Positions 1 through 64,000 of a stretch of 64,000 nt of DNA are shown piece after piece (the stretch's first letter is position 1; each line of letters opens with the position of its first letter). The stretch covers positions 1 to 64,000 of the forward strand of contig JAMCVK010000037.1 in assembly GCA_023475225.1 (NCBI GenBank), written 5' to 3'. The position numbers were made by a program, and so were the translations under genes. The notes beneath the pieces are model-generated. The model had not been told where the DNA came from. It was given only the letters and a program-made list of their open reading frames with translations, and searched no databases. The stretch comes from Chloroflexota bacterium. GTDB taxonomy: Bacteria; Chloroflexota; UBA6077; FW602-bin22; JAMCVK01.

Positions 1-2
1 CA

Positions 3-101
3 GTTTCGCTGCCGAAGGCAACTAAGGCCAGTCCTTGGCGGCCTGCAGCTAATCATCCTTGGCGTAGGCAGGTAATGGTGACAAAATCACTGAACAATTA
101 G
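3..101 (+). pseudogene. C-terminal tail of a transposase (remnant, cut by window start)
   Basis: The third frame reads without a stop from the window edge to a TAG at 99-101. It contains the motif NHPWRR near the end, a tail I associate with DDE-type transposases. It is followed by two copies of a short IS-end-like repeat (77-122). Only about 32 residues are visible, so the family cannot be fixed. It could also be a chance open frame. Confidence 0.35.
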
Positions 102-122
102 GGTGACATTTTCACTGGACAA
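77..122 (+). mobile_element. Probable terminal repeats of an insertion sequence
   Basis: Two 21-bp direct repeats, GGTGACAAAATCACTGAACAA at 77-97 (given here as its 21-base interval) and a copy at 102-122, differ at four positions. Closely spaced repeats of this type are found at the ends of several IS families, including IS21-like elements. With the transposase-like tail at 3-101, this marks the right end of an element whose body lies left of the window. Confidence 0.35.
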
Positions 123-168
123 CAACAGAAAATTTGGGCTCTTTGTCAAATTTGCGTGGAAAGAGGTA

Positions 169-233
169 AGGGTACATCTGAGAGACCCTTACCAAGCTGT
201 ACTCCCTTGAACCCCCGCTGTTCGCCAGTCTCC
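169..233. repeat. Dispersed repeat, copy A (of two)
   Basis: About 65 bp are roughly 80% identical to 2372-2441, including the shared blocks CTTACCAAGCTG and AACCCCCGCTGTTCG. Copy A also overlaps a hairpin (164-192) with arms GGTAAGGGT and ACCCTTACC. Neither copy has a convincing reading frame. The rest of the 334-base stretch before the first gene holds only the IS remnant and the ribosome binding site for 335. Confidence 0.5.
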
Positions 234-334
234 CAACGCAGTTTGCAGGTGCTTCACCAAGCTGTTAAAATGCGTCTACTAACGACCGAAGTCAATAATA
301 CTTCGCCTTTCATCATCCCAATTAGGACGGACCC

Positions 335-1189
335 TTGAGACTTAGCTTCTCTAGCACGATGTTCCTGCACCGCCCGTTGGACCGCTCCTTCTCCTGGGCA
401 GCAGCCCTAGGCTTTGATGGCCTCGAGCTGATCGTCACCTCAGAGGTCCGGACGAAAGGTAACGATTACCTCAGCCAACTCTCGGAGCGCTACAAGCTTC
501 CGGTGCTTAGCGTCCACGAACCTATATACCACCCCCGCACCTGGCTGAGAGACTACGAGCGACACTACCGACAGGTCATAGACATCGCTCTCGACCTGCC
601 TCACTGCGAAGTGGTCGTCTTCCATAAGCCGATTCTGCGTTCCCTCACCGACGCCACTGGAAAGTGCTATCTACGTCTTCTGGAGGAATGTCGGAACCGA
701 CTGGCTCGTAACCATATCCGCTTAACCATCGAGAATGGCTTCGTCGGAAAACCGGATAATGATGGTTTCGTCTTGACCGATCTGAACGAATTGAAGCAAT
801 TCGTTGAGGAATGGAACCTGCAGGTCACTTTGGACACCAGCCACGCTGGAGACTCTCGCTACGGTATCCTCGCTGCCTACACTATCTTCCAGGGGCATAT
901 AGGTAACATCCATCTAAGCGACCTGCGCCCTCTGCCTGCTCTTCTTAATCGAGGACTATTTCGCCCCATCTTCAAACATCACCAGATACCCGGTCAAGGT
1001 ATTCTGCCCTTGACCGAACTGCTGCGGGTCTTAGCCAACGACAGCTATGGTGGTCCCATCACTTTGGAGATCAGCCCCTGGAGCCTCCAGATATGGAGTA
1101 AGAAGTGCATTAAGGAAGGGCTCACCCACAGCATCCTCTTTTGCCGCAACCATTTTGTTACTGGGGAAACACCTGACTCGGTCGATTAG
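335..1189 (+). CDS. Sugar phosphate isomerase/epimerase-like TIM barrel protein
   Basis: The 284-residue protein fits the xylose isomerase-like/AP endonuclease 2 superfamily (Pfam AP_endonuc_2). Likely metal ligands are visible in the family order: E133 (TIENG), D167 and H170 (LDTSHAG), H193 and D196 (HLSD) and E245 (LEIS). These enzymes isomerise or epimerise sugars and inositols, or cleave abasic DNA; the substrate here is unknown. The start is TTG at 335, preceded by AGGACGG at 324-330. It stands alone and converges on the SPFH gene. Membership in the fold is secure; the function is not. Confidence 0.8.
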   Translation: MRLSFSSTMFLHRPLDRSFSWAAALGFDGLELIVTSEVRTKGNDYLSQLSERYKLPVLSVHEPIYHPRTWLRDYERHYRQVIDIALDLPHCEVVVFHKPILRSLTDATGKCYLRLLEECRNRLARNHIRLTIENGFVGKPDNDGFVLTDLNELKQFVEEWNLQVTLDTSHAGDSRYGILAAYTIFQGHIGNIHLSDLRPLPALLNRGLFRPIFKHHQIPGQGILPLTELLRVLANDSYGGPITLEISPWSLQIWSKKCIKEGLTHSILFCRNHFVTGETPDSVD

Positions 1190-1229
1190 AAGAGGACTCC
1201 CCGCCCTCTTCATCATCAAGCCGAATTAG

Positions 1230-2117
1230 CTAGGGCTTGGGCTGGGCCGATCCTCCAAGCAGACCTTTAGTGTCAAGCAAGAACTGTTGGCCGCTGGGCA
1301 CCAGGATAACCTGCACTTTGTCTGATAGCTTCTGTACATATTGATACTGAATGACCTCAGGAGTGAGCGAAGCTGCCAGCTCCCTATTTGCGGCCGCCTG
1401 CCCCTGAGCCCGCACGTGGATGGCATTGGCCTCCCCTTGAGCCTGCGCTACCATCTGTTTGGCCTGTATCTCCTTTTGGGCCAGGATCTGTCGCTCGGTC
1501 TCGACTCGCTGTTGCTGAGTCTGCTTATCCTCGATAGCCTTGGAGTACTCCGGACTGAACTGAATGTCAGAGATATAGATGTCATCGATAACGATGTGAT
1601 ACCTACTGAGGTTCTCCGCCAGCTTGTCCATAGCATTGCGACGTATCTCATCCCTCTTGGGCAATATATCGACGATAGAGTAGGTAGGCATCACCTCTTT
1701 CATGTAGTCATTGAAGGCTGGGTCGATAACCTTGTTGGCAAAGTCTAGACCAACCCTCTGGTACAAATCATTGACCTTATCGGGCTTGATATGAAAGTTC
1801 ATCATTCCCGTAAGTCTCACCGACTGCATCTCCTTGCTGGCAGCATCAATTTCCTTGAATGGGTGCGGTTGCACGCGGACATCTACGATGATCACCCGCT
1901 CCGCTACTGGCACAACAATGGCTAAACCCTCACCCAACACGCGATCCTCCACACTGCCAAACCAGGTTACAACCCCTCGGTGACCGGCAGGTACGATGAC
2001 CACGAAGCTGGTGACGAAGGCCCAAAGGGCCACCAGGAACAAGGCGGCAAGTACCCACTTCCCCCATCCGAATCCCATCCGTCCCGGACCAATCTGCCTC
2101 ATAGATACGTTTGGCAT
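1230..2117 (-). CDS. SPFH/prohibitin-family membrane protein
   Basis: The 295-residue protein has one N-terminal membrane segment (about residues 20-43), an SPFH/band 7 domain (about 45-215) and an Ala/Gln/Glu-rich coiled coil (about 205-260). This is the prohibitin/HflK/HflC layout. Such proteins oligomerise on the membrane and modulate proteases or organise lipid domains. No FtsH or NfeD gene is adjacent, so the partner is unknown. The C-terminus is Gly/Ser/Pro-rich. It is transcribed away from a region of dispersed repeat and overlaps the end of a possible small frame (2099-2275). Confidence 0.85.
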   Translation of the reverse strand: MPNVSMRQIGPGRMGFGWGKWVLAALFLVALWAFVTSFVVIVPAGHRGVVTWFGSVEDRVLGEGLAIVVPVAERVIIVDVRVQPHPFKEIDAASKEMQSVRLTGMMNFHIKPDKVNDLYQRVGLDFANKVIDPAFNDYMKEVMPTYSIVDILPKRDEIRRNAMDKLAENLSRYHIVIDDIYISDIQFSPEYSKAIEDKQTQQQRVETERQILAQKEIQAKQMVAQAQGEANAIHVRAQGQAAANRELAASLTPEVIQYQYVQKLSDKVQVILVPSGQQFLLDTKGLLGGSAQPKP

Positions 2118-2275
2118 CCCTTTTGCTCCTTTCTGCCTATACAGGCAATAATTTTATCCTTTTCACCAGAAGATGCCTTGAAAGTGTTGAATGCGTCCCC
2201 CAAATCGTCCATGTCCCACTTGCCTAGGACACCACGAAGGATGAAAAATGCCTTGGCACCGGCTGTTCGCCGCAT
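2099..2275 (-). CDS. Possible 58-residue hypothetical protein
   Basis: An ATG at 2275, preceded by AAGGA, opens a 58-codon frame with protein-like composition (for example KWDMDDLGDAFNTFK). Its last 19 bases overlap the start of the SPFH gene in another frame, as in translationally coupled genes. I recognise no family. It may be a real small gene, a decayed gene remnant or chance. It occupies about half of the 353-base stretch between the SPFH and regulator genes; the rest holds repeat copy B. Confidence 0.28.
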   Translation of the reverse strand: MRRTAGAKAFFILRGVLGKWDMDDLGDAFNTFKASSGEKDKIIACIGRKEQKGCQTYL

Positions 2276-2371
2276 CCAATCCTTGGGATACAGGGTTACC
2301 CTGGAGGCGGCCTGAGACCGCTATTTTCGTAGCAACGGCCGTAGGGGGTTCAAGGTAGCCCTGCTTATGTG

Positions 2372-2441
2372 CTCTTTCAGTACATCCAAAAGAACCTTAC
2401 CAAGCTGCGCCCTCTTGGAACCCCCGCTGTTCGACAGTCTC
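2372..2441. repeat. Dispersed repeat, copy B (of two)
   Basis: This is the second copy of the roughly 65-bp element at 169-233, in the same orientation and just downstream of the XRE-cupin gene's 3' end. It shares GTACATC, CTTACCAAGCTG, AACCCCCGCTGTTCG and CAGTCTC blocks with small indels between them. It does not correspond to a gene end that I can recognise. Confidence 0.5.
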
Positions 2442-2470
2442 TGCATTCACAACACGATGATCGTGAAGCG

Positions 2471-3073
2471 CTAGTGTCCCGCATGATGAACGAGAAAGAA
2501 GATACAATCCGACTGCCCCGCATTGCGGAAGGTATGCTGTTGATCAGCCATATAGGTGATAGCATCCCCCTCTTGGAGTGTATAAACCTGATTCCCCTCG
2601 AGGATCACCTCCAGGTCCCCATTAAGGACGACGACGTGCTCCTTGGCTCCGGCGCGATGGGGAGCGGCCGACGAGGTGCGGTTTGCAGGGAGAATTACCT
2701 TGATAAATTCTACATCCAACGGAGAGTGAGTCGGACATAAGACATACCTGGTGTACCCGGTGAGTGGATCAATAAACGGCTGATTCTCCTTGCCCCGCAC
2801 AATGATCACATCGCCCGCCCTGGCTCCATCAAGCAGCCGAGAGGGCATGACTCCAAAGCCATCGGCGATCCGCAGGATAACATTCAGGGTGGGGCTCTGT
2901 CGTCCCCTCTCGATCTGGGATATCATAGCCCGACTGACCCCAGCTAACGTGGCCAGATACGCCTGGCTCCACCCCCGCTTCGCCCGCTCGGTCCTAACAT
3001 TCTGTCCAAAAGCAGTAACAGCCTTATCCGACAGCTCTCCGCGCCGTCGGTCTGACCTGTTTACAATCATCAT
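2471..3073 (-). CDS. XRE-family transcriptional regulator with C-terminal cupin sensor domain
   Basis: The 200-residue protein has an N-terminal helix-turn-helix (about residues 22-80; LAGVSRAMISQIERG is the typical recognition region) and a C-terminal cupin_2 barrel (about 125-198). Cupin-XRE regulators bind small molecules through the barrel. It is divergent from the purine permease/adenine deaminase genes and shares their control region, so it probably regulates them and itself. An inverted repeat at 3112-3137 overlapping the opposing -35 box is a plausible operator. The start ATG at 3073 follows a GAGGGGG stretch. Confidence 0.85.
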   Translation of the reverse strand: MMIVNRSDRRRGELSDKAVTAFGQNVRTERAKRGWSQAYLATLAGVSRAMISQIERGRQSPTLNVILRIADGFGVMPSRLLDGARAGDVIIVRGKENQPFIDPLTGYTRYVLCPTHSPLDVEFIKVILPANRTSSAAPHRAGAKEHVVVLNGDLEVILEGNQVYTLQEGDAITYMADQQHTFRNAGQSDCIFFLVHHAGH

Positions 3074-3111
3074 TCATCCCCCTCGATGGTCAAACGCTGC
3101 TGTGTGTTATT

Positions 3112-3137
3112 ATAATAAATATTTTGTCGTTTATTAT
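3112..3137. promoter_or_regulatory. Candidate operator for the XRE-cupin regulator
   Basis: A perfect 8-bp inverted repeat, ATAATAAA (3112-3119) and TTTATTAT (3130-3137), is separated by 10 bp. It lies between divergent genes and touches the -35 box of the rightward promoter. Centre-to-centre spacing of about 18 bp fits a dimeric helix-turn-helix regulator on two successive major grooves. The assignment to the adjacent regulator is inference. Confidence 0.45.
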
Positions 3138-3165
3138 TGACACAAATGCCTCAGCGTGTTATAAT
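3137..3165 (+). promoter_or_regulatory. Sigma-70-type promoter of the permease gene
   Basis: Consensus TTGACA (3137-3142), a 17-bp spacer and TATAAT (3160-3165) drive the permease and perhaps adenine deaminase. The start codon at 3355 is about 185 bases downstream, so the transcript has a long leader. That leader contains a hairpin with arms GAGCG and CGCTC near 3257-3275. I do not recognise a purine riboswitch in it. Confidence 0.75.
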
Positions 3166-3354
3166 TCGCCTTGCACTAACGTTCCTCCTCTACATTTTAG
3201 CTGACTCGCAGCCTGAATTCAATCCCATCGGAGGCCTTCGAAGGGGGTGAGAGCAGAGCGAACAAGACCGCTCGGAGCGTCGTAATGACCTTGCCTAGAT
3301 ATGGCACCGCATCCAACATCACCATCATTTCTTTTCAAGGAGGGCTTCAAAGGT

Positions 3355-4899
3355 ATGAGTCAGGAAGTAAAACAACCGGTTGGTTGGGTGATCGCACGTG
3401 AAGATATTGATGGACTACTCGCCTTTCTGGCTGATAATCTTACCGTGTTATTGACGCTGATCGCCCTAAATCTCTTCGTAGTCAAGGTTCCGGCCGATAT
3501 CGTCTTCGGACGAATACTGCCTGGTGCCACCATCGGTCTCCTTTGTGCCAACTTCTATTACTCCCTTATGTCTAAACGCTTAGCCGAGAAAGAGGGACGG
3601 AGGGATGTCACCGCCCTTCCCTGCGGCATCAGCATCGTCTTCGTCCTGGTCTACACCTTCGGCATTCTGGTCCCGGTGTCAGCGATGACTGGTGACCCGG
3701 TACTGGCCTGGAAGGTCGGTATGTGGGCCACCTTCCTGGCCGGGGTCGTTGATGCCCTCGGGGCGATCATCGGTCCATGGTTGCGGGCCAACTTGCCCCG
3801 CGCCGCCATGTTGGGTTCTTTGGCTGGCATCGCTATCGTCTTTATCGCTGGAGAAGGCCTGGTACACATCATGTCCAACCCCTACGTCGGCTTTCCGGCC
3901 ATGGCTATCATCTTCTGGGGGCTCATCGCCAGAGGCAGGCTACCAGGACGGATCCCGGCCGGACTAGCGGCTATCATTGTGGGTATCATCATCGCCGCCT
4001 TTCTGGGCAAGACGACCGTGAACCTGAGCGGTGTAGGGTTCTACTATCCTTTCCCCTGGATCGTACTCGATATCGGCTCCTTTGCTAAGGCGTTCTCCTT
4101 CGTTGGGATAATCTTACCCATCGCTTTCTTTACCATCATTGATACGGTGAACAATGTGGAGAGCGCCGCTGCTGTCGGTGATCGTTATTCCACCAGGGAA
4201 GCGATGCTCACTGATGGCTTCGCCACAATGATTGGGGCTATCTTTGGCTCACCTTACCCCAACACCGTGTTCATCGGGCACCCAGGTTACAAGCGTCTGG
4301 GGTCCCGGATGGGCTATGCCCCAGCCACAGCGCTTTTGATGTTCCTCTTGGCCATCTTCGGACTGTTCCAGTTTGTCAGTGGGGTGATTCCCATTGCCGC
4401 GGTAATGCCCCTCCTGATCTTCATCGGTTTGATCATGACCGACGTAGCCTTTGGCACCGTGCCGCGCCACCACGCTATCGCTGTCGCCTTCGCCATGATT
4501 CCTTTCGTGCTGGAGCTGAGCTTCGAAAGGGTTATCCAAACTATAACGGCCCTGGGAAATAAGCTAACCCCCGACCTGATCAGCAAGCTGGCAGCGCAAG
4601 GCGTAGATTGGGCTGGCACAGAACCGCTGGGCTACGGAACTTTGTTCATCTCTCTGCTCATGGGTGCTGTCCTTGTTTTCCTTCTGGACAAGGATTACCT
4701 TAGAGGAGCCATGACTGCATTCGGCGCAGCTATCCTCTCTTTCTTTGGCATCATCTATGCCCCGACCATGGGCGTCAACCAAGCCCCCGCTTTGGCCGCC
4801 GTGTGGGCCCTATTTGGCCTCCTGTTCCTGGGACTCCTGGCCTTCAAGCCGGCCACAGCAGTGGCTCCTGCTCTGGATGATCCAGAAAAACAAGATTAG
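3355..4899 (+). CDS. NCS2-type nucleobase (xanthine/uracil-like) permease
   Basis: The 514-residue polytopic membrane protein has about 12-14 hydrophobic segments and resembles the xanthine/uracil/AzgA permease superfamily, including a conserved polar stretch (DVTALPCGIS) after the third segment. It probably imports a purine base by proton symport. I prefer ATG 3355, 10 bases after AAGGAGGG, over an upstream in-frame ATG at 3301 without a comparable site. It precedes adenine deaminase and is divergent from the XRE-cupin regulator, supporting a purine role. The exact substrate cannot be read from sequence. Confidence 0.8.
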   Translation: MSQEVKQPVGWVIAREDIDGLLAFLADNLTVLLTLIALNLFVVKVPADIVFGRILPGATIGLLCANFYYSLMSKRLAEKEGRRDVTALPCGISIVFVLVYTFGILVPVSAMTGDPVLAWKVGMWATFLAGVVDALGAIIGPWLRANLPRAAMLGSLAGIAIVFIAGEGLVHIMSNPYVGFPAMAIIFWGLIARGRLPGRIPAGLAAIIVGIIIAAFLGKTTVNLSGVGFYYPFPWIVLDIGSFAKAFSFVGIILPIAFFTIIDTVNNVESAAAVGDRYSTREAMLTDGFATMIGAIFGSPYPNTVFIGHPGYKRLGSRMGYAPATALLMFLLAIFGLFQFVSGVIPIAAVMPLLIFIGLIMTDVAFGTVPRHHAIAVAFAMIPFVLELSFERVIQTITALGNKLTPDLISKLAAQGVDWAGTEPLGYGTLFISLLMGAVLVFLLDKDYLRGAMTAFGAAILSFFGIIYAPTMGVNQAPALAAVWALFGLLFLGLLAFKPATAVAPALDDPEKQD

Positions 4900-4947
4900 G
4901 TTTGGTACCGACGTCACAAATAGTTGTACACCAAGGTGTCGGGCGAC

Positions 4948-4985
4948 GGGGAGTTCCAAAGGGCGATCGCCCCTTGGAACTCCCC
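4948..4985. terminator. Near-perfect 38-bp palindrome, probable terminator
   Basis: The arms 4948-4966 and 4967-4985 are complementary at 18 of 19 positions and meet without a loop at a GGGCGATCGCCC core (last base altered to C-rich). The element begins 49 bases after the permease stop codon. There is no T-run. A similar element with the same core is at 16099-16140. It probably ends or stabilises the permease mRNA. A TATAAT at 5005-5010 downstream could restart transcription for adenine deaminase. Confidence 0.6.
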
Positions 4986-5037
4986 AAGATTGGCCATCAT
5001 TCTGTATAATAAGTCCAAATAAAGCAAGGAGGCCCTG

Positions 5038-6801
5038 ATGATTAGAGCCAAAGCGATTCAGGTAGCCTTAGGACAGAGGCCAGCCGATATAGCCATCCTT
5101 AACGGCCGCATCGCTAATGTTCACACAGCTGAATTCTACCCGGCTGATGTGGCCATCGCCGATGGGATCATAGCAATGATAGGCGATATCAGCCACTGCC
5201 TGGGTAAAGGGACCAAGGTCATTGATGCCGCAGGCTATACCCTGCTGCCTGGCTTTATTGACAGCCACATACACGTAGAAAGCAGTCTGCTCTCCTTCAG
5301 CGAATTCGCCCGAGTAGTACTGGCTCACGGCACCACCACCGTCGCCTCTGATCTGATGGAGGTAGCCATCGTAACCGGGATAGAGGGGATAAGAGAAATG
5401 CTGAAGGAGGCTGAGGGAAGTCCCCTTAAACTTTTCCTGTTTTCACCTTCCCATCTTCTTAAACCTGGCCTGGAAACGATCGGCGGGGGGTTCGACCTCT
5501 CGGATGTGAAGGAAACGCTCCCCTGGCTGGAGACGGTGGGACTGGCTGAAATCATCGTCCATCATATCTTGGCGACTGATGACGTATTGAGCGAAGCCAT
5601 CGCCCTCACCGAGCGGGCCAGGAAGACCCTGGAGGGGCACGCCCCAGCCCTGACAGGCAAGACGCTCGCTGCCTATCTGACAGCCGGGATACGCTCTGAT
5701 CACGAATCAACCAACACTGCTGAGGCCCTGGAGAAGGTACGCTCTGGGATGCGCCTGATGATTCGAGAGGGCTCTGTCTCCACCGATCTGAGGGAATGCC
5801 TAAAAGTGATCACCGAACATAGGGTCGATCCCAGACACTGCCTATTTGTAAGCGATGATGTGCATGTTCTGGATTTGACCACCGTCGGCCATATGGATCA
5901 TAAGGTGAGAATGGCCATCGAGCAGGGGCTTGCTCCAATGGCAGCCATTCAGATGGCTACACTCAATGCCGCCGAGAGTCTGAAGGTGGACGATTGGGTG
6001 GGCAGCATATCCCCCGGACGCTACGCCGACATCCTCTTGGTCAAAGACATGGAGAAGATGCCGATCGATACCGTTATCGCTAAAGGGGAGGTAGTTGTTG
6101 ATAAGGGTCAACTCCGTCTTCCCTACAAGGCCGTTCGCTACTCGCCCATATTGCGAAATACGGTCAAGCTCAGGCGCCCACTCGAGCCGGACGATTTTGC
6201 TGTCCGAGTCGACCGTGGGGCCAAACAGGCCCGTGTTCGCGTAATTAGGGTGCTGGAGGGAACACTCCTCAAGGAGGCGGCCGAAGCGAGGCTGAACGTC
6301 AAAGAGGGCGTGATCCAGCCAGATACGAACAAGGATGTGCTCTTGATCAGCGTTGTCGAAAGGTACAAGAGAAGTGGCCGTGTCTTCACCGCCTTCGTCT
6401 CCGGATTTGGGCTTAAGGCTGGAGCCATCGCCTCCACAGTGGCCCACGACCACCATAACCTCACCATTGTGGGCACAAACCCGCTGGATATGGCCGTAGC
6501 TGGCAACCGCCTGGCCGAGACAGAGGGCGGACTGGTAGCGGTCAGAGATGGACAGGTCGTCAGCGAAGTACCTCTACCCGTTGCCGGACTGATGTCTGAT
6601 GCCAACGCCTGGACCGTAGCAGAGCAGACCCGCAGAATACACGAAGCCACTAAACAGTTGGGCTGTCCCCTTCTCTCGCCCTATATGTCGCTCTCCTTTG
6701 CCGTCTTGCCTTTTATACCTGCCTACGGCATCACCGATTTGGGACTGATCGACGCACTGAAGTATGAGATAGTTGAGCCAGTGTTAGAGGTATCGACTTA
6801 G
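5038..6801 (+). CDS. ade: Adenine deaminase (EC 3.5.4.2)
   Basis: The 587-residue protein has the full two-part layout of bacterial adenine deaminases: an N-terminal amidohydrolase barrel with metal-binding H77 and H79 (DSHIHVESS), and a C-terminal domain with the conserved AHDHHNL region. It converts adenine to hypoxanthine and ammonia. The ribosome binding site AAGGAGG lies at 5026-5032 before ATG 5038. It follows the permease and precedes another deaminase-type amidohydrolase, fitting purine-base salvage. Length is usual for the family (about 570-600). Confidence 0.93.
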   Translation: MIRAKAIQVALGQRPADIAILNGRIANVHTAEFYPADVAIADGIIAMIGDISHCLGKGTKVIDAAGYTLLPGFIDSHIHVESSLLSFSEFARVVLAHGTTTVASDLMEVAIVTGIEGIREMLKEAEGSPLKLFLFSPSHLLKPGLETIGGGFDLSDVKETLPWLETVGLAEIIVHHILATDDVLSEAIALTERARKTLEGHAPALTGKTLAAYLTAGIRSDHESTNTAEALEKVRSGMRLMIREGSVSTDLRECLKVITEHRVDPRHCLFVSDDVHVLDLTTVGHMDHKVRMAIEQGLAPMAAIQMATLNAAESLKVDDWVGSISPGRYADILLVKDMEKMPIDTVIAKGEVVVDKGQLRLPYKAVRYSPILRNTVKLRRPLEPDDFAVRVDRGAKQARVRVIRVLEGTLLKEAAEARLNVKEGVIQPDTNKDVLLISVVERYKRSGRVFTAFVSGFGLKAGAIASTVAHDHHNLTIVGTNPLDMAVAGNRLAETEGGLVAVRDGQVVSEVPLPVAGLMSDANAWTVAEQTRRIHEATKQLGCPLLSPYMSLSFAVLPFIPAYGITDLGLIDALKYEIVEPVLEVST

Positions 6802-6849
6802 ATTTGCCCACGGCGATGAGGGCGCTAGGGAAGAAGGACAAAGAGGCTA

Positions 6850-8211
6850 ATGAGCAAGATTTTGATCCGCAATGGGCTGGTTATCACGATGAATCAGACC
6901 CGACAGTGCTTCAGACGCAGGGCCATCGTCATAAAAGGAGATGTGATCCAGGAGGTCCTACCGTCTGACCAAATCGGTGAACAGGACTACGACCAGGTGA
7001 TTGATGTCAGCGGTAAGATCGTTCTACCCGGGCTTATCAACACTCACGTACATACCTCACAGCAGTTGGGCCGAGGGCTAGGCGACGATGTCAGCCTGCT
7101 GACCTGGCTCTTCGAGCGCATCTGGCCCTATGAGAGCAATATGACCGCAGAGGATAGCTATGTCAGCACGCTCCTTTGCGCGGCGGAGCTCATACGCTCA
7201 GGCGTAACTACCTTCGCCGAGGCGGGGGGACAGCACGTTGATGGAATGGGGCGGGCCATCAAAGAGGTTGGGCTACGGGGCATCCTGGCGCGCTCGACCA
7301 TGGACAGCGGCGAGGGGGTTCCACCCAAAATGGCTGAGACCACGGAGCAAACGCTGGCCATTCAGGAGGAACTGCTGAGACGGTGGCACGGGTCTGCTGA
7401 TGGTCTAATCCGCTTCTGGTTCTCCTTGCGTCAAATCCTGAATAACTCGGACATCTTGATCATGCAAACGAAGGCGCTAGCTGACCATTATGGCGTCGGC
7501 ATTCATATGCACGTTGGAGAGATACCCTATGAGATAGAGTTCGTCAAGGAGAAGTATGGCCACGAGGGGACAGTGACGCATTTAGCCGCTATAGGTGCCC
7601 TTGGGACAAACTTCCTGGGCGTGCACAGCGTCTGGCTCTCTGAGGCTGAGCTCGACCTGTACGCCAAATATGGGGCGAAGGTCTCACACTGTCCGGCGGC
7701 CGCTATGCGTGTCCTGGGATTCGCTAAGATACCAGAGATGATCCAAAGGGGAATAACAGTCGGCTTGGGGACGGATGGAGCACCCTCCAACAATCGGATG
7801 TGTCTGGTGGACGAGATGTACTTGACCGCTCTGGTTCACAAAGGGAGGAAAATGGACCCGACCGTTCTGCCAGCTCAGAAGATCATCGAGATGGTGACGA
7901 TCGATGGGGCTAGAGCGCTTCTCTGGGAAGACCAAATCGGTTCGCTGGAACCGGGCAAGAAGGCCGATCTCATTATCGTCAATCCCAACTCGGCGAACAT
8001 GTTACCCCTCCACGATCCGATAGCCAACCTGGTGGCCTCTTTACAAGGGCATAACATTGAAAGTGTTATGGTCGATGGCCGCTGGTTGATGTGGGAACAT
8101 CGCCTAACGACAATCGACGAGGGTAAGGTCTATAAAGAAAGCCAGGAGAGGGCAGCAGCCATCGTCAAACGGGCTGGCATTCGTTTGCCAGAGAGATTCC
8201 CCTGTCTCTAG
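6850..8211 (+). CDS. Amidohydrolase of the MTA/SAH deaminase-TrzA/AtzB group
   Basis: The 453-residue cyclic deaminase-type amidohydrolase has metal ligands H66 and H68 (NTHVHT), HMHVGE near 221 and the GLGTDGAPSNN region near 311. The family includes guanine deaminase, S-adenosylhomocysteine/5'-methylthioadenosine deaminase and triazine hydrolases. Being 49 bases after adenine deaminase suggests a purine or purine-like substrate, perhaps guanine, but this is context only. A paralogue at 45922-47265 is closer to MtaD. Confidence 0.82.
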   Translation: MSKILIRNGLVITMNQTRQCFRRRAIVIKGDVIQEVLPSDQIGEQDYDQVIDVSGKIVLPGLINTHVHTSQQLGRGLGDDVSLLTWLFERIWPYESNMTAEDSYVSTLLCAAELIRSGVTTFAEAGGQHVDGMGRAIKEVGLRGILARSTMDSGEGVPPKMAETTEQTLAIQEELLRRWHGSADGLIRFWFSLRQILNNSDILIMQTKALADHYGVGIHMHVGEIPYEIEFVKEKYGHEGTVTHLAAIGALGTNFLGVHSVWLSEAELDLYAKYGAKVSHCPAAAMRVLGFAKIPEMIQRGITVGLGTDGAPSNNRMCLVDEMYLTALVHKGRKMDPTVLPAQKIIEMVTIDGARALLWEDQIGSLEPGKKADLIIVNPNSANMLPLHDPIANLVASLQGHNIESVMVDGRWLMWEHRLTTIDEGKVYKESQERAAAIVKRAGIRLPERFPCL

Positions 8212-8255
8212 TCGTGCCGCTGCCTTGTTCTACAACCACCTACACGCTGAAGCGA

Positions 8256-8279
8256 AAGTGCCAGGCATTTCGGGCACTT
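8256..8279. terminator. Weak hairpin between convergent genes
   Basis: A 7-bp stem, AAGTGCC (8256-8262) and GGCACTT (8273-8279), with a 10-base loop lies in the 78-bp gap between the convergent amidohydrolase and CoxS-like genes. No clear T-run follows on either strand. It may act as a bidirectional terminator. Confidence 0.3.
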
Positions 8280-8289
8280 CCCCCAGCGA

Positions 8290-8781
8290 TTATGATATCT
8301 GTTTGGCCGCTTTTTCGATGGCATCAATGATCTTAATGTAACCGGTACAACGGCAGAGGTTACCGGAAATGCCCACCTGAATCTCTTCTCTGGTAGGTCT
8401 GCGATTTTCCCGAAGCAAAGCAGCCGCCGACATTAACATGCCTGGGATACAATAACCACACTGCACGGCCCCTTCCTCGATGAAGGACTGCTGCAACGGA
8501 TGCAGCTTCTCTGGGGTACCAAGCCCTTCGATGGTAGTGACCTCGCAGCCATCGATCTCGGCTGCCAGCATCAGACAGGAGTTTACGTTCCGGCCATCGA
8601 TGAGGACGGTACAAGCGCCACAGTCGCCTCGACCGCAACCCTCCTTTGTTCCGGTCAACCCCATTTGATCCCTTAGGAAAGAGAGGAGGGTCATCGTGGT
8701 GCTGACCTCGGTCTCGACAGGCTGTTTATTAAGGATAAATTGAATCTTTTTCTTAGGTGGTTTCTGTATCTCGACGGTCAA
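8290..8781 (-). CDS. Xanthine dehydrogenase/CO dehydrogenase-family [2Fe-2S] subunit
   Basis: The 163-residue small subunit has a plant-type [2Fe-2S] cluster (C49, C54, C57, C69) and a second all-helical [2Fe-2S] domain (C108, C111, C143, C145). It passes electrons from the molybdenum subunit to FAD. The start is TTG at 8781, supported by AAGGAGG nine bases upstream. It is the second gene after the FAD subunit. The molybdopterin subunit is not adjacent; the only candidate in the window is at 35739-37913. Confidence 0.92.
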   Translation of the reverse strand: MTVEIQKPPKKKIQFILNKQPVETEVSTTMTLLSFLRDQMGLTGTKEGCGRGDCGACTVLIDGRNVNSCLMLAAEIDGCEVTTIEGLGTPEKLHPLQQSFIEEGAVQCGYCIPGMLMSAAALLRENRRPTREEIQVGISGNLCRCTGYIKIIDAIEKAAKQIS

Positions 8782-8875
8782 AGTTCTATACCTCCTTAGA
8801 TTGGCTCAAGTTCACAGCGAATTACTTTCGGGTACACTGGTCGTGATGGTTACCAACAAGAATGAGATCAGCACC

Positions 8876-9748
8876 TTATGCATCTAGCTCAAGCACTTTC
8901 TCGAGAGCACGGCGCACCAGGACGGCCACGACCGGCTGCTTATAGGGTGTTGAGGCACGGATGCCACTTTGGCGCACCATCTCCTCACCAGTGATCCTCC
9001 CCGCCTCTTCCAGGAGTGCCCGCGTGGGTACCTTGCCAAGCAATAGCTCCTCAGCTGCCCTTATACGCATTGGACGAGGGGTTATGGAACCGGGGGCAAT
9101 GCGTATATCCACCACCCGTCGTTGGACATCCTGTTTGGCTATAGCCGCCACGTTGATCATACTGACAGCCAGAGCCTTACGCCGTCCCAGTTTAATGAAG
9201 CAGGATTTTTCCCCATCAGCCAGCTTGGGGAGACGGAAATAAACGATAAGGTCGCCTGGGGAAAGGTTGGTACGATAGGGGCCAACGAAGACATCCGTCA
9301 GCGGCACTTCTCGCTCGGCCTGGCCATTGCGAATGTGAAGCGTTGTGTTCAAGGCCACCAGGGCTGGGATAGCATCCCCAGCCGGAGAGGCTGTGACGAC
9401 ATTTCCACCAAGCGTACCCCGATTCCTGATCTGAGGTGCACCTACCACTGAAGCGGCCTCCGCCAGAAGAGGTGCATATCGTTTAATTAACGGAGAGCCC
9501 ATCAGTTCGCGATAGGTGACGCAGGCCCCAATCTTGAGATGACCATCATCCTCCCCCAAAACCCTCAGCTCAGGAATGCCCTTGATGTCAATGACATAGC
9601 GCAACCCAGCGAACTCTCGCTTCTTGTCCCTGATCTCCACCAGTAGGTCTGTGCCACCAGCAAGCAGCTTCGCCTGTGATCCATAGGTCACCAGTAAATT
9701 ACAAGCCTCATCCAAGCCCTTAGGTTTGATATAGTCGAAGGTCAACAT
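8876..9748 (-). CDS. Xanthine dehydrogenase-family FAD-binding subunit
   Basis: The 290-residue medium subunit (CoxM/XdhB type) has the FAD-binding PCMH fold: LLAGGTDLL near residues 30-38 and RNRGTLGGNVVTASPAGD near 108-125, then the C-terminal CO dehydrogenase flavoprotein domain. It is transcribed with the [2Fe-2S] subunit 94 bases downstream. The ATG at 9748 has AAGGAGAG upstream. It presumably hands electrons to NAD or another acceptor. XdhC-type maturation genes lie just upstream on the same strand. Confidence 0.92.
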   Translation of the reverse strand: MLTFDYIKPKGLDEACNLLVTYGSQAKLLAGGTDLLVEIRDKKREFAGLRYVIDIKGIPELRVLGEDDGHLKIGACVTYRELMGSPLIKRYAPLLAEAASVVGAPQIRNRGTLGGNVVTASPAGDAIPALVALNTTLHIRNGQAEREVPLTDVFVGPYRTNLSPGDLIVYFRLPKLADGEKSCFIKLGRRKALAVSMINVAAIAKQDVQRRVVDIRIAPGSITPRPMRIRAAEELLLGKVPTRALLEEAGRITGEEMVRQSGIRASTPYKQPVVAVLVRRALEKVLELDA

Positions 9749-9972
9749 ATTTCTTGCTCTCCTTAGTACTTATACTGAGTTGGGCATAGCCTCCCAACAG
9801 CTCCTGATCAGGCAAACCACAGTCGTAGGCTCGGCCAATCCATTTCTGGCAATTTACTCGTCTGGGTCGCCGACGCCAAACCTCCAGTAGGAAGGGTTAA
9901 GCTATAACCGGAGTCATGCCCATCCTGGACCTGAACCGACCACACTAGCAATCGTCCACCAGTGCCAGTGCC

Positions 9973-10176
9973 TTATGACCTCCCGGCCTGGACGGTGTAG
10001 ACGATTGCATCAACTAACCACCAGAGCCCCAATCCGCCCAGTGTGATTAGCTTCAGGATGCCCCAGCCGACCTGCTGTTGATAGAAGCGGTCAGCGCCAA
10101 GGTAACCAATGAGCCAGCTCAGGGCCATCAGTACATGCCTTCGACGCCATTCTGGGGTCAGCTCACCGCTTTGCAC
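9973..10176 (-). CDS. TM2-domain membrane protein
   Basis: This small protein carries a TM2 domain: two membrane helices joined by a short turn, with GADRFY and GLWWLVDAI. I choose GTG 10176 (67 residues) because AGGAGG lies 7 bases upstream; an in-frame ATG at 10212 would give 79 residues but lacks a good site. The function of bacterial TM2 proteins is largely unknown. It sits between the XDH-type subunits and XdhC, with 224 bases to the FAD subunit in which I found no gene. Confidence 0.75.
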   Translation of the reverse strand: MQSGELTPEWRRRHVLMALSWLIGYLGADRFYQQQVGWGILKLITLGGLGLWWLVDAIVYTVQAGRS

Positions 10177-10438
10177 GACAGCACCTCCTGATTGAAATTG
10201 AAAAGGCGGCATCTTCCCAGGGTAGGTTATAGCCAGTTCCCTCCATCTTTACCGTGGAAGGCACCCCTTTCGATCTTTCAAGCTCCAGCCATAGATGCCC
10301 GAGGTAGTCGAAAATGCAGCTGACACCTTTCACGTCAACGCTGGGGGCCCACCTTTGGCCAGATGGATTTTTGTAAAGCTAGACTCAATAGAACGGGCGA
10401 TTGTCAAATGTTATTTTACAAAGAAACGGGACAAGTAG

Positions 10439-10756
10439 TCAAGCTAGTCCGATGGGTTCGACAAAAACTTCCATGATGCCACCACAAATCATAGCGCTAT
10501 CGGAGGTGATATCCTGGGTGAGGTCGACAGTTACCAGGCGGGGCTGCTTCGTCTTGATCGCCTCCATTGCCTCTGCCCAAACCTCTGCCTCACCACAACC
10601 ACCGCCAATGCTGCCGCTGATCTTACCATCAGGGAAGATGAGCATCTTGGCCCCAGGCTTTCGTGGTGTGGAACCCAGACTGCGTGTCACTGTCGCCAGG
10701 GCAACCGTCTCTCCTTGCCCCACATGCGCTGCTATCTCCTCAAATATCTCCTTCAT
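10439..10756 (-). CDS. XdhC/CoxI N-terminal-domain protein (short form)
   Basis: The roughly 105-residue protein is made only of the XdhC_CoxI domain (ALATVTRSLGSTPRKPG, GGCGEAEVW). In characterised systems XdhC binds molybdenum cofactor and helps its sulfuration and insertion into xanthine dehydrogenase. ATG 10756 fits the family's usual MKEI start and has GAGGAG upstream; an in-frame GTG at 10816 is the alternative. A full-length paralogue lies next door. Conserved Cys in GGGCGE and the CGG near the end could bind the cofactor. Confidence 0.85.
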   Translation of the reverse strand: MKEIFEEIAAHVGQGETVALATVTRSLGSTPRKPGAKMLIFPDGKISGSIGGGCGEAEVWAEAMEAIKTKQPRLVTVDLTQDITSDSAMICGGIMEVFVEPIGLA

Positions 10757-10866
10757 TTCCCCTACGCTCCTCAAAACCAATGGGTCGGTTTCGCTAGCTT
10801 CCCTGTAAGCTATCACCCGTGATCCCTACTCATCACCTTATGGTCTTTCGGCGGGAGCCATTTCAC

Positions 10867-11682
10867 CTATAACTGGGCTTTCCGTGCCAGAGACAGCGAC
10901 TGCCCCGTACCCTTATGAATTACTCTCACCACCTCAGCGATGATGCTTAGTGCTATCTCCTCCGGGCTCTCCGCCCCTATATCCAGACCAATGGGTGCAT
11001 AGACTTTCTCGATAAGCTCCGCTGGAACGCCCTCCTCACTTAAGTTATGAAAGACGGCCGCCACCCGACGCCGACTACCGATCATGCCGATGTAAGCAGC
11101 CGGTGAGGCGATCACTTCCCGCAACGAAACTTCATCGTGCCGATGGCCCCGTGTGATCAGCACAATATAGGTGTTAGGGATGACTGGAAAGGAACGGAGG
11201 GTCTCGGCGAAATCGGCGGCGATCACCCGGTCGGCTTCCGGAAACCGCTCTACATTGGCGAACTCAGCTCGGTCATCAATGACCACCACCTCGAAGCCAA
11301 GAATCTTGCCCATCTTGCATAGTGGTTGGGCTATATGGCCAGCCCCAAGTATCACTAAGGTACGCACCGGACGGAAAACCTCGACGAAGACGTCTACCCG
11401 TGTGCCCTGCGGCAGTCCCAAGAGCGGAGCCTCCTCATCTAGTGTCTCATACTCCAGGATCGTCGGCTTACCACTCCTCATAGTAGCCAGACACCCATCA
11501 ATCACAGAGCGATTGAGATGTTCACTGCCGAGAGAACCTATGGGGTCCCGACCCACCCTCACTAAGAGCTTTCTGCCCAATATCGTCGGCGATGACACAC
11601 TACTATTCACGATCGTGGCCAGAGCAGCCGTCTCCTTATTATCAATAACTTCGATGATGTTTTGGATGATATCAAGCATCAT
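10867..11682 (-). CDS. XdhC-family molybdenum cofactor maturation protein
   Basis: The roughly 271-residue protein has an N-terminal XdhC_CoxI domain and a C-terminal Rossmann domain (VILGAGHIAQPLCKMG; MIGSRRR), the complete XdhC/PaoD/CoxF layout. It probably matures the xanthine dehydrogenase-type enzyme. I prefer the tandem ATG at 11682/11679, with AGGATGG upstream, over ATG 11706. The N-terminal domain lacks the usual GGC motif of active XdhC, so the short paralogue may supply the cofactor-binding half. A promoter is visible at 11740-11767. Confidence 0.86.
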   Translation of the reverse strand: MMLDIIQNIIEVIDNKETAALATIVNSSVSSPTILGRKLLVRVGRDPIGSLGSEHLNRSVIDGCLATMRSGKPTILEYETLDEEAPLLGLPQGTRVDVFVEVFRPVRTLVILGAGHIAQPLCKMGKILGFEVVVIDDRAEFANVERFPEADRVIAADFAETLRSFPVIPNTYIVLITRGHRHDEVSLREVIASPAAYIGMIGSRRRVAAVFHNLSEEGVPAELIEKVYAPIGLDIGAESPEEIALSIIAEVVRVIHKGTGQSLSLARKAQL

Positions 11683-11739
11683 TAACCATCCTAGCTTAAT
11701 CTCCATCTACCGACCGTCAGGTCCAGTATTTTAGAAATC

Positions 11740-11767
11740 ATTATAATCAAGTCAGCCCCGGATGCAA
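11740..11767 (-). promoter_or_regulatory. Promoter for the XdhC genes
   Basis: Read on the minus strand: TTGCAT (11767-11762), a 16-bp spacer and consensus TATAAT (11745-11740), about 60 bases before the XdhC start. It may transcribe both XdhC genes and possibly the TM2 and XDH-type subunit genes further down. The opposing phosphorylase has TATAAT at 11823-11828 without a clear -35 box. Confidence 0.55.
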
Positions 11768-11855
11768 AGGGATACCCCAGAGAGTGAGCTAATTCTGAAA
11801 TCTAGTAGCTCGAAGCCTATGTTATAATTCAAGACGCTTTATAGAGGAGGATAGA

Positions 11856-12692
11856 ATGCCACCAGTGCGCTTAGGAATAATCTCCAGCTATTTCTCTCCT
11901 GCACTTCTCCAGGTATCTGAGCAGCGGACGATAGACACGCCATGGGGCGCAGCCCCTGTTCAGCTCGGCACCTTAGGAGGGCAGCCGGTCGCCTTCATTC
12001 AGCGTTATGGACCACAGATAACTACCCCCAGTCACCGTCTGAACTATAGAGCCAACATCTGGGCTCTAAAAGAGTTAGGCGTTGAGCGCATCATCTCCCA
12101 GAACGCTATCGGCTCGATTAACCCTTCCCTGAGACCGGGCGATATCGTCGTCCCCCATGACTTCATCGATTACACGAAACAGCGACCATCGACCTTTTTT
12201 GATTCCGACGATTGCTGGTGCCGGGTGGATATGACCGAACCCTTCTGTCCGGAGCTGCGCCAGGCTTTGATCAAGGGGACGCAGAAGGTCAGCGGCCAGG
12301 TACACGAAAAAGGCGTCTTTGTCTGCTTTGAGGGGCCTCGCCTGGAGACGCCGGCCGAGATACGCATGTTTCAAATGTTGGGTGGTGATATAGCCGGCAC
12401 CCCCTTGGTGCCAGAGGTCATCCTGGCCCGCGAGGCTGAAATATGTTTTGCCTCGCTCTCAGTGATAATAAATTATGGCACAGGACTCGCCCCAGCCGTT
12501 ATCCATACTGGACCGGGCAGCCTAGATGAGTTTTATTATCGCTCCGGACTACAAGAAATGGTGGAGACGGCCATCGTCGAAGCGATCAATCTCATCCCCC
12601 TGGAGCGAAACTGCTCTTGTGGAAGGGCCCTCCAGCAAGCCCTGAAAGGCACACCACCACCCTGGCTCAAAGGGAAATCGTCCTTAGGATAG
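11856..12692 (+). CDS. MTAP/purine nucleoside phosphorylase family protein
   Basis: The 278-residue protein belongs to the MTAP/PNP family. It has the phosphate/ribose-binding regions RYGP...TPSHRLNYRAN near residues 53-70, NAIGSINPSLRPGD near 86-100, and FEGPRLETPAEIRM near 149-163. It cleaves methylthioadenosine or purine nucleosides with phosphate, releasing adenine or other bases, which would feed the deaminases and XDH-type enzyme nearby. The binding site AGAGGAGG precedes ATG 11856. Specificity (MTA, MTI or inosine) cannot be settled from sequence alone. Confidence 0.87.
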   Translation: MPPVRLGIISSYFSPALLQVSEQRTIDTPWGAAPVQLGTLGGQPVAFIQRYGPQITTPSHRLNYRANIWALKELGVERIISQNAIGSINPSLRPGDIVVPHDFIDYTKQRPSTFFDSDDCWCRVDMTEPFCPELRQALIKGTQKVSGQVHEKGVFVCFEGPRLETPAEIRMFQMLGGDIAGTPLVPEVILAREAEICFASLSVIINYGTGLAPAVIHTGPGSLDEFYYRSGLQEMVETAIVEAINLIPLERNCSCGRALQQALKGTPPPWLKGKSSLG

Positions 12693-12716
12693 AGGGCGAA
12701 CAAGACTCGCTTATCC
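12687..12716. terminator. Bidirectional terminator-like hairpin
   Basis: GGATA (12687-12691) pairs with TATCC (12712-12716), and GGGCGA with TCGC inside, followed by TTT. It overlaps the phosphorylase stop codon and sits in the 18-bp gap before the convergent CinA gene, so it could end both transcripts. Confidence 0.45.
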
Positions 12717-13976
12717 TTTCCCACCAGCCTCGAACAGGGTGAGCCGCAGCAGGTTGAGAGCGTGCAGCGCCGCTACCCGTTTGAAATCGGGACGGGCCAT
12801 AGGGAGAAGAAAGCTCTTGACGACAGGGTGCTCTCCCACCACATCACCCTCACCATCCAAACCTATATACAGCGTGCCTATTGGTTGGCCCTCTAAAGAA
12901 TCCGGTCCAGCCACACCAGTGACCGACAGCCCCAAACTTGTTCCCAGCTGCCGCCGGGCAGTGGCAGCCATGGCTATCGCCACTGGTCCGCTCACCACCC
13001 CATGCGCAGCGACCAGAACTGGGTCCACATCCAGGGACACCTTCATCGCCTCAGAGTAAGCCACAAAACCGCCCTTAAAGTAGCTGGAGCTACCGGGCAC
13101 ATCGGTGAGCATGCTGGAAAGTAAACCGCCCGTGCAGGATTCCATCGTAGCTAAGGTGAGTCCTCTTTCACTCAGCAACCTGCCTACAACAGTGGCCATC
13201 GTCTCGTCGTCCACACCATAAATACAGGACCCAAGGATGTCCCGCACCTTCACCTCCAAGGGGGAAATTAACGACTCGGCCGCGGTCCGATCGCCGGCCT
13301 TAGCCGTAAGGCGTAGATGGATGCCATCTGTCCGAGCGTAGGTGGCCAATGTGGGATTGGTAGAGGAAAGAAGTGGGCGAATCCTCTCCTCTACCGTTGA
13401 TTCGCCCAAGCCGAAAACCTTGAGCGTGCGTGAGACAATGACGGCGCCGCTGGGTCCGCCTACAGCGGATCGCAGCCTGGGCAACACCTCATCCTCCCAC
13501 ATCCGCTTCATCTCTGCCGGCACGCCAGGCATAGCCACAATCCTTCGGTTAGAACGTTCCACCCACCAACCCGGTGCCGTACCGATGGGATTGGGCAAGG
13601 ACTGTGCCGAACGAATTAGAGTGGCCTGCTTGATATTCTGAGGTGACATGTACAGACCGCGACGCGCGAAGTAAGCGCGCAGCTCCTGTTCCAAAGACTC
13701 TTCGACCATCATCGGCTCATCTAGCAGTTCGGCTATCGCCTCACGAGTCAGATCATCTTCGGTGGGGCCAAGTCCACCAGTGATGATGATGAGCTCAGAG
13801 CGGTTCCAGGCTCGGTGCAGCACCTCCACAAGGCGACTTTGATTGTCCCCAACCTGAGATATCCAGTGGAGGTCGATGCCTAAACCAGCCAAGTGTTGTG
13901 CTAAGTAGGGGGCATTAGTATCGGTGATCTCCCCCAAAAGCAGCTCCGTCCCGACAGAGATGATCTCCGCCTCCAT
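12711..13976 (-). CDS. cinA: CinA-family protein (NMN deamidase/ADP-ribose pyrophosphatase)
   Basis: The 421-residue protein has an N-terminal molybdopterin-binding-like COG1058 domain (EIISVGTELLLG; TGGLGPTEDDLTRE near residues 62-76) and a C-terminal CinA/PncC amidase domain (ESCTGGLLSSMLTDVPGSS near 275). In other bacteria it recycles NMN to NaMN and hydrolyses ADP-ribose. It starts one base after the stop of the upstream winged-helix gene, so the two are co-transcribed. Confidence 0.93.
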   Translation of the reverse strand: MEAEIISVGTELLLGEITDTNAPYLAQHLAGLGIDLHWISQVGDNQSRLVEVLHRAWNRSELIIITGGLGPTEDDLTREAIAELLDEPMMVEESLEQELRAYFARRGLYMSPQNIKQATLIRSAQSLPNPIGTAPGWWVERSNRRIVAMPGVPAEMKRMWEDEVLPRLRSAVGGPSGAVIVSRTLKVFGLGESTVEERIRPLLSSTNPTLATYARTDGIHLRLTAKAGDRTAAESLISPLEVKVRDILGSCIYGVDDETMATVVGRLLSERGLTLATMESCTGGLLSSMLTDVPGSSSYFKGGFVAYSEAMKVSLDVDPVLVAAHGVVSGPVAIAMAATARRQLGTSLGLSVTGVAGPDSLEGQPIGTLYIGLDGEGDVVGEHPVVKSFLLPMARPDFKRVAALHALNLLRLTLFEAGGKG

Positions 13977-13977
13977 C

Positions 13978-14829
13978 CTATCCCTCCCCTCTGTTCATTA
14001 ACCATCGACCCAGCAGCCCCTCAACAGTGACCTCCTGGAGCAGGCCCTCTCCTATCATAGCCGTAACAAGGCGCTGTAGCTGTCCCAAATCCCAAGCGAA
14101 TAGCCGGGCGATGCCCTCTTCCGTGGCAATAATTACGCTCTGTAGATATTTAGTGACGATATGCTGCATCGCCCCTTTGCTTTTGATGTGACTGGCACGA
14201 GCTATCGCTTCAGGCGACCAGCGGATCAGAATGTCGTAGACGTAGCAGTATTTCCAGCGATTAGCGTCCGAGATACCGCTCTTGACGATCTTAAACCCGC
14301 TCTGTAATTCCACCAAGGCCCGGTCGAAGCGGGTGGCATATTGTTGACCATACAAGCCCGTCTCACGGCGCAGGATACTGGTAGGCAATGGTCCTTGTTC
14401 AATCAGCACTTCGTAGATCCGTTTGGCCTCCTCACTCAGCCGACCATCCCGATACTCATCCAGATAATCCTCCAACTCCCCATAATTACCAGAAAGGGCG
14501 TAAAAATAGGGAAACATAGAGAGGGAGATAAAGGTCGGCTTTTGCCTGATAAATTTGCCGTAGACGACCTTCTTCCGTATGGGAAGCGTATCCTTCCATT
14601 CCCAGAGGCAATTCAGCTCATAATCGTGATGATGGTGTGGCAGCTCCCGTGAGGCCCCGTTGATGGCCTCCCAAAGAGACGGCAATTCCAGGCCCTGTAC
14701 TGGAAAAAGGGAGCAAAACCCGACCTCATCGATGAACTCAACCGCTTGGTCTTCGTTTCGTATCCGCAGGTCAGGGCAGCGCCAATAACGGCGGTCACGC
14801 TGCGCTTGAACATCCTCTAAGGTGATCAT
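13978..14829 (-). CDS. Winged-helix protein, AlkZ-like (uncharacterised)
   Basis: The roughly 283-residue soluble protein has a mid-region winged-helix-like stretch (LIEQGPLPTSILRRETGL near residue 145) and a conserved-looking N-terminus (VGFCSLFPV). It resembles, by eye, HTH proteins annotated as AlkZ-related (DNA-crosslink glycosylases), but the catalytic QxQ-type motif of AlkZ is not evident. ATG 14829 is preferred; an in-frame TTG at 14850 is possible. It is co-transcribed with cinA. Treat the function as unknown. Confidence 0.55.
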   Translation of the reverse strand: MITLEDVQAQRDRRYWRCPDLRIRNEDQAVEFIDEVGFCSLFPVQGLELPSLWEAINGASRELPHHHHDYELNCLWEWKDTLPIRKKVVYGKFIRQKPTFISLSMFPYFYALSGNYGELEDYLDEYRDGRLSEEAKRIYEVLIEQGPLPTSILRRETGLYGQQYATRFDRALVELQSGFKIVKSGISDANRWKYCYVYDILIRWSPEAIARASHIKSKGAMQHIVTKYLQSVIIATEEGIARLFAWDLGQLQRLVTAMIGEGLLQEVTVEGLLGRWLMNRGEG

Positions 14830-14889
14830 GGACTTAACACACCCACACAAGATATGAATAGCTACACTAAAGCCAGCACCCCTGAAATT

Positions 14890-14919
14890 ATCTTAACGCA
14901 GCGACCCTGCCAGGGTCAA
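14890..14919 (-). promoter_or_regulatory. Promoter for the winged-helix/cinA operon
   Basis: On the minus strand: TTGACC (14919-14914), an 18-bp spacer containing a CTGGCAGGG segment, and TAAGAT (14895-14890). It lies 61 bases before ATG 14829. A rightward promoter begins 25 bases away, making this a compact divergent control region. Confidence 0.5.
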
Positions 14920-14943
14920 CAAAAAATTCGGCCACAAAACTGC

Positions 14944-14971
14944 TTGACAACTGGATGAAGAGTGGTATCAT
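14944..14971 (+). promoter_or_regulatory. Promoter for the multiheme cytochrome gene
   Basis: TTGACA (14944-14949), a 16-bp spacer and TATCAT (14966-14971). The start codon is at 15196, so the transcript carries a leader of about 215 bases, which appears structured (15032-15143). Confidence 0.5.
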
Positions 14972-15031
14972 TAGATTGTAACCTTACTAGCTCTTTACAG
15001 TACTAACCCACTACCCAAGAGCTAGTTTCAA

Positions 15032-15143
15032 TGGGCCGGTCTGACCATCTACAATAAAAGATGGCCCCTAAGATGCGGCTCAGACCTAGGATAAGTCACT
15101 CTCAGCGGTGAAAGGGGGTGATAAGAGCGAATTAAATGGCCCA
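15032..15143 (+). ncRNA. Candidate structured leader RNA upstream of the cytochrome gene
   Basis: Nested complementary segments are visible. TGGGCC (15032-15037) pairs with GGCCCA (15138-15143). Inside it, GGTCTGA (15038-15044) pairs with TCAGACC (15080-15086), enclosing a hairpin CCATC/GATGG. A third arm near 15098-15127 carries CTCTCA...TGATAAGAG. The junction geometry resembles a cis-regulatory RNA, but I match it to no known class. With the promoters either side this accounts for the 366-base stretch without a gene. Confidence 0.35.
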
Positions 15144-15195
15144 GTGTATGCTCAGGATCGAGTTAATGGCCCCTATAAACTTTCGGAGGTAATTT

Positions 15196-16047
15196 ATGCG
15201 AAAAATGGTTCGTAAAGCGCCATTGTTGGCCGGCGGCCTCATCGCCTTGATCCTCATCATCGCCCTCCTCGCCTGGAGCACGGCCGCTGCCGACGCTACC
15301 GTCAGCGTTACTATCACACCCACCACGGTGGGCGACATCACAACTTACGCCATAAGCATTACGAACAACCTGGGCTATGACATCACCAGCCTCACCATCA
15401 AGGGCTACATGCCCGCCAGCGGCTCCCTGGTGAGCTACACCCCTGGGGGGACTTTCGATGGACTGGCCGTCACCTGGATCAACACCGGAATCATCAAGGA
15501 TGGGGGTAAGTTGGTGGGCTTCGACTATGGGGTGAAGAACGCCAGTGGCGTAGCCAGGGCTGTCGTCTCCTGGGGCTCGGCTAAGGGTCCGGGGAGCGCC
15601 TCGGCCGAGGCGGCTGCTGTGCGTCCAGCCCCAGCACCCACTCCAGAACCACCACGGCGGGGATGCCTGGCCTGCCACACTGTGCGAGATCCGGCCACTG
15701 GAAAGTACACCTTAGCCTACGAGGCCTTCGAACGGGCGAAGGCAGCCGGGCTGACCCATCCCACCACGGCCCCAGATGGCACCAAACTGGACCCGAAGCA
15801 AGCCCAATCGGTAGCTGTATGTCTCACCTGCCATAAAGGCAGCAGCACTGCTCCGCTACCGCTACGCTCCATCGTCCATCCGGCCCACATGTTCAGCAAA
15901 ACCTTCGTGGAGCATTATAAGGGTAACTGCTTCAGCTGCCACGATGTCGACGGCGAGGGCGAATATCTGATCCTCGGCAAGAAGGTAGATGTGAATGAGA
16001 AGGGCGTGCCTAAGGTCTTCCCCATCCCGGGGACGATCAAGCCCTAA
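15196..16047 (+). CDS. Exported three-heme c-type cytochrome
   Basis: The 283-residue protein has an N-terminal signal or anchor helix (about residues 11-30), a beta-rich DUF11-like domain (about 35-130), and a C-terminal part with three CxxCH heme sites at C156 (CLACH), C209 (CLTCH) and C245 (CFSCH). Extra His residues (HPAHMF, EHYKGN) could be distal ligands. It probably carries electrons outside the cytoplasmic membrane. GGAGG precedes ATG 15196. No partner redox gene is adjacent. Confidence 0.85.
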   Translation: MRKMVRKAPLLAGGLIALILIIALLAWSTAAADATVSVTITPTTVGDITTYAISITNNLGYDITSLTIKGYMPASGSLVSYTPGGTFDGLAVTWINTGIIKDGGKLVGFDYGVKNASGVARAVVSWGSAKGPGSASAEAAAVRPAPAPTPEPPRRGCLACHTVRDPATGKYTLAYEAFERAKAAGLTHPTTAPDGTKLDPKQAQSVAVCLTCHKGSSTAPLPLRSIVHPAHMFSKTFVEHYKGNCFSCHDVDGEGEYLILGKKVDVNEKGVPKVFPIPGTIKP

Positions 16048-16098
16048 AGGCCATAGTTGCTTGGTGAGGGACCGCTAAGGCGCCCTCCCCGGTAGAAA

Positions 16099-16140
16099 GA
16101 GGCGCTCCCCCCAGGGCGATCGCCCTGGGGGGAGCGCCTC
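16099..16140. terminator. Perfect 42-bp palindrome, probable terminator
   Basis: The arms 16099-16119 and 16120-16140 are exact reverse complements meeting at GCGATCGC with no spacer. It starts 52 bases after the cytochrome stop codon and lies between convergent genes. Without a T-run it is not a classical intrinsic terminator, but RNA would form a very stable stem. The GGGCGATCGCCC core is shared with the element at 4948-4985. Confidence 0.6.
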
Positions 16141-16167
16141 TTCACCTCAACCTACGCGGCGCTCGAT

Positions 16168-17310
16168 CTAACCTTCAGTTCGGCCGGAAGCGATGAAGGC
16201 GATCGTCTGCTCCAGCTGCTCCGCGGAAATCCTTCCCTGCATATGGAGAAGATGCACCATCTCCCTAAGACCGATGACACTATGTAAACAGTATCCGGCC
16301 AGAGCCATCTGCTCAGCGCCTCCCTGCTCCCGATCAACTACGACAACGATGTCATGCACCTTCAACCCGGCCTCCTCCAGCGACTTGATCATCTCCAGTT
16401 TACTGGTGCCAGTAGTGATAACATCATCGATAACCACGGCCGTCTCCCCGGCCTTGAACTCGCCCTCGATGAGCCGCATGGTGCCATGCTCTTTGGCTTC
16501 TTGGCGCGCATAGAGGAGCGGTACACCCATCTCCAGCGAGACGGCTGTAGCGATGGGGAGAGCAGCATAGGGAACGGCCGCGATGCGGTCGAAGGCGAGA
16601 CCTTTCAGCTTTTCGATCACTGCCTGGGCTACTTGCTTCAGTACTGGCGGATGGGAAATGAGCAGACGAAGGTCTAAATAGATGGGCGAACGCATCCCAG
16701 ACCTCAAAATGAATTCGCCAAACTTAAGCGACCCAATCTCAAAAAGGGCCAGGGACAGCACCTGTTTCAGCTCAGTTTCCATCCCCTTGGACGTAGTGAC
16801 CTCCCTCAGATAGCTAGCCCCTCCTTCAGGGCGGCGGAGTAAACTGAAGCAGTCCGCCAGGGCCTTCTCAGTCGTCCAAAAGGCCAACTCCGGCAGACCA
16901 TCCAGGGCGAAGAAATGCACCTCTGTCTCCTCATTACCGGGCGCTGCCTCTCCACCGATGATCGTGCCGATGTAGACTACCGTGGCTACTTGACTGGTGG
17001 GACGCGAATACACCCCCAGTAAACGATCCAGACGCACATCAACGTTTGCTTCCTCCCTCGTTTCACGCCGGGCTGCATCCTCAACACTCTCTCCAAGTTC
17101 GACATAGCCCGATGGGAAGGTCCAGCGGCCATACCCAGGCTCTATGCCCCGACGACAAAGAAGCACCCTTCCCTGCTGCATCGGGATGACACCCACCACC
17201 AGCTTGGGGTTTTGAAAGAAGATAAAGCCACAGGACTGGCAAACAAGTCGTGCCCTTCCGGCAATAGTCTCTTCAGCAAGCACTCCGCCGCACTTGGGAC
17301 AGAATTTCAT
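16168..17310 (-). CDS. Zinc ribbon-Nudix hydrolase fused to orotate phosphoribosyltransferase
   Basis: One 380-residue reading frame joins three parts: a zinc ribbon (CPKCG, CQSCG; first 30 residues), a Nudix domain with a complete Nudix box ([17 protein letters not shown]... through REEANV), and an orotate phosphoribosyltransferase with the PRPP loop [13 protein letters not shown] near residue 300. The OPRT half makes OMP in pyrimidine synthesis; the Nudix half may hydrolyse a nucleotide or sanitise the pool. ATG 17310, after GGGGGTGG, fits the zinc ribbon start; an upstream in-frame start at 17358 adds 16 unlikely residues. It overlaps the upstream gene by 38 bases. Confidence 0.88.
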
Positions 17311-17716
17311 CGAAACCACCCCCGCAGACGAACCCCTCGAACTCCTCAATCGAGCCAAAAACTATGTCTGAAATTGAGTTGACGACCCAATTCTCACACA
17401 TCGGCGTGATGGTCAGGACTGGCTTGCCCGCCCAATGGGCCGCCCACATCTCCACCGCCGTACCCATACTGGCATGAGGAAGATAAGCTAAGACAATGTC
17501 GGCTTGCACGGCCTCCTCCACCAGGGAGAGGAAGGCTTGTCTACCTTGTTCCCAAGAGTAGCTCATCGAATCAGGGCAAAGCTCCAGTGGGCAAACTATA
17601 CCCGCATCTGGATAGCGCGCCGCAATAATTTGCTTCAATTGCGTTCGGTAGGCTTGGTCGTGTATCCCCTTACCTGTATTTGAGCCCTGGATGACGCCAG
17701 CCAGATAAATCTTCAC
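17273..17716 (-). CDS. Nucleoside 2-deoxyribosyltransferase-like protein
   Basis: The 147-residue protein starts with [11 protein letters not shown] and has an [19 protein letters not shown] segment, a layout typical of the nucleoside 2-deoxyribosyltransferase family (substrate loop, then Asp and Glu of the active site). It would swap bases on deoxyribonucleosides or hydrolyse them. GTG 17716 is preferred because GGGAGG lies just upstream. Its end overlaps the Nudix-OPRT gene, suggesting a nucleotide-metabolism operon. Confidence 0.75.
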
Positions 17717-17857
17717 TCCCACACCTCCCAACGGAGAAAGTTTAGGGAAGATGGACTCGTTCCTGCTTCGACGCTTAAGACAATCGGATAGCCAGGATAA
17801 CTCTCCATCACGCTGAGATCGTCGATCGTCGCCAGACAGCGGGCCATCCTACTAAGC

Positions 17858-19066
17858 TTAAGCACCGTATTTGATCAGCTTGAGGGCATGAGCCAACATC
17901 AGGGGCATAGCCTCCACGGCCAAGAAGCGACCTAGCCCACCATTTAGCAAAGCCCGTTCACCGAATTCCACCACCCCGTCGGGCAGCGCCCAGCGGGAAT
18001 ACAACAGGAACGGCACCGCATGCCAAGAATGACCTCTCAGGGCCGAGGGCGTACTGTGATCGCCTGTCACCACCAGGACATCTGGTTTCAGCTCCAGCAA
18101 GGCCGGGATGTAGCTGTCGATCTCCTCCAATACCCGCACCTTGCGCTCAAAATCGCCATCCTCACCAGCCGTGTCAGCGGCCTTAACATGCACATAGAAG
18201 AAATCGTACTTAGCGAAATTATCTTGTAACGTCTTGATCTCCTCAGCGAGAGTATCTCCACAAGGAAGCACCTCTATACCAACCAAGCGGGCCAACCCCT
18301 TATACATCGGATACGTGGCGATGGCCGCCGCACTCAATTTGTATCGTTCGCTGAAGAGGGGGAGCGACGGCCGCTTAGCGAACCCCCGCAGCAACACGGC
18401 ATTGGCCGGGTGGTGATTTTTGAGGGCGGCCCGCGCCGCCGCGATGAACTCATTGACGATAGTGGCCGTCTTCCTGCCCTCTGGGCTGAGAGGTTGCACC
18501 TCCAGGGGAGGCACGCCAGTCAGCTGCGGATCAGAATCGGTCAACTTGTCTGAAAGACCATCCCCTCTAAAGATTACGGCTGCCCGATGGCCACGCTCAG
18601 TCTCCAAGAACAGCTGCACATCAGCGATCTGGATCTTCCGACGCAGAAGGGCACAAAGCTCCCGATTGACCTCGCTAGAGATGCGCCCGGCACGCCGATC
18701 GGTGACCAAACCGTTTTCATCGACCGTAGCGAAGTTGATGCGGGCAGCGACATCGCTCGGCTCCAGAGGAAACCCCACCCCCAAGGCCGAAAGGACTCCC
18801 CGCCCGATGTCGTACTGTATTGGATCGTAACCGAAAAGGGCCAGATGGGCCGGGCCACTGCCGGGCGTTATACCCAAACTGATGGGTACACTTGAGCCAC
18901 ATAGAGATAGGGCGGCCAAATGATCGAGGTTGGGCGTCCGAGCCGTTTCCAACTCTGTCTTACCCGTCTCCGAGTGGGGCAAGCCACCCAAACCATCGAT
19001 GACAAAAAGCACGATCTTTGAAGGCGTCTTCACGACGATCTGTTGTAATATCTCGCTTGGTATCAT
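17858..19066 (-). CDS. apgM: Cofactor-independent phosphoglycerate mutase, archaeal type
   Basis: The 402-residue alkaline phosphatase-superfamily enzyme has the metal-binding FVIDGLGGLP near residues 21-30, TPGSGPAHLALFGYDP near 66-81 and TGDHSTPSALRGHSWHAVP near 320. It interconverts 3- and 2-phosphoglycerate. The archaeal-type ApgM (about 400 residues) is distinct from GpmI (about 510). Length and motifs match. It stands 142 bases upstream of the deoxyribosyltransferase-like gene. Confidence 0.92.
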   Translation of the reverse strand: MIPSEILQQIVVKTPSKIVLFVIDGLGGLPHSETGKTELETARTPNLDHLAALSLCGSSVPISLGITPGSGPAHLALFGYDPIQYDIGRGVLSALGVGFPLEPSDVAARINFATVDENGLVTDRRAGRISSEVNRELCALLRRKIQIADVQLFLETERGHRAAVIFRGDGLSDKLTDSDPQLTGVPPLEVQPLSPEGRKTATIVNEFIAAARAALKNHHPANAVLLRGFAKRPSLPLFSERYKLSAAAIATYPMYKGLARLVGIEVLPCGDTLAEEIKTLQDNFAKYDFFYVHVKAADTAGEDGDFERKVRVLEEIDSYIPALLELKPDVLVVTGDHSTPSALRGHSWHAVPFLLYSRWALPDGVVEFGERALLNGGLGRFLAVEAMPLMLAHALKLIKYGA

Positions 19067-19139
19067 CTCATCTCCACTCCTCGAAAGGATAGCCTCCCCA
19101 TTTTACTTGATGATCAGATGGACATGCAACAATTTTTGC

Positions 19140-19168
19140 TTGACAAACGCCAGGCAACCCCTTATAAT
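19140..19168 (+). promoter_or_regulatory. Promoter of the Rrf2/cysteine cluster
   Basis: TTGACA (19140-19145), a 17-bp spacer and TATAAT (19163-19168), both consensus. It drives the Rrf2 regulator and perhaps the whole downstream sulfur cluster. Confidence 0.75.
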
Positions 19169-19177
19169 TACGATAAA

Positions 19178-19211
19178 ATTGTGAAGTAAATCAATCTACA
19201 ATATTATTTAC
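19178..19211. promoter_or_regulatory. Candidate Rrf2 operator
   Basis: Two overlapping inverted repeats lie just downstream of the -10 box: ATTGT...ACAAT and GTAAAT (19186-19191)...ATTTAC (19206-19211). Their position covers the expected transcription start, as for autorepression. The sequence is AT-rich, like CymR/IscR-type sites. Assignment to the regulator is inference. Confidence 0.4.
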
Positions 19212-19226
19212 AGGAGCTCAGAGGCG

Positions 19227-19664
19227 ATGAAGCCATCGACGAGAATCGATTATGGGGTGAGAGCGATGTTGGACCTCGCCCAGCACTACGAGCAGGGATT
19301 GATCCAGACCAGCCAGATCGCCGCACGCCAGAATATCCCCGAACCCTATCTTGACCAATTGCTGGCTATCATCCAGAAGTCCGGGCTGATCAATAGCACG
19401 CGTGGCCCACGGGGCGGGCACGCCCTAGCCAGACCGCCGGTCGAGATCAGTCTCGGTGAGGTGATCCACGCCCTGGAGGGAGCAGCTGCCCTACAAGGGT
19501 GTGGTGAGGGGACAGATGCCTGTGAGTTGGCCAACACCTGTGCCTTGCGTGAAGTCTGGGACAGAGTGAACGAGTCCATCCAGGAAATATTCAACTCCGT
19601 CACTATCGCTGAGCTGTGTCAGCGTCAACTATCTTACAAGGTCCGTGACCGCTATCAGATTTAG
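19227..19664 (+). CDS. Rrf2-family transcriptional regulator (IscR/CymR-like)
   Basis: The 145-residue protein has a winged helix near the N-terminus (RIDYGVRAMLDLA; GPRGGHALARP wing) and three cysteines, C92, C99 and C105, in the spacing typical of Fe-S-sensing Rrf2 proteins. It is the first gene of the cysteine/sulfur cluster, so it probably senses Fe-S or cysteine status and controls these genes. CymR-type members form a complex with CysK, the product of the next gene. Confidence 0.9.
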   Translation: MKPSTRIDYGVRAMLDLAQHYEQGLIQTSQIAARQNIPEPYLDQLLAIIQKSGLINSTRGPRGGHALARPPVEISLGEVIHALEGAAALQGCGEGTDACELANTCALREVWDRVNESIQEIFNSVTIAELCQRQLSYKVRDRYQI

Positions 19665-19725
19665 TTCTGCGGGTATTATACCTTCAATGATAGCCGGGTA
19701 GAAGTCAGGCTCGGGAGGGAAAGCG

Positions 19726-20685
19726 ATGAGGACTAGCATTGTGGATAATGTCCTTGAATTGATTGGAGGGACACCCTTGGTGAGGCTCCAGCGCTTGGTT
19801 GAGAATGATGCTGCCACCATCCTGGCTAAGTTAGAATCCCTCAACCCAGCCGGCAGCGTAAAGGATCGCATTGCCTTGTCCATGATCGAGGAAGCAGAAA
19901 GAAACGGACGTCTCAAATCGGGCGATACCATCGTCGAGCCCACCAGCGGTAATACCGGCATAGGGCTGGCTATGGTGGCGGCCGTTAAGGGCTATCATTT
20001 GATCCTGACTATGCCCGAAGATATGAGCCTGGAGCGCCGTCGCTTACTGGCCCGTTATGGCGTGGAGGTCGTCTTGACCCCGGCCATCGAGGGCATGACC
20101 GGTGCCATTTACGCCGCAGAGCAGCTGGTGGCGAACAACCCAGGCTACTTTATGCCTCAGCAGTTCCTTAACCCCGCTAACCCTGAGATACATCGTCGTA
20201 CCACAGCCAGGGAGATCCTCGAGGCGACACAAGGAAAGATAGACGCCTTCGTCGCCGGTGTGGGCACCGGAGGGACAATCACCGGAGTGGGGGAGGTGTT
20301 AAAACAAGAGCTGAGGGAGGTACTCATCATCGCCGTGGAACCGGCCCGCTCGCCGGTTCTGGGCGGAGGCAAGCCCAGGCCACACGGCATCCAGGGCATC
20401 GGTGCTAGCTTCATTCCCGGCGTTCTCAATCGAGAGATCATCGATGAGATCATCGCGGTCACCGACGAGGACGCTTATGAGTGTGCCCTCCATCTGACAC
20501 GGCAGGAGGGACTGTTAGTCGGCATTTCCTCCGGAGCCAATGTTTTCGCCAGCTTGCAGGTAGCGGCGAGGCTTGGGCAGGGTAAGGTAGTGGTTACTAT
20601 TCTCCCCGATACAGGGGAACGATACCTGAGCATGGATTTTGAGCGGCTGGCAGCCGCTAAAATGGAATTAAGTTTAGGGAGGTAA
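19726..20685 (+). CDS. cysK: Cysteine synthase A (O-acetylserine sulfhydrylase)
   Basis: The 319-residue PLP enzyme has the lysine motif [11 protein letters not shown] (K near residue 45), the substrate loop [10 protein letters not shown] near 72 and the phosphate-binding [11 protein letters not shown] near 180. It makes cysteine from O-acetylserine (or O-phosphoserine) and a sulfur donor. A second cysteine synthase is at 25389-26330. The fused sulfur carrier-E1 gene begins 2 bases after its stop, so the two are translationally coupled. Confidence 0.94.
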
Positions 20686-20687
20686 AG

Positions 20688-21773
20688 ATGGCTGTAAGTG
20701 TTTATATTCCCACTTCGTTGCGCCGATTGACCGGCAATCGGGCCAGGGTGGAGATAGAAGCTACCGACATAGCCAGCTTGCTGGCTGCTCTCGAAGTCGC
20801 ATATCCCGGCCTGAAGGAGCAACTGGTTGATAGTGACGGCGAGATTCGGCGCCATATCAACGTTTATGTCAATCAATCCGACCTGTCCACCCTGCAGGGG
20901 AAGGCAACCCCACTAAGCGATGGCGATGAGGTAGCCTTCATACCGGCCATGGCCGGTGGAGCCATGCCCTTCACCGAGGAGCAGATCAAACGCTATAGCC
21001 GCCACATCATCTTGCCAGAGGTAGGTGGTAAGGGGCAAAGAAAGCTTTTGGCAGCCCGCGTCTTGCTGATTGGAGCAGGCGGCTTGGGTTCCCCAGCGGC
21101 GCTCTACCTGGCCGCGGCCGGTGTAGGACGACTCGGAATCGTCGATTTTGACGTCGTTGACCTGAGCAACCTGCAACGGCAGATCCTGCATCACGTCCAC
21201 GATCTGGGTCGGCCGAAAGTACAGTCGGCGGCAGAGGCCATCCGAGATATAAACCCGGACGTGGAGGTGGTGCAGCATGCTGTGCGCCTCTCCTCAGAGA
21301 ACATCATGGACATCATCGCTGATTATGATATCGTGGTGGACGGCTGTGATAACTTCCCCACCCGCTACCTGGTGAATGACGCCTGTGTGATGGCCAAGAA
21401 GCCAAATGTGCATGGCAGCATCTTCCGTTTCGAAGGACAGGCAACTGTCTTCATGCCCGGTCAGGGCTGCTACCGTTGCCTCTTTCCGACCCCGCCTCCC
21501 CCAGGGGCCGTACCCTCATGCCAGGAGGCCGGCGTTTTCGGCGTCCTACCGGGGATGATCGGGGTGATCCAGGCCACCGAGACAATTAAGCTCATCCTGG
21601 GCATCGGTGAACTCTTAATAGGGCGCTTGCTCCTTTACGATGCACTGACGATGGAATTCCGAGAAGTGCGCTTGCGACGCAATCCTGAATGTCCGGTCTG
21701 CGGGGAAAATCCCAAGGTCACGGAGCTGATCGACTACGAGCAGTTTTGTGGGCTCACTCCAGCCGCCCACTAG
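20688..21773 (+). CDS. Ubiquitin-like sulfur carrier (MoaD/ThiS/CysO type) fused to MoeB/ThiF E1-like enzyme
   Basis: The 361-residue fusion begins with a beta-grasp carrier (1-91) ending in Gly90-Gly91 (IPAMAGG), as CysO ends. An E1-like adenylyltransferase follows from residue 93 (MPFTEEQIKRYSRHI), with ATP loop GAGGLGSPA near 126, zinc ligands CYRC and CPVC, and an expected active-site Cys in VPSCQEAG. E1 enzymes adenylate a free C-terminal Gly, yet here the GG is internal. Cleavage by the JAMM protein at 24585, or internal initiation at the ATG of residue 93 (its upstream Gly codons GGTGGA resemble a ribosome binding site), could release the carrier. No rhodanese domain is present. Confidence 0.9.
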   Translation: MAVSVYIPTSLRRLTGNRARVEIEATDIASLLAALEVAYPGLKEQLVDSDGEIRRHINVYVNQSDLSTLQGKATPLSDGDEVAFIPAMAGGAMPFTEEQIKRYSRHIILPEVGGKGQRKLLAARVLLIGAGGLGSPAALYLAAAGVGRLGIVDFDVVDLSNLQRQILHHVHDLGRPKVQSAAEAIRDINPDVEVVQHAVRLSSENIMDIIADYDIVVDGCDNFPTRYLVNDACVMAKKPNVHGSIFRFEGQATVFMPGQGCYRCLFPTPPPPGAVPSCQEAGVFGVLPGMIGVIQATETIKLILGIGELLIGRLLLYDALTMEFREVRLRRNPECPVCGENPKVTELIDYEQFCGLTPAAH

Positions 21774-21784
21774 AAAGGAGAACG

Positions 21785-23038
21785 ATGAGCGAACGGAGTT
21801 GCCTCTCATCTGGTCGGGCGAGAACCTTAGCCATCCCTCTATATAGTGCCATATCACTGCGCTCCGTGCTGCGCATCAGCGCCGGGCTCATCCCGGCCTT
21901 GGCCATCTATCTCTACGTCGTCAAACTGCAGCCACCGCTGGCTGTCTTCTGGCTATTTGGCTTGGCCTTTGGATTCGTGCTACAACGCAGTCGCTTCTGC
22001 TTCGCCTCCTCCTTTCGTGATATCTTTCTCCTCAAGGATGGGCGCGTGCTGAAGGCGATCATCATAGGGATGGCTATAGCCACGCTAGGCTTCGGTCTGG
22101 TCATGTATAATTTAGTGCCTAATATCTCTCGTGAAATCTTCCCAGTCAATGCCTATGTAACCCCTCTCGGCTTTCATACCGTGTTAGCGGGGATAATCTT
22201 TGGCCTGGGGATGGTCATGGCCGGTGGTTGCTTCTCCGGCACCCTCTATCGGCTTGGGGAGGGCTATGTCGCCTCACTGGCCACCCTCGTAGGTATCCTG
22301 GGGGGCATGGGACTTCTTCTCCATAGCTGGAATTGGTGGTGGCAAAATTACATCTCCTTTCAGCCTCGCATCTGGCTGCCCCACTTCCTGGGTTGGACAG
22401 GAGCCATCCTGGTTACTCTAACGCTGTTGCTTCTTTTCTACTTAGCCGTGCTGTGGTGGGAATCCCGTGGTGGGGTTACAGCCAGAAGGCCCTTGACCGA
22501 GCAACCCCTCGTGACATTCGGGGACCAGGTCCGCAGCCTTTGGCGCACCGCCTTCGTTCTCCCCTGGCCAGTGGTCTGGGGTGGAGTGATGTTGGGCATC
22601 CTCAACGTTTTCGAGTATCTCTTCGAGCGACCCTGGGGGCTCACCGGCGAGGTCTCCCGCTGGTCTTCTGGACTTCTCGGTCTGATCCGGCTCTCCCCGG
22701 GACCAATCGCCGCCGGGGCAGGGCCCTGCGCCGTGGGAGAGGCCTCCCCTGATCTGCTGACCTGGGGGCTGATGATAAATGGGGGGATGATCCTTGGCTC
22801 TGCTCTGGCCGCCCTGCTGGCGAGCGAGTTCAAGCCGAGGTTTCCCCGCCAGAGACGCCGTTATGCTCAATCACTCATCGGTGGGGCCCTGATGGGCTAC
22901 GGGGCCGGCCTGGCCTCAGGGTGCACCATTGGTGCTTTCTTCTCCGCCGTACCCTCCCTGGGGTTGAACGGTTGGGTGTTCGGGGGAGGGCTGGCCATCG
23001 GGGCTTACTTAGGCGGAAAGCTGATTCAGAGAATCTGA
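21785..23038 (+). CDS. YeeE/YedE (TsuA-like) sulfur-compound transporter
   Basis: The roughly 417-residue membrane protein has two repeated halves with the conserved Cys motifs of the family: QRSRFCFASSFRD near residue 70, GGCFSGTLYRLGEGY near 140, and GLASGCTIGAFFS near 380. TsuA of Spirochaeta imports thiosulfate through such cysteines. ATG 21785 has AAAGGAG upstream. Followed by tusA-type genes, as is typical, so it probably supplies sulfur to the relay. Confidence 0.9.
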   Translation: MSERSCLSSGRARTLAIPLYSAISLRSVLRISAGLIPALAIYLYVVKLQPPLAVFWLFGLAFGFVLQRSRFCFASSFRDIFLLKDGRVLKAIIIGMAIATLGFGLVMYNLVPNISREIFPVNAYVTPLGFHTVLAGIIFGLGMVMAGGCFSGTLYRLGEGYVASLATLVGILGGMGLLLHSWNWWWQNYISFQPRIWLPHFLGWTGAILVTLTLLLLFYLAVLWWESRGGVTARRPLTEQPLVTFGDQVRSLWRTAFVLPWPVVWGGVMLGILNVFEYLFERPWGLTGEVSRWSSGLLGLIRLSPGPIAAGAGPCAVGEASPDLLTWGLMINGGMILGSALAALLASEFKPRFPRQRRRYAQSLIGGALMGYGAGLASGCTIGAFFSAVPSLGLNGWVFGGGLAIGAYLGGKLIQRI

Positions 23039-23051
23039 TAGGAGGTTCGTG

Positions 23052-23273
23052 ATGATTGTCGACGTCAGGGGCGAGACCTGTCCGTATCCTATGTTGAAGG
23101 CCGTGGAGGCCATGAAAAAAGCCCCGCCCGGCGAGGTGATCGAGGTCTATACCGACCATGCCCCCGCCCTGGAGACGATTCCCACCCAGGCGAAAAGGCT
23201 GGGCTTCACCGTAGAGATCGAGCAAACAGGCTCACCTGAGTGGCGCATAACTTTGAAAAGGGATATAGGTTAA
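23052..23273 (+). CDS. TusA-family sulfur carrier 1
   Basis: The 73-residue protein has the family motif CPYPMLK near its N-terminus (C near residue 10), the sulfur-carrying cysteine. ATG 23052 lies 6 bases after GGAGG (23041-23045) and 13 bases after the YeeE-like gene. It probably accepts sulfur from the transporter or a rhodanese and passes it on. It differs in sequence from the second TusA protein at 24328. Confidence 0.92.
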   Translation: MIVDVRGETCPYPMLKAVEAMKKAPPGEVIEVYTDHAPALETIPTQAKRLGFTVEIEQTGSPEWRITLKRDIG

Positions 23274-23315
23274 ACCCCTCATCCAACCCATCAATTGTGA
23301 AGAAAGGAGATAGCG

Positions 23316-24308
23316 ATGGAAACAATCCGCCAAAGGACAACGATGATACCTGACCTTGTAAAGAGCAAGGCCATCTTCCTACTCACTTTAGGCTTGTTGG
23401 TGCTCTCCTTGGTCGCTGCCTGTGCACCGGCTGCCCCAGGAGTGGCCACCCCCTCCCCCACGCTCGCTACACCCACGGCGTCAGTTGGGGAAAACTACGC
23501 CAACTCGGAACTGCTGGTAGAAACCGCCTGGTTGGCCCAGCACAGCAACGACACCAACCTTCGCCTCATGGACGTGCGGTCGGCCAGCGAGTATCAAGCT
23601 GGGCATATAAAGAACGCAGTGAATCTCCCCATTGACCTGATCTACGACCCCGAGAACCCCATAAAGGGGATGGTCCTACCTAAAGATAAGATCGAACCAC
23701 TCCTGAGCGACCTGGGCATCAGCAACGATACGGTGGTCATCGCCATCGACGCCACAGGTAGCATCAATGCCGCTCGTCTCTTCTGGACCTTGGAATACTA
23801 TGGGCACCAAAAGGTTCGCCTGCTCAACGGTGGCTTCAAGAAGTGGGAAAAGGAAGGGCGCGAAATTACCAGGGTGGCACCCAAGATAGTCAAATCCCAT
23901 TTCATCGCCAAACCCGACCCCAGCAAGGTGTTCACCAAGCAGCAGGTTCTCGACAGCCTCAAAAAGCCCACAACCATCATCGTGGATACTCGTTCAGCCA
24001 AGGAGTATAGCGGTGAAGACGTACGGGCCAAGAGGGGAGGACATATCCCCGGCGCAGTGAATATCGACTGGACTAATAACTTGACTGGGGGGGATATCCC
24101 GACACTAAAACCGGCCGCGGCCCTGAAGAAACTCTATGAGGGCGCAGGGGTGACTAAGGATAAGGAGGTCGTGGTCTACTGCCAGACAGGGACGCGAGCG
24201 ACGCACACCTATTTCGTGCTGCGCCTGCTCGGCTACGACAAAGTGCACAATTATGACGGCTCGTGGTCGGAGTGGGGCAATGACCCCAACGTACCCATAG
24301 AGAAATAA
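23316..24308 (+). CDS. Tandem-rhodanese sulfurtransferase lipoprotein
   Basis: The 330-residue protein has a lipoprotein signal (lipobox SLVAAC, C36) and two rhodanese domains. The C-terminal one has the active-site loop YCQTGTRATH (C289). In the N-terminal one the cysteine position reads IDATGS, so it is inactive, as in many tandem rhodaneses. It would work outside the cytoplasmic membrane, transferring sulfane sulfur from thiosulfate. AAGGAG precedes ATG 23316. Its place between the two tusA genes suggests a sulfur relay with the YeeE-like transporter. Confidence 0.9.
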   Translation: METIRQRTTMIPDLVKSKAIFLLTLGLLVLSLVAACAPAAPGVATPSPTLATPTASVGENYANSELLVETAWLAQHSNDTNLRLMDVRSASEYQAGHIKNAVNLPIDLIYDPENPIKGMVLPKDKIEPLLSDLGISNDTVVIAIDATGSINAARLFWTLEYYGHQKVRLLNGGFKKWEKEGREITRVAPKIVKSHFIAKPDPSKVFTKQQVLDSLKKPTTIIVDTRSAKEYSGEDVRAKRGGHIPGAVNIDWTNNLTGGDIPTLKPAAALKKLYEGAGVTKDKEVVVYCQTGTRATHTYFVLRLLGYDKVHNYDGSWSEWGNDPNVPIEK

Positions 24309-24327
24309 GCCTAAAAGGAGAGAGAAT

Positions 24328-24570
24328 ATGACCGAACTCACCAAGATCGATCAAGAGATAGATTTGCGGGGTGAAATCTGCCCCTACACCTTCGTCAAGT
24401 CGAAATTGGCCCTGGAAGAGATGGAGAGTGGACAGGTGCTACGGGTCATTGTCGATCATCTGCCGGCTGTGGATAATGTCCCCCGTAGCCTTACCAACGA
24501 AGGACATCAGGTCTTGGACGTGTCCCAGATCAACGCCACCGATTGGTCCATCACGGTTAAAAAGGCTTAA
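24328..24570 (+). CDS. TusA-family sulfur carrier 2
   Basis: The 80-residue protein has EICPYTFVKSK near residues 17-27, the TusA cysteine motif with TF in place of PM, a variant seen in TusA homologues near sulfur genes. AAAAGGAG precedes ATG 24328. With the JAMM peptidase starting 14 bases downstream, it is likely co-translated. Its partner may be the fused carrier or MnmA. Confidence 0.9.
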   Translation: MTELTKIDQEIDLRGEICPYTFVKSKLALEEMESGQVLRVIVDHLPAVDNVPRSLTNEGHQVLDVSQINATDWSITVKKA

Positions 24571-24584
24571 GGCGGAGCGAGAGA

Positions 24585-24995
24585 TTGTTTCACCTGGAGA
24601 AGCACTATGCTGAGGAGATGATCCGTCACGCCTGGGATGAGTATCCGAACGAGGCCTGCGGCATCCTGGCCGGGCGAGCCAGCCAGGTGCTTCGTCTCTA
24701 TCGCGCCGCCAACGCTGCGCACAGCCAGGTACGTTACACGATGGAGCCGCAGGAACAGCTGCGTCTGATGCAAGAGATCGACGACCAGGAATGGGAGATA
24801 CTGGCCATCTATCATTCGCATCCCGCCTCAGCGGCTTATCCTTCAGCTACCGATGTGGAGCTGGCTTTCTATCCCGATTCGCTTTATCTCATCATCTCCC
24901 TTCAGCATCCTGAGTGGCCAGAGGTGCGCGGCTTTCGCATCGTTGATGGCCACATCGAGGAGGAACAACTGGTCGTTCTCACCACAGAAGAATAG
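24585..24995 (+). CDS. JAMM/MPN metalloprotease, Mec-like
   Basis: The 136-residue JAB-domain protein has every catalytic element: E23 (NEACGIL), H77, H79, S87 and D90 in an exact HxH-x7-SxxD motif binding zinc. In Mycobacterium, Mec cleaves cysteine from the CysO carrier after CysM has loaded it. The same role is likely here, next to a CysM-like gene and in a cluster with a GG-ending carrier. It might also process the fused carrier-E1. The start is TTG 24585 with GGAG upstream. Confidence 0.92.
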   Translation: MFHLEKHYAEEMIRHAWDEYPNEACGILAGRASQVLRLYRAANAAHSQVRYTMEPQEQLRLMQEIDDQEWEILAIYHSHPASAAYPSATDVELAFYPDSLYLIISLQHPEWPEVRGFRIVDGHIEEEQLVVLTTEE

Positions 24996-25123
24996 CCCAC
25001 CTCCAGATAGTAAGGCTAGTACAAAAGGGGAAAGGCGTAGGGCTCTGCCAAATCAGCGTTTCCTCCGCTGGATGGGGTGTGCAGAGAGGCAAGGCCCGTC
25101 TACTGAGGTTTGGGGTACCCTAA

Positions 25124-25345
25124 ATCTCTATCCCCCCCCTCTCCCGCTGGAGGGAAGGGGAGGTCAAGGAGGGAGCACCCTCCTTGGAGGGTTCTAGGGC
25201 TCCGCCCTAGTTCATAATCCCCCCCTCTCCCGCTGGAGGGAAGGGGAGGCCAAGGAGGGAGCACCCTCCTTGGAGGGTTCTAGGGCTCCGCCCTAGCCCA
25301 TAATCCCCCCTTCTCCCGTCCGTTGAAGGACGGGAGAAGGGGGTA
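25124..25345. repeat. Tandem 86-bp hairpin repeat, locus 1
   Basis: Within the 393-base gap between the JAMM and second cysteine synthase genes, a unit starting CTCCCGC/GTCC recurs at 25141, 25227 and 25313, a period of 86 bp. Each unit holds a CTCCC...GGGAG-type palindrome, an inner hairpin GGAGGGAGCACCCTCC-type and a CTAGGGC-TCC-GCCCTAG hairpin. Similar units occur at 50.1 and 53.7 kb. No coding frame is likely. It may terminate or stabilise the upstream mRNA. Confidence 0.8.
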
Positions 25346-25388
25346 AGGGGGATGAGGGCACTTAAAAACAACCAAGGAGTAGAAAAAA

Positions 25389-26330
25389 ATGAGAATTGCT
25401 AACGATATCACAGAGCTGATCGGCCACACACCCCTGGTCCGCTTGAACCGGATAGCGGCTGGGACACTGGCCACCGTGGTGGCTAAGCTCGAGAGCTTCA
25501 ATCCATGTGGCAGCGTGAAGGACCGTATTGGGGTGAGCATGATCCACGCTGCCGAAGCGGACGGCATCCTCCATAAGGATTCGGTGATCGTCGAACCGAC
25601 CAGTGGCAACACCGGAATCGCCCTGGCTTTCGTGGCCGCCAGCCGCGGCTATCGCCTGATCCTGACGATGCCCGATACGATGAGCCTGGAGCGGCGTAAC
25701 TTATTACAGGCCTTCGGTGCTGAGGTGGTACTTACCCCCGGCGCCGAGGGCATGCGAGGGGCCGTCCGGCGCGCTGTGGAGCTGGTGGCCAGCATCCCCA
25801 ATGCCTGGATGCCCCAACAATTTAAGAATCCAGCCAATCCAGAGATCCACCGCCAGACGACAGCCGTAGAGATCTGGGAGGACACCGATGGCCAGGCGGA
25901 TATCCTGGTGGCAGGAGTAGGCACCGGCGGCACGATCACTGGCGTAGGACAGGTCATCAAGCCCCAAAAACCCACGTTTAGGATCATAGCCGTGGAGCCA
26001 GCTGCCTCGCCCGTCCTTTCTGGTGGGTCAGCCGGTCCACATAAGATCCAGGGCATCGGCGCTGGATTCGTCCCTGATGTCCTCCAGGTGGATTTGATTG
26101 ATGAAGTGTTTCAGGTGACCAATGAGGAGGCCTTCACGATGACGCGGCGTCTGCTCCGAGAGGAGGGGCTCCTGGTCGGTATCTCCGCGGGGGCGGCTGC
26201 CTTCGCCACAGTGGAGGTAGCCAAGCGAGCCGAGAATGCTGGAAAATTGATCGTCGTCGTCTTGCCGGACACGGGGGAGCGATATTTGAGCACACCTGTA
26301 TTTCAGCCAGTAGAACCACCGGCAATTTAG
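25389..26330 (+). CDS. Cysteine synthase (second paralogue, CysM-like)
   Basis: The 313-residue PLP enzyme has [11 protein letters not shown] (lysine near residue 42), [10 protein letters not shown] near 71 and [11 protein letters not shown] near 177. It is close to CysK in sequence but sits after the JAMM peptidase, as CysM does in the CysO route, so it may use the carrier's thiocarboxylate instead of sulfide. The binding site AAGGAG precedes ATG 25389. The duplication with the gene at 19726 is noteworthy. Substrate assignment is inference. Confidence 0.88.
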
Positions 26331-26409
26331 GCGCAGCAACAGCTTCGCCACCAGAGGTGAGCTGGCTCTTGAGCTACGTAGGCTTCAACAGTGTCCGGGA
26401 GGAGCAAAT

Positions 26410-27555
26410 GTGTCTATAAGAGTAGTGGTGGCTATGAGCGGGGGCGTTGACAGCTCCGTCGCTGCCGCCTTGCTGAAGGAGAAGGGGTACGAGGTCATCG
26501 GCATAACCCTGAACATCTGGCCGAAGGAGGAAACAGCCGACAAGGCCGGTCGTCTTGATGCCTGTTGTTCCTTGGCCGCCGTAGAGGATGCACGGCGCGT
26601 GGCCGACCGCTTGAGCATTCCACATTACGTCCTGAACTTTCGGGAGATCTTCGCCACTAAGGTCATCGCCGACTTCTGTCAGGAATATGCCCGTGGCCGA
26701 ACGCCCAACCCATGCATCCGTTGTAACCAGTACATCAAGTTCGAGGCTCTGCTCCACAGGGCCAAGGAGTTGGGGGCAGACTTCGTCGCCACGGGTCATT
26801 ATGCGCGGGCGGAACGTGATCAACGACAAGGAAGATACCTCCTTCTTAGAGGCATAGATCAAAAGAAGGATCAATCCTATTTCCTCTATACCTTGACCCA
26901 GGAACAGCTGGCTCACACCCTGTTGCCAGTGGGGGAGTTGACTAAGACAAGAACACGACAATTAGCCGCCCAGTTCGACCTGCCAGTCGCCCAAAAAATG
27001 GAGAGCCAGGAGATCTGCTTCGTCCCGGATAACGATTACGGGACTTTCCTCCTAGATTACATTCCCGAGGCGATCGAACCGGGTCCTATCCTGGATCAGC
27101 AGGGAAACGTTTTGGGACAACACCGCGGCCTGGTCTTCTACACCGTTGGGCAGCGCAGAGGAATCGGACTGGCCACTGCTCAGCCGCTATACGTCCTGCG
27201 CTTAGACCCGAACAGGAACGCACTCATCGTGGGAAGGGAGGACGAGCTCTATGCCAACGAACTGGTGGCCAGCGAGGTAAACCTGATCGCCCAGCTCGCC
27301 CTTTCAGAACCACAACTGGTCCAGGCCAAGATTCGCTATCGAACGCCCGTGGCCGAAGCCATAATAAGACCTCTCGACCTCACCACTGTGCACGTTCACT
27401 TTAAGGAGCCGCAAAGGGCAATCACCCCGGGACAGGCCGTAGTCTTCTACGATGGCGATGTAGTTATTGGCGGAGGGGCAATACTGGAAACGAAAGAAAA
27501 AAAATTTCTGAAACGTTTCAGAAAAACTATTGACATAGGAGGATACACCTGCTAG
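26410..27555 (+). CDS. mnmA: tRNA-specific 2-thiouridylase MnmA
   Basis: The 381-residue ATP-pyrophosphatase has AMSGGVDSSVAAALL near residues 8-22 and the catalytic Cys regions NPCIRCNQ and SQEICFVPD. It thiolates U34 of Lys, Glu and Gln tRNAs using sulfur from the TusA-type relay, which fits its place in the sulfur cluster. Start GTG 26410 has GGGAGGAG upstream. The last 15 residues extend past the usual C-terminus, and their codons overlap an operator and promoter (27505-27558). Confidence 0.94.
   Translation: MSIRVVVAMSGGVDSSVAAALLKEKGYEVIGITLNIWPKEETADKAGRLDACCSLAAVEDARRVADRLSIPHYVLNFREIFATKVIADFCQEYARGRTPNPCIRCNQYIKFEALLHRAKELGADFVATGHYARAERDQRQGRYLLLRGIDQKKDQSYFLYTLTQEQLAHTLLPVGELTKTRTRQLAAQFDLPVAQKMESQEICFVPDNDYGTFLLDYIPEAIEPGPILDQQGNVLGQHRGLVFYTVGQRRGIGLATAQPLYVLRLDPNRNALIVGREDELYANELVASEVNLIAQLALSEPQLVQAKIRYRTPVAEAIIRPLDLTTVHVHFKEPQRAITPGQAVVFYDGDVVIGGGAILETKEKKFLKRFRKTIDIGGYTC
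27505..27524. promoter_or_regulatory. 20-bp perfect palindromic operator
   Basis: TTTCTGAAAC-GTTTCAGAAA is an exact 20-bp palindrome inside the last codons of mnmA, five bases upstream of the -35 box at 27530. TGAAACGTTTCA with a central CG is the style of LacI-family operators. No LacI-type gene is in the window. It probably binds a regulator of the ABC transporter. Confidence 0.7.
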
Positions 27556-27558
27556 TAT
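27530..27558 (+). promoter_or_regulatory. Promoter of the ABC transporter operon (inside mnmA 3' end)
   Basis: TTGACA (27530-27535), a 17-bp spacer and TAGTAT (27553-27558) overlap the final mnmA codons. The first permease begins at about 27800, so the leader is about 230 bases, in which no gene was seen. Confidence 0.65.
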
Positions 27559-27799
27559 AGAAGCAATATTCCAGAGCGTCCCGGCCTGACGACTTATGTC
27601 GAGTTGCACAGAGATAATTTGCTAGAATAAGGGGCTTTAGATGCGAAAAAAGGTGGATGCCTCTTCCGTATCCGGCGTTCCACCCTCTGCTGGTTGAAAT
27701 ACCCCCGACCACGCGGTGCGCGGACAGCAGCCCGGGCAAACCACCCCTACAGGCAAAGTCTCGCTAGCCGAACAACCAGAAGTCGGCTTAAGGCAAATA

Positions 27800-28669
27800 A
27801 TGGCTGGTTACTTTCCGGCCGCCTTCCTGCGCTGGGAGGTGATACTGCCCCTTATACCCGCCCTATTTTTCTTCCTCCTCTTCCTCATTTTACCCCTTAT
27901 CGCTACCTTCCGCCTGAGCCTCGAGCCCAACGTACTAGTGCAGAGCAAGGAGACCGGCTTCGGTAATTATATCTATTACTTCCAGAAAGAGTTCTATATC
28001 AATGTCCTCTGGCGAACGCTACGCATCTCAGTCCTCACCGTCTTCTTCGCCCTTCTCATCGGCTATCCCCTGGCTTACATCTTAAAGAACCTCTCGGCTC
28101 ATCTGGGAAGCACCCTGATCCTGGGACTAAGCTTCCCTATCCTCGGTGGTCCCCTGATAGTTGTCCTTGGTTGGATGATCCTGTTGGCCAACGGTGGCCC
28201 CTTGAATGAGATGTTGATGTCTATCGGTTTGCTCGAAGGGCCGCTAGAACTGCTCAGCACAGAGAAGGCTGTCGTCATCAGCCTGGTACAGTTCACTCTC
28301 TCCTTCGTCGTTCTTAACATCTTCAATGCCCTTATCCGCATCGATCCAGCCTTGACCGAGGCCGCCAGCAGTCTGGGGGCAAACAATGTACGCGCCTTCA
28401 TTCATATTACCTGGCCACTGAGCCTACCTGGTGTTCTTTCGGCTACCCTGATCGCCTTCTCACTCTCCATGAGCGCCTTCGTCAGTCCCCATTATCTCGG
28501 CGGTGATGCCAATCTGGTGGTCACCACCCTCATCACCCAATTTATGTTGAGCACCTTCAACTGGCAGATGGCCTCCACCGCGGCAGTCATCCTGCTGGTC
28601 ATCGCTCTAGTAATTATGTTCTTCTACAACAAGGTCGTTTCCCAGGCCATCAAAGGCGGATCGGGATAG
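27800..28669 (+). CDS. ABC transporter permease, PotB type
   Basis: The roughly 289-residue permease has six hydrophobic segments and the EAA loop EAASSLGANN near its middle, matching the PotB/spermidine-putrescine and iron(III)/thiamine family. I chose ATG 27800 with AAGG upstream; an in-frame GTG at 27716 would add 28 residues. It is followed by a second permease, an ATPase and a Tat lipoprotein binding protein. The cargo is unknown. Confidence 0.85.
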   Translation: MAGYFPAAFLRWEVILPLIPALFFFLLFLILPLIATFRLSLEPNVLVQSKETGFGNYIYYFQKEFYINVLWRTLRISVLTVFFALLIGYPLAYILKNLSAHLGSTLILGLSFPILGGPLIVVLGWMILLANGGPLNEMLMSIGLLEGPLELLSTEKAVVISLVQFTLSFVVLNIFNALIRIDPALTEAASSLGANNVRAFIHITWPLSLPGVLSATLIAFSLSMSAFVSPHYLGGDANLVVTTLITQFMLSTFNWQMASTAAVILLVIALVIMFFYNKVVSQAIKGGSG

Positions 28670-28689
28670 AAAGGATATTTGCCGAACCG

Positions 28690-29481
28690 ATGAAACAAGC
28701 CAGGATAACCGATCTACTGAGTTACACTTTCCTCATCCTTGTCTACATCTACGTGCTGGCGCCGGCCCTGGTGGTGATCTATGGTTCCTTCAACTCGGCC
28801 ACTAGTTTCCCCAGCCCCTTTGAGTCAGCCACGCTGAGGTGGTACCTTCAGATACTACGGCATAAGGAGTTCATCGACTCGATCAAGGTGAGCCTGATTG
28901 TAGCCACCTGTGCCGCCGCTATCGCTACGCTACTGGGAACGCCAGTAGCCTTCCAGTTTGTGCGCAAGCAATTCCCAGGCAAGGATGCTCTCGCCGCCTT
29001 TTTCATGTCCCCATTGGTCATCCCCCAGATCGTCATGGGACTAGCCATGCTCCAGATGCTCAGCCTATTCAAACTGCCAATCAGCATCGTCGGGCTCATC
29101 CTGGCCCACGCTGTCTTCGTAATGCCCTACGTCATCAGAGCGATGATGACCAGCCTGACACTCTTTGACCTAGCCTGGGAAGAAGCAGCGATGAACCTGG
29201 GAGCCAACAGGCTGAAGACCCTTTGGTATGTGACCCTGCCCATCACCAAGGCCGGAATGACGGCCGGCTTTGTCTTTTCCTTCATCATGTCCTTCGTCAA
29301 TGTGCCTCTATCTCTATTCTTGACCACGCCGGTCAGCATGACGTTGCCGATAAGGATATATGCTTATATGGAGTCAAGAATCGATCCATTCGTGGCAGCC
29401 ATCGGCGCGCTGATGGTTATCGCCATTTTTGCCACCAGCTTCTTCATCGAGAAGGTGCTGCGCATCCGTTTGTTGGTTTAA
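28690..29481 (+). CDS. ABC transporter permease, PotC type
   Basis: The 263-residue permease has six membrane segments and the EAA loop (WEEAAMNLGANR) near residue 165, the site that docks the ATPase. It pairs with the PotB-type permease 20 bases upstream, and the ATPase frame directly follows its stop codon. The pair forms the membrane channel of a binding-protein-dependent importer of the polyamine/small-organic type. Confidence 0.88.
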   Translation: MKQARITDLLSYTFLILVYIYVLAPALVVIYGSFNSATSFPSPFESATLRWYLQILRHKEFIDSIKVSLIVATCAAAIATLLGTPVAFQFVRKQFPGKDALAAFFMSPLVIPQIVMGLAMLQMLSLFKLPISIVGLILAHAVFVMPYVIRAMMTSLTLFDLAWEEAAMNLGANRLKTLWYVTLPITKAGMTAGFVFSFIMSFVNVPLSLFLTTPVSMTLPIRIYAYMESRIDPFVAAIGALMVIAIFATSFFIEKVLRIRLLV

Positions 29482-29493
29482 GTGAGGATGAGG

Positions 29494-30570
29494 ATGGATG
29501 CCGTAGAGTTGAAAAATATCACCATGACCTTCAAGGAAGTCAAGGCCGTGGACAACATGTCCCTGGTCATACAGGAGGGAGAGTTCCTGGCCCTTCTGGG
29601 TCCAAGCGGTTGTGGTAAAACGACCACCCTGCGCGTGATCGCTGGCTTCGAGAGAGCCGATAGTGGAGAGGTTTATCTGAGCGGGGAGAATATCACCGAC
29701 AAGCCACCCTACAAACGTAATATCGGCATGGTCTTCCAAAACTATGCCCTCTTCCCCCATATGACTGTATTCGATAACATCGCCTTCGGTCTGCGCATGC
29801 GGGGTAGGCGGGGACGAGAGATAACCGAGCGGGTACAGAACGCTCTCAAGCTGGTGCGCATGGAAGGGCTCGGCCGGCGCTATCCCCGCCAGCTGAGCGG
29901 TGGACAGCAACAGCGGGTGGCCCTGGCTCGGGCCATAGCCATCGAGCCATCCGTCTTGCTCCTTGATGAGCCACTGAGCAATCTGGACGCCAAGCTGCGG
30001 GAGGAGATGCGCATCGAATTACGGCAGATCCAGAAACGCATCGGCATCACCACGATCTTCGTCACCCATGACCAGGAAGAAGCCTTGACCTTGTCTGACC
30101 GTTTAGTGCTGATGAATTGTGGACGGGTTGAGCAAATAGGCACGCCCATCGAGATCTATGAGAAGCCGCGGAGCACCTTCACCGCTAATTTCATCGGTCA
30201 ATCCAACTTCCTACGGGGCAAAGTTGTGGCCGTGGAGGCAAACGGGGCGATCATCATCACCGATACAGGGCTACAGGTCTGCGCTGATAGGGAGACGCAG
30301 GCACCCGTTGGGAGTGAGGTATTGGTGGTGATCAGATTGGGGCGGATGAAGATCGCTCCGGCCGAAGAAGAAGTCCTCGGAGGCAACGTATACCCAGCTA
30401 AGGTGGAGTTTGTAACCTACCTGGGTTCAAGTATCCAATACATCTGTTCCGTTGGGAAACAGAAAATGGCCGTTATCACCGGCAACGAGGTGGGCACACC
30501 CCTCTTCAGGATAGGGGATGATGTCAAATTGACCTGGCAGCCAGGCGACTGTATCGTCATCAAGGAGTAA
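29494..30570 (+). CDS. ABC transporter ATP-binding protein, PotA type
   Basis: The 358-residue ATPase has Walker A GPSGCGKTTT, signature LSGGQQQR and Walker B VLLLDEPLSNLD, followed by a C-terminal TOBE domain of about 110 residues, as in PotA/MalK-type subunits. ATG 29494 is preferred over GTG 29482; both lie in an AGG-rich repeat. It energises the import system encoded around it. Confidence 0.92.
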   Translation: MDAVELKNITMTFKEVKAVDNMSLVIQEGEFLALLGPSGCGKTTTLRVIAGFERADSGEVYLSGENITDKPPYKRNIGMVFQNYALFPHMTVFDNIAFGLRMRGRRGREITERVQNALKLVRMEGLGRRYPRQLSGGQQQRVALARAIAIEPSVLLLDEPLSNLDAKLREEMRIELRQIQKRIGITTIFVTHDQEEALTLSDRLVLMNCGRVEQIGTPIEIYEKPRSTFTANFIGQSNFLRGKVVAVEANGAIIITDTGLQVCADRETQAPVGSEVLVVIRLGRMKIAPAEEEVLGGNVYPAKVEFVTYLGSSIQYICSVGKQKMAVITGNEVGTPLFRIGDDVKLTWQPGDCIVIKE

Positions 30571-30639
30571 GCGGAGGGAGGTGATCAGGCAAAGAATATA
30601 CCGCTAAAGAGCACATGCGCGTTCCGCAGGTGACATCTG

Positions 30640-30658
30640 GCCGGGGGTCTATCCCGGC
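30640..30658 (+). promoter_or_regulatory. Intercistronic hairpin before the binding-protein gene
   Basis: GCCGGG (30640-30645) pairs with CCCGGC (30653-30658) across a 7-base loop, 33 bases before the binding protein's start. Such stems between ATPase and binding-protein genes often protect the downstream mRNA, giving more binding protein than membrane subunit. Confidence 0.35.
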
Positions 30659-30690
30659 TCAAAATTGGCCCAAAATAAAGGAGGCAAACG

Positions 30691-31911
30691 ATGGCAAAAC
30701 GCAAACGGCAAGACCATCCCGAGGAAAGTTCTGAGAAATCCTCTTGGCTGGAGAAGGAGACATCACGAAGGTCCTTTCTGAAGCTCAGCGCCTTCGCTGC
30801 AGCCGGCCTGGGTTTAGCAGCAGCTGGGTGCGCTCCGGCGGCCGCTCCGACGCCTACCCCAACGAAGCCTCCGGTAGCAGCAGCCACCCCCACACCCACA
30901 CCCAAGCCTGCCCCTACACCCACACCAACAGTGATCGTGCGAGAGAAACGAAACCTGGTTGTCTCCACCTGGGGTGGCATGACCGAAGAGAGCCTGAAGA
31001 AATACGTCATCCCCAAGTTCGAGAAGGAGTCCAACTGTACGGTCACGCTGGATATTGGTGGACAAGGAGCCCGCTACAATAAGTTGCTGGCCCAGAAGGC
31101 GAGCCCTACCGTTGACGTATTCTTCTCCACTGATGAGGCCGTTCACGCTGGCTTAAAAGAGAACCTGTTCGCCAAGCTGGAGGCGAAGAATATCCCTCGC
31201 TGGAAGGAAGTTTATGACTGGATGAATACCACGGGGGAATATGGGGTGACCTATAGTGTGATCACCTATGCCTTAGCCTACCACACCGAGAAGGTGAAGA
31301 ATCCTCCCACTAGCTGGAATGACTGCTGGCGGGAGGAGTTCAAGAAAAGATTCTCCGCCCCAGCCCCAGCTCATAGCAACGCGCCCGCCTTTCTGATCAC
31401 AGCGGCCGAGCTGGCCGGGGGCAGCGTGGACAACATCGAGCCAGGGTTCAAGAAACTGGCCGAGCTTAGACCAAATAAGCTGACCGTATTCTGGACGGAT
31501 TGGGCACCCCTGTTGAAGACGGGCGATACCTGGCTGGCCACCGAGTTCGACTACTATGTAAGGATTATGCAGGTGCAAGGCTATCCTGTCGAATTCGTCC
31601 TACCCAAGGAGAAGGGGTTTGTGGCCGTGGAAACCCTGAGCGTGGTTAATGGTAGTAAGAACAAGGAGCTGGCCGAGGCGTACATCAACGCCATGCTCGA
31701 TCCAGAGGGACAGGCGGCCATAGCCAAAGACTATTTCATCGGGCCATCAAACAAGAATGCCAAGGTAGACCCGGCGGTGGCAAACAAGATCAGCTATGGC
31801 GACAACCTAACCAAGCTAGGACGTGTCTTCGACTCGAAGATCTGGGCCGAAAGGCGCCCGATGTGGACGGAGAAGTGGAATACGGAAGTCCTACCGAAGT
31901 GGCAGGTCTAA
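30691..31911 (+). CDS. Tat-exported lipoprotein, ABC transporter substrate-binding protein
   Basis: The 406-residue protein has a twin-arginine motif (R26-R27, RRSFLKLSA) and a lipobox with C47 (AAGC), so it is exported folded and lipid-anchored. A Pro/Thr/Ala-rich linker (about 50-85) is followed by a PotD/AfuA-type binding domain (VVSTWGGMTEES). Tat export suggests folding or cofactor binding before export. AAGGAGG precedes ATG 30691. Ligand unknown: polyamine, metal or organic acid are all possible. Confidence 0.88.
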   Translation: MAKRKRQDHPEESSEKSSWLEKETSRRSFLKLSAFAAAGLGLAAAGCAPAAAPTPTPTKPPVAAATPTPTPKPAPTPTPTVIVREKRNLVVSTWGGMTEESLKKYVIPKFEKESNCTVTLDIGGQGARYNKLLAQKASPTVDVFFSTDEAVHAGLKENLFAKLEAKNIPRWKEVYDWMNTTGEYGVTYSVITYALAYHTEKVKNPPTSWNDCWREEFKKRFSAPAPAHSNAPAFLITAAELAGGSVDNIEPGFKKLAELRPNKLTVFWTDWAPLLKTGDTWLATEFDYYVRIMQVQGYPVEFVLPKEKGFVAVETLSVVNGSKNKELAEAYINAMLDPEGQAAIAKDYFIGPSNKNAKVDPAVANKISYGDNLTKLGRVFDSKIWAERRPMWTEKWNTEVLPKWQV

Positions 31912-31996
31912 TGCGCTTACGGTAGCCATTGCCCCTTAACCCCTAAGTCACATAGAGGGAGAAAGGCACACACCTCACCGTCCAGGAGCTACGACC

Positions 31997-32032
31997 GGAT
32001 ACCCCTGGTCAAGCCTTTGACCAGGGGTATCC
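31997..32032. terminator. 16-bp perfect stem-loop after the ABC operon
   Basis: GGATACCCCTGGTCAA (31997-32012) and TTGACCAGGGGTATCC (32017-32032) pair exactly around a 4-base loop, 86 bases after the binding-protein stop. No T-run follows. It likely ends or stabilises the ABC transporter mRNA before the flavoprotein gene. Confidence 0.6.
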
Positions 32033-32159
32033 CAAGACAGCGCTTGTGTCCCCAGGGGACCACGATCTTTGCAGCCTACAGGTTTGTTGTGTCCAATAGC
32101 GCCGGGCCCAACCTGGCGTGTCTCCATCTAAGACTCTTTGTAGAGGAGCACGAGACCCT

Positions 32160-33878
32160 ATGACCAAAATGCTTGATGCGGACGTTTTAATCATCGGGGG
32201 CGGCGCAGCTGGGACCAAGGCGGCCCTAGAGCTACATGAGCAAGGCTTAAAGGTGTTGATGGTCGTCAAGGGCTTCCTCGGACGAAGCGGTTGCTCGATC
32301 TTCGCCACCAACCTTCTGGCCACGCCAGATGAGAGTCCCCAGGCGGGAACCGAGGAACAGATCCATCGACAGATGGATTTCCTGGCCAAATACACCCATT
32401 ACCTCGGTGATCAGGAGTACCTGAAACAGGCCACTTTATACAATATACGAGAGTTTTTCCCCTGGTTGGAGGAGCGCGGACTATACGTGCGGCGCATGCC
32501 GGATGGGACTTTGATCAAGAACCTGCCCAAAGGGCTACAGACCTGGGCTCCCAAGATGGGCACTTCGGGTACGGTTATAATGGATATCCTGCGTAAGGAG
32601 GTCCTGCGTAAGGGCATCAAGGTCCTGGAGGAGACCACGGCTACCTCCCTTTTGACCAATGATGGGACCGTGGTTGGAGCTACCGCTCTGGATTATCGAA
32701 ACGGCGAACTCCTCATCATTCGCGCTAAGGCTACCATCCTGGCCAGCGGACACTCCAACTATCTCTCCCTACGTTCTACCGGTACACGAGATGGTTCGGC
32801 CAGCGGTTGGGTTATGGCCTATCGGGTAGGAGCCACCCTCCAGAACCTGGAGATGCAATGGTACCACGTGTCAGATATCGCCCGACCGCGCGCCTGGATG
32901 AGACTACATCTCTACCCCAACCCCCTGCCGGCTACAGCAGAGCGCGCTCATCTGCATAATACTGATGGAGAGTTCTTCTTCTCGGGAAACATGTACCCCG
33001 ACAACGCCGCACCGTATTATATGCAGCTCAAGCACCTCTATAAAGAAGTGCAGCGGGGTAAAGCCAGATGGGATGGCGGTTACTACACCAGTTACCGGCA
33101 TATCGACCCCAAAGTGATAGAGAAGTTCATTTACCAAAGTCAATTTTATAAGAAGCTAGGCTATGACGTGACCAGGGATATGATCGAGTGTGGACTAACC
33201 TATCATATGAACGTGGGGGGCATCCGGGTCAATGGTCAAACAATGGAGAGCGGTGTCCCCGGACTTTTCATCGCCGGATCGGTCGGGGCCTTGGTCACGG
33301 GTGGATTACCCAATGTGATGTATGATGGCAGGGTTGCCGCTCGATACGCTGGCGAACGCGCCCATTGCCTCCCATCGCCAGAGATGAACAGCAAACAGGT
33401 CCAGGTCGAAGAGGCCCGCGTCTTCGGCCAGCTGCGTACTGAGCCACGGGAGGGCTATCTACCGGCCCAGGTGAAGAGACAGATTAGGGAGACAATGTGG
33501 AAGTATATGGGCTACGTCAAGAGCGAGGCAACCTTGAACGAAGGGCTCAGGCAGCTTCAACGCGTCCGAACCGAGGTCGTCCCCAAAATGCGCTTAGGCT
33601 CTGATACACGACGCTTCAACTACGACTGGGTGGATGCTCTGGATGTAGCAGACATGCTTGAGGCCTGTGAGTTGCAGATGTGTTTCTCGCTCCATCGAAA
33701 AGAGAGCCGAGGTGCTTTCTACCGCGAAGATTATCCGATCACAGACAATGAGCACTGGTTATGCCACGTGCTGGGACACCAGGAGGATGGTCGCTTAAAG
33801 ATCGAGACGAAGCCGGTGGACCTGCCCTACACTAAACCGAAAGAGAGACAGGCCGATTTCTTCGCCCTGGACTATTAG
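32160..33878 (+). CDS. Fumarate reductase/succinate dehydrogenase-like flavoprotein subunit
   Basis: The 572-residue flavoprotein has the FAD loop IIGGGAAGTKAALELHEQG near residue 10 and the family C-terminal region (SRGAFYREDYP). The stretch where SdhA/FrdA carries a covalent-FAD histidine reads GRSGCSIFAT, as in AprA-type proteins, so FAD is probably non-covalent. No Tat signal is visible. With the FeS subunit and HdrB-like subunit it forms an SdhABE/MfrABE-like set. ATG 32160 is preferred over an upstream start at 32118. Substrate unproven. Confidence 0.82.
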   Translation: MTKMLDADVLIIGGGAAGTKAALELHEQGLKVLMVVKGFLGRSGCSIFATNLLATPDESPQAGTEEQIHRQMDFLAKYTHYLGDQEYLKQATLYNIREFFPWLEERGLYVRRMPDGTLIKNLPKGLQTWAPKMGTSGTVIMDILRKEVLRKGIKVLEETTATSLLTNDGTVVGATALDYRNGELLIIRAKATILASGHSNYLSLRSTGTRDGSASGWVMAYRVGATLQNLEMQWYHVSDIARPRAWMRLHLYPNPLPATAERAHLHNTDGEFFFSGNMYPDNAAPYYMQLKHLYKEVQRGKARWDGGYYTSYRHIDPKVIEKFIYQSQFYKKLGYDVTRDMIECGLTYHMNVGGIRVNGQTMESGVPGLFIAGSVGALVTGGLPNVMYDGRVAARYAGERAHCLPSPEMNSKQVQVEEARVFGQLRTEPREGYLPAQVKRQIRETMWKYMGYVKSEATLNEGLRQLQRVRTEVVPKMRLGSDTRRFNYDWVDALDVADMLEACELQMCFSLHRKESRGAFYREDYPITDNEHWLCHVLGHQEDGRLKIETKPVDLPYTKPKERQADFFALDY

Positions 33879-33887
33879 GGAGGATAG

Positions 33888-34856
33888 ATGAACGAGGGAG
33901 AGCTGCTCACAGCCAGAGTCTTTAAGTACGATCCCACGCGGGATGAAGAACCGCACTACGAAACATATCAGGTACCCTATACCCAGGATATGCGCGTCCT
34001 TGATATCCTTGACTATATCACAGAGGAGATGGGGCACAGCCTCGCCTACCGCTGGTTCTGTGGCGTCAAGAAGTGTGGCATGTGTGCCACTACCGTCAAT
34101 GGCCGAGCCATATTAACCTGCTGGGAGCCGGCTCAGAAAGAGATGACCATTGAGCCTCTGCACGGCTTCCCCATCATTCGCGACCTGGTCATAGATAGGG
34201 ACGTCTACGATGCGGATCTGCAACGCCTACAGCCATTTCTGCAACGCCGCAGACCCTATGCAGGATTCCCTGAGCCATTAACGCACGAGGAGATGTTGAG
34301 CGCCTATAATATGATGGACTGTATCGAATGTCTCATCTGTGTGTCTGAATGCCCTTCCTATGCCATGAGGGACGAGGGAGGGGGGTTCATCGGCCCGGCT
34401 CCGCTCGTGCAGCTAGCCAAATACGCCCTGGATCCACGTGACGAAGCCGACCGAGCGGCTTCGGCCACCAAAGAAGGGCTCTTGCGCGACTGTGTGTCGT
34501 GCTACGCCTGTACTGAAGCTTGCCCGAACAAGATCAACATCCTGGAAGAGGCTATCGATGGGTTACGGCGGATTTGTGCCAAACATCGCCTGGGAGAGGC
34601 CGCCAAACAAACCGAAGCACTGGCGGCTCTAGTAAAAGAGACGGGGCTAATTAGCCCTACTACCCTCTTCCTGCGCATTAAGGGCTTCAGCACTATCACC
34701 CAAATCCCCCTGGCCATCCGTATGAGCTTACGAGGAAGGGTCTCACCAGGCAAAGTGCTGAGTGCCTTCCTGGGAACGGGGGCAATACCTGGCATTGAGC
34801 AGGTACGTCAAATCTATCGGCTCACAACCGCTGAAAAAGGAAGGGGGAAGAAATGA
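33888..34856 (+). CDS. Fumarate reductase-like iron-sulfur subunit (SdhB/FrdB type)
   Basis: The 322-residue protein has an N-terminal plant-type [2Fe-2S] domain (CGVKKCGMC...C), then two ferredoxin-like clusters, CIECLICVSECP and CVSCYACTEACP, as in SdhB/FrdB. A long C-terminal extension of about 90 residues follows. It carries electrons between the flavoprotein and the CCG subunit. Its last bases overlap the start of that next gene by ATGA. Confidence 0.88.
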   Translation: MNEGELLTARVFKYDPTRDEEPHYETYQVPYTQDMRVLDILDYITEEMGHSLAYRWFCGVKKCGMCATTVNGRAILTCWEPAQKEMTIEPLHGFPIIRDLVIDRDVYDADLQRLQPFLQRRRPYAGFPEPLTHEEMLSAYNMMDCIECLICVSECPSYAMRDEGGGFIGPAPLVQLAKYALDPRDEADRAASATKEGLLRDCVSCYACTEACPNKINILEEAIDGLRRICAKHRLGEAAKQTEALAALVKETGLISPTTLFLRIKGFSTITQIPLAIRMSLRGRVSPGKVLSAFLGTGAIPGIEQVRQIYRLTTAEKGRGKK

Positions 34857-35728
34857 GATATGCTTACTACCCCGGCTGCTCAGCGTTGAATAGTGCCGTA
34901 GAGCTAGACGTTTCCACCAAGACGGTGGCTGCTCGGCTTGGGTTGGAATTGGAGACACTACGAGAAGCCGCCTGTTGTGGCACACGGGAGGGTGGGGGGT
35001 TGTCCATAGAGAATGCCGAGCTGTCTCTGGCTCTAAATGCCCGGACCTTGGCGTTGGCCGAGGCGCAGGGGCTCAATATCATAACTGTCTGTAGCACGTG
35101 CCAGTTGAAGCTGGCTGGGGACAACAAGAGGCTCAAGGAGGATCGTTCTCTATTGGAGCAGATAAACAACCTCCTGGCCAAAGTCGACCTACGCTATCGA
35201 GGTACGGTCGAAGTTAAACACCTGCTTTGGGGTTTGCTCGATGAAATCAGGCTGCAACTCTTGCGTGACCAGATAACAAGCCCCCTAAAAGGCTTACGTG
35301 TAGCGCCCTTCTATGGTTGTCACCTCCTTCGTCCGGGCGAGGTGCACGGCTATCGCGATGACCCTTATCATCCTCACTCGCTGGATATTCTCATCGAGCT
35401 TGTGGGCGGGACGCCAGTGGATTATAGCAGCAAGGGTTCGTGCTGTGGTTTCCACTCACTGTTAGTGAGCGAGAAAATGGCCCTGCGGATGAGTGGCCGT
35501 CATTTGAGAGAGGCTAAGGACAAAGGGGCAGATTGTCTGGTTACGCCCTGCCCTCTTTGCCACACAGTGCTCGATGGCTACCAAAGGGAAATAGAAAAGG
35601 AGATTGGGGCCAGGTTGGAGCTGCCCATCTTACACCTGCCTCAGCTGCTGGGTTCGGCTATGGGAATGAAGGCCAAGGAGCTACAGTTGACCAGACATAT
35701 GGTGCCGGCCAGATTTCTGACTACTTAG
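34853..35728 (+). CDS. HdrB/SdhE-like CCG-domain subunit
   Basis: The 291-residue protein has two CCG modules: C9...C41-C42-G43...C80xxC83, and a second with YGCHLLRP, SCCGFHS and CPLCH. In HdrB such motifs bind noncubane [4Fe-4S] clusters at the disulfide site; in SdhE/MfrE they pass electrons to quinone. It completes a three-gene complex with overlapping starts. The electron acceptor here is unknown and there is no C/D-type membrane anchor nearby. Confidence 0.9.
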   Translation: MRYAYYPGCSALNSAVELDVSTKTVAARLGLELETLREAACCGTREGGGLSIENAELSLALNARTLALAEAQGLNIITVCSTCQLKLAGDNKRLKEDRSLLEQINNLLAKVDLRYRGTVEVKHLLWGLLDEIRLQLLRDQITSPLKGLRVAPFYGCHLLRPGEVHGYRDDPYHPHSLDILIELVGGTPVDYSSKGSCCGFHSLLVSEKMALRMSGRHLREAKDKGADCLVTPCPLCHTVLDGYQREIEKEIGARLELPILHLPQLLGSAMGMKAKELQLTRHMVPARFLTT

Positions 35729-35738
35729 GACCTAAAAG

Positions 35739-37913
35739 ATGAAGGATTTGTCCTCGGTAAATGTTATAGGACAACGGATGGTGCGGGTAGATGCCCTGGG
35801 GAAGGTGCTGGGGCAGGCTAAGTATCCGGCCGATTTGCGGATGAAGGGTATGCTTTATGGCCGGGCCTTACGCAGCCTGCGCCCCCACGCCAGGATTCTC
35901 CGTATTGACACCGAACGAGCTCGTCAGCTTCCGGGAGTAGTGGCTGTGCTCACCGCAGCAGACATCGAGGGGCCAAACGTTTATGGGCGTTACCTGCCGG
36001 ACCAACCAGTGCTGGCCAGGGATAAGGTACGCCATATGGGAGATGCGGTCGCACTGGTAGTGGCTGAAACGGAGGAATTGGCCGAGGAGGCCATTCGCCT
36101 CATTGAGGTGGAATACGAACCCCTGCCAGGGATATTCGATCCGAAGGAGGCGCTACAGCCGGGTGTACCCTTGGTACATGAAAAGGGTAATCTGTTGAGC
36201 GCCAATACGGTGCGCCTGGGAGAGGCAGACCTCGGTTTCGCCGAGGCTGAGGCGATAGTGGAAGGGGTTTACCGAACGCAGTTCGTGGAACACGCCTACT
36301 TACAGACGGAGTCTGGACTGGCATATTTGGATGAGGAAGGAAGGGTAGTAGTTTGTGTGGCCACACAGCATCCCCATAGAGATCTTAAGCAGATCGCCTA
36401 CGCCCTTGGACTGCCGGAGGAGCGCGTACGCCTAATACAACCGACCGTTGGTGGAGCTTTTGGCGGCCGTGAAGACATGACTGTCCAATGTCCCCTGGCC
36501 TTGCTCGCCCTTAAGACGGGACAACCGGTGAAGCTGGCTTACAGTCGGGAGGAGTCCTTCATTGCCCACACAAAACGTCACCCCTTCCAGATGCACTATC
36601 GAACGGGAGCGAGGAGAGATGGACGATTGGTCGCCTTAGAGGCAGAGATTGTCTCCGATGCAGGCGCTTATGCCATGACCAGTCCTCAGGTCCTGCGTGT
36701 GGCCACCTCCGTAGCCACTGGCCCATATCATATTCCTAACGTGAAGATCGATTCGTGCACCGTTTACACCAACAACACACCTACGGCGGCGATGCGGGGA
36801 TTTGGGGCAACACAAACCTGTTTCGCCTCAGAAATACAAATGAATAAGTTAGCTGTTGCTCTAAGAATGGACCCCATCGAGTTTCGGCTCAAAAATGTGC
36901 TGCGTCCTGGGCAAATGACCTGCACAGGCCAGGTCTTGGGAGAGGGGGTAGGCGTCGAAGAGACAATCCTGCGGGCGGCCGAAATGGCCGCCTGGCCCAA
37001 AAAAAGGAAACCATCTGCTCCAGGGAAGGTACGCGGCATAGGCGTGGCCTGTGGATATAAGAACGTTGGTTATAGCTTTGGTTATGGGGATAGAGCCTCA
37101 GTAGTGCTAGAGGTGTATGGGGAGCACATAGCCGTGAAGGCCGGGGCCATCGAGGCTGGACAGGGGGTGACGACCATCTTGCGTCAGATTGCCGCAGCTG
37201 AGCTGGGAGTCAATCCGGAGGAAGTAGAGGTGATCTATGGTGATACAGCAGAGGTTCTTGACGCTGGAAGCGGTTCAGCCTCACGTCTAACCTTTATGTT
37301 GGGCAACGCTGTACGCCTGGCTACCAACGAGGCCCGGCAGAGGATAATGGAGCGGGGAGAGAGACCTGCTCCAGGAGAACCGCCAATCATCTGCCGAGGC
37401 GATTACCAGGCGCCACCAACCAATCCAACTGAAGGCGGACTCCTCAAGGGGGTAGCCCATTTCAGTCTAGGCTATGGCACACATATTGTGGAGGTTGAGG
37501 TAGATACCGAGACCGGGGTGATCGAATTAACACGGGTAGTAGCCGCCCACGATGTGGGACGAGCCATCAATCCGCTATCCGTTGAGGGGCAAATCGAGGG
37601 TGGGGTTTTGATGGCCCAGGGATATGCCCTCTTAGAAGAATACGTTATCGAACAAGGTGTGGCTAAGACGGTGGACCTGCACGAGTACCTTATTCCCACT
37701 GCGGCGGATGTACCCAAGGAGCTAAGGCCACTCATCATCGAGGTGCCCGATCCCTATGGACCTTTTGGGGCCAAGGGGGTGGGCGAGATGACAACCTTGC
37801 CCCTCGCCCCGGCCATCGTGTCGGCCGTATACGATGCCACTGGCCTCTGGTTTGATGAGCTGCCCCTCAAACCAGAGAGGGTTTTGCAAGGCCTGCATCT
37901 AAGGCCAGCGTAA
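35739..37913 (+). CDS. Xanthine dehydrogenase-family molybdopterin-binding subunit
   Basis: The 724-residue large subunit of the xanthine dehydrogenase/CoxL family has the QxxGGxFGxR-type loop (TVGGAFGGRED near residue 240), the FGATQ region, and the conserved PFGAKGVGEM with the catalytic Glu near residue 675. It starts 11 bases after the HdrB-like gene, so it may be co-transcribed with the fumarate reductase-like genes. No FeS or FAD partner is adjacent; those at 8290-9748 are the best candidates. It ends flush against the convergent oxidoreductase gene. It is somewhat short for the family (about 750-780). Confidence 0.88.
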   Translation: MKDLSSVNVIGQRMVRVDALGKVLGQAKYPADLRMKGMLYGRALRSLRPHARILRIDTERARQLPGVVAVLTAADIEGPNVYGRYLPDQPVLARDKVRHMGDAVALVVAETEELAEEAIRLIEVEYEPLPGIFDPKEALQPGVPLVHEKGNLLSANTVRLGEADLGFAEAEAIVEGVYRTQFVEHAYLQTESGLAYLDEEGRVVVCVATQHPHRDLKQIAYALGLPEERVRLIQPTVGGAFGGREDMTVQCPLALLALKTGQPVKLAYSREESFIAHTKRHPFQMHYRTGARRDGRLVALEAEIVSDAGAYAMTSPQVLRVATSVATGPYHIPNVKIDSCTVYTNNTPTAAMRGFGATQTCFASEIQMNKLAVALRMDPIEFRLKNVLRPGQMTCTGQVLGEGVGVEETILRAAEMAAWPKKRKPSAPGKVRGIGVACGYKNVGYSFGYGDRASVVLEVYGEHIAVKAGAIEAGQGVTTILRQIAAAELGVNPEEVEVIYGDTAEVLDAGSGSASRLTFMLGNAVRLATNEARQRIMERGERPAPGEPPIICRGDYQAPPTNPTEGGLLKGVAHFSLGYGTHIVEVEVDTETGVIELTRVVAAHDVGRAINPLSVEGQIEGGVLMAQGYALLEEYVIEQGVAKTVDLHEYLIPTAADVPKELRPLIIEVPDPYGPFGAKGVGEMTTLPLAPAIVSAVYDATGLWFDELPLKPERVLQGLHLRPA

Positions 37914-39365
37914 TCACGTCTCGCTGTTGCCCCCTAAATTCACTCCTTGTTTCTGTAACCTGCTCCGAAGTATGGCTATAGATAGCGCTCGGGGCTTGAC
38001 CTTGTTTTGCACAGCCGAAGCAGCGGCCGTTCCGGCCGCTTCACCAGTAGCCATGCACGTGCTGATATCACGTGGTGAAAGGAAGGTCGCTGCCTGGTGA
38101 TCCATCGAGATGCAGCGACCGGCAACAAGAATCCCCTCGAGGCCCCTGGGCAACAAACAGCGGTAGGGAATGTCAAAGGCCGGATTCTTCTCGTTCTCAG
38201 CTGGATCCCACTCCCCTTTTTGACTACGAGCGATAACATCGGAGAACCTCCGTCCCTGCTGGACGTCTGCGGCTGTAAGCAGGTAATCGCCCAGGATACG
38301 GCGCGATTCGCGCGTGCCAATCTGGGTGGCTGTCGTGGCCAAATAGGCCCTCTCGAATCCAGGTACATATTTACGCAAGAAGTCGGCTATAGCCATAGCC
38401 CTCTCTCTAGTCTCCATCTCCGCCTCAGTCAGGTCTTGTACATCGGTAATATCGCGGCCGAAACTATGGGCTCCCCAGACACCGAGCTCAGAATAGCGTA
38501 ATAGCTGGTCATAGCGGGGCGGATACGCCGCGGGGGGATGTATCAATTGAAGTGACAGGGTGAGGGATAACTCAGCTTCGCTGTCTATAGACCGGCCCTG
38601 AAGGACTTGCGTCAGCTGAAAAGCGAGTTCGGAATAGGCGCTGAAATGAGCCCTCCCTTTCTCCTTGAGAACACGCTTCAGTCCACTATCCTGCTTAAGG
38701 TACTTCTGCACCCGGTCGATATCCACGTTGCCGAGGTAGAAGGGCAGGGTCACTGGCAGAACCTCCCCTCCTTTCGTCTGCTCGCAGGAGGCGCCAGCGG
38801 CAAAGGCGATATCCCCATCTCCGGTAGCATCTATGGTTACATCAGCCAGAATGGCTTCCCGCCCTGATTTGCTTTCAACGATGACCCCAGTGACGTGCTG
38901 ACCATCCTTCACTGCCCCTACAGCGAGAGAATGCAGGCGCAACCTGACCCCAGCGCGCCGCAACATTCGAAGCATGGCCATCTTCATCATCTCAAAGTCG
39001 TGGGGTATCCAGGCCGGCTGATAGGGCAACAGCGGTCTTCCCTGCTTAAGTAAGGTGTAAGCCTCACCCGGTTTGACGGAACCGCCCATCTCCTCCAGCA
39101 CTTCAACAATCTCCTGCGCAATACCCCCGAGCAAGGATCTGCCTTCGGACCCAAAGGGCCCTAATAACCACAGGGGGAGCAGGATAACGTAACCAGCGCT
39201 GCTCATACCTCCCAGGAAACCATAACGCTCCACCAGAAGCACAGTCGCCCCATTGCGTGCTGCTGCTAGGGCCGCAGCGAATCCGGCCGGTCCACCGCCA
39301 GCCACAACAACATCCACCCTCTGCACCACCGGTACCTCTCTCTGCGGTTCTACGACTACATTCAT
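37914..39365 (-). CDS. FAD-dependent oxidoreductase (Pfam FAD_oxidored type)
   Basis: The 483-residue protein has an N-terminal FAD loop (VVVAGGGPAGFAAALAAARNG near residue 18) and RYGFLGGMSSAGY, typical of the FAD_oxidored family, and a C-terminal GILVAGRCISMDHQAA segment. It shares the fold of fumarate reductase-like flavoproteins but lacks their active site. Its stop codon abuts the stop of the convergent molybdopterin subunit with no bases between. Substrate unknown. Confidence 0.82.
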   Translation of the reverse strand: MNVVVEPQREVPVVQRVDVVVAGGGPAGFAAALAAARNGATVLLVERYGFLGGMSSAGYVILLPLWLLGPFGSEGRSLLGGIAQEIVEVLEEMGGSVKPGEAYTLLKQGRPLLPYQPAWIPHDFEMMKMAMLRMLRRAGVRLRLHSLAVGAVKDGQHVTGVIVESKSGREAILADVTIDATGDGDIAFAAGASCEQTKGGEVLPVTLPFYLGNVDIDRVQKYLKQDSGLKRVLKEKGRAHFSAYSELAFQLTQVLQGRSIDSEAELSLTLSLQLIHPPAAYPPRYDQLLRYSELGVWGAHSFGRDITDVQDLTEAEMETRERAMAIADFLRKYVPGFERAYLATTATQIGTRESRRILGDYLLTAADVQQGRRFSDVIARSQKGEWDPAENEKNPAFDIPYRCLLPRGLEGILVAGRCISMDHQAATFLSPRDISTCMATGEAAGTAAASAVQNKVKPRALSIAILRSRLQKQGVNLGGNSET

Positions 39366-39461
39366 CTCTTCACCCCCAGCCGTTCTACCTCACTAAGTGT
39401 GTGAATATCTCCGCTGCCTGTGTTTGGTTTATTCAGTATGATATACTACTGTCATCGAAAG

Positions 39462-39548
39462 GTTCAATCTCACCCCGTTATCACAGCCTATGAGCCAAAC
39501 CCTGATGAATGGATAGACTGGAGGATAAGGAAGGGAGGAAAACCATGA
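39462..39548 (+). pseudogene. C-terminal remnant of a DUF4258-type protein (toxin-like)
   Basis: A short open stretch reads VITAYEPNPDEWIDWRIRK before TGA 39546-39548, matching the C-terminus that I associate with DUF4258 proteins, which are often paired with small YgiT-type antitoxins. Upstream in frame are stops, so the first three-quarters is gone. Its TGA overlaps an ATG at 39545 (ATGA) with GGGAGGA upstream, which opens only 32 codons, perhaps the broken partner. These lie in the 317-base gap before the methyltransferase gene. Confidence 0.45.
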
Positions 39549-39682
39549 GAAGGTATCCATTTCGTAATCCAAGGCGCATCAATAAGTCCGTGTCTTCTCC
39601 GACATCCTCAAGGCAGGACAAGGAAAGGTCGGCTGTGAGGTGAGAAGAAGGGGGCCAATAACGCGTCGGGGAGGCGACAAGT

Positions 39683-42601
39683 ATGAATCAAGACAGTTTG
39701 AGCAAGTTCCAGGACCTGCTCCGCACCCTTTTCCAGTTCGACTGTGCTGACCTGGATTTTGGCATCTACCGTATTCTCAATTACAAGCGGGGGCAGGTGG
39801 AGGCTTTCATTCAAAGTCGCCTGCCTCAAATCGTGGACGAGGCATTCGCCCACTATGCAGCGGCGGACAAGGCTATAGTAGAGCAAGAGTTAGAACAGAA
39901 ACGACAGGAGATCATAGGGACGCTGGGCGAGCAAGCGATAGACGAAAGTGGCCAACTACGCAATTACCACAAAACAAGGCTGGGCCAACAATACCTGCAA
40001 TTGTTCGAAAAGCGCGCCCAGTATCAAGTTGCCGACGAGCTTAAGGCCCGCGCCTACAACGACCTTTATACCTTCTTCTCCCGCTACTACGAGGATGGGG
40101 ACTTCATCTCCAAGCGCCGCTACGGGCGCCACGAAACCTATGCCATCCCCTATAGCGGTGAAGAGGTGGTGCTCTACTGGGCAAACCGCGACCAGTATTA
40201 CGTCAAAACGGGTGAGCGGTTCAAGGCTTATCGCTTCAAGGTGGGCGATTACACTGTCGCCTTTGAGCTGCGGAACCTGGCTCCAGAGCAGAACGGCAAC
40301 GCCGGCAAGAAACGCTACTTCGTGCTCGCCCATGAAACGCCAGTGAGTTGGAATGAGCAGGAGAAGGCACTGGCAATCGCCTTTGAATACCGCCCCCTCA
40401 CAGAATCTGAAGAGAAACAGCACGGCAAGACGGAGCAGCAAAAGCCCCAGGATAGCCTGAACGAGGCGGCGGAGCAGGCCATCCTCACCCAAGTTACGGA
40501 AGCCGCATTGAAAACGGTGCTGGCACGTACCGAAAAGAGGAACGACAAGGAGAAATCCGCTCTCAGGTGGCAGCTCGACCATTTCACCCGCAAAAACACC
40601 GCCGACTTCTTCATCCACAAAGACCTGCGGGGCTTCCTGCGCCGGGAGGTGGACTTCTTCATCAAGAACGAGGTGCTCCTCCTGGACGAGCTCATTGCTG
40701 GTGGAGAAGAAGACCTGAGGGAACATGTCCAGCGGGGGCGGGTAGTGCGCCAGGTGGCTGAGGCCATCATTGACTTCCTGGCCCAGGTGGAGGACTTCCA
40801 GAAGAAGCTCTTTGAGAAAAAGAAGTTCGTCGTCCGCACCGAGTATTGCCTCACCCTGGACCGGGTGCCCGAGGAGCTATGGGACGAGGTGCTGGCCAAT
40901 GAGGCGCAGCTCGCTGAGTGGCGGCAACTCTATGCTTTGGATGACCTTCTGAAGGCTCAGCCCCTCATGAACACAGGCCTGAACAAGAGCTTTCTCAAAG
41001 CCCACCCCACCCTGGTGGTAGACACCCGCCACTTCCCCGAGGGCTTCAAGTGGCGCCTCCTGGCCCACTTTGAGGACCTGGACGAAGCCCTGGACGGCCT
41101 GCTCATCAAGAGCGAGAACTGGCAGGCCCTCAACCTGCTTCTGGAGAAGTACCGGGAGAAGGTGAAGTGCATCTACATCGACCCGCCTTATAACACTGGG
41201 AGCGATGAGTTCATCTATAAGGATCGCTATCAGCACTCCTCGTGGCTAAGCATGATGACGGATAGGCTGGTGGTGGGAAGAGAGGCACTGCGGGAGGACG
41301 GGGTAATCTTTGTAAGCATTGACGACAACGAGTTTGAAAGGTTGAAACATGTGATGGATATAGCGTTTGGGGGAGAGAATTGGCGAAACTTGGTTGTTTG
41401 GCACTACGGCGGCAGAGGTGCGAAGGCTATCTCTGGTCAATTCCCAAGGAACTACGATTTTGTATTTCTTTACAGCAAAAGCGAGGCTGGAAAGGTGGAG
41501 AAGGACTATGTTGAATTACGGATCCCTCTCTCTGAAGCACGTAAGCAAGGTTTTAAGCAAGACGAAGAGGGCAGATGGTTCAAGACTGCTCCACGGGGGG
41601 ACTATACAGATGAGAGTATAACCAGACTAAGGGCGGAAGGGCGTGTATATGAGACCGAAGAGGGCAATATCCGGATTAAGTATTTCCTGCGACAAGAAGG
41701 CGAGTATGTCATTGATGAGAAATTAGTGGGAGACGTCTGGTTTGACATACCAGATATGATGCATAGTCCCAAAGAGGAACGTCTGGACTTTGATACCCAG
41801 AAGCCTGAAAAGCTCCTTGACCGCATTGTCAAGGTATCCTCTAAACAGGGTGAAATTGTTTTGGATTTCTTTGTGGGTTCTGGCACCGCGTGCGCTGGCG
41901 CTCACAAAGCGTGTAGGAGATGGATAGGGGTTGACTTCGGCGAGTTCTTTGAAAACAAGCCATTGGAACGGATGAAGAAAGTCATCCACTCTTCACAAAG
42001 AGGTGGCTTCTTCAAATACCAGTACCTTGAGCAATACGAGGACGCGTTGAACAACCTGGAGCTGCCCCGAGCGTCGGAGGGGCAACAGGCGCTGGAGATG
42101 TTCGGCGACGAATACCTGCTGAAATATATGCTGGACTTTGAGACCCAGGGCAGCCCCTGCCTGCTCAATCTGGATAGGTTCAAAGACCCCTTCGCCTATA
42201 AGCTAAAGGTGCAGGACCCCTCCCCAACCCTCCCCATCGACGGGGAGGGAACGGGTGGGGTGGAGCGCCCGGTGGACCTGGTGGAGACCTTCAACTACCT
42301 GCTGGGAATTCAGGTGAAGAAGGTGCGGGCCTTGCAGGACAACGGGCGCCCCTACCGGGCAGTCCTGGGCGAGAAGAACGGTAAACGAACGGCTATCGTC
42401 TGGCGCTCCATAATTGGCCTTGAGGACAACGATAAGGCGCTGATGAAGGACAAACGCTACATAGAGAAGACGGTGCTACCTGCCCTGCTGGGCGAGGCCA
42501 AGCCGGACCGCTTGCTGGTGAATGGCGCTTGCTTCGTCAAGGACGCCGAAGCCATCGAGCCGGAGTTCAAGCGGCTGATGTTTGCCCCGTCAGGAGTATG
42601 A
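39683..42601 (+). CDS. Type III-like restriction-modification system DNA methyltransferase
   Basis: The 972-residue protein has a long N-terminal region (about 1-470, with charged coiled stretches), then a beta-class methyltransferase: motif IV DPPYNTGS at D500-Y503 precedes motif I FFVGSGT at 729-735. This order is that of Mod-type adenine or cytosine methylases. It overlaps the helicase/nuclease gene by ATGA. Near residues 845-860 a Pro/Gly-rich segment is coded by a palindromic repeat (42214-42262) that seems inserted in frame. The size is larger than classical Mod proteins (about 600-700). Confidence 0.88.
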   Translation: MNQDSLSKFQDLLRTLFQFDCADLDFGIYRILNYKRGQVEAFIQSRLPQIVDEAFAHYAAADKAIVEQELEQKRQEIIGTLGEQAIDESGQLRNYHKTRLGQQYLQLFEKRAQYQVADELKARAYNDLYTFFSRYYEDGDFISKRRYGRHETYAIPYSGEEVVLYWANRDQYYVKTGERFKAYRFKVGDYTVAFELRNLAPEQNGNAGKKRYFVLAHETPVSWNEQEKALAIAFEYRPLTESEEKQHGKTEQQKPQDSLNEAAEQAILTQVTEAALKTVLARTEKRNDKEKSALRWQLDHFTRKNTADFFIHKDLRGFLRREVDFFIKNEVLLLDELIAGGEEDLREHVQRGRVVRQVAEAIIDFLAQVEDFQKKLFEKKKFVVRTEYCLTLDRVPEELWDEVLANEAQLAEWRQLYALDDLLKAQPLMNTGLNKSFLKAHPTLVVDTRHFPEGFKWRLLAHFEDLDEALDGLLIKSENWQALNLLLEKYREKVKCIYIDPPYNTGSDEFIYKDRYQHSSWLSMMTDRLVVGREALREDGVIFVSIDDNEFERLKHVMDIAFGGENWRNLVVWHYGGRGAKAISGQFPRNYDFVFLYSKSEAGKVEKDYVELRIPLSEARKQGFKQDEEGRWFKTAPRGDYTDESITRLRAEGRVYETEEGNIRIKYFLRQEGEYVIDEKLVGDVWFDIPDMMHSPKEERLDFDTQKPEKLLDRIVKVSSKQGEIVLDFFVGSGTACAGAHKACRRWIGVDFGEFFENKPLERMKKVIHSSQRGGFFKYQYLEQYEDALNNLELPRASEGQQALEMFGDEYLLKYMLDFETQGSPCLLNLDRFKDPFAYKLKVQDPSPTLPIDGEGTGGVERPVDLVETFNYLLGIQVKKVRALQDNGRPYRAVLGEKNGKRTAIVWRSIIGLEDNDKALMKDKRYIEKTVLPALLGEAKPDRLLVNGACFVKDAEAIEPEFKRLMFAPSGV
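42214..42262. repeat. Palindromic GC-rich element inserted in the methyltransferase gene
   Basis: CCCTCCCC (42228-42235) and GGGGAGGG (42242-42249) form a perfect 8-bp stem, flanked by outer GC-rich arms ending near 42262. It encodes PSPTLPIDGEGTGGV between otherwise normal protein sequence. No stop or frameshift results. It looks like an intergenic-type repeat that landed in a coding region. Confidence 0.55.
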
Positions 42602-45600
42602 ACGGGATGGCTAAAACAAAGGTCGGAAAAGTAGCCAGGTATTCCCCAGGCGGTGTCAACCAGGTGCCTCTGCTACAAGACCGCCTGGTCCTCAACCGCT
42701 ATCTCTGCCAGCTTTTCGGGTGCCAGGACTTTCGTGGCTTGAGGGAAGTTCTGCGGGACCAGAAAGAGGGCTGGGCCGAAGATGGGCATAGTTACTTCTT
42801 GCGTGTGCTGGAGGGACTGCAAGGGTCGAAGCTTGCCCCCGACCAGCTCGCCGCCTATGACCTGCGTATCAAGGAGTATGTGGAACAGCTTAACCGCTTC
42901 CGCACTCCCCCGGTTCAACTCAAATACTTCCAGTATCTCGCCGTCCTCTTTACCGAGATTTACCTGGACCGTTTGTTCGGCGACCAGGCGTCTCTCCTTT
43001 CCGAGCTGAACAAGTTCATCGGCCAGGAAAACAGCAAGCTGTCCCCTGCCACGCCCCGCTACCAGCGCTTCACCGAGGCTGACCTGAGCAAGCTCGCCTT
43101 CTGGATGGCCACCGGCAGCGGCAAGACCCTGGTCATGCACATCAACCTTTGGCAATACCTGCACTATGGCCAAGGGAAGGCACACCACGAGAATGTCCTG
43201 CTCGTCACCCCCAACGAAGGGCTGTCACGGCAGCATCTGGACGAGCTGCAGAAAAGTGGCATTGCCGCCAGGCATTATGGGGAAGCGGGAGGCAGCAGTT
43301 TGTTTGAGGGCGGCAGGGCGCTAACAGTCATTGAGATTACGAAGCTGACCGAGACCAAACGGGGCGGCGGCTTAAGCATAGAGGTGGACGCTTTCGGTCC
43401 TAACAACCTGCTCTTTGTAGACGAGGGGCATCGGGGGGCAAGTGGCGAGGTGTGGCGGGAGCTACGCCGCCGTCTGGCAGAGCGTGGCTTCACCTTTGAA
43501 TACAGCGCCACCTTCGGTCAAATTGTCAACGGCGCCGGCAGGGATAAACGGCCGGCACTGCTGGAAGAGTATTCCAAAGCAATCCTGTTCGACTACTCCT
43601 ACCCCCACTTTTACCACGATGGATATGGTAAGGACTACTGGATCACCAACCTGAAGGACGAGACTGACACCTTTAACGACTGGATGCTGCTGGGCAACCT
43701 TCTGTCCTTTTACGAGCAATATCTGCTCTACGAGGAGCACCGGGAGAGTTTTCGCCCCTACAACCTGGAGAAGCCGCTCTGGGTCTTCGTGGGCCACACC
43801 GTCACTGGTGGCAAGTCCCAAGAGGATAAGGAGAGCCTGACCGATGTGGAGCAGATCGTGGCTTTCTTCGACGGCTTTCTGCGTCACCGGAGTGAGTGGA
43901 CAAGGCGGATAGCCAAGGCGCTCCGGGGCGAAACGGGGCTGAAGAACCGCCGAGACGAGGACATCTTCATCGGCCAGTTCCCCTACTTGAAAGAGAAAGG
44001 TTTGAGCGCTGAGGACATCTATGAAGGCGTGGTGGGGCGGATACTCTGGGCCCAGACGGGCGAAAGCGTGCGGGCAGTAGAACTGAAGGCGGCGGCAGGT
44101 GAGATTGGGCTGCGGGCGGGCGCAGATAGCCCCTACTTCGGCGTCATAAATATTGGCGATGTGGCTGGGTTGATGAAGCTGCTCGAGGCCAGAAGCATCG
44201 TGCGGGAGGAGGAGAACATCACTGGCTCCCTGTTCACTCGCATCAACGAAGCCAACTCGCCAGTCAATGTGCTCATCGGTTCCCGCAAATTTATGGAAGG
44301 CTGGGACAGCTTTCGTGTCTCCAGCATGGGGCTGATGAACATAGGCAAGGGCGAAGGGGCACAAATTATTCAACTGTTTGGGCGCGGCGTGCGGCTGTGG
44401 GGCAAGGCGTTATCACTCAAACGAAGTAGCGCTATCGAGCCAGATGGTGCGGCGCCGAATATCCGCCTCCTGGAAACCCTCAATGTCTTTGGCGTTCGGG
44501 CCAACTACATGGCCCAGTTCCGGGAGTATCTGAAGCAGGAGGGCATTGAGACCGAATTTGAAGAAATCCACTTGCCCATCCAGATTCAAGAGGACTTCTT
44601 GAAGCCTGGTCTGCAGGTGTTGCGGCTACCTGAAGGGGAGCGATTTGAAGATAAAAAGGGCATAGTGCTGGCGTTGGACGATAGTATCCAGGTAGTCCTG
44701 GACTTGCGGCCACGTTTGGAGCTGGCCAGGTCGGGGGCGAGCGAAACAGAGGCAATGGAGAAGGTGGGTGGGGAGGATAGGGCATCGTTGCTGCGCCAAT
44801 GTGCGCCGCTCTTCGACTGGCAGCGGATTTACTTTGACCTGCTGGCGTTCAAGAGGTTGAAGGGTTTTCATAACCTGAGTTTTGGAGAAGCGAGCCTGCG
44901 GGAGATCCTTCAGAAAGGCAACTATGAAGTCCTTTGTCCTGACGGGCAACTGCCACCGTCCGGTTACCAAGAAGTCCGCCGGGCGGAGGATAGTGCCATT
45001 GCTGTTCTGCGGAAATACGTGTCTGCGTTCTATGACCGGAGGCGTCGAGCATGGGAACAAGAGAACATGAGACTGGCGGCGCTGATGCCCGATGACCCGA
45101 ACCTTAAATTCGGCGCCTATACGCTTCGGGTGAAGACTGCCGATAGAGCTTTCTTGGAGCAGGTGCGCGAACTAGTCAGCCGTGCCGACGAGATTTACAA
45201 GAAGGATGTCGCACGTTTCCCCAACATTCACTTTGACCGCCATCTCTATCAGCCCTTGTTAGTCACCGACAAGCAGGAACGCATGGAGGCAACCCCTCCG
45301 GCCCTGAACGAAGGGGAGGCCAGGTTTGTCCATGATTTGCGCACCTACCTGCAATCGCAAAGGGCAGAGTTTGAAGACAAAGAGATCTTCTTACTAAGGA
45401 ACCTTACCCGTAGCAGGGGCATTGGCTTCTTTGAAGCAGGCGAGGGTGAGGCATTCTATCCCGACTTCATTTTGTGGCTGATTCAGGACCAGCAGCAGCG
45501 GGTTACTTTCATTGATCCTCATGGCCTGCGCATGGCCCGAGGCGGCTTCAATGACCCGAAGGTGACGTTGCACAAAAGCCTAAAGGTTCTGGAGCCAACG

Positions 45601-45807
45601 CTACAACAGCAGTGTGCCCAATGGCAAGTGCATCTAGCATCCTTCATTCTTGCCCCCGGCTCCTATGAAGAGACGAGAAGGACCTTCGGAACGGGACAGC
45701 ACTCACGAGAGGAATTTGAGGAGCACAACATCCTTTTCTCCGAGGACTCTCGGTACATCGGCAAGCTCCTCAGCAAAGTTTTGGAGGATGCCAGTGCCGA
45801 GGCATAG
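42598..45807 (+). CDS. Type III-like restriction subunit (DEAD/DEAH helicase-nuclease)
   Basis: The roughly 1069-residue protein has a superfamily 2 helicase core: motif I MATGSGKT near residue 172, a DEGHRG motif II near 275, and a later FMEGWDSFRVSS...GRGVRLWG helicase motif VI-like region. The C-terminus has FYPDFILWLIQD...FIDPHGLR near 950-975, shaped like a PD-(D/E)xK nuclease with His where Lys is expected. It overlaps the methyltransferase stop codon, making a Mod-Res pair. The altered Lys may mean a variant or inactive nuclease. Confidence 0.86.
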   Translation: MNGMAKTKVGKVARYSPGGVNQVPLLQDRLVLNRYLCQLFGCQDFRGLREVLRDQKEGWAEDGHSYFLRVLEGLQGSKLAPDQLAAYDLRIKEYVEQLNRFRTPPVQLKYFQYLAVLFTEIYLDRLFGDQASLLSELNKFIGQENSKLSPATPRYQRFTEADLSKLAFWMATGSGKTLVMHINLWQYLHYGQGKAHHENVLLVTPNEGLSRQHLDELQKSGIAARHYGEAGGSSLFEGGRALTVIEITKLTETKRGGGLSIEVDAFGPNNLLFVDEGHRGASGEVWRELRRRLAERGFTFEYSATFGQIVNGAGRDKRPALLEEYSKAILFDYSYPHFYHDGYGKDYWITNLKDETDTFNDWMLLGNLLSFYEQYLLYEEHRESFRPYNLEKPLWVFVGHTVTGGKSQEDKESLTDVEQIVAFFDGFLRHRSEWTRRIAKALRGETGLKNRRDEDIFIGQFPYLKEKGLSAEDIYEGVVGRILWAQTGESVRAVELKAAAGEIGLRAGADSPYFGVINIGDVAGLMKLLEARSIVREEENITGSLFTRINEANSPVNVLIGSRKFMEGWDSFRVSSMGLMNIGKGEGAQIIQLFGRGVRLWGKALSLKRSSAIEPDGAAPNIRLLETLNVFGVRANYMAQFREYLKQEGIETEFEEIHLPIQIQEDFLKPGLQVLRLPEGERFEDKKGIVLALDDSIQVVLDLRPRLELARSGASETEAMEKVGGEDRASLLRQCAPLFDWQRIYFDLLAFKRLKGFHNLSFGEASLREILQKGNYEVLCPDGQLPPSGYQEVRRAEDSAIAVLRKYVSAFYDRRRRAWEQENMRLAALMPDDPNLKFGAYTLRVKTADRAFLEQVRELVSRADEIYKKDVARFPNIHFDRHLYQPLLVTDKQERMEATPPALNEGEARFVHDLRTYLQSQRAEFEDKEIFLLRNLTRSRGIGFFEAGEGEAFYPDFILWLIQDQQQRVTFIDPHGLRMARGGFNDPKVTLHKSLKVLEPTLQQQCAQWQVHLASFILAPGSYEETRRTFGTGQHSREEFEEHNILFSEDSRYIGKLLSKVLEDASAEA

Positions 45808-46060
45808 AAGTCTGACCCTGAGGAAATTCATTTCGGCCATCAATGACACTGAGGCGAAGCGGCGGGTTGAGGAGATGATTGAGAAGGAGGCCGGTCTCTG
45901 TCTATTGATAAATTCGGGGAACTACAATAGACCAATCCTTTTTAGAAGACGCTCTGCTGTCTCCTGCCCCTCTTTGAGCACCCTCTCTTCATCCATTGAC
46001 ATGACCCTTCCCTGGAAAAGGAGAATGCGGCCATCCACGATCACTGTCTCCACATCCTGA
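45788..46060 (+). pseudogene. Possible small or truncated gene after the restriction subunit
   Basis: GGAGG directly before ATG 45788 opens a frame, overlapping the restriction gene's last 20 bases, that reads as plausible protein for about 50 residues (TLRKFISAINDTEAKRR, then EKEAGLCLLINSGNY). The remainder runs antisense through the next gene and looks like shadow. I suspect the true gene was cut off at about 45920. I do not recognise its family. This is a weak call. Confidence 0.3.
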
Positions 46061-47265
46061 GCGGAGGTGGCGTAAACCAGGTGGGAGAAAATCTGCTGAG
46101 GCAAACGGGGATGAAGCGGGACCAAGTGTGCCTTACATGTATCGATGATGATGATATCAGCCTTCTTTCCGACTTCCAGCGTACCAATATGTTTCTCTAG
46201 GCCAAGGGCCTGGGCCCCTATGCGCGTGCCCATAGCCAGAATTTGCTCAGCAGGGAGCACAGTTGGATCATAGCGATCAACCTTATGCAACAGGGCTGTC
46301 ATCTTCATCTCTTGAAAGAGATCCAACACATTATTGGCCGAGGCGCCATCTGGGCCAAGCCCAACGGCGATACCACACTCCAGCATCTGTGGCACTGGGG
46401 CGATACCACTGCCCAGCTTCATATTGCTTGTCGGATTGTGGGCGACGCTTACCCCTCGCTCCTTGACGATGGCTATATCCTCAGCAGATAACTGCACCAT
46501 GTGGGCAGCGAGCACATTCGGGCGAAGGAAACCTATCCTATCCAGATAAGTTATCGGCGAGACCCCATGCCTCTGCATTGATTGCCAATGCTCTTCTCTG
46601 GTCTCCGCCACATGGATGTGCACACCCACTCCGCAAGAAGTAGCCAACTCCTGAACCTGACGGAGGAGGTGCTCTGAGCAGGTGTAGGGTGTGTGTGGCC
46701 CAAACCAGATGCTGATACGCCCATTGGCGCGACCGTGGTAGAGTCTCCAATCGCGAACGTTCTGCGCGAGTTCCCGGTCACCCCTCCCCATATCCCCCAA
46801 ACCCATGATGTAAGGTGATAGACAGGCTCGTAGCCCGGCCTCCTCAACGGCGGCGACGGTGGCTCCGATGAAGTTCCACATGTCGAGAAAGGTGGTTATT
46901 CCGGCGCGGAGCATCTCCAGGCAACCAAGGCGAGCCGCCGCGTAGCTCTCGGACTCAGTCATCTGAGCGAGGATCGGCCAGATGATGATCTGCAAACGTG
47001 GCTGCAATGGGGTATCATCAGCCATTCCTCTGAGCACGCTTAAAGCCGCATGCGTGTGGCAGCTGATCAGTCCCGGCATCACGATCTTGCCTGTGGCATC
47101 TATTTTGGTATCGGCTAGGTACTGTGGGTCGATGATCTCACTCGATCCTGCGGCCACAATGAGACCTCCGTCGACAGCAATAGATCCAGGATAATACGTC
47201 GCCATCTGGGGATCCATCACGACGATGAGTCCGTTGGAGATCAGCAGATCAGCCCTTTTTTGCAT
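45922..47265 (-). CDS. mtaD: 5'-Methylthioadenosine/S-adenosylhomocysteine deaminase
   Basis: The 447-residue amidohydrolase has metal ligands H70 and H72 (SCHTHAAL), HIHVAETREEH near residue 216, and NPTSNMKLGSG and GPDGASANN in the C-terminal half, all typical of MtaD. It deaminates MTA or SAH to the inosine forms, which the phosphorylase at 11856 could then cleave. It converges on the restriction genes and is divergent from the small membrane protein. Specificity is inferred. Confidence 0.88.
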   Translation of the reverse strand: MQKRADLLISNGLIVVMDPQMATYYPGSIAVDGGLIVAAGSSEIIDPQYLADTKIDATGKIVMPGLISCHTHAALSVLRGMADDTPLQPRLQIIIWPILAQMTESESYAAARLGCLEMLRAGITTFLDMWNFIGATVAAVEEAGLRACLSPYIMGLGDMGRGDRELAQNVRDWRLYHGRANGRISIWFGPHTPYTCSEHLLRQVQELATSCGVGVHIHVAETREEHWQSMQRHGVSPITYLDRIGFLRPNVLAAHMVQLSAEDIAIVKERGVSVAHNPTSNMKLGSGIAPVPQMLECGIAVGLGPDGASANNVLDLFQEMKMTALLHKVDRYDPTVLPAEQILAMGTRIGAQALGLEKHIGTLEVGKKADIIIIDTCKAHLVPLHPRLPQQIFSHLVYATSAQDVETVIVDGRILLFQGRVMSMDEERVLKEGQETAERLLKRIGLL

Positions 47266-47304
47266 CGCAGTATCCTTGTATACTTAGGGGTCTCGGATCA
47301 GTGG

Positions 47305-47333
47305 TTGGTTTAACAGCTCAACCGTGTTATAAT
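47305..47333 (+). promoter_or_regulatory. Promoter of the small membrane protein gene
   Basis: TTGGTT (47305-47310), a 17-bp spacer and consensus TATAAT (47328-47333), 67 bases before ATG 47401. Confidence 0.6.
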
Positions 47334-47400
47334 CACAATTATAGCCCTCGGTAGAATATCCCTAAGCGATTCCTTCAACAACTCAGGAGTATGATAACCA

Positions 47401-47616
47401 ATGAGTGTGCCTGAAACTGAACCTCAGATTACCTTTACTGAAGGGGAACACCGCGTTCGTTTGACTGTAGGCGATGGTTTTAAGCTTGGTTGTGGACTTA
47501 TCCTGGCCTGGCTGGCATTCTTCCTAGCCCTATTCATTTTGATCACAGCCACCATTCTGGCCGCTATCCTACTGAATGTACCTATCTTCACCATCGTCCC
47601 AGGATTACGTCTCTAG
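47401..47616 (+). CDS. Small single-pass membrane protein (hypothetical)
   Basis: The 71-residue protein has a short soluble N-terminus (about 30 residues) and one long hydrophobic segment (about 31-62), with a Gly-Cys at its start. It has its own promoter (47305-47333) and AGGAG at 47384, which supports real expression. I do not recognise it. Next to MtaD (divergent) and gpsA (convergent). Confidence 0.6.
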   Translation: MSVPETEPQITFTEGEHRVRLTVGDGFKLGCGLILAWLAFFLALFILITATILAAILLNVPIFTIVPGLRL

Positions 47617-47696
47617 ATCAGCCTGCTGGCCGTCGTCCGCATGACATGCTAAAAGGGAAGCAATGTGGGGAAGTTCCTGTTTCTTCGCCAAACCCT

Positions 47697-48716
47697 TCAG
47701 CTAGATTCAAGGCCGTAAAGCTCCTGTTTTGGTCCGCGTCCCATAAGCTCGCCAACTGCCTTTCGGGGGTCCTTCCCCTCAAAAAGAACCTGATAGGTGA
47801 GCTCTGTTATAGGCATCTCCACCCCATAACGCTGGGACAGGCGCCGGGCAGCAACCGTCGTCTGAACGCCCTCAGCTACCATTCTCATCGAGGACAAGAT
47901 GTCAGAGATTTTCCGTCCTTTGGCTAGCTCTTGCCCAACGTAGCGATTACGACTATAGGGGCTGGCACAGGTACAGACCAAGTCGCCCAGTCCGGTCAGG
48001 CCGGCAAAGGTCAATGGATTTGCCCCAGCGGCAATCCCCAACCTGCTTATCTCAGCTAAGCCACGTGTTATAAAGGCCGCTTTGGCATTGTCACCATAGC
48101 CAAAGCCATCGCAAATGCCTGCCCCCAGGGCGATAATATTCTTCAGCGCACCACCGAGCTCCACACCAATGACGTCAGTGTTCGTGTACACTCGCAAAAG
48201 GGGATCCATCAGTACACTCTGCATACAGTCGGCAACGCCCTGATCGTGACAGGCGACGACTGTCGTGGCCGGTAGTCCCATGGCTATCTCGCGAGCCAGG
48301 TTGGGACCAGAAAGAGCGGCAATGCGTCCCTGAAATTGCGCTGGCAACTCGCTGGTGATCACCTCGGTCATGCGCATGCCTGTATCATACTCCAGCCCCT
48401 TCGCTCCACTGAGGATAAGCGTACTACTATTCAGACGATCGCGCAGACGCCTGACGTTAGCTCGCATCGTTTGGGCAGGGACGATCAAAAGAAGGAACCA
48501 GCAATCGCTACAGGCATCGTCCAGTGAGGCAGTCACCCTTAACCCTTCCGGGAACATGACACTGGGCAGGAAGGTCTTATTTTCGCCTTCCTTCTCCAGA
48601 ATGGTCGCCTCTTCCGCTGTACGGCACCAAAGCTGGACAGGCAACCCCTTCCTAGCCAAGAAGATGGCTAGGGTCGTGCCCCAGGTACCGGTGCCGATGA
48701 TGGTTATCCCCTTCAA
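47697..48716 (-). CDS. gpsA: NAD(P)-dependent glycerol-3-phosphate dehydrogenase
   Basis: The 339-residue protein has the nucleotide loop IIGTGTWGTTLA near residue 5 and the catalytic Lys region ELGGALKNIIALGAGICDG near 190. It makes glycerol-3-phosphate for phospholipids. Its start overlaps the end of the Der gene by four bases (ATGA), so the two are co-translated. Confidence 0.95.
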   Translation of the reverse strand: MKGITIIGTGTWGTTLAIFLARKGLPVQLWCRTAEEATILEKEGENKTFLPSVMFPEGLRVTASLDDACSDCWFLLLIVPAQTMRANVRRLRDRLNSSTLILSGAKGLEYDTGMRMTEVITSELPAQFQGRIAALSGPNLAREIAMGLPATTVVACHDQGVADCMQSVLMDPLLRVYTNTDVIGVELGGALKNIIALGAGICDGFGYGDNAKAAFITRGLAEISRLGIAAGANPLTFAGLTGLGDLVCTCASPYSRNRYVGQELAKGRKISDILSSMRMVAEGVQTTVAARRLSQRYGVEMPITELTYQVLFEGKDPRKAVGELMGRGPKQELYGLESS

Positions 48717-50044
48717 GCCTGTCTGCTCCCTTCCCTTCGAGCACGGAAGAATAAGCGTAAGGGTGTCCCCTCAAATCCAAGGTCCTCCCGCAGCTTGTTT
48801 TCCAGATAACGCTGATAAGAGAAATGGAGTAGCTTGGGATCATTGACGACGAAGGCAAAGGTGGGTGGCTCGACACCGATCTGGCTGACATAGAGGATTT
48901 TTAAACGATGCCCTCGGACTGAGGGGGGACTATGGGCTAATACCGCTTCGCCGATCACACTGTTAATCAGTCCAGTAGGAATGCGTTTCTGTCGCTCCCC
49001 CTTGATCTGCAATGCAGCCGGCAAAATCTTTGGGACTCCTTGCTTCGTCTTGGCCGAGGTGAAGAGGATCGGTGCATAAGGCAAAAACTTTAATTCCTCT
49101 CTGATCGCCCTCGTGAACTCCTTCTCCGTATGGCTGGTCTTCTTCACCAGATCCCATTTATTAACGATTAGGATGATACCCTTAGCCGCCTGTTGAATAT
49201 AACCGGCGATATGCGTATCCTGTGCCGCTATCCCCTCGACAGCATCGATAACTAGCGCAGCGATATCGGCCCTATTTATCGCTCGCAGGGCGCGCAGCAC
49301 ACTATATTTCTCGATCCCCGCTTCCACCCGCCCCCTGCGACGGATGCCGGCCGTATCGATCAGGACTACCCTTCTGTCACCGTACTCGAGGAACGTATCG
49401 ATGGCATCGCGGGTAGTACCTGGCACCTCATGGACGATGACCCGCTCCTCTCCCAGGAGGGCATTGAGCAGCGATGACTTACCGACATTGGGACGCCCCA
49501 CGATGGCTACCCCCACCACATCGGCCTCCGCCTCGGTGGCCGCTTCGCTAGGAAACCAGGCAATGATTGAATCTAGCAGGTCACCTGTACCTGTCCCATG
49601 GGTGGCTGATATAGGGATAATCTCACCAACGCCCAATTCATAGAACTGGATAGAGTTGAGTCGTCGCTCCTTGTTATCGGCTTTATTGGCCACCACTATT
49701 ACCGGCTTCTCCGTTCGGCGAAGAATATCGGCGATATCCTGGTCGGCCGGGGTTATACCCTCCTTAGTATCGACCAGAAAGAGGATGACGTCTGCCTGGT
49801 CGATGGCCAATTCTGCCTGCTCTCGAACAAGACGGGTGATATTGCTACCGGGTGTTGGCTCTAAGCCACCGGTATCGATAAGGGTGAACTGGCGTCCGCC
49901 CCACTCGGCATCGGCGTAGAGGCGATCGCGGGTAGTCCCCGGCATCTCTTCCACGATAGCCATCGGTTCACCAACCAAACGATTAAAGAGGGTAGACTTA
50001 CCGACATTGGGACGTCCTACGATGGCCACTAATGGTTTGGTCAC
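48713..50044 (-). CDS. der: Ribosome assembly GTPase Der (EngA)
   Basis: The 443-residue protein has two tandem GTPase domains (VAIVGRPNVGKSTLFNRL at the start; VAIVGRPNVGKSSLLNALLG near 185) and a KH-like C-terminal domain. It acts in 50S subunit assembly. I place the start at GTG 50044, with GAGGG upstream. An in-frame extension to 50320 would run through the repeat array at 50.1-50.4 kb and is unlikely to be translated. Confidence 0.95.
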   Translation of the reverse strand: MTKPLVAIVGRPNVGKSTLFNRLVGEPMAIVEEMPGTTRDRLYADAEWGGRQFTLIDTGGLEPTPGSNITRLVREQAELAIDQADVILFLVDTKEGITPADQDIADILRRTEKPVIVVANKADNKERRLNSIQFYELGVGEIIPISATHGTGTGDLLDSIIAWFPSEAATEAEADVVGVAIVGRPNVGKSSLLNALLGEERVIVHEVPGTTRDAIDTFLEYGDRRVVLIDTAGIRRRGRVEAGIEKYSVLRALRAINRADIAALVIDAVEGIAAQDTHIAGYIQQAAKGIILIVNKWDLVKKTSHTEKEFTRAIREELKFLPYAPILFTSAKTKQGVPKILPAALQIKGERQKRIPTGLINSVIGEAVLAHSPPSVRGHRLKILYVSQIGVEPPTFAFVVNDPKLLHFSYQRYLENKLREDLGFEGTPLRLFFRARREGSRQA

Positions 50045-50053
50045 CTTTCTATT

Positions 50054-50640
50054 TCCCTCATCCCCCTGCCCCCTTCTCCCGTCCTTCGGAGAAGGACGGG
50101 AGAAGGGGGGAATAAAGATTTGGGGACACCCCAAACCCCGGCAGAGGGGCTTTGCCCCTCTGCACACCCCCACTCCGGTAGGAGAAGGGGGGAATAAACC
50201 CAGGGCGGAGCCCTGGGACCTACCCAGAAGGGGCGATCCCCCTCTGCACACCCCCACTCCGGTAGGAGAAGGGGGGAATAAACCCAGGGCGGAGCCCTGG
50301 GACCTACCCAGAAGGGGCAATCCCCTTCTGGACTACCCCCTACTCCACTGGGAGAAGGGGGGAATAAACCCAGGGCGGAGCCCTGGGACCTACCCAGAAG
50401 GGGCGATCCCCCTCTGCACACCCCCACTCCGGTAGGAGAAGGGGGATGTAGGCTGCATCCCTGCACCACCAAAAGTAGTGGGCTGGGTCCCCATCTCTTT
50501 GACCTCTCCATTACTCCAGCAGGAGAAGGGGAGTGGAGGTTTGGAATACCCCTTACCCTGACTGAGGGGCCTTGCCCCGCTGCACTCCCTATCAGGCGGG
50601 AGAAGGGGGAATATAGGTTAGGGCGAAACCCCAAGACCCT
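50054..50640. repeat. Tandem 84-86 bp hairpin repeat, locus 2
   Basis: In the 612-base gap between der and cdaR, a unit containing CACTCCGGTAGGAGAAGGGG and CAGGGC-GGA-GCCCTG hairpin recurs with anchors at 50171, 50255, 50341 and 50425 (spacings 84, 86, 84). Diverged flanking pieces reach about 50640. It opens with a strong CTTCTCCCGTCC/GGACGGGAGAAG hairpin at 50072-50105. Long chance frames cross it because the unit length is a multiple of three. No gene seen. Confidence 0.85.
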
Positions 50641-50656
50641 CCCAGTCTGTTCCAGG

Positions 50657-51847
50657 CTAGCGTATGGTCAATTCCACTTTATCCGGGCGTATCTGTCCCA
50701 CTTTGAGAGCGGGCGGAGGAATGACTTTTGGACTCACCGTATATTTACCAGCCGTTAGACCAGTAGCATCGATGACAATTTGGATGTCCTGAGGCTTTGT
50801 GGAGGAAAGAACAGGCATCAGCCCAGAAAGGGTCACGTCTATAGCTGAAGGCGCGATAGTCGCCTGCAGACCATCGCGTAGCCCCTTTATGGTGGGTGCT
50901 ACCCGCAGGATCTCGGAACCCTCTATAGGGTTGATATAAAGGCGGACTACGACGCTTTGCTTCCTGGCCAGAGAGACACCGCTAGGCAAGGATGGCTCAG
51001 CGTTGGTAGTCATATCCCGCGATGCTCCAGTAACATCGATAGGCGTTGTCGTCAGGAAAGAGAGGCCATCCAGAGCCTTGGGGTCGCCCACTACAGTTAT
51101 ACTGGTGGGATCAGACATGACGCCCACCACCTGATAGCCAAGGGCTGGCACACCAACCACCTGCGGAACTATCGGCACGGTCTTATAACCGACCTCGCGC
51201 TCAATTGGCATCTCCACCAATACCGATTCAGGGTTAAGACTAACATCCTTGACATCACCACCATAGCCATCCTGAGGGACGGGTTTGAACAGCTGGCTGA
51301 TGCTACTTGTTACCCCATCTAACCTTATATCAATGACTGCGGCCACAGCTGCTTTCACGGCGTCCTCCGGTCCACTGACAGTCACCTGCTCCGGAGCTAC
51401 ACGGGGTAGCTTTTGGGTATAGCCAAAGGGAACGTTACCGAGCAGGTTGACTTTAACTGGTATGTCCTTCTTCTTGACAACGCTGAGCTGAACGGCCACC
51501 TTAGATGGCTGAGTATCGTCGACGTGTGCTTGAAAGTACGCTACCTCCGCTCTAACTGGCAGCTCTTGGATCCCAGGACCCGCTTTCGAGGCATCAACAT
51601 AGGCCTGAATCTCATTACGAGTTAAACGCTTCATCACGTCCTGTGGGGCCACAATCCTAACGTCGACTCCCTGGACCTCGCCTCTAACAACCAGGCCAGC
51701 TGGTAGATTATCCACTCGCACCGGGATGCCCTGGAAGACGTCACTCACTTCGGGGTTCAATTGATTAGTGACGATCCCCCACATGATCGTTGATAAGCCA
51801 ATCGCTAGTAATATCCAGCTCAATTGCTTCTTCAGGAATGGTAACAT
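50657..51847 (-). CDS. cdaR: CdaR/YbbR-domain protein
   Basis: The 396-residue protein has one N-terminal membrane helix (about residues 8-27) and several YbbR repeats (each about 80 residues, with PVKVNL/VTVSGPEDAV-type motifs). In Firmicutes CdaR (YbbR) binds CdaA on the outside of the membrane and tunes c-di-AMP synthesis. It starts 4 bases after cdaA and is the last gene of the argF-cdaA-cdaR run. Confidence 0.9.
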   Translation of the reverse strand: MLPFLKKQLSWILLAIGLSTIMWGIVTNQLNPEVSDVFQGIPVRVDNLPAGLVVRGEVQGVDVRIVAPQDVMKRLTRNEIQAYVDASKAGPGIQELPVRAEVAYFQAHVDDTQPSKVAVQLSVVKKKDIPVKVNLLGNVPFGYTQKLPRVAPEQVTVSGPEDAVKAAVAAVIDIRLDGVTSSISQLFKPVPQDGYGGDVKDVSLNPESVLVEMPIEREVGYKTVPIVPQVVGVPALGYQVVGVMSDPTSITVVGDPKALDGLSFLTTTPIDVTGASRDMTTNAEPSLPSGVSLARKQSVVVRLYINPIEGSEILRVAPTIKGLRDGLQATIAPSAIDVTLSGLMPVLSSTKPQDIQIVIDATGLTAGKYTVSPKVIPPPALKVGQIRPDKVELTIR

Positions 51848-51851
51848 AAGT

Positions 51852-52721
51852 TTATTCCCGCTTTATGCGTGTCGTGTGCTGCTGACGTTCATCCCGCCGT
51901 GGCCAGAAGAGAGGAAGGGACTCGTAATAAGAGGGTGAGCGATAAAGTACACTTAAGACCTTCCGTAGTTTATCCTCATTGAGGTCTCGCACCAACCGTC
52001 CATTGTTAGCCAGAGAGATCGCCCCGCTCTCTTCCGAGACGATGATTGAGAGGGCATCGGTCTGTTCGGTTATGCCCACAGCGGCTCGGTGGCGTGTACC
52101 AAGCTGATAATTAACCGTATTTTCGGATAAGGGTAATACACAGCCAGCAGCCACGACCCGATCTCCCCGGATGATCACGGCGCCATCGTGTAGCGGTGAG
52201 TTGGGATAGAAAAGGGTCAGCAACAGCTCTGCTGATACAGTACCGTTGATCTCCACTCCGGTCTCAGTGTACTCCTGTAATCCTGTGCTCCGCTCCAGAA
52301 CGAGCAGGGCACCATAGCGTTGATCGGCCAGCTGCTGGCAGGCCCGGCTGACCTCATCGATAGATTTGGGGATAGCCAGTGCCCCCGGGATAGTGAAAGG
52401 ACGGTAGAATAGTCCTCGAAACCGTCCGATTCGTTCGACCGCCCTTCGCAGCTCAGGTTGGAAGATGATCAGTAAGGCGATGGAAAGAATGGGCAATGTA
52501 TTGCGCAGCAACCAGTTGAGCATAACCAGCTGAGGCAGACTGTTTACTATTAACACTGCCCCGAGCAGAAGAAATAAGCCATACAAGAGGGTCAGGGCGC
52601 TCGTTCCACGGAAAAGGCTGAGGACACCATATATGATTATGGCCACAAGCAGGATATCAATGACGCTCCAGACGCTCAGGCGCGCCAGTGTTGAGAAAAC
52701 GACCTGGATTAATTGAGGCAT
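51852..52721 (-). CDS. cdaA: Diadenylate cyclase CdaA
   Basis: The 289-residue protein has three membrane helices in the first 90 residues and a DAC domain with both catalytic motifs, LHDGAVII and GTRHRAAVG. It makes cyclic di-AMP from two ATP. Being 18 bases after argF and 4 before cdaR suggests an operon. c-di-AMP controls potassium and osmolyte balance in other bacteria. Confidence 0.95.
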   Translation of the reverse strand: MPQLIQVVFSTLARLSVWSVIDILLVAIIIYGVLSLFRGTSALTLLYGLFLLLGAVLIVNSLPQLVMLNWLLRNTLPILSIALLIIFQPELRRAVERIGRFRGLFYRPFTIPGALAIPKSIDEVSRACQQLADQRYGALLVLERSTGLQEYTETGVEINGTVSAELLLTLFYPNSPLHDGAVIIRGDRVVAAGCVLPLSENTVNYQLGTRHRAAVGITEQTDALSIIVSEESGAISLANNGRLVRDLNEDKLRKVLSVLYRSPSYYESLPLFWPRRDERQQHTTRIKRE

Positions 52722-52739
52722 GGTTTTCTACCTCGCCTC

Positions 52740-53663
52740 CTATGTGAGCAATAAAACCAAAAGCCCCTTCTGCGCATGCATTCTATTTTCTGCCTGGTCT
52801 AAAACGACCGAATGTGACCCATCCAGCACCGCATCGGTGATCTCCTCACCCCGATGGGCTGGCAGACAGTGCATGACAATGACTTCTCTGGCTGCCTTGC
52901 TGACCAGTCTCGTATCCACCTGATAGGGCTGGAAAACCTTGAGGCGCTCCCCTCGTTCCGCTTCCTTCCCCATGCTAGCCCATACATCAGTGTAGATTAC
53001 ATCAGCCCGTTGTACAGCCTCTGCTGGGTCGTGGGTAAAGCTTAATTTAGCCCCGCTTTCTACAGCTGCGGCCTTAGCCTTGGCCACTATATCTGGGTTG
53101 CATTCATAGCCCTTTGGTGAAGCTACCGTCATCGCCATGCCCAATTTTCCAGCACTCAACAAGAGGGAGTGGGCCACGTTGTTGCCATCGCCAACCCAGG
53201 CCAAACGCAAACCTTCTAGCTTTCCCTTTTTCTCGTAAATCGTCAGCAGGTCGCCCAGGGCCTGGCAAGGATGGCTCAAGTCGGAGAGACCATTGATTAC
53301 AGGTACACGGGAATACTCAGCCAACAATTCGATATCGCTATGCGCAAAAGTACGAGCCATAAGTGCATCTACATAACGACTCAGGACACGGGCCGCATCT
53401 GGTGTGCTTTCCCGTTGGCCCAGCTGTATCTCGTTGGGTGATAGATAAAGGGCATGGCCACCGAGCTGAAGCATACCCACTTCAAAGGAGACACGCGTTC
53501 GTAGCGAAGGTTTTTGAAAAATCATGCCGAGCGTCTTCCCGGCCAGGAGAGGGCGTGGCTTGCCTGCCCTCAGCTCCTCTTTTAACTGAAGGGAGACGTT
53601 CAAGATTTCCCAAATATCGGCGGCTGACAAATCGGCGATACTAACGAGATGTTTCACTTTCAT
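52740..53663 (-). CDS. argF: Ornithine carbamoyltransferase
   Basis: The 307-residue enzyme has the carbamoyl phosphate motif SLRTR near residue 55, HPCQALGD near 130, DVWASMG near 225 and the ornithine-binding HCLPAHRG near 265. It makes citrulline in arginine synthesis. No other arg gene is nearby. It leads the cdaA-cdaR run. The 5' region beyond 53663 holds the third repeat locus. Confidence 0.95.
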
Positions 53664-53742
53664 CCTTATAAAGATTCGGTTAGGCGAGAGCGCCCAACCT
53701 CCTTAACCTCCTTACTATAAATGATACCCTCACCCCCTGTAT

Positions 53743-53890
53743 CCCCCTCTCCCGCTTCGCGGGAGAGGGGGAATTATAGGTCAGGGCGGAGCCCTAGGAC
53801 CCACCCAGAAGGGGTGATCCCCTTCTGGACTACCCCTGCTCCGGCGGGAGAGGGGGGATGATGGGCAGGGCGGAGCCCTGGGACCTTACA
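53743..53890. repeat. Hairpin repeat, locus 3
   Basis: Two units about 85 bp apart (GGGAGAGGGG at 53761 and 53846), with the same CAGGGC-GGA-GCCCTAGG hairpin and the GAAGGGG...CCCCTTC block as locus 2. It opens with a CCCCCTCTCCCGC/GCGGGAGAGGGGG hairpin at 53743-53771. It fills most of the 323-base gap between argF and the insertion sequence. No gene seen. Confidence 0.75.
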
Positions 53891-53986
53891 GGGATGCTCA
53901 GGACATGCCTCCGAAAGGCGTTGCCGAATCTTAGGCATAGTATACCATCCCTATCTGTCTGAGTCCAGGCTATTGGCCCATTACAT

Positions 53987-55284
53987 TAGTGTCCCACAAA
54001 TTCGCAGTAGCGTTCTTTTTATTCAGGCTTTTCTTAAAGGGACAAGGAATGGGGCTCACCTACTTGTGTTAGACCCTTCAGTCTGGTTAGAAAACACAAG
54101 GAGGAGAGCCCGAGATGAAGGTAGCACAAAAGATTTTGGAGTGCAACAGTGCTAAAGAGGTGATAGAGCTAGTAGATTCGAAAGGCAAAGGCTAATCTGA
54201 GGGCATGGAAAAGGAGATTGCTTGAGGAGGCTTGAGAAAACCTGGTAGATAAATACCATGGCCCCAAATGGCTAAAGATTAGGGAAAGAGAACCCACTCC
54301 CTGGGCATGTCTAAAATGTGGTTCACGGGAAAGTAATCAGATTAAGAGAAATGGACATCATCGACGCTGCCTGGTGGTTGCTGAAGGTGTCATCCACCTA
54401 AGAGTCCCCCAGCTTGAGTGTCTTGATTGCGGCAGAGTAGTAGCCTTAAATGCCCTTTTCCTCCCCAAAAGAAAGAGGTACTGGATAGAGCTAGATCGGA
54501 GAATCACTGAGCTTTATCTCTGCGGGGCTAGCTATCGCCAGATTAAGGCGATACTAGAGCGGGTGATGGAGTCAGACTGTGGGTTGATGGGCTTATGGCA
54601 GCGCTTCCCGAAGATGGCCAGGAGGGCTTCATCCCACCATTGGGATGAGCCACTAAAGGTTTTTATATCTTGATGAGGCTTATACCAAGGTAAAAGGAAA
54701 GCCTTACTGGAGTCTATTGGCTTTAGGGGAGGGCCAAGATGGCCAAAGGGCTTATCTTGGGGCTGTCTTATCCAGGGATAAAAGCGCAGCTTCCTGGGTG
54801 AGCCTCCTTGAGGCCTTAGGGGTCCCCGATAGTGGCAAGGGATTATTAGTTATCCACGATGGTGACCAGGCGATTGCTTCCGCCTTAAGTTTGGTCTTGC
54901 CTGAAGCCAAAAGCCGCCTATGTGTCTGGCCTGAGCTCCACAATATCTTCCTTAAGGCAAGGGAACTATTTCCTAACGATCGAGAAAAGATAAAGCAGGT
55001 TGTTCAAATCGCTAAAATGAGGCTGCAAACTGGAGGACCGAAGACGACATCGCCTTTGGAAAGGGGTATAAAGGAGTAGCGGAGACGGACTAGACCGATG
55101 GACGGCTTCAAGTCGGTTATGGGAGCGGCTAACTTCTTAAGGATCTGGCTGGCTAAGGAAAATGCTAGAATGGCGAAGGAAGACTGGCTTAAGGCGGTGG
55201 TAAACTAAAAAAGTTAGACTGAGAGGTTAACACAAGAGAGATGACCGGCTTCTTTAAGGAAAAGCCTGAATAAAGGATACACTA
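53987..55284. mobile_element. Degraded insertion sequence with long inverted repeats
   Basis: Left and right ends share inverted blocks: TTTATTCAGGCTTTTCTTAAAGG-type (54018-54040 with 55252-55274, one indel) and CTTGTGTTAGACC...CAGTCTGG (54063-54089 with 55213-55236). Outer ends TAGTGT (53987) and ACACTA (55279-55284) mark approximate borders, about 1.3 kb. The inner gene is a disrupted mutator-type transposase. The element abuts the promoter of the moa operon. Confidence 0.75.
54115..55208 (+). pseudogene. Transposase, mutator (IS256/ISLre2-like) type, broken
   Basis: Pieces of one transposase are spread over frames: an N-terminal zinc ribbon (CLKCGS...CLDCGR), then YLDEAYTKVKGK with the first catalytic Asp, IHDGDQAIASAL with the second, and SPLERGIKE...RRRTRPMDGF with the Glu. 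Several stops lie before 54374, a frameshift near 54670 splits LDEAY from the upstream part, and a TAG at 55077-55079 interrupts the C-terminus in frame. The element can no longer move by itself. Confidence 0.85.
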
Positions 55285-55301
55285 TCCAAAACTTCGTTGC
55301 C

Positions 55302-55331
55302 TTGACCAGGCCACAGTCAACGTGCTATATT
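55302..55331 (+). promoter_or_regulatory. Promoter of the moa operon
   Basis: TTGACC (55302-55307), an 18-bp spacer and TATATT (55326-55331), 18 bases beyond the insertion-sequence border. Transcription would start at about 55338, just before the riboswitch-like fold. Confidence 0.55.
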
Positions 55332-55345
55332 AGACCAGCACTTGT

Positions 55346-55490
55346 TTCTCCGAGCCGTTTGGCCTACAGGATTTCCCAGGGCCGGTGGCCACGTGGATGG
55401 CCTATACATCCCGCTGGTTCAGGGGGAAACGCCTGAGCCACCCATCTTCGGAAAGGAGAACGCTCGGCTAGAGCCGTATGATTGTTCGCT
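55346..55490 (+). promoter_or_regulatory. Probable molybdenum/tungsten cofactor (Moco) riboswitch
   Basis: The leader carries CTCCGAGCC, GGCCTACAGG, CCGGTGGCC, GGGGGAAACGCCTGAGCCA and GGAAAGGAGAACGCTCGG, with CCGAG at the 5' side pairing with CTCGG at the 3' side to close it. These blocks and their order agree with my recollection of the moco RNA motif (Rfam RF01055). An intrinsic terminator follows at once, and moaA and moaC are downstream. Together with the promoter and terminator this explains most of the 409-base stretch before 55694. Not computed against the covariance model. Confidence 0.7.
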
Positions 55491-55492
55491 GA

Positions 55493-55526
55493 GCAGCATC
55501 TCCTAGCAGGAAGATGCTGCTTTTTT
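55493..55526 (+). terminator. Intrinsic terminator of the riboswitch
   Basis: GCAGCATCT (55493-55501) pairs with AGATGCTGC (55512-55520) and is followed by TTTTTT (55521-55526): a textbook stem with U-tract. Its position right after the aptamer suggests ligand-controlled attenuation of the moa operon. Confidence 0.85.
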
Positions 55527-55693
55527 CATCAGGACCTGGAGTTGCCTGTGATTCCCTAACCCATCGGCTACATCGCCGGCTGGTGCGGAGCTCTGGTGGC
55601 CGATGGGGTGATTTTCTGCCAGGCGGTCGCCTGGTTTGGAATCAAAACCTGATCAACGGCGAGTGAGCCCGCCGCATCGCGGGGAGGGCATCA

Positions 55694-56437
55694 ATGAGGA
55701 TAGCAGCTATATCGGATATTCACGCTAACCTGAAGGCCTTAGAAGCAGTCCTGGACGACATCTATGCCCAGCAGGTGGATCAGGTCGTTGTTGCTGGAGA
55801 CCTCGCTTTTGGTGGTCCGGAGCCGTCGGCTGTCCTTGAGCGCCTGCTGGACTTGCCTTGCCCCATCGTCCAGGGGAACACGGATGCTGTGGTGAGCAGT
55901 CCGGACCTGGAACAGCGCGCCGCTGGGCATAAGGGCTTAGTTGTGCTGCAGTGTCTTTGGGCCCAGCAACAGCTGGAACCGAAACAGAGGCGATTTCTGG
56001 CCGAACTGCCCTTGCAATGTACGATTGCTGGGCCGGAGGGAACAAGCCTGTTGGTAGTGCATGCTACCCCCCGCGACCAGTCTGAGAACATCTTTCCTGA
56101 TACGCCGGAGGAGGTGGTGCGGGAAGCCCTAGCGGGAGCCGACTCGCCGCTGATCGTGTGTGGACACGTGCACCTTCCCTTTGTGCGTCCCATAAATGGG
56201 CGATTATGGGTGAACGTCGGCAGCGTTGGTAGGCCGTTTGACGGTGATCTCAGGGCTGGATATGGGCTATTGACCTATGAAAACCACTCCTGGAAGGTGG
56301 AACATCGTCGGGTAGCGTATGATGTTGAAGCCACCGTGGAGGCGATTCTCAGGCGTGACATGCCCGGTAAGGAAATAATCGTAGAGAGTATCCGTAAGGG
56401 ATTGCCACCACATTCCTGGATGATCAACCAGCCGTAG
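55694..56437 (+). CDS. YfcE-type metallophosphoesterase
   Basis: The 247-residue calcineurin-like phosphoesterase has ISDIHANLKALEAV, GDLAFGG, GNTD and CGHVHLPF metal-binding motifs in the usual order. It hydrolyses phosphodiesters or phosphomonoesters; the substrate is not known. GGGGAGGG precedes ATG 55694. As first gene of the riboswitch-led operon, 10 bases before moaA, it may act on a phosphate metabolite connected with cofactor synthesis, but that is only context. Confidence 0.86.
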   Translation: MRIAAISDIHANLKALEAVLDDIYAQQVDQVVVAGDLAFGGPEPSAVLERLLDLPCPIVQGNTDAVVSSPDLEQRAAGHKGLVVLQCLWAQQQLEPKQRRFLAELPLQCTIAGPEGTSLLVVHATPRDQSENIFPDTPEEVVREALAGADSPLIVCGHVHLPFVRPINGRLWVNVGSVGRPFDGDLRAGYGLLTYENHSWKVEHRRVAYDVEATVEAILRRDMPGKEIIVESIRKGLPPHSWMINQP

Positions 56438-56447
56438 AGGAACTGCT

Positions 56448-57464
56448 ATGACCTGTTTACGTGATGGCTTCAATCGGCCCATCTCTTACCTGCGCATCTC
56501 GGTGACCGATCGCTGTAACTTCCGCTGCCTTTATTGCATGCCCCTGGAGGGAATAGCCAGTCTATCCCACGCTGAGATCCTCAGTTATGAGGAGATGGCT
56601 GCGATCGTGCGGGCAGCGGCCGAGCTGGGCATCCGCAAGGTCCGCTTAACTGGCGGTGAACCACTGGTGAGACTTGGTCTGACCAATTTTATTGCTATGT
56701 TAAGGGCCATGCCGGGAATTGATGACCTCTCCTTGACTACTAACGGTTTCTTGCTCAGCCGCTACGCCGCTGACTTGAAGAGAGCCGGACTTAAACGCAT
56801 CAACGTCAGTTTGGATACATTGAGACCCGATCGCTTCCAGCAGATCACCCGGCTCGGCCGACTGGAAGAGGTGCTCAAGGGCATCGAGACTGCCCAAGCG
56901 GTGGGGCTGCAGCCGCTGAAGATTAACACCGTGGTCATCGATGGTTTCAACGCTGATGAGCTGATCGACATCGCCACGCTCACCATCGAGAGAAATTGGC
57001 ACATCCGCTTTATCGAGTTGATGCCGGTGGGAGGCACAGCGGACTGGGCCCAGGAGAGATACATCCCCCTGGACGAGATAAAGCGGCGGATAGAGGAGGC
57101 CTTGGGTCACCTGGAGCCGCACCATCCGGCGACCAACACTGGAAACGAGCCGAGGTTCAATCTTGATGGCCCAGCCCGTTACTACCGCCTGCCGAGGGCC
57201 AAAGGCACGATCGGTTTCATTAGCCCCATCAGCTGTCAATTCTGTGCTCAATGCAATCGTCTTCGCTTGACGGCCGACGGTCGCCTCCGTCCCTGCCTGC
57301 TGAGTGAGCAAGAGGTTGACTTGCGTAGTCCCCTCCGCCAGGGGGCCACCATAGACGATATCAAACAACTGATCAGGCAGGCTGCTCAGATGAAACCGTT
57401 GGGGCATCGCTTGAACGAACGCGTTGTCCCTGAGGATCGTTCAATGTACCAGATTGGAGGCTGA
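56448..57464 (+). CDS. moaA: GTP 3',8-cyclase MoaA
   Basis: The 338-residue radical SAM enzyme has the N-terminal cluster CNFRCLYC (C23, C27, C30) and the C-terminal cluster [16 protein letters not shown]...C near residue 264. It begins molybdenum cofactor synthesis from GTP. The usual C-terminal GG of MoaA is present (QIGG). It is co-transcribed with moaC, five bases downstream. Confidence 0.96.
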
Positions 57465-57468
57465 CGGA

Positions 57469-57972
57469 ATGAGCAAGGGTGAGCGGGCGGATGGTTTGAC
57501 CCATCTCGATACTACAGGCCGGCCGCGTATGGTAGACGTCAGTGAAAAGCCCGACACGCTGCGGGTGGCTACAGCGGTAGGGGAGATCGCCATGCAGCCG
57601 GCCACATTGACAGCGATCAAGGAAGGGAAGACGAAGAAGGGCGATGTCCTGGCCACCGCTCAACTGGCCGCCGTGATGGCCGCAAAGAGAGCCTGGGAGA
57701 TGATCCCCCTGTGTCACCCACTGCTTCTCACCTCGGTTGAGGTGGGCTTCGAGATCGACGAGGAGAGCAGTACGGTCGAGATCACTGCCACAGTGAAGAC
57801 CAGCGGAAAAACGGGTGTGGAGATGGAAGCCTTGACTGCGGTGAGCGTAGGCGCACTGACAATCTACGATATGTGTAAAGCTATCGATCGCTCTATGGTG
57901 ATCGGCAACATCCGCCTGATACGTAAGAGTGGCGGACGAAGCGGCGACCTCGTCCTGGAGGGAGCCGGGTAA
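57469..57972 (+). CDS. moaC: Cyclic pyranopterin monophosphate synthase MoaC
   Basis: The 167-residue protein has [26 protein letters not shown] and [21 protein letters not shown], conserved in MoaC. It makes cyclic pyranopterin from MoaA's product. ATG 57469 lies 8 bases after TTGGAGG; an upstream in-frame start at 57424 would overlap moaA and is unlikely. MoaD, MoaE and MoeA are not in the window unless the fused carrier-E1 at 20688 serves as MoaD/MoeB. Confidence 0.95.
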
Positions 57973-57973
57973 T

Positions 57974-60900
57974 GTGGTGAGACTGCGGCGCTATTGGCCC
58001 GACTTACGGTCGTTGGCTCTCCTTCTGGTCCTGATCCTTGTATTCTATCGCCAGACAGCTCTTTCGCCGCGTATCCTCATCGGTTACGACATCTTCACCT
58101 ACTTCTATCCGAACGAGGCCTACGCCGCCGAAAGGCTACACAGCGGTCAATTGCCCCTGTGGAACCCCTATCTGTTCACGGGCGTGCCCTTTTTAGCTAA
58201 CATCCAGACAGGGATATTCTATCCACTGAATCTGCTCTTCCTCTTATTTTTTGTGCCTCGGGCCTACGTCTACTCGGTAGTCCTCCACGTCTTTCTGGCT
58301 GGTTGTTTTATGTATCTTTTCGCCAGAGTTTCGCTGCACCTGCAGCGCTGGGCTGCTTTTCTCGCCGCTGTCGTCCTCATGTTCGGTGGCTTCACCTCTT
58401 CCCTGGTCGGACACCTCAACCAGTTACAGGCGGCAACCTGGCTTCCTCTCCTTTTTCTCCTCACTGATCTAACCTATCGGGAGCGACGTCCCCTCCTGGC
58501 CTTGGCCACTGGAGCGGTGCTTGCCCTGCAATTGCTGGCCGGGCACATGCAGGAATCCTATTTGACCCTCTGCGCCTTAAGCGGATTGGTGCTTTTCTAC
58601 GGGGGGAAGGCCCTCTGGGGGGGATACCACCCCTCACACAGTGAGGAAAACAGTGGGGAACATCCCCAGTCCGCTGCTAGAGAGGGTGTCTTGCCTTTGG
58701 GCGAGCATCTCCGGGGGAAGGAATCCAGGACGGATCGATGGCGAACAGCGCTCGGTTCGGTGATCAGTAAGGAGATAAGCGGCCTTGCTCTGGTCGGTGT
58801 GAGCCTGCTCCTGGGATTTGGCTTGGCCGCTGTACAGCTCTGGCCGACCTATGAGCTGGCCAACCTTTCCATCCGGGCCGGGGGACTAACCTATAAGGAA
58901 GCGGTTTCCTTTTCCTTACCTCCCTGGCTGATCCTTAAGAGCCTACTGCCACCTGTCTTCGATGCACCCATCTTCAGCGAATATTGGGGCTACGTCGGCG
59001 TCTGTGGACTCATCCTGGCCGCATTGGCAGTAGTCATGAGGCCACGGGACAAGCACGTGCTCTTCTTCGCTCTGCTGGCTTTGCTCTCTCTTTTCCTGGC
59101 CTTGGGACAGTTCAATCCTCTCTATCCCTATCTCTACAAGATCTTGCCTGGGCTCGCCCTCTTCCGAGTGCCCGCTCGTTGGCTCTTTCTGTACACCTTC
59201 GCCATGGCCGCATTAGCTGGAATCGCCCTGCATATCCTCCTGGAAGGGACTCCATCTGCACGGTTGGGCTGGCCCGGTCGTGCTCATCCGGCTGTTAGAG
59301 TCATTCTGCGGCTGGCCATCCTAGGGGCATTGGCACTCTTGCCCATACTGGCCTACGTAGCCTTACGCTTGCCCTACCCGTTGGAGACGCCATCGGCCCC
59401 GACGGCCATCGTCTGGCTGGTCAGTGGTGCCTCTGCCTTGCTCCTCATCATCTGGGCCCTCTCGACCCCAGCCAGCCGTCTGGCCATAGGGGCGCTGGTC
59501 TGTCTACTCTATGGTGAGTTGCTCCTCAGCAGCCAGAATCTTGATCTGAATCGCCCTAACCTCCCGGAAGCCTACTCTTCCCTTCGTCCGGCTGTCGCTC
59601 ATCTTTTAGCTGATCCCGGCATCTACCGCGTCCTCCCTTTGAGCGATAACACCTTCGACCCGGGTGACCTGAGAGAGCAAAGGGGGATGTTGAATGCTGT
59701 GCTCTCACCCCAGGCTGTCTATGACTACATCGTTGCTCTGAAACAAAAGGAGACGCTGATGCCTAACCTTCCCCTACGCTATCACATCGCCAGCATCGAT
59801 GGCTATGACGGCGGGGTTTTACCTTTGGAACGCTATGTGGCCTTCAAACGTCTTTTCCCCCTTTCCCGAAAGGATGCTCCTGATGCCCGTCTGCGGGAAC
59901 AGCTGGAGACGATACCGGATCCCTCTCTCTTGGGCTGGCTCAATGTGAAATACATCCTGATGGATCGGCTGCGTGATGTTTGGGCGGATGGCGTCTATTA
60001 CGACCTGGCGCTCAGGCGAACTGTTGGGCCAGCTGGAACCAGGGATCTGACACTCGAGCACCTACCAGATTTTGAGACCACCTCCATCGGGCTGGTCTCC
60101 TACCTCAGCGGAGCATCAGGTTTGCCCGATGGCACCACGGTGGCCACCATTTCGGTGACTGATAGCGACGGAAAGGTATATACCGCACCGTTACAGGCCG
60201 GGGTGCAAACGGCTGAGGGCAGGTACAATGCCACGGTCGGGCATCGACCAGCACGGCGGGTGATGGCTCCGACGAACGATCCCCAGGTCTGGGACTATCA
60301 GTCCCAGATCCCCCTGCTCAAGCCTATCTTCCCCAAACGGCTCACCATCTCCTCCGTGGCTGCCACAGCCGACCTTCACCTGAGGGGGATCAGCCTCATC
60401 GATGATAGGACGGGGGCCAGCCGGCCCGTTGTTCTCGATAATTTTCTGCGCATCGTCCACCTGGGAGACGTCAAGATCTATCGGAACCTGGCTGCTTTGC
60501 CTCGCGCCTTCCTTGTGCCTGAGGTCGAGCTGGTCAGCAATGATGCTGCGGCCTTAGATTGGCTGCGCCGTCCCACCTTTCGACCCCGGGAACAGGCCGT
60601 GATCGTTCAGGACGATTGGCCGGGAGGCGACCAAAACCTATCCGGGGCTGGGACTGATCAAGCGACCGTAGATATTCTGGAGTATTCGCCCGAAAGAATC
60701 GTCTTGCATATGAGGTCGGCACACGCGGGGGTGCTCGTTCTGACCGACTCTTACTACCCAGGTTGGCGAGCCTGGGTCGATGGACATGAGCAGCGTATCA
60801 TGCGGGTCGATTACCTCTTTAGGGGGCTTGTGTTGAAAGACGGTGAACACACGGTCGAATTTCGCTACGAGCCCCGCCCCCTTTTAATAGGACTCCTTCT

Positions 60901-60985
60901 CAGCCTGTGTACCTTGGCTCTGGCCCTAATCTGGGTTATAATATCTATCGTCCTGCCGAAGGCAGCACCGTTTAGGAGGTTATAA
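57974..60985 (+). CDS. YfhO-family large membrane protein
   Basis: The roughly 1003-residue protein has about a dozen membrane helices in the first 560 residues, a large exported domain, and a C-terminal LTDSYYPGWRAWVDG segment followed by a last helix, which is the YfhO signature. YfhO proteins take part in cell-wall or lipid glycan glycosylation. GTG 57974 (or 57977) is preferred, directly after moaC. Residues around 220-255 form a hydrophilic insertion coded by two small hairpins (58632-58646, 58654-58668). Confidence 0.85.
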   Translation: MVRLRRYWPDLRSLALLLVLILVFYRQTALSPRILIGYDIFTYFYPNEAYAAERLHSGQLPLWNPYLFTGVPFLANIQTGIFYPLNLLFLLFFVPRAYVYSVVLHVFLAGCFMYLFARVSLHLQRWAAFLAAVVLMFGGFTSSLVGHLNQLQAATWLPLLFLLTDLTYRERRPLLALATGAVLALQLLAGHMQESYLTLCALSGLVLFYGGKALWGGYHPSHSEENSGEHPQSAAREGVLPLGEHLRGKESRTDRWRTALGSVISKEISGLALVGVSLLLGFGLAAVQLWPTYELANLSIRAGGLTYKEAVSFSLPPWLILKSLLPPVFDAPIFSEYWGYVGVCGLILAALAVVMRPRDKHVLFFALLALLSLFLALGQFNPLYPYLYKILPGLALFRVPARWLFLYTFAMAALAGIALHILLEGTPSARLGWPGRAHPAVRVILRLAILGALALLPILAYVALRLPYPLETPSAPTAIVWLVSGASALLLIIWALSTPASRLAIGALVCLLYGELLLSSQNLDLNRPNLPEAYSSLRPAVAHLLADPGIYRVLPLSDNTFDPGDLREQRGMLNAVLSPQAVYDYIVALKQKETLMPNLPLRYHIASIDGYDGGVLPLERYVAFKRLFPLSRKDAPDARLREQLETIPDPSLLGWLNVKYILMDRLRDVWADGVYYDLALRRTVGPAGTRDLTLEHLPDFETTSIGLVSYLSGASGLPDGTTVATISVTDSDGKVYTAPLQAGVQTAEGRYNATVGHRPARRVMAPTNDPQVWDYQSQIPLLKPIFPKRLTISSVAATADLHLRGISLIDDRTGASRPVVLDNFLRIVHLGDVKIYRNLAALPRAFLVPEVELVSNDAAALDWLRRPTFRPREQAVIVQDDWPGGDQNLSGAGTDQATVDILEYSPERIVLHMRSAHAGVLVLTDSYYPGWRAWVDGHEQRIMRVDYLFRGLVLKDGEHTVEFRYEPRPLLIGLLLSLCTLALALIWVIISIVLPKAAPFRRL

Positions 60986-61536
60986 TGAACCTGTTCAACC
61001 GCATCGTCGTGGTGATTCTCTTACTCCTTCTCATCGTCCTCGCTCTCGGGACGGCCCTGGCACCAGCCCCACTGGCCACGATCATCGCCGAACAGTGTCT
61101 GGCCGCAGCCCAGTTGGCCGCACGACTAACCGTTTTCGGACAGATCATCCTGGCTGTTTTGGCTTTGGCCATCACCGCCGTCTGTCTATTTCTGCTTTTC
61201 CTGGAGCTGCGACGGGAGCGACCAACGACCGTGGTCCTGGCTCAGGTGTCTGGCAGCCAGGCTGAGATTACTCTGGATTCAGTGGCCCAGCGGCTCAAGC
61301 ATGAGATTGAATCTGTGGCCGGCGTACGGCAAGCGACACCATTTGTCACCAGCAAGCGACGGAGCGTCGATGTCCGCCTTGTGGTATTGACCGAACCGGA
61401 TGGCGATGTGCCGGCTTTAGCTGGACAAATCAGTCAGCTGGGGCGGGATACCGTAGGGAAGATGGGGGTCAGGCTGGGCAAGCTACAGGCACAGTTTAAG
61501 CACGCTGCCTATACGCCGGGTTCGCCGACGACGTAG
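60985..61536 (+). CDS. AmaP-like (alkaline shock response anchor) membrane protein
   Basis: The 183-residue protein has two membrane helices (about residues 6-28 and 50-72) and a C-terminal Asp23-like domain (ITLDSVAQRLKHEIESVAGV). This is the AmaP layout, which anchors Asp23-type proteins to the membrane. Its start overlaps the stop of the YfhO-like gene (TAATG). No Asp23 gene is nearby. AmaP assignment is by topology and the domain resemblance. Confidence 0.7.
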   Translation: MNLFNRIVVVILLLLLIVLALGTALAPAPLATIIAEQCLAAAQLAARLTVFGQIILAVLALAITAVCLFLLFLELRRERPTTVVLAQVSGSQAEITLDSVAQRLKHEIESVAGVRQATPFVTSKRRSVDVRLVVLTEPDGDVPALAGQISQLGRDTVGKMGVRLGKLQAQFKHAAYTPGSPTT

Positions 61537-61579
61537 CGCCGACCCTTCTCTTCAAATGCCTGCGTAGCGGAGAAGGAGG

Positions 61580-62644
61580 TCAAGGGATGACCTCGACGAG
61601 CACCTCTATGATCCCCGCCGTTGGAGGGGCCAGAGCGGTGAAGGCGGCGTAGCTCAGGTCCACCACGATGGGGTAGGTGAAAGCGCCGGTATCGCGCACG
61701 GCGACGACGATGCTCTTGCCCTCTTTGTTGGTCACCCTTAACTTAGTGCCCAGAGGGTACATATTGCACGAAGTCGTCGTCGGATCGTTCATATCGTAGA
61801 CCTGACCATTGGCCATCCTTTGGCCGTGGAAGCCAGGACCATACCAAGTGGCCAGGCCGACCACTCTATATCTGTGATTCTTCCAGTCCTCACCCACGGG
61901 ATTCTCCAGTCGTAGTGCAGCGTGAGGAAATAAGCCGGCCTCCTTGGCTAGATCACCCCCATTAGCCACCGTCACCTGCCCTGCTTTAGCCCAGGGCACG
62001 TCTACCTTCCATTGCTGGATAACGGCCCGTTGCAGCCGAACGACGTAAACGGGTCCGCGATCCTCCACCTTTGAGGTAGGTAAACCGTATAGATTTAGCG
62101 GATCCGAGACGGACTGATAGCGCGCTTTGATTGCTGGATGGGAGTCTAAGAGAGCCAGGCGCTGGCGGATTACTTCTCCCCAGGGCTTACCAGCATCGAA
62201 ACTGCCGGGCAAAGGGGGTGGTGTCGAACGCACACTCGCCAACCAATCGTCCTTACCGGCATTATGTAGCTCATCAAATATATTGACGAAGGCGAATCGC
62301 TTCTGTTCCGGTCGCCACTGCAACACCCCTTTCTGTGTAGCCTGGACAGAGAAGCCATTCCAGGAGAAGCGCCTTGAGATGGGATAGCCCAGGACGGTCA
62401 CCCCACCGAGACGCTGAAACTCTGTCCAAAAGGGGAGGCCGTCCTCATCGGTGATGCGGTATCCCTTGGGGCTCGTCCCTGGAGGGAAACCATTCGCCTG
62501 AGTGAAGAAGTGTCCCCCAGGCATGGCGTAGTCCAGGCGCGCCTCATCCTCCGGCGAAGCGGCCTCTGACCCAGAGAGAGGAACAGCGACTACAATGGTG
62601 GCTAATACTAAGGGAATAACCCGGCCAATTAGAAACCTTTTCAT
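61580..62644 (-). CDS. RlpA-like double-psi beta-barrel protein
   Basis: The 354-residue exported protein has a signal peptide (about residues 1-28), a central region with LGYPISRRF (LGFP-type repeat-like), and a C-terminal RlpA domain with ATWYGPGFHGQRMANGQ and PLGTKLRVTN...VRDTGAF, including the catalytic-type Asp. RlpA proteins are lytic transglycosylases or wall-binding proteins. Its start overlaps the carboxypeptidase's stop by four bases, so both act in wall metabolism. Confidence 0.85.
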   Translation of the reverse strand: MKRFLIGRVIPLVLATIVVAVPLSGSEAASPEDEARLDYAMPGGHFFTQANGFPPGTSPKGYRITDEDGLPFWTEFQRLGGVTVLGYPISRRFSWNGFSVQATQKGVLQWRPEQKRFAFVNIFDELHNAGKDDWLASVRSTPPPLPGSFDAGKPWGEVIRQRLALLDSHPAIKARYQSVSDPLNLYGLPTSKVEDRGPVYVVRLQRAVIQQWKVDVPWAKAGQVTVANGGDLAKEAGLFPHAALRLENPVGEDWKNHRYRVVGLATWYGPGFHGQRMANGQVYDMNDPTTTSCNMYPLGTKLRVTNKEGKSIVVAVRDTGAFTYPIVVDLSYAAFTALAPPTAGIIEVLVEVIP

Positions 62645-63588
62645 TGTGGAACTCCCGTCGGCGGCCAGGCAAAGTTTTCAAAAACGTAATTGAGGAGGGC
62701 GATGCTGTCACTCAAGATATCAGTGCTTTTCATCAAGGCGACATAGAGGCGATGCCCGTTCCGCATAGCCGAAGCGACCATCGTCTTCCCGGCCTCGTCA
62801 GTATAGCCGACCTTCACCCCATCAGCCCCAGGATAATACCAGAGGAGTCGGTTCAGATTGCGCAGCCAATAGGTCTTGTGCCCTTTAGCAGTCCATTCCT
62901 TGGTCGCCACTATCCGAGCGAAGGTGGGATCCTGCATAGCATAGCGGGCGAGCATGGCCATATCGTAGGCGCTGGAATAGTGACCAGCCGCATCTAATCC
63001 GTGGGGATTGGCGAAATGGCTATCGGTAAGCCCCAGCTGGGTGACCTTCTGGTTCATCAGCTCCACAAAGCGGCTTTCGGATCCGCCAATATATCGGGCG
63101 ATGGCTAGAGCCGCATCATTACCTGAGGGCAACAGCAGCCCATAAAGCAAATCCTGCAGGGTCAGCTCCTCGCCCGGCTTCAGACCCATTATCGTGCTGT
63201 CATCCAGCTCGTCGCAGTCCACATCGATGGGGACCTTAGCGCTCAGCCTCCCCTGTTCCAGGGCGATGATGGCCGTGACGATCTTAGTCAGACTGGCCGG
63301 CGCGAAGCGCTGGTGGGGTTCCTTGCCGTAGAGGAGGCGGCCACTCGTTTCATCGATGATGGCTACGCCTTGGGCACTGATGGTTGGGGGACCATTTGTG
63401 CCGACCTTGCGGATAGGAGGTGGGATGGGGTTGGGTTCCCTTGTGGCGGTGGGCGTGGGTTGAGGTTGCGGCGTTGGCGTGGGCATCGTGGCCGACTGTC
63501 CACCGCCCAATCCGAAAAGTGGGGGTCGCCAGAACCAATTTGCCAGAAGGATGAGGACGACTATCCCGGCAAAAAAGCCTTTACGCAT
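62641..63588 (-). CDS. D-alanyl-D-alanine carboxypeptidase (DacA/DacF-like)
   Basis: The 315-residue penicillin-binding protein has SLTK (the SxxK box) near residue 98, SGND (SxN) near 155 and KVGYTDEAG, where the KTG box reads KVG. It has an N-terminal membrane anchor and a Pro/Thr-rich linker (about 33-58). It trims peptidoglycan stem peptides outside the membrane. It is co-translated with the RlpA-like gene. The KVG variant occurs in some DacF/SleB-type members and may lower activity. Confidence 0.9.
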   Translation of the reverse strand: MRKGFFAGIVVLILLANWFWRPPLFGLGGGQSATMPTPTPQPQPTPTATREPNPIPPPIRKVGTNGPPTISAQGVAIIDETSGRLLYGKEPHQRFAPASLTKIVTAIIALEQGRLSAKVPIDVDCDELDDSTIMGLKPGEELTLQDLLYGLLLPSGNDAALAIARYIGGSESRFVELMNQKVTQLGLTDSHFANPHGLDAAGHYSSAYDMAMLARYAMQDPTFARIVATKEWTAKGHKTYWLRNLNRLLWYYPGADGVKVGYTDEAGKTMVASAMRNGHRLYVALMKSTDILSDSIALLNYVFENFAWPPTGVPQ

Positions 63589-63671
63589 GGCGGGTGGATT
63601 ATAGCATTTTTAGCCGCGGATGACTATGTTTTGTACTCGTTGGGTTTTATTTAGCAGTCTCTAAAATTAAA

Positions 63672-63701
63672 TTGACATTATGTACATTTAAGTAGTATAA
63701 T
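63672..63701 (+). promoter_or_regulatory. Promoter of the Phd antitoxin gene
   Basis: TTGACA (63672-63677), an 18-bp spacer and TATAAT (63696-63701), both consensus. The spacer contains the palindrome ATGTACAT (63680-63687), a possible autoregulatory operator as in toxin-antitoxin loci. Confidence 0.7.
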
Positions 63702-63722
63702 ATTTTTGAAAGGGGGATATCT

Positions 63723-64000
63723 ATGTCAGCACGAAGAATATCAGCGCGGGAGGCCAGAGCCAACTTCAGCGATCTCCTTGGCCTGGTGTACTACACTAAG
63801 GAGCCAGTGATTGTCGAGAAAAGGGGACGGCCGTTTGTGGTCGTAATTAGCCCAGAGCAGTATGAGAGCCTGCAAAAGGAGCAAGAACGAGCGTGGGCCG
63901 TTGTCGATCGGGTTCGAGAGCGGAACGCTGACAAGGCCCCTGAGGAAGTTCTGCGCGACGCGACTGCCGAGGTTGAAGCGGTCCGTCATGAGATGTATGA
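63723..64000 (+). CDS. Phd/YefM-family antitoxin (partial, runs off the window)
   Basis: The first 92 codons read MSARRISAREARANFSDLL, VEKRGRPFVVVISPEQYESL and a charged helical tail, typical of Phd/YefM antitoxins, which bind operator DNA with the N-terminus and the toxin with the C-terminus. AGGGGG precedes ATG 63723 and a strong promoter lies upstream. The frame is open to the last base, so the stop and any toxin gene lie beyond the window. Confidence 0.85.
   Translation, partial: MSARRISAREARANFSDLLGLVYYTKEPVIVEKRGRPFVVVISPEQYESLQKEQERAWAVVDRVRERNADKAPEEVLRDATAEVEAVRHEMY

Follow-up and report, generated by a model that had tools for sequence, protein, structure and literature searches.

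The locus

The window, by which we mean the whole 64,000-nucleotide stretch that we analyzed, contains five genes on the forward strand behind a leader with a predicted promoter, a riboswitch aptamer, and an intrinsic terminator (Table 1). The genes encode a calcineurin-like metallophosphoesterase, MoaA and MoaC of molybdenum cofactor (Moco) synthesis, a large YfhO-type membrane protein, and a smaller AmaP-like membrane protein. The first-pass annotation had described a promoter, an aptamer, a terminator, and Moco genes in the correct order, and we found all of these, down to the start codon of the first gene. As it had also claimed, the first controlled gene is a metallophosphoesterase, which lies directly before moaA. 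All of the genes that it named are present, but two of the names, YfcE and AmaP, should be weakened to "-like." The phosphoesterase matches the Pfam calcineurin-like domain but scores 52.0 against TIGR00040, just under the cut-off of 56.25, and the AmaP-like protein falls just below the cut-off of the NCBIfam equivalog NF033218. The closest solved chains to the phosphoesterase are 3rqz and 3qfm. The start of yfhO is most likely the GTG at 57974, directly after the moaC stop codon, rather than 57929.

Table 1. Features of the riboswitch locus. Positions are those of the window.
Feature	Position	Strand	Evidence or remarks
Decayed insertion sequence, Mutator/MULE-type transposase remnants	54006..55284	.	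not part of the switch
Predicted sigma-70 promoter TTGACC-18-TATATT, TG before -10	55302..55331	+	promoter scan; recurring layout in relatives
Moco riboswitch aptamer (RF01055)	55336..55474	+	cmscan 64.2 bits, gathering score 36; pair list; P4 covariation
P1 core	55346-55351 with 55455-55460		
P2	55354-55389		
P3	55395-55411		55395-55399 pairs with 55407-55411, 5 bp
P4 with GAAA loop	55415-55440		
P5	55441-55451		55441-55442 pairs with 55450-55451
Conserved GGAAAGGAG	55450-55458		
Predicted antiterminator, 5' side	55454..55474	+	overlaps P1 3' strand
Predicted antiterminator, 3' side	55484..55504	+	overlaps terminator 5' arm
Intrinsic terminator	hairpin 55491-55522, U-tract to 55526	+	about -20 kcal/mol
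YfcE-like calcineurin-like metallophosphoesterase, 247 aa	55694..56437	+	PF12850 87.5 bits, PF00149 47.1 bits
moaA, GTP 3',8-cyclase	56448..57464	+	TIGR02666 389.7 bits, cut-off 284
moaC, cyclic pyranopterin monophosphate synthase	57469..57972	+	PF01967 199.3 bits; TIGR00581 212.3 bits
yfhO-type GT-C membrane glycosyltransferase (by predicted fold), 1003 aa	57974..60985	+	PF09586 85.6 bits, cut-off 28.5
AmaP-like membrane protein, 183 aa	60985..61536	+	NF033218 46.1 bits, cut-off 55

Upstream of the leader, between it and an OTC gene, is a decayed insertion sequence with imperfect terminal inverted repeats and a frame that is broken by stops. Two further copies, which lie on contigs C5 and C10 of the same genome, diverge at its end points. 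The OTC gene is adjoined by a gene for a CdaA-type diadenylate cyclase (51852-52721, reverse strand).

A Moco riboswitch at the predicted start of the transcript

The Rfam family of Moco riboswitches, RF01055, matches the leader over its full length (model positions 1-135 of 135, not truncated) in a covariance-model scan, with an E-value of 3.9e-13 for the whole window or 4.5e-15 for 751 bases. It is the only Rfam match at the gathering threshold across the 64 kb, and with 64.2 bits against a threshold of 36, the claim of a Moco-type riboswitch stands by a wide margin. The conserved blocks CUCCGAG and GGAAAGGAG are both present, as are P1 through P5. The first-pass annotation had proposed to judge the element by structural conservation in relatives as well, and we see this when 15 aptamers, drawn from this genome and from other Chloroflexota, are aligned: compensatory changes on both sides occur at five base pairs, all of them in P4. 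The leader (55325-55530) folds at -79.6 kcal/mol, versus -65.9 kcal/mol for shuffled sequences (standard deviation 4.6; z = -2.96), and just 2 of 200 shuffles did better. The folding models that we used are without tertiary contacts or pseudoknots, and their best unconstrained fold of the leader differs from the full consensus aptamer. The element is a genuine Moco riboswitch, of a known class and from an uncultured member of the Chloroflexota, a phylum that the abstract of the paper of 2008 on this class does not list.

The aptamer does have one weak spot. P4 keeps its GAAA loop, but the tetraloop receptor in P2 is degenerate and the canonical CCUAA...UAUGG is not found there, which might weaken the folding of the aptamer. 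In the survey of Regulski et al. 2008 (PMC2408646), all but five of 176 RNAs had GAAA, and two GAAA-bearing RNAs that lack the receptor are natural exceptions. A related locus (L037, on contig C87 of genome G007, where the riboswitch spans 931-1065 on the reversed strand) has GCAA in place of the GAAA loop and no visible receptor, which is the same correlation that is given in PMC2408646.

The ligand is presumably Moco itself. RF01055 spans both Moco sensors and the proposed sensors of the tungsten cofactor (Tuco), and another genome from the same order (G006) has a short RF01055 copy, apparently without P3, before a PBP_like_2 solute-binding protein. (This copy, L023, is 121 nt long, lies at 1002-1122 of contig C31, and would fit the proposed Tuco type.) We consider it quite unlikely that the element in the window is a Tuco sensor. 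According to PMC2408646, the presence of P3 marks Moco sensors, while forms that lack P3 are of the Tuco type; the copy in the window carries a 5-bp P3, so it belongs to the Moco type. Also, the genome's other RF01055 copy precedes modA-modB-modC, and modA scores above its cut-off. That second copy (G000:C25:31821-31981, L021) is of the same class, scores 53.2 bits, and likewise has a promoter and a terminator; it differs in preceding a molybdate-type ABC transporter and in having a longer P3 region. The genome also has four matches to molybdopterin oxidoreductases and three to MoeA, so this bacterium probably makes and uses Moco.

Transcription is predicted to begin near 55338, which would place the aptamer at the extreme 5' end of the transcript. 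Promoter-like sites are no more common in this region than expected by chance (2 found versus 2.8 expected). The position and form of the promoter do recur 5' of the Moco aptamers of relatives: the sites are TTGACA-18-TATATT in G004, TTGACG-18-TACATT in G009, and TTGACA-18-TATAAT before this genome's own modABC copy. We considered whether the neighboring insertion sequence had donated the promoter and rejected the idea, as the insertion sequence ends at 55284, 17 nt before the -35 box, and relatives share the promoter form.

A terminator and a predicted antiterminator

Folding of growing transcripts suggests how the aptamer could control the terminator. The predicted antiterminator pairs 55454-55459 with 55499-55504, 55462-55468 with 55488-55494, and 55471-55474 with 55484-55487, and the UCUCC in its 3' side copies the 5' strand of P1. 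Because the antiterminator takes up the terminator's 5' arm as well as the P1 3' strand, it would exclude both P1 and the terminator. For transcripts that end at 55506-55514, the free RNA favors the antiterminator over folds with P1 by 3.5-4.8 kcal/mol; once the transcript extends to 55518 or beyond, P1 together with the terminator gives the better fold.

We compared the energy of the duplex that the P1 3' strand forms with the terminator 5' arm to the energies obtained with dinucleotide shuffles of the terminator arm. In the window, the duplex is stronger than 99.6% of shuffles (p = 0.004). Combining 13 loci gives a Fisher p of about 1e-11, which is optimistic given that the loci are related. 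In a set of 15 other loci from the wider phylum, which we chose after the antiterminator hypothesis was fixed, the complementarity is weaker (Fisher p = 0.008, with 2 of 15 loci individually below 0.05), and shared descent inflates this result as well. The antiterminator is a thermodynamic prediction with comparative support.

We propose that the switch works as follows. The polymerase would start near 55338, and the aptamer would emerge first. Without Moco, AUCUCCU in the 5' arm of the terminator and the bases near it would capture the 3' strand of P1, and the antiterminator that forms would allow read-through into the five-gene operon. With Moco bound, P1 would be held closed, which would leave the 5' arm of the terminator free to form the hairpin and to stop the polymerase near 55526. 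Stabilization of P1 by Moco would thus favor termination. Overall, we put the probability that this Moco-sensing riboswitch is a transcriptional OFF switch for the five-gene operon at roughly 0.87. The antiterminator model is concrete enough to be tested on one template.

The OFF direction in vivo is what the predicted structures imply. One could imagine a genetic ON switch in which Moco binding prevents termination, but we think that this is very improbable. The P1 3' strand is part of the predicted antiterminator, so stabilizing P1 would free the terminator; the products of the genes synthesize the cofactor; and in E. coli, the element ahead of moaA acts as a repressor in the presence of Moco (PMC2408646).

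The leader of moaABCDE in E. coli (RF01055; PMC2408646) shares with the window the consensus sequence, P1 through P5 with P3 included, the GAAA loop of P4, the placement before moa genes, and predicted repression by the cofactor. In E. coli, however, a ribosome-binding site within P1 has been proposed, whereas the window has an intrinsic terminator and an antiterminator. The two also differ in that the receptor in P2 is degenerate in the window, and in gene content: in the window a phosphoesterase comes first and the glycosyltransferase and AmaP-like genes come last. Terminator-type platforms have already been described for this class of riboswitch, and our locus adds a well-resolved example from an uncultured Chloroflexota. 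We also asked if a second regulator might lie in the leader after the terminator. That part of the leader folds moderately well, but with a z of just -1.8 we did not accept it.

How far does the regulon extend?

The first-pass annotation had suggested that the operon may continue into the YfhO-like and AmaP-like genes. The successive gaps between the five genes are 10, 4, 1, and -1 nt (the amaP-like gene starts in a TAATG and overlaps the yfhO stop codon by one base), and a convergent gene lies beyond 61580. From this spacing, the genes are very probably co-transcribed to 61.5 kb. If the five genes do share one transcript, then the level of Moco would control the phosphoesterase, the YfhO-type protein, and the AmaP-like protein along with moaA and moaC. 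This would be a modestly unusual regulon: it includes a metal-dependent phosphoesterase and a likely cell-surface sugar-transferase, and neither usually has ties to molybdenum.

Alternatively, the riboswitch might be real but control only the phosphoesterase, moaA, and moaC, with yfhO and amaP as mere neighbors that have their own promoter. We view this as possible but distinctly less probable. It is true that yfhO is widespread without moaC, and that amaP is often its partner elsewhere in the Chloroflexota. Also, 8 of the 12 relatives from the same order have no match to RF01055, yet most of them keep moaC next to yfhO, and in several of these, moaC and yfhO come after a glycosyltransferase gene rather than after moaA. 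On the other hand, gaps of 1 and -1 nt flank yfhO, the promoter scan found no sigma-70-like site ahead of it, and two further genomes (G009 and G007) have the riboswitch, moaA, moaC, and yfhO in a row. We retain the five-gene operon, and we predict that the phosphoesterase and the AmaP-like protein follow the level of Moco.

The phosphoesterase seems to be peculiar to this locus. Its family is common, occurring in 358 of 400 genomes in a phylum-wide search. In the 48 loci from relatives that we checked, however, neither moaA nor moaC lies within about 1.5 kb of it, so we rejected a general link between the phosphoesterase and Moco. Our first search found none of the named relatives, which are uncultured Chloroflexi, with the phosphoesterase, and our search of the literature, among the papers available to us, found no paper that joins a Moco riboswitch, moaA, and a metallophosphoesterase. 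At the phosphoesterase's place, directly after the riboswitch, G009 and G007 instead have a TrmO-FmdE fusion.

The link between moaC and a glycosyltransferase

The AlphaFold model of the YfhO-type protein (mean pLDDT of 88.1) matches AftD, ArnT, Emb proteins, and PglB in Foldseek searches, with E-values of 1e-9 to 1e-3. By its predicted fold it is a GT-C glycosyltransferase, and it is likely to be a cell-surface sugar-transferase. The YfhO proteins of Bacillus subtilis and Staphylococcus aureus act with CsbB and GtcA to glycosylate lipoteichoic acid (PMC8035078). The protein in the window shares the Pfam YfhO domain and the predicted GT-C fold with that system; it differs in belonging to a Chloroflexota subfamily that is linked to moaC, and it is only weakly similar to the NCBIfam model PgfM2. 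We saw no feature of the protein that points to Moco chemistry.

Among the 13 genomes of the order that we analyzed, this one included, moaC is present in 12, and in nine of them, again including this one, yfhO lies directly 3' of moaC. (Seven of these loci, L092-L098 from G012, G005, G001, G008, G002, G011, and G010, have moaC followed directly by the orthologous glycosyltransferase gene.) In two more, G006 and G007, other genes separate moaC from a yfhO that begins no more than about 1.5 kb downstream; in G007 these include a MOSC-domain gene. Ten YfhO proteins that are linked to moaC, including the copy in the window, form one group in the tree with a support of 98, while the copy in G007 is a different paralog. 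Several members of the order have a glycosyltransferase gene, rather than moaA, before moaC (family 4 in the one case that we tested). Outside of the order, in other Chloroflexota, the gene after yfhO is often amaP-like instead. Judging from this gene order, the extra genes of the operon are not all accidental passengers, and a conserved association ties moaC to a GT-C glycosyltransferase gene.

It is tempting to suppose that the supply of Moco directly tunes envelope glycosylation in part of the order, with surface glycans or membrane stress proteins following molybdenum status wherever a moaC-adjacent yfhO is under a Moco riboswitch. We regard this idea as doubtful. Of 400 sampled Chloroflexota genomes, 52 carry RF01055, as do 5 of the 13 members of the order. 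A Moco riboswitch precedes moaA, moaC, and yfhO in three genomes: this one, G009, and G007. Finally, the gene that comes first after the riboswitch recurs in type among some relatives: it is the TrmO-FmdE fusion in L026 and L037, and FmdE-domain genes come first in L031 and L035.
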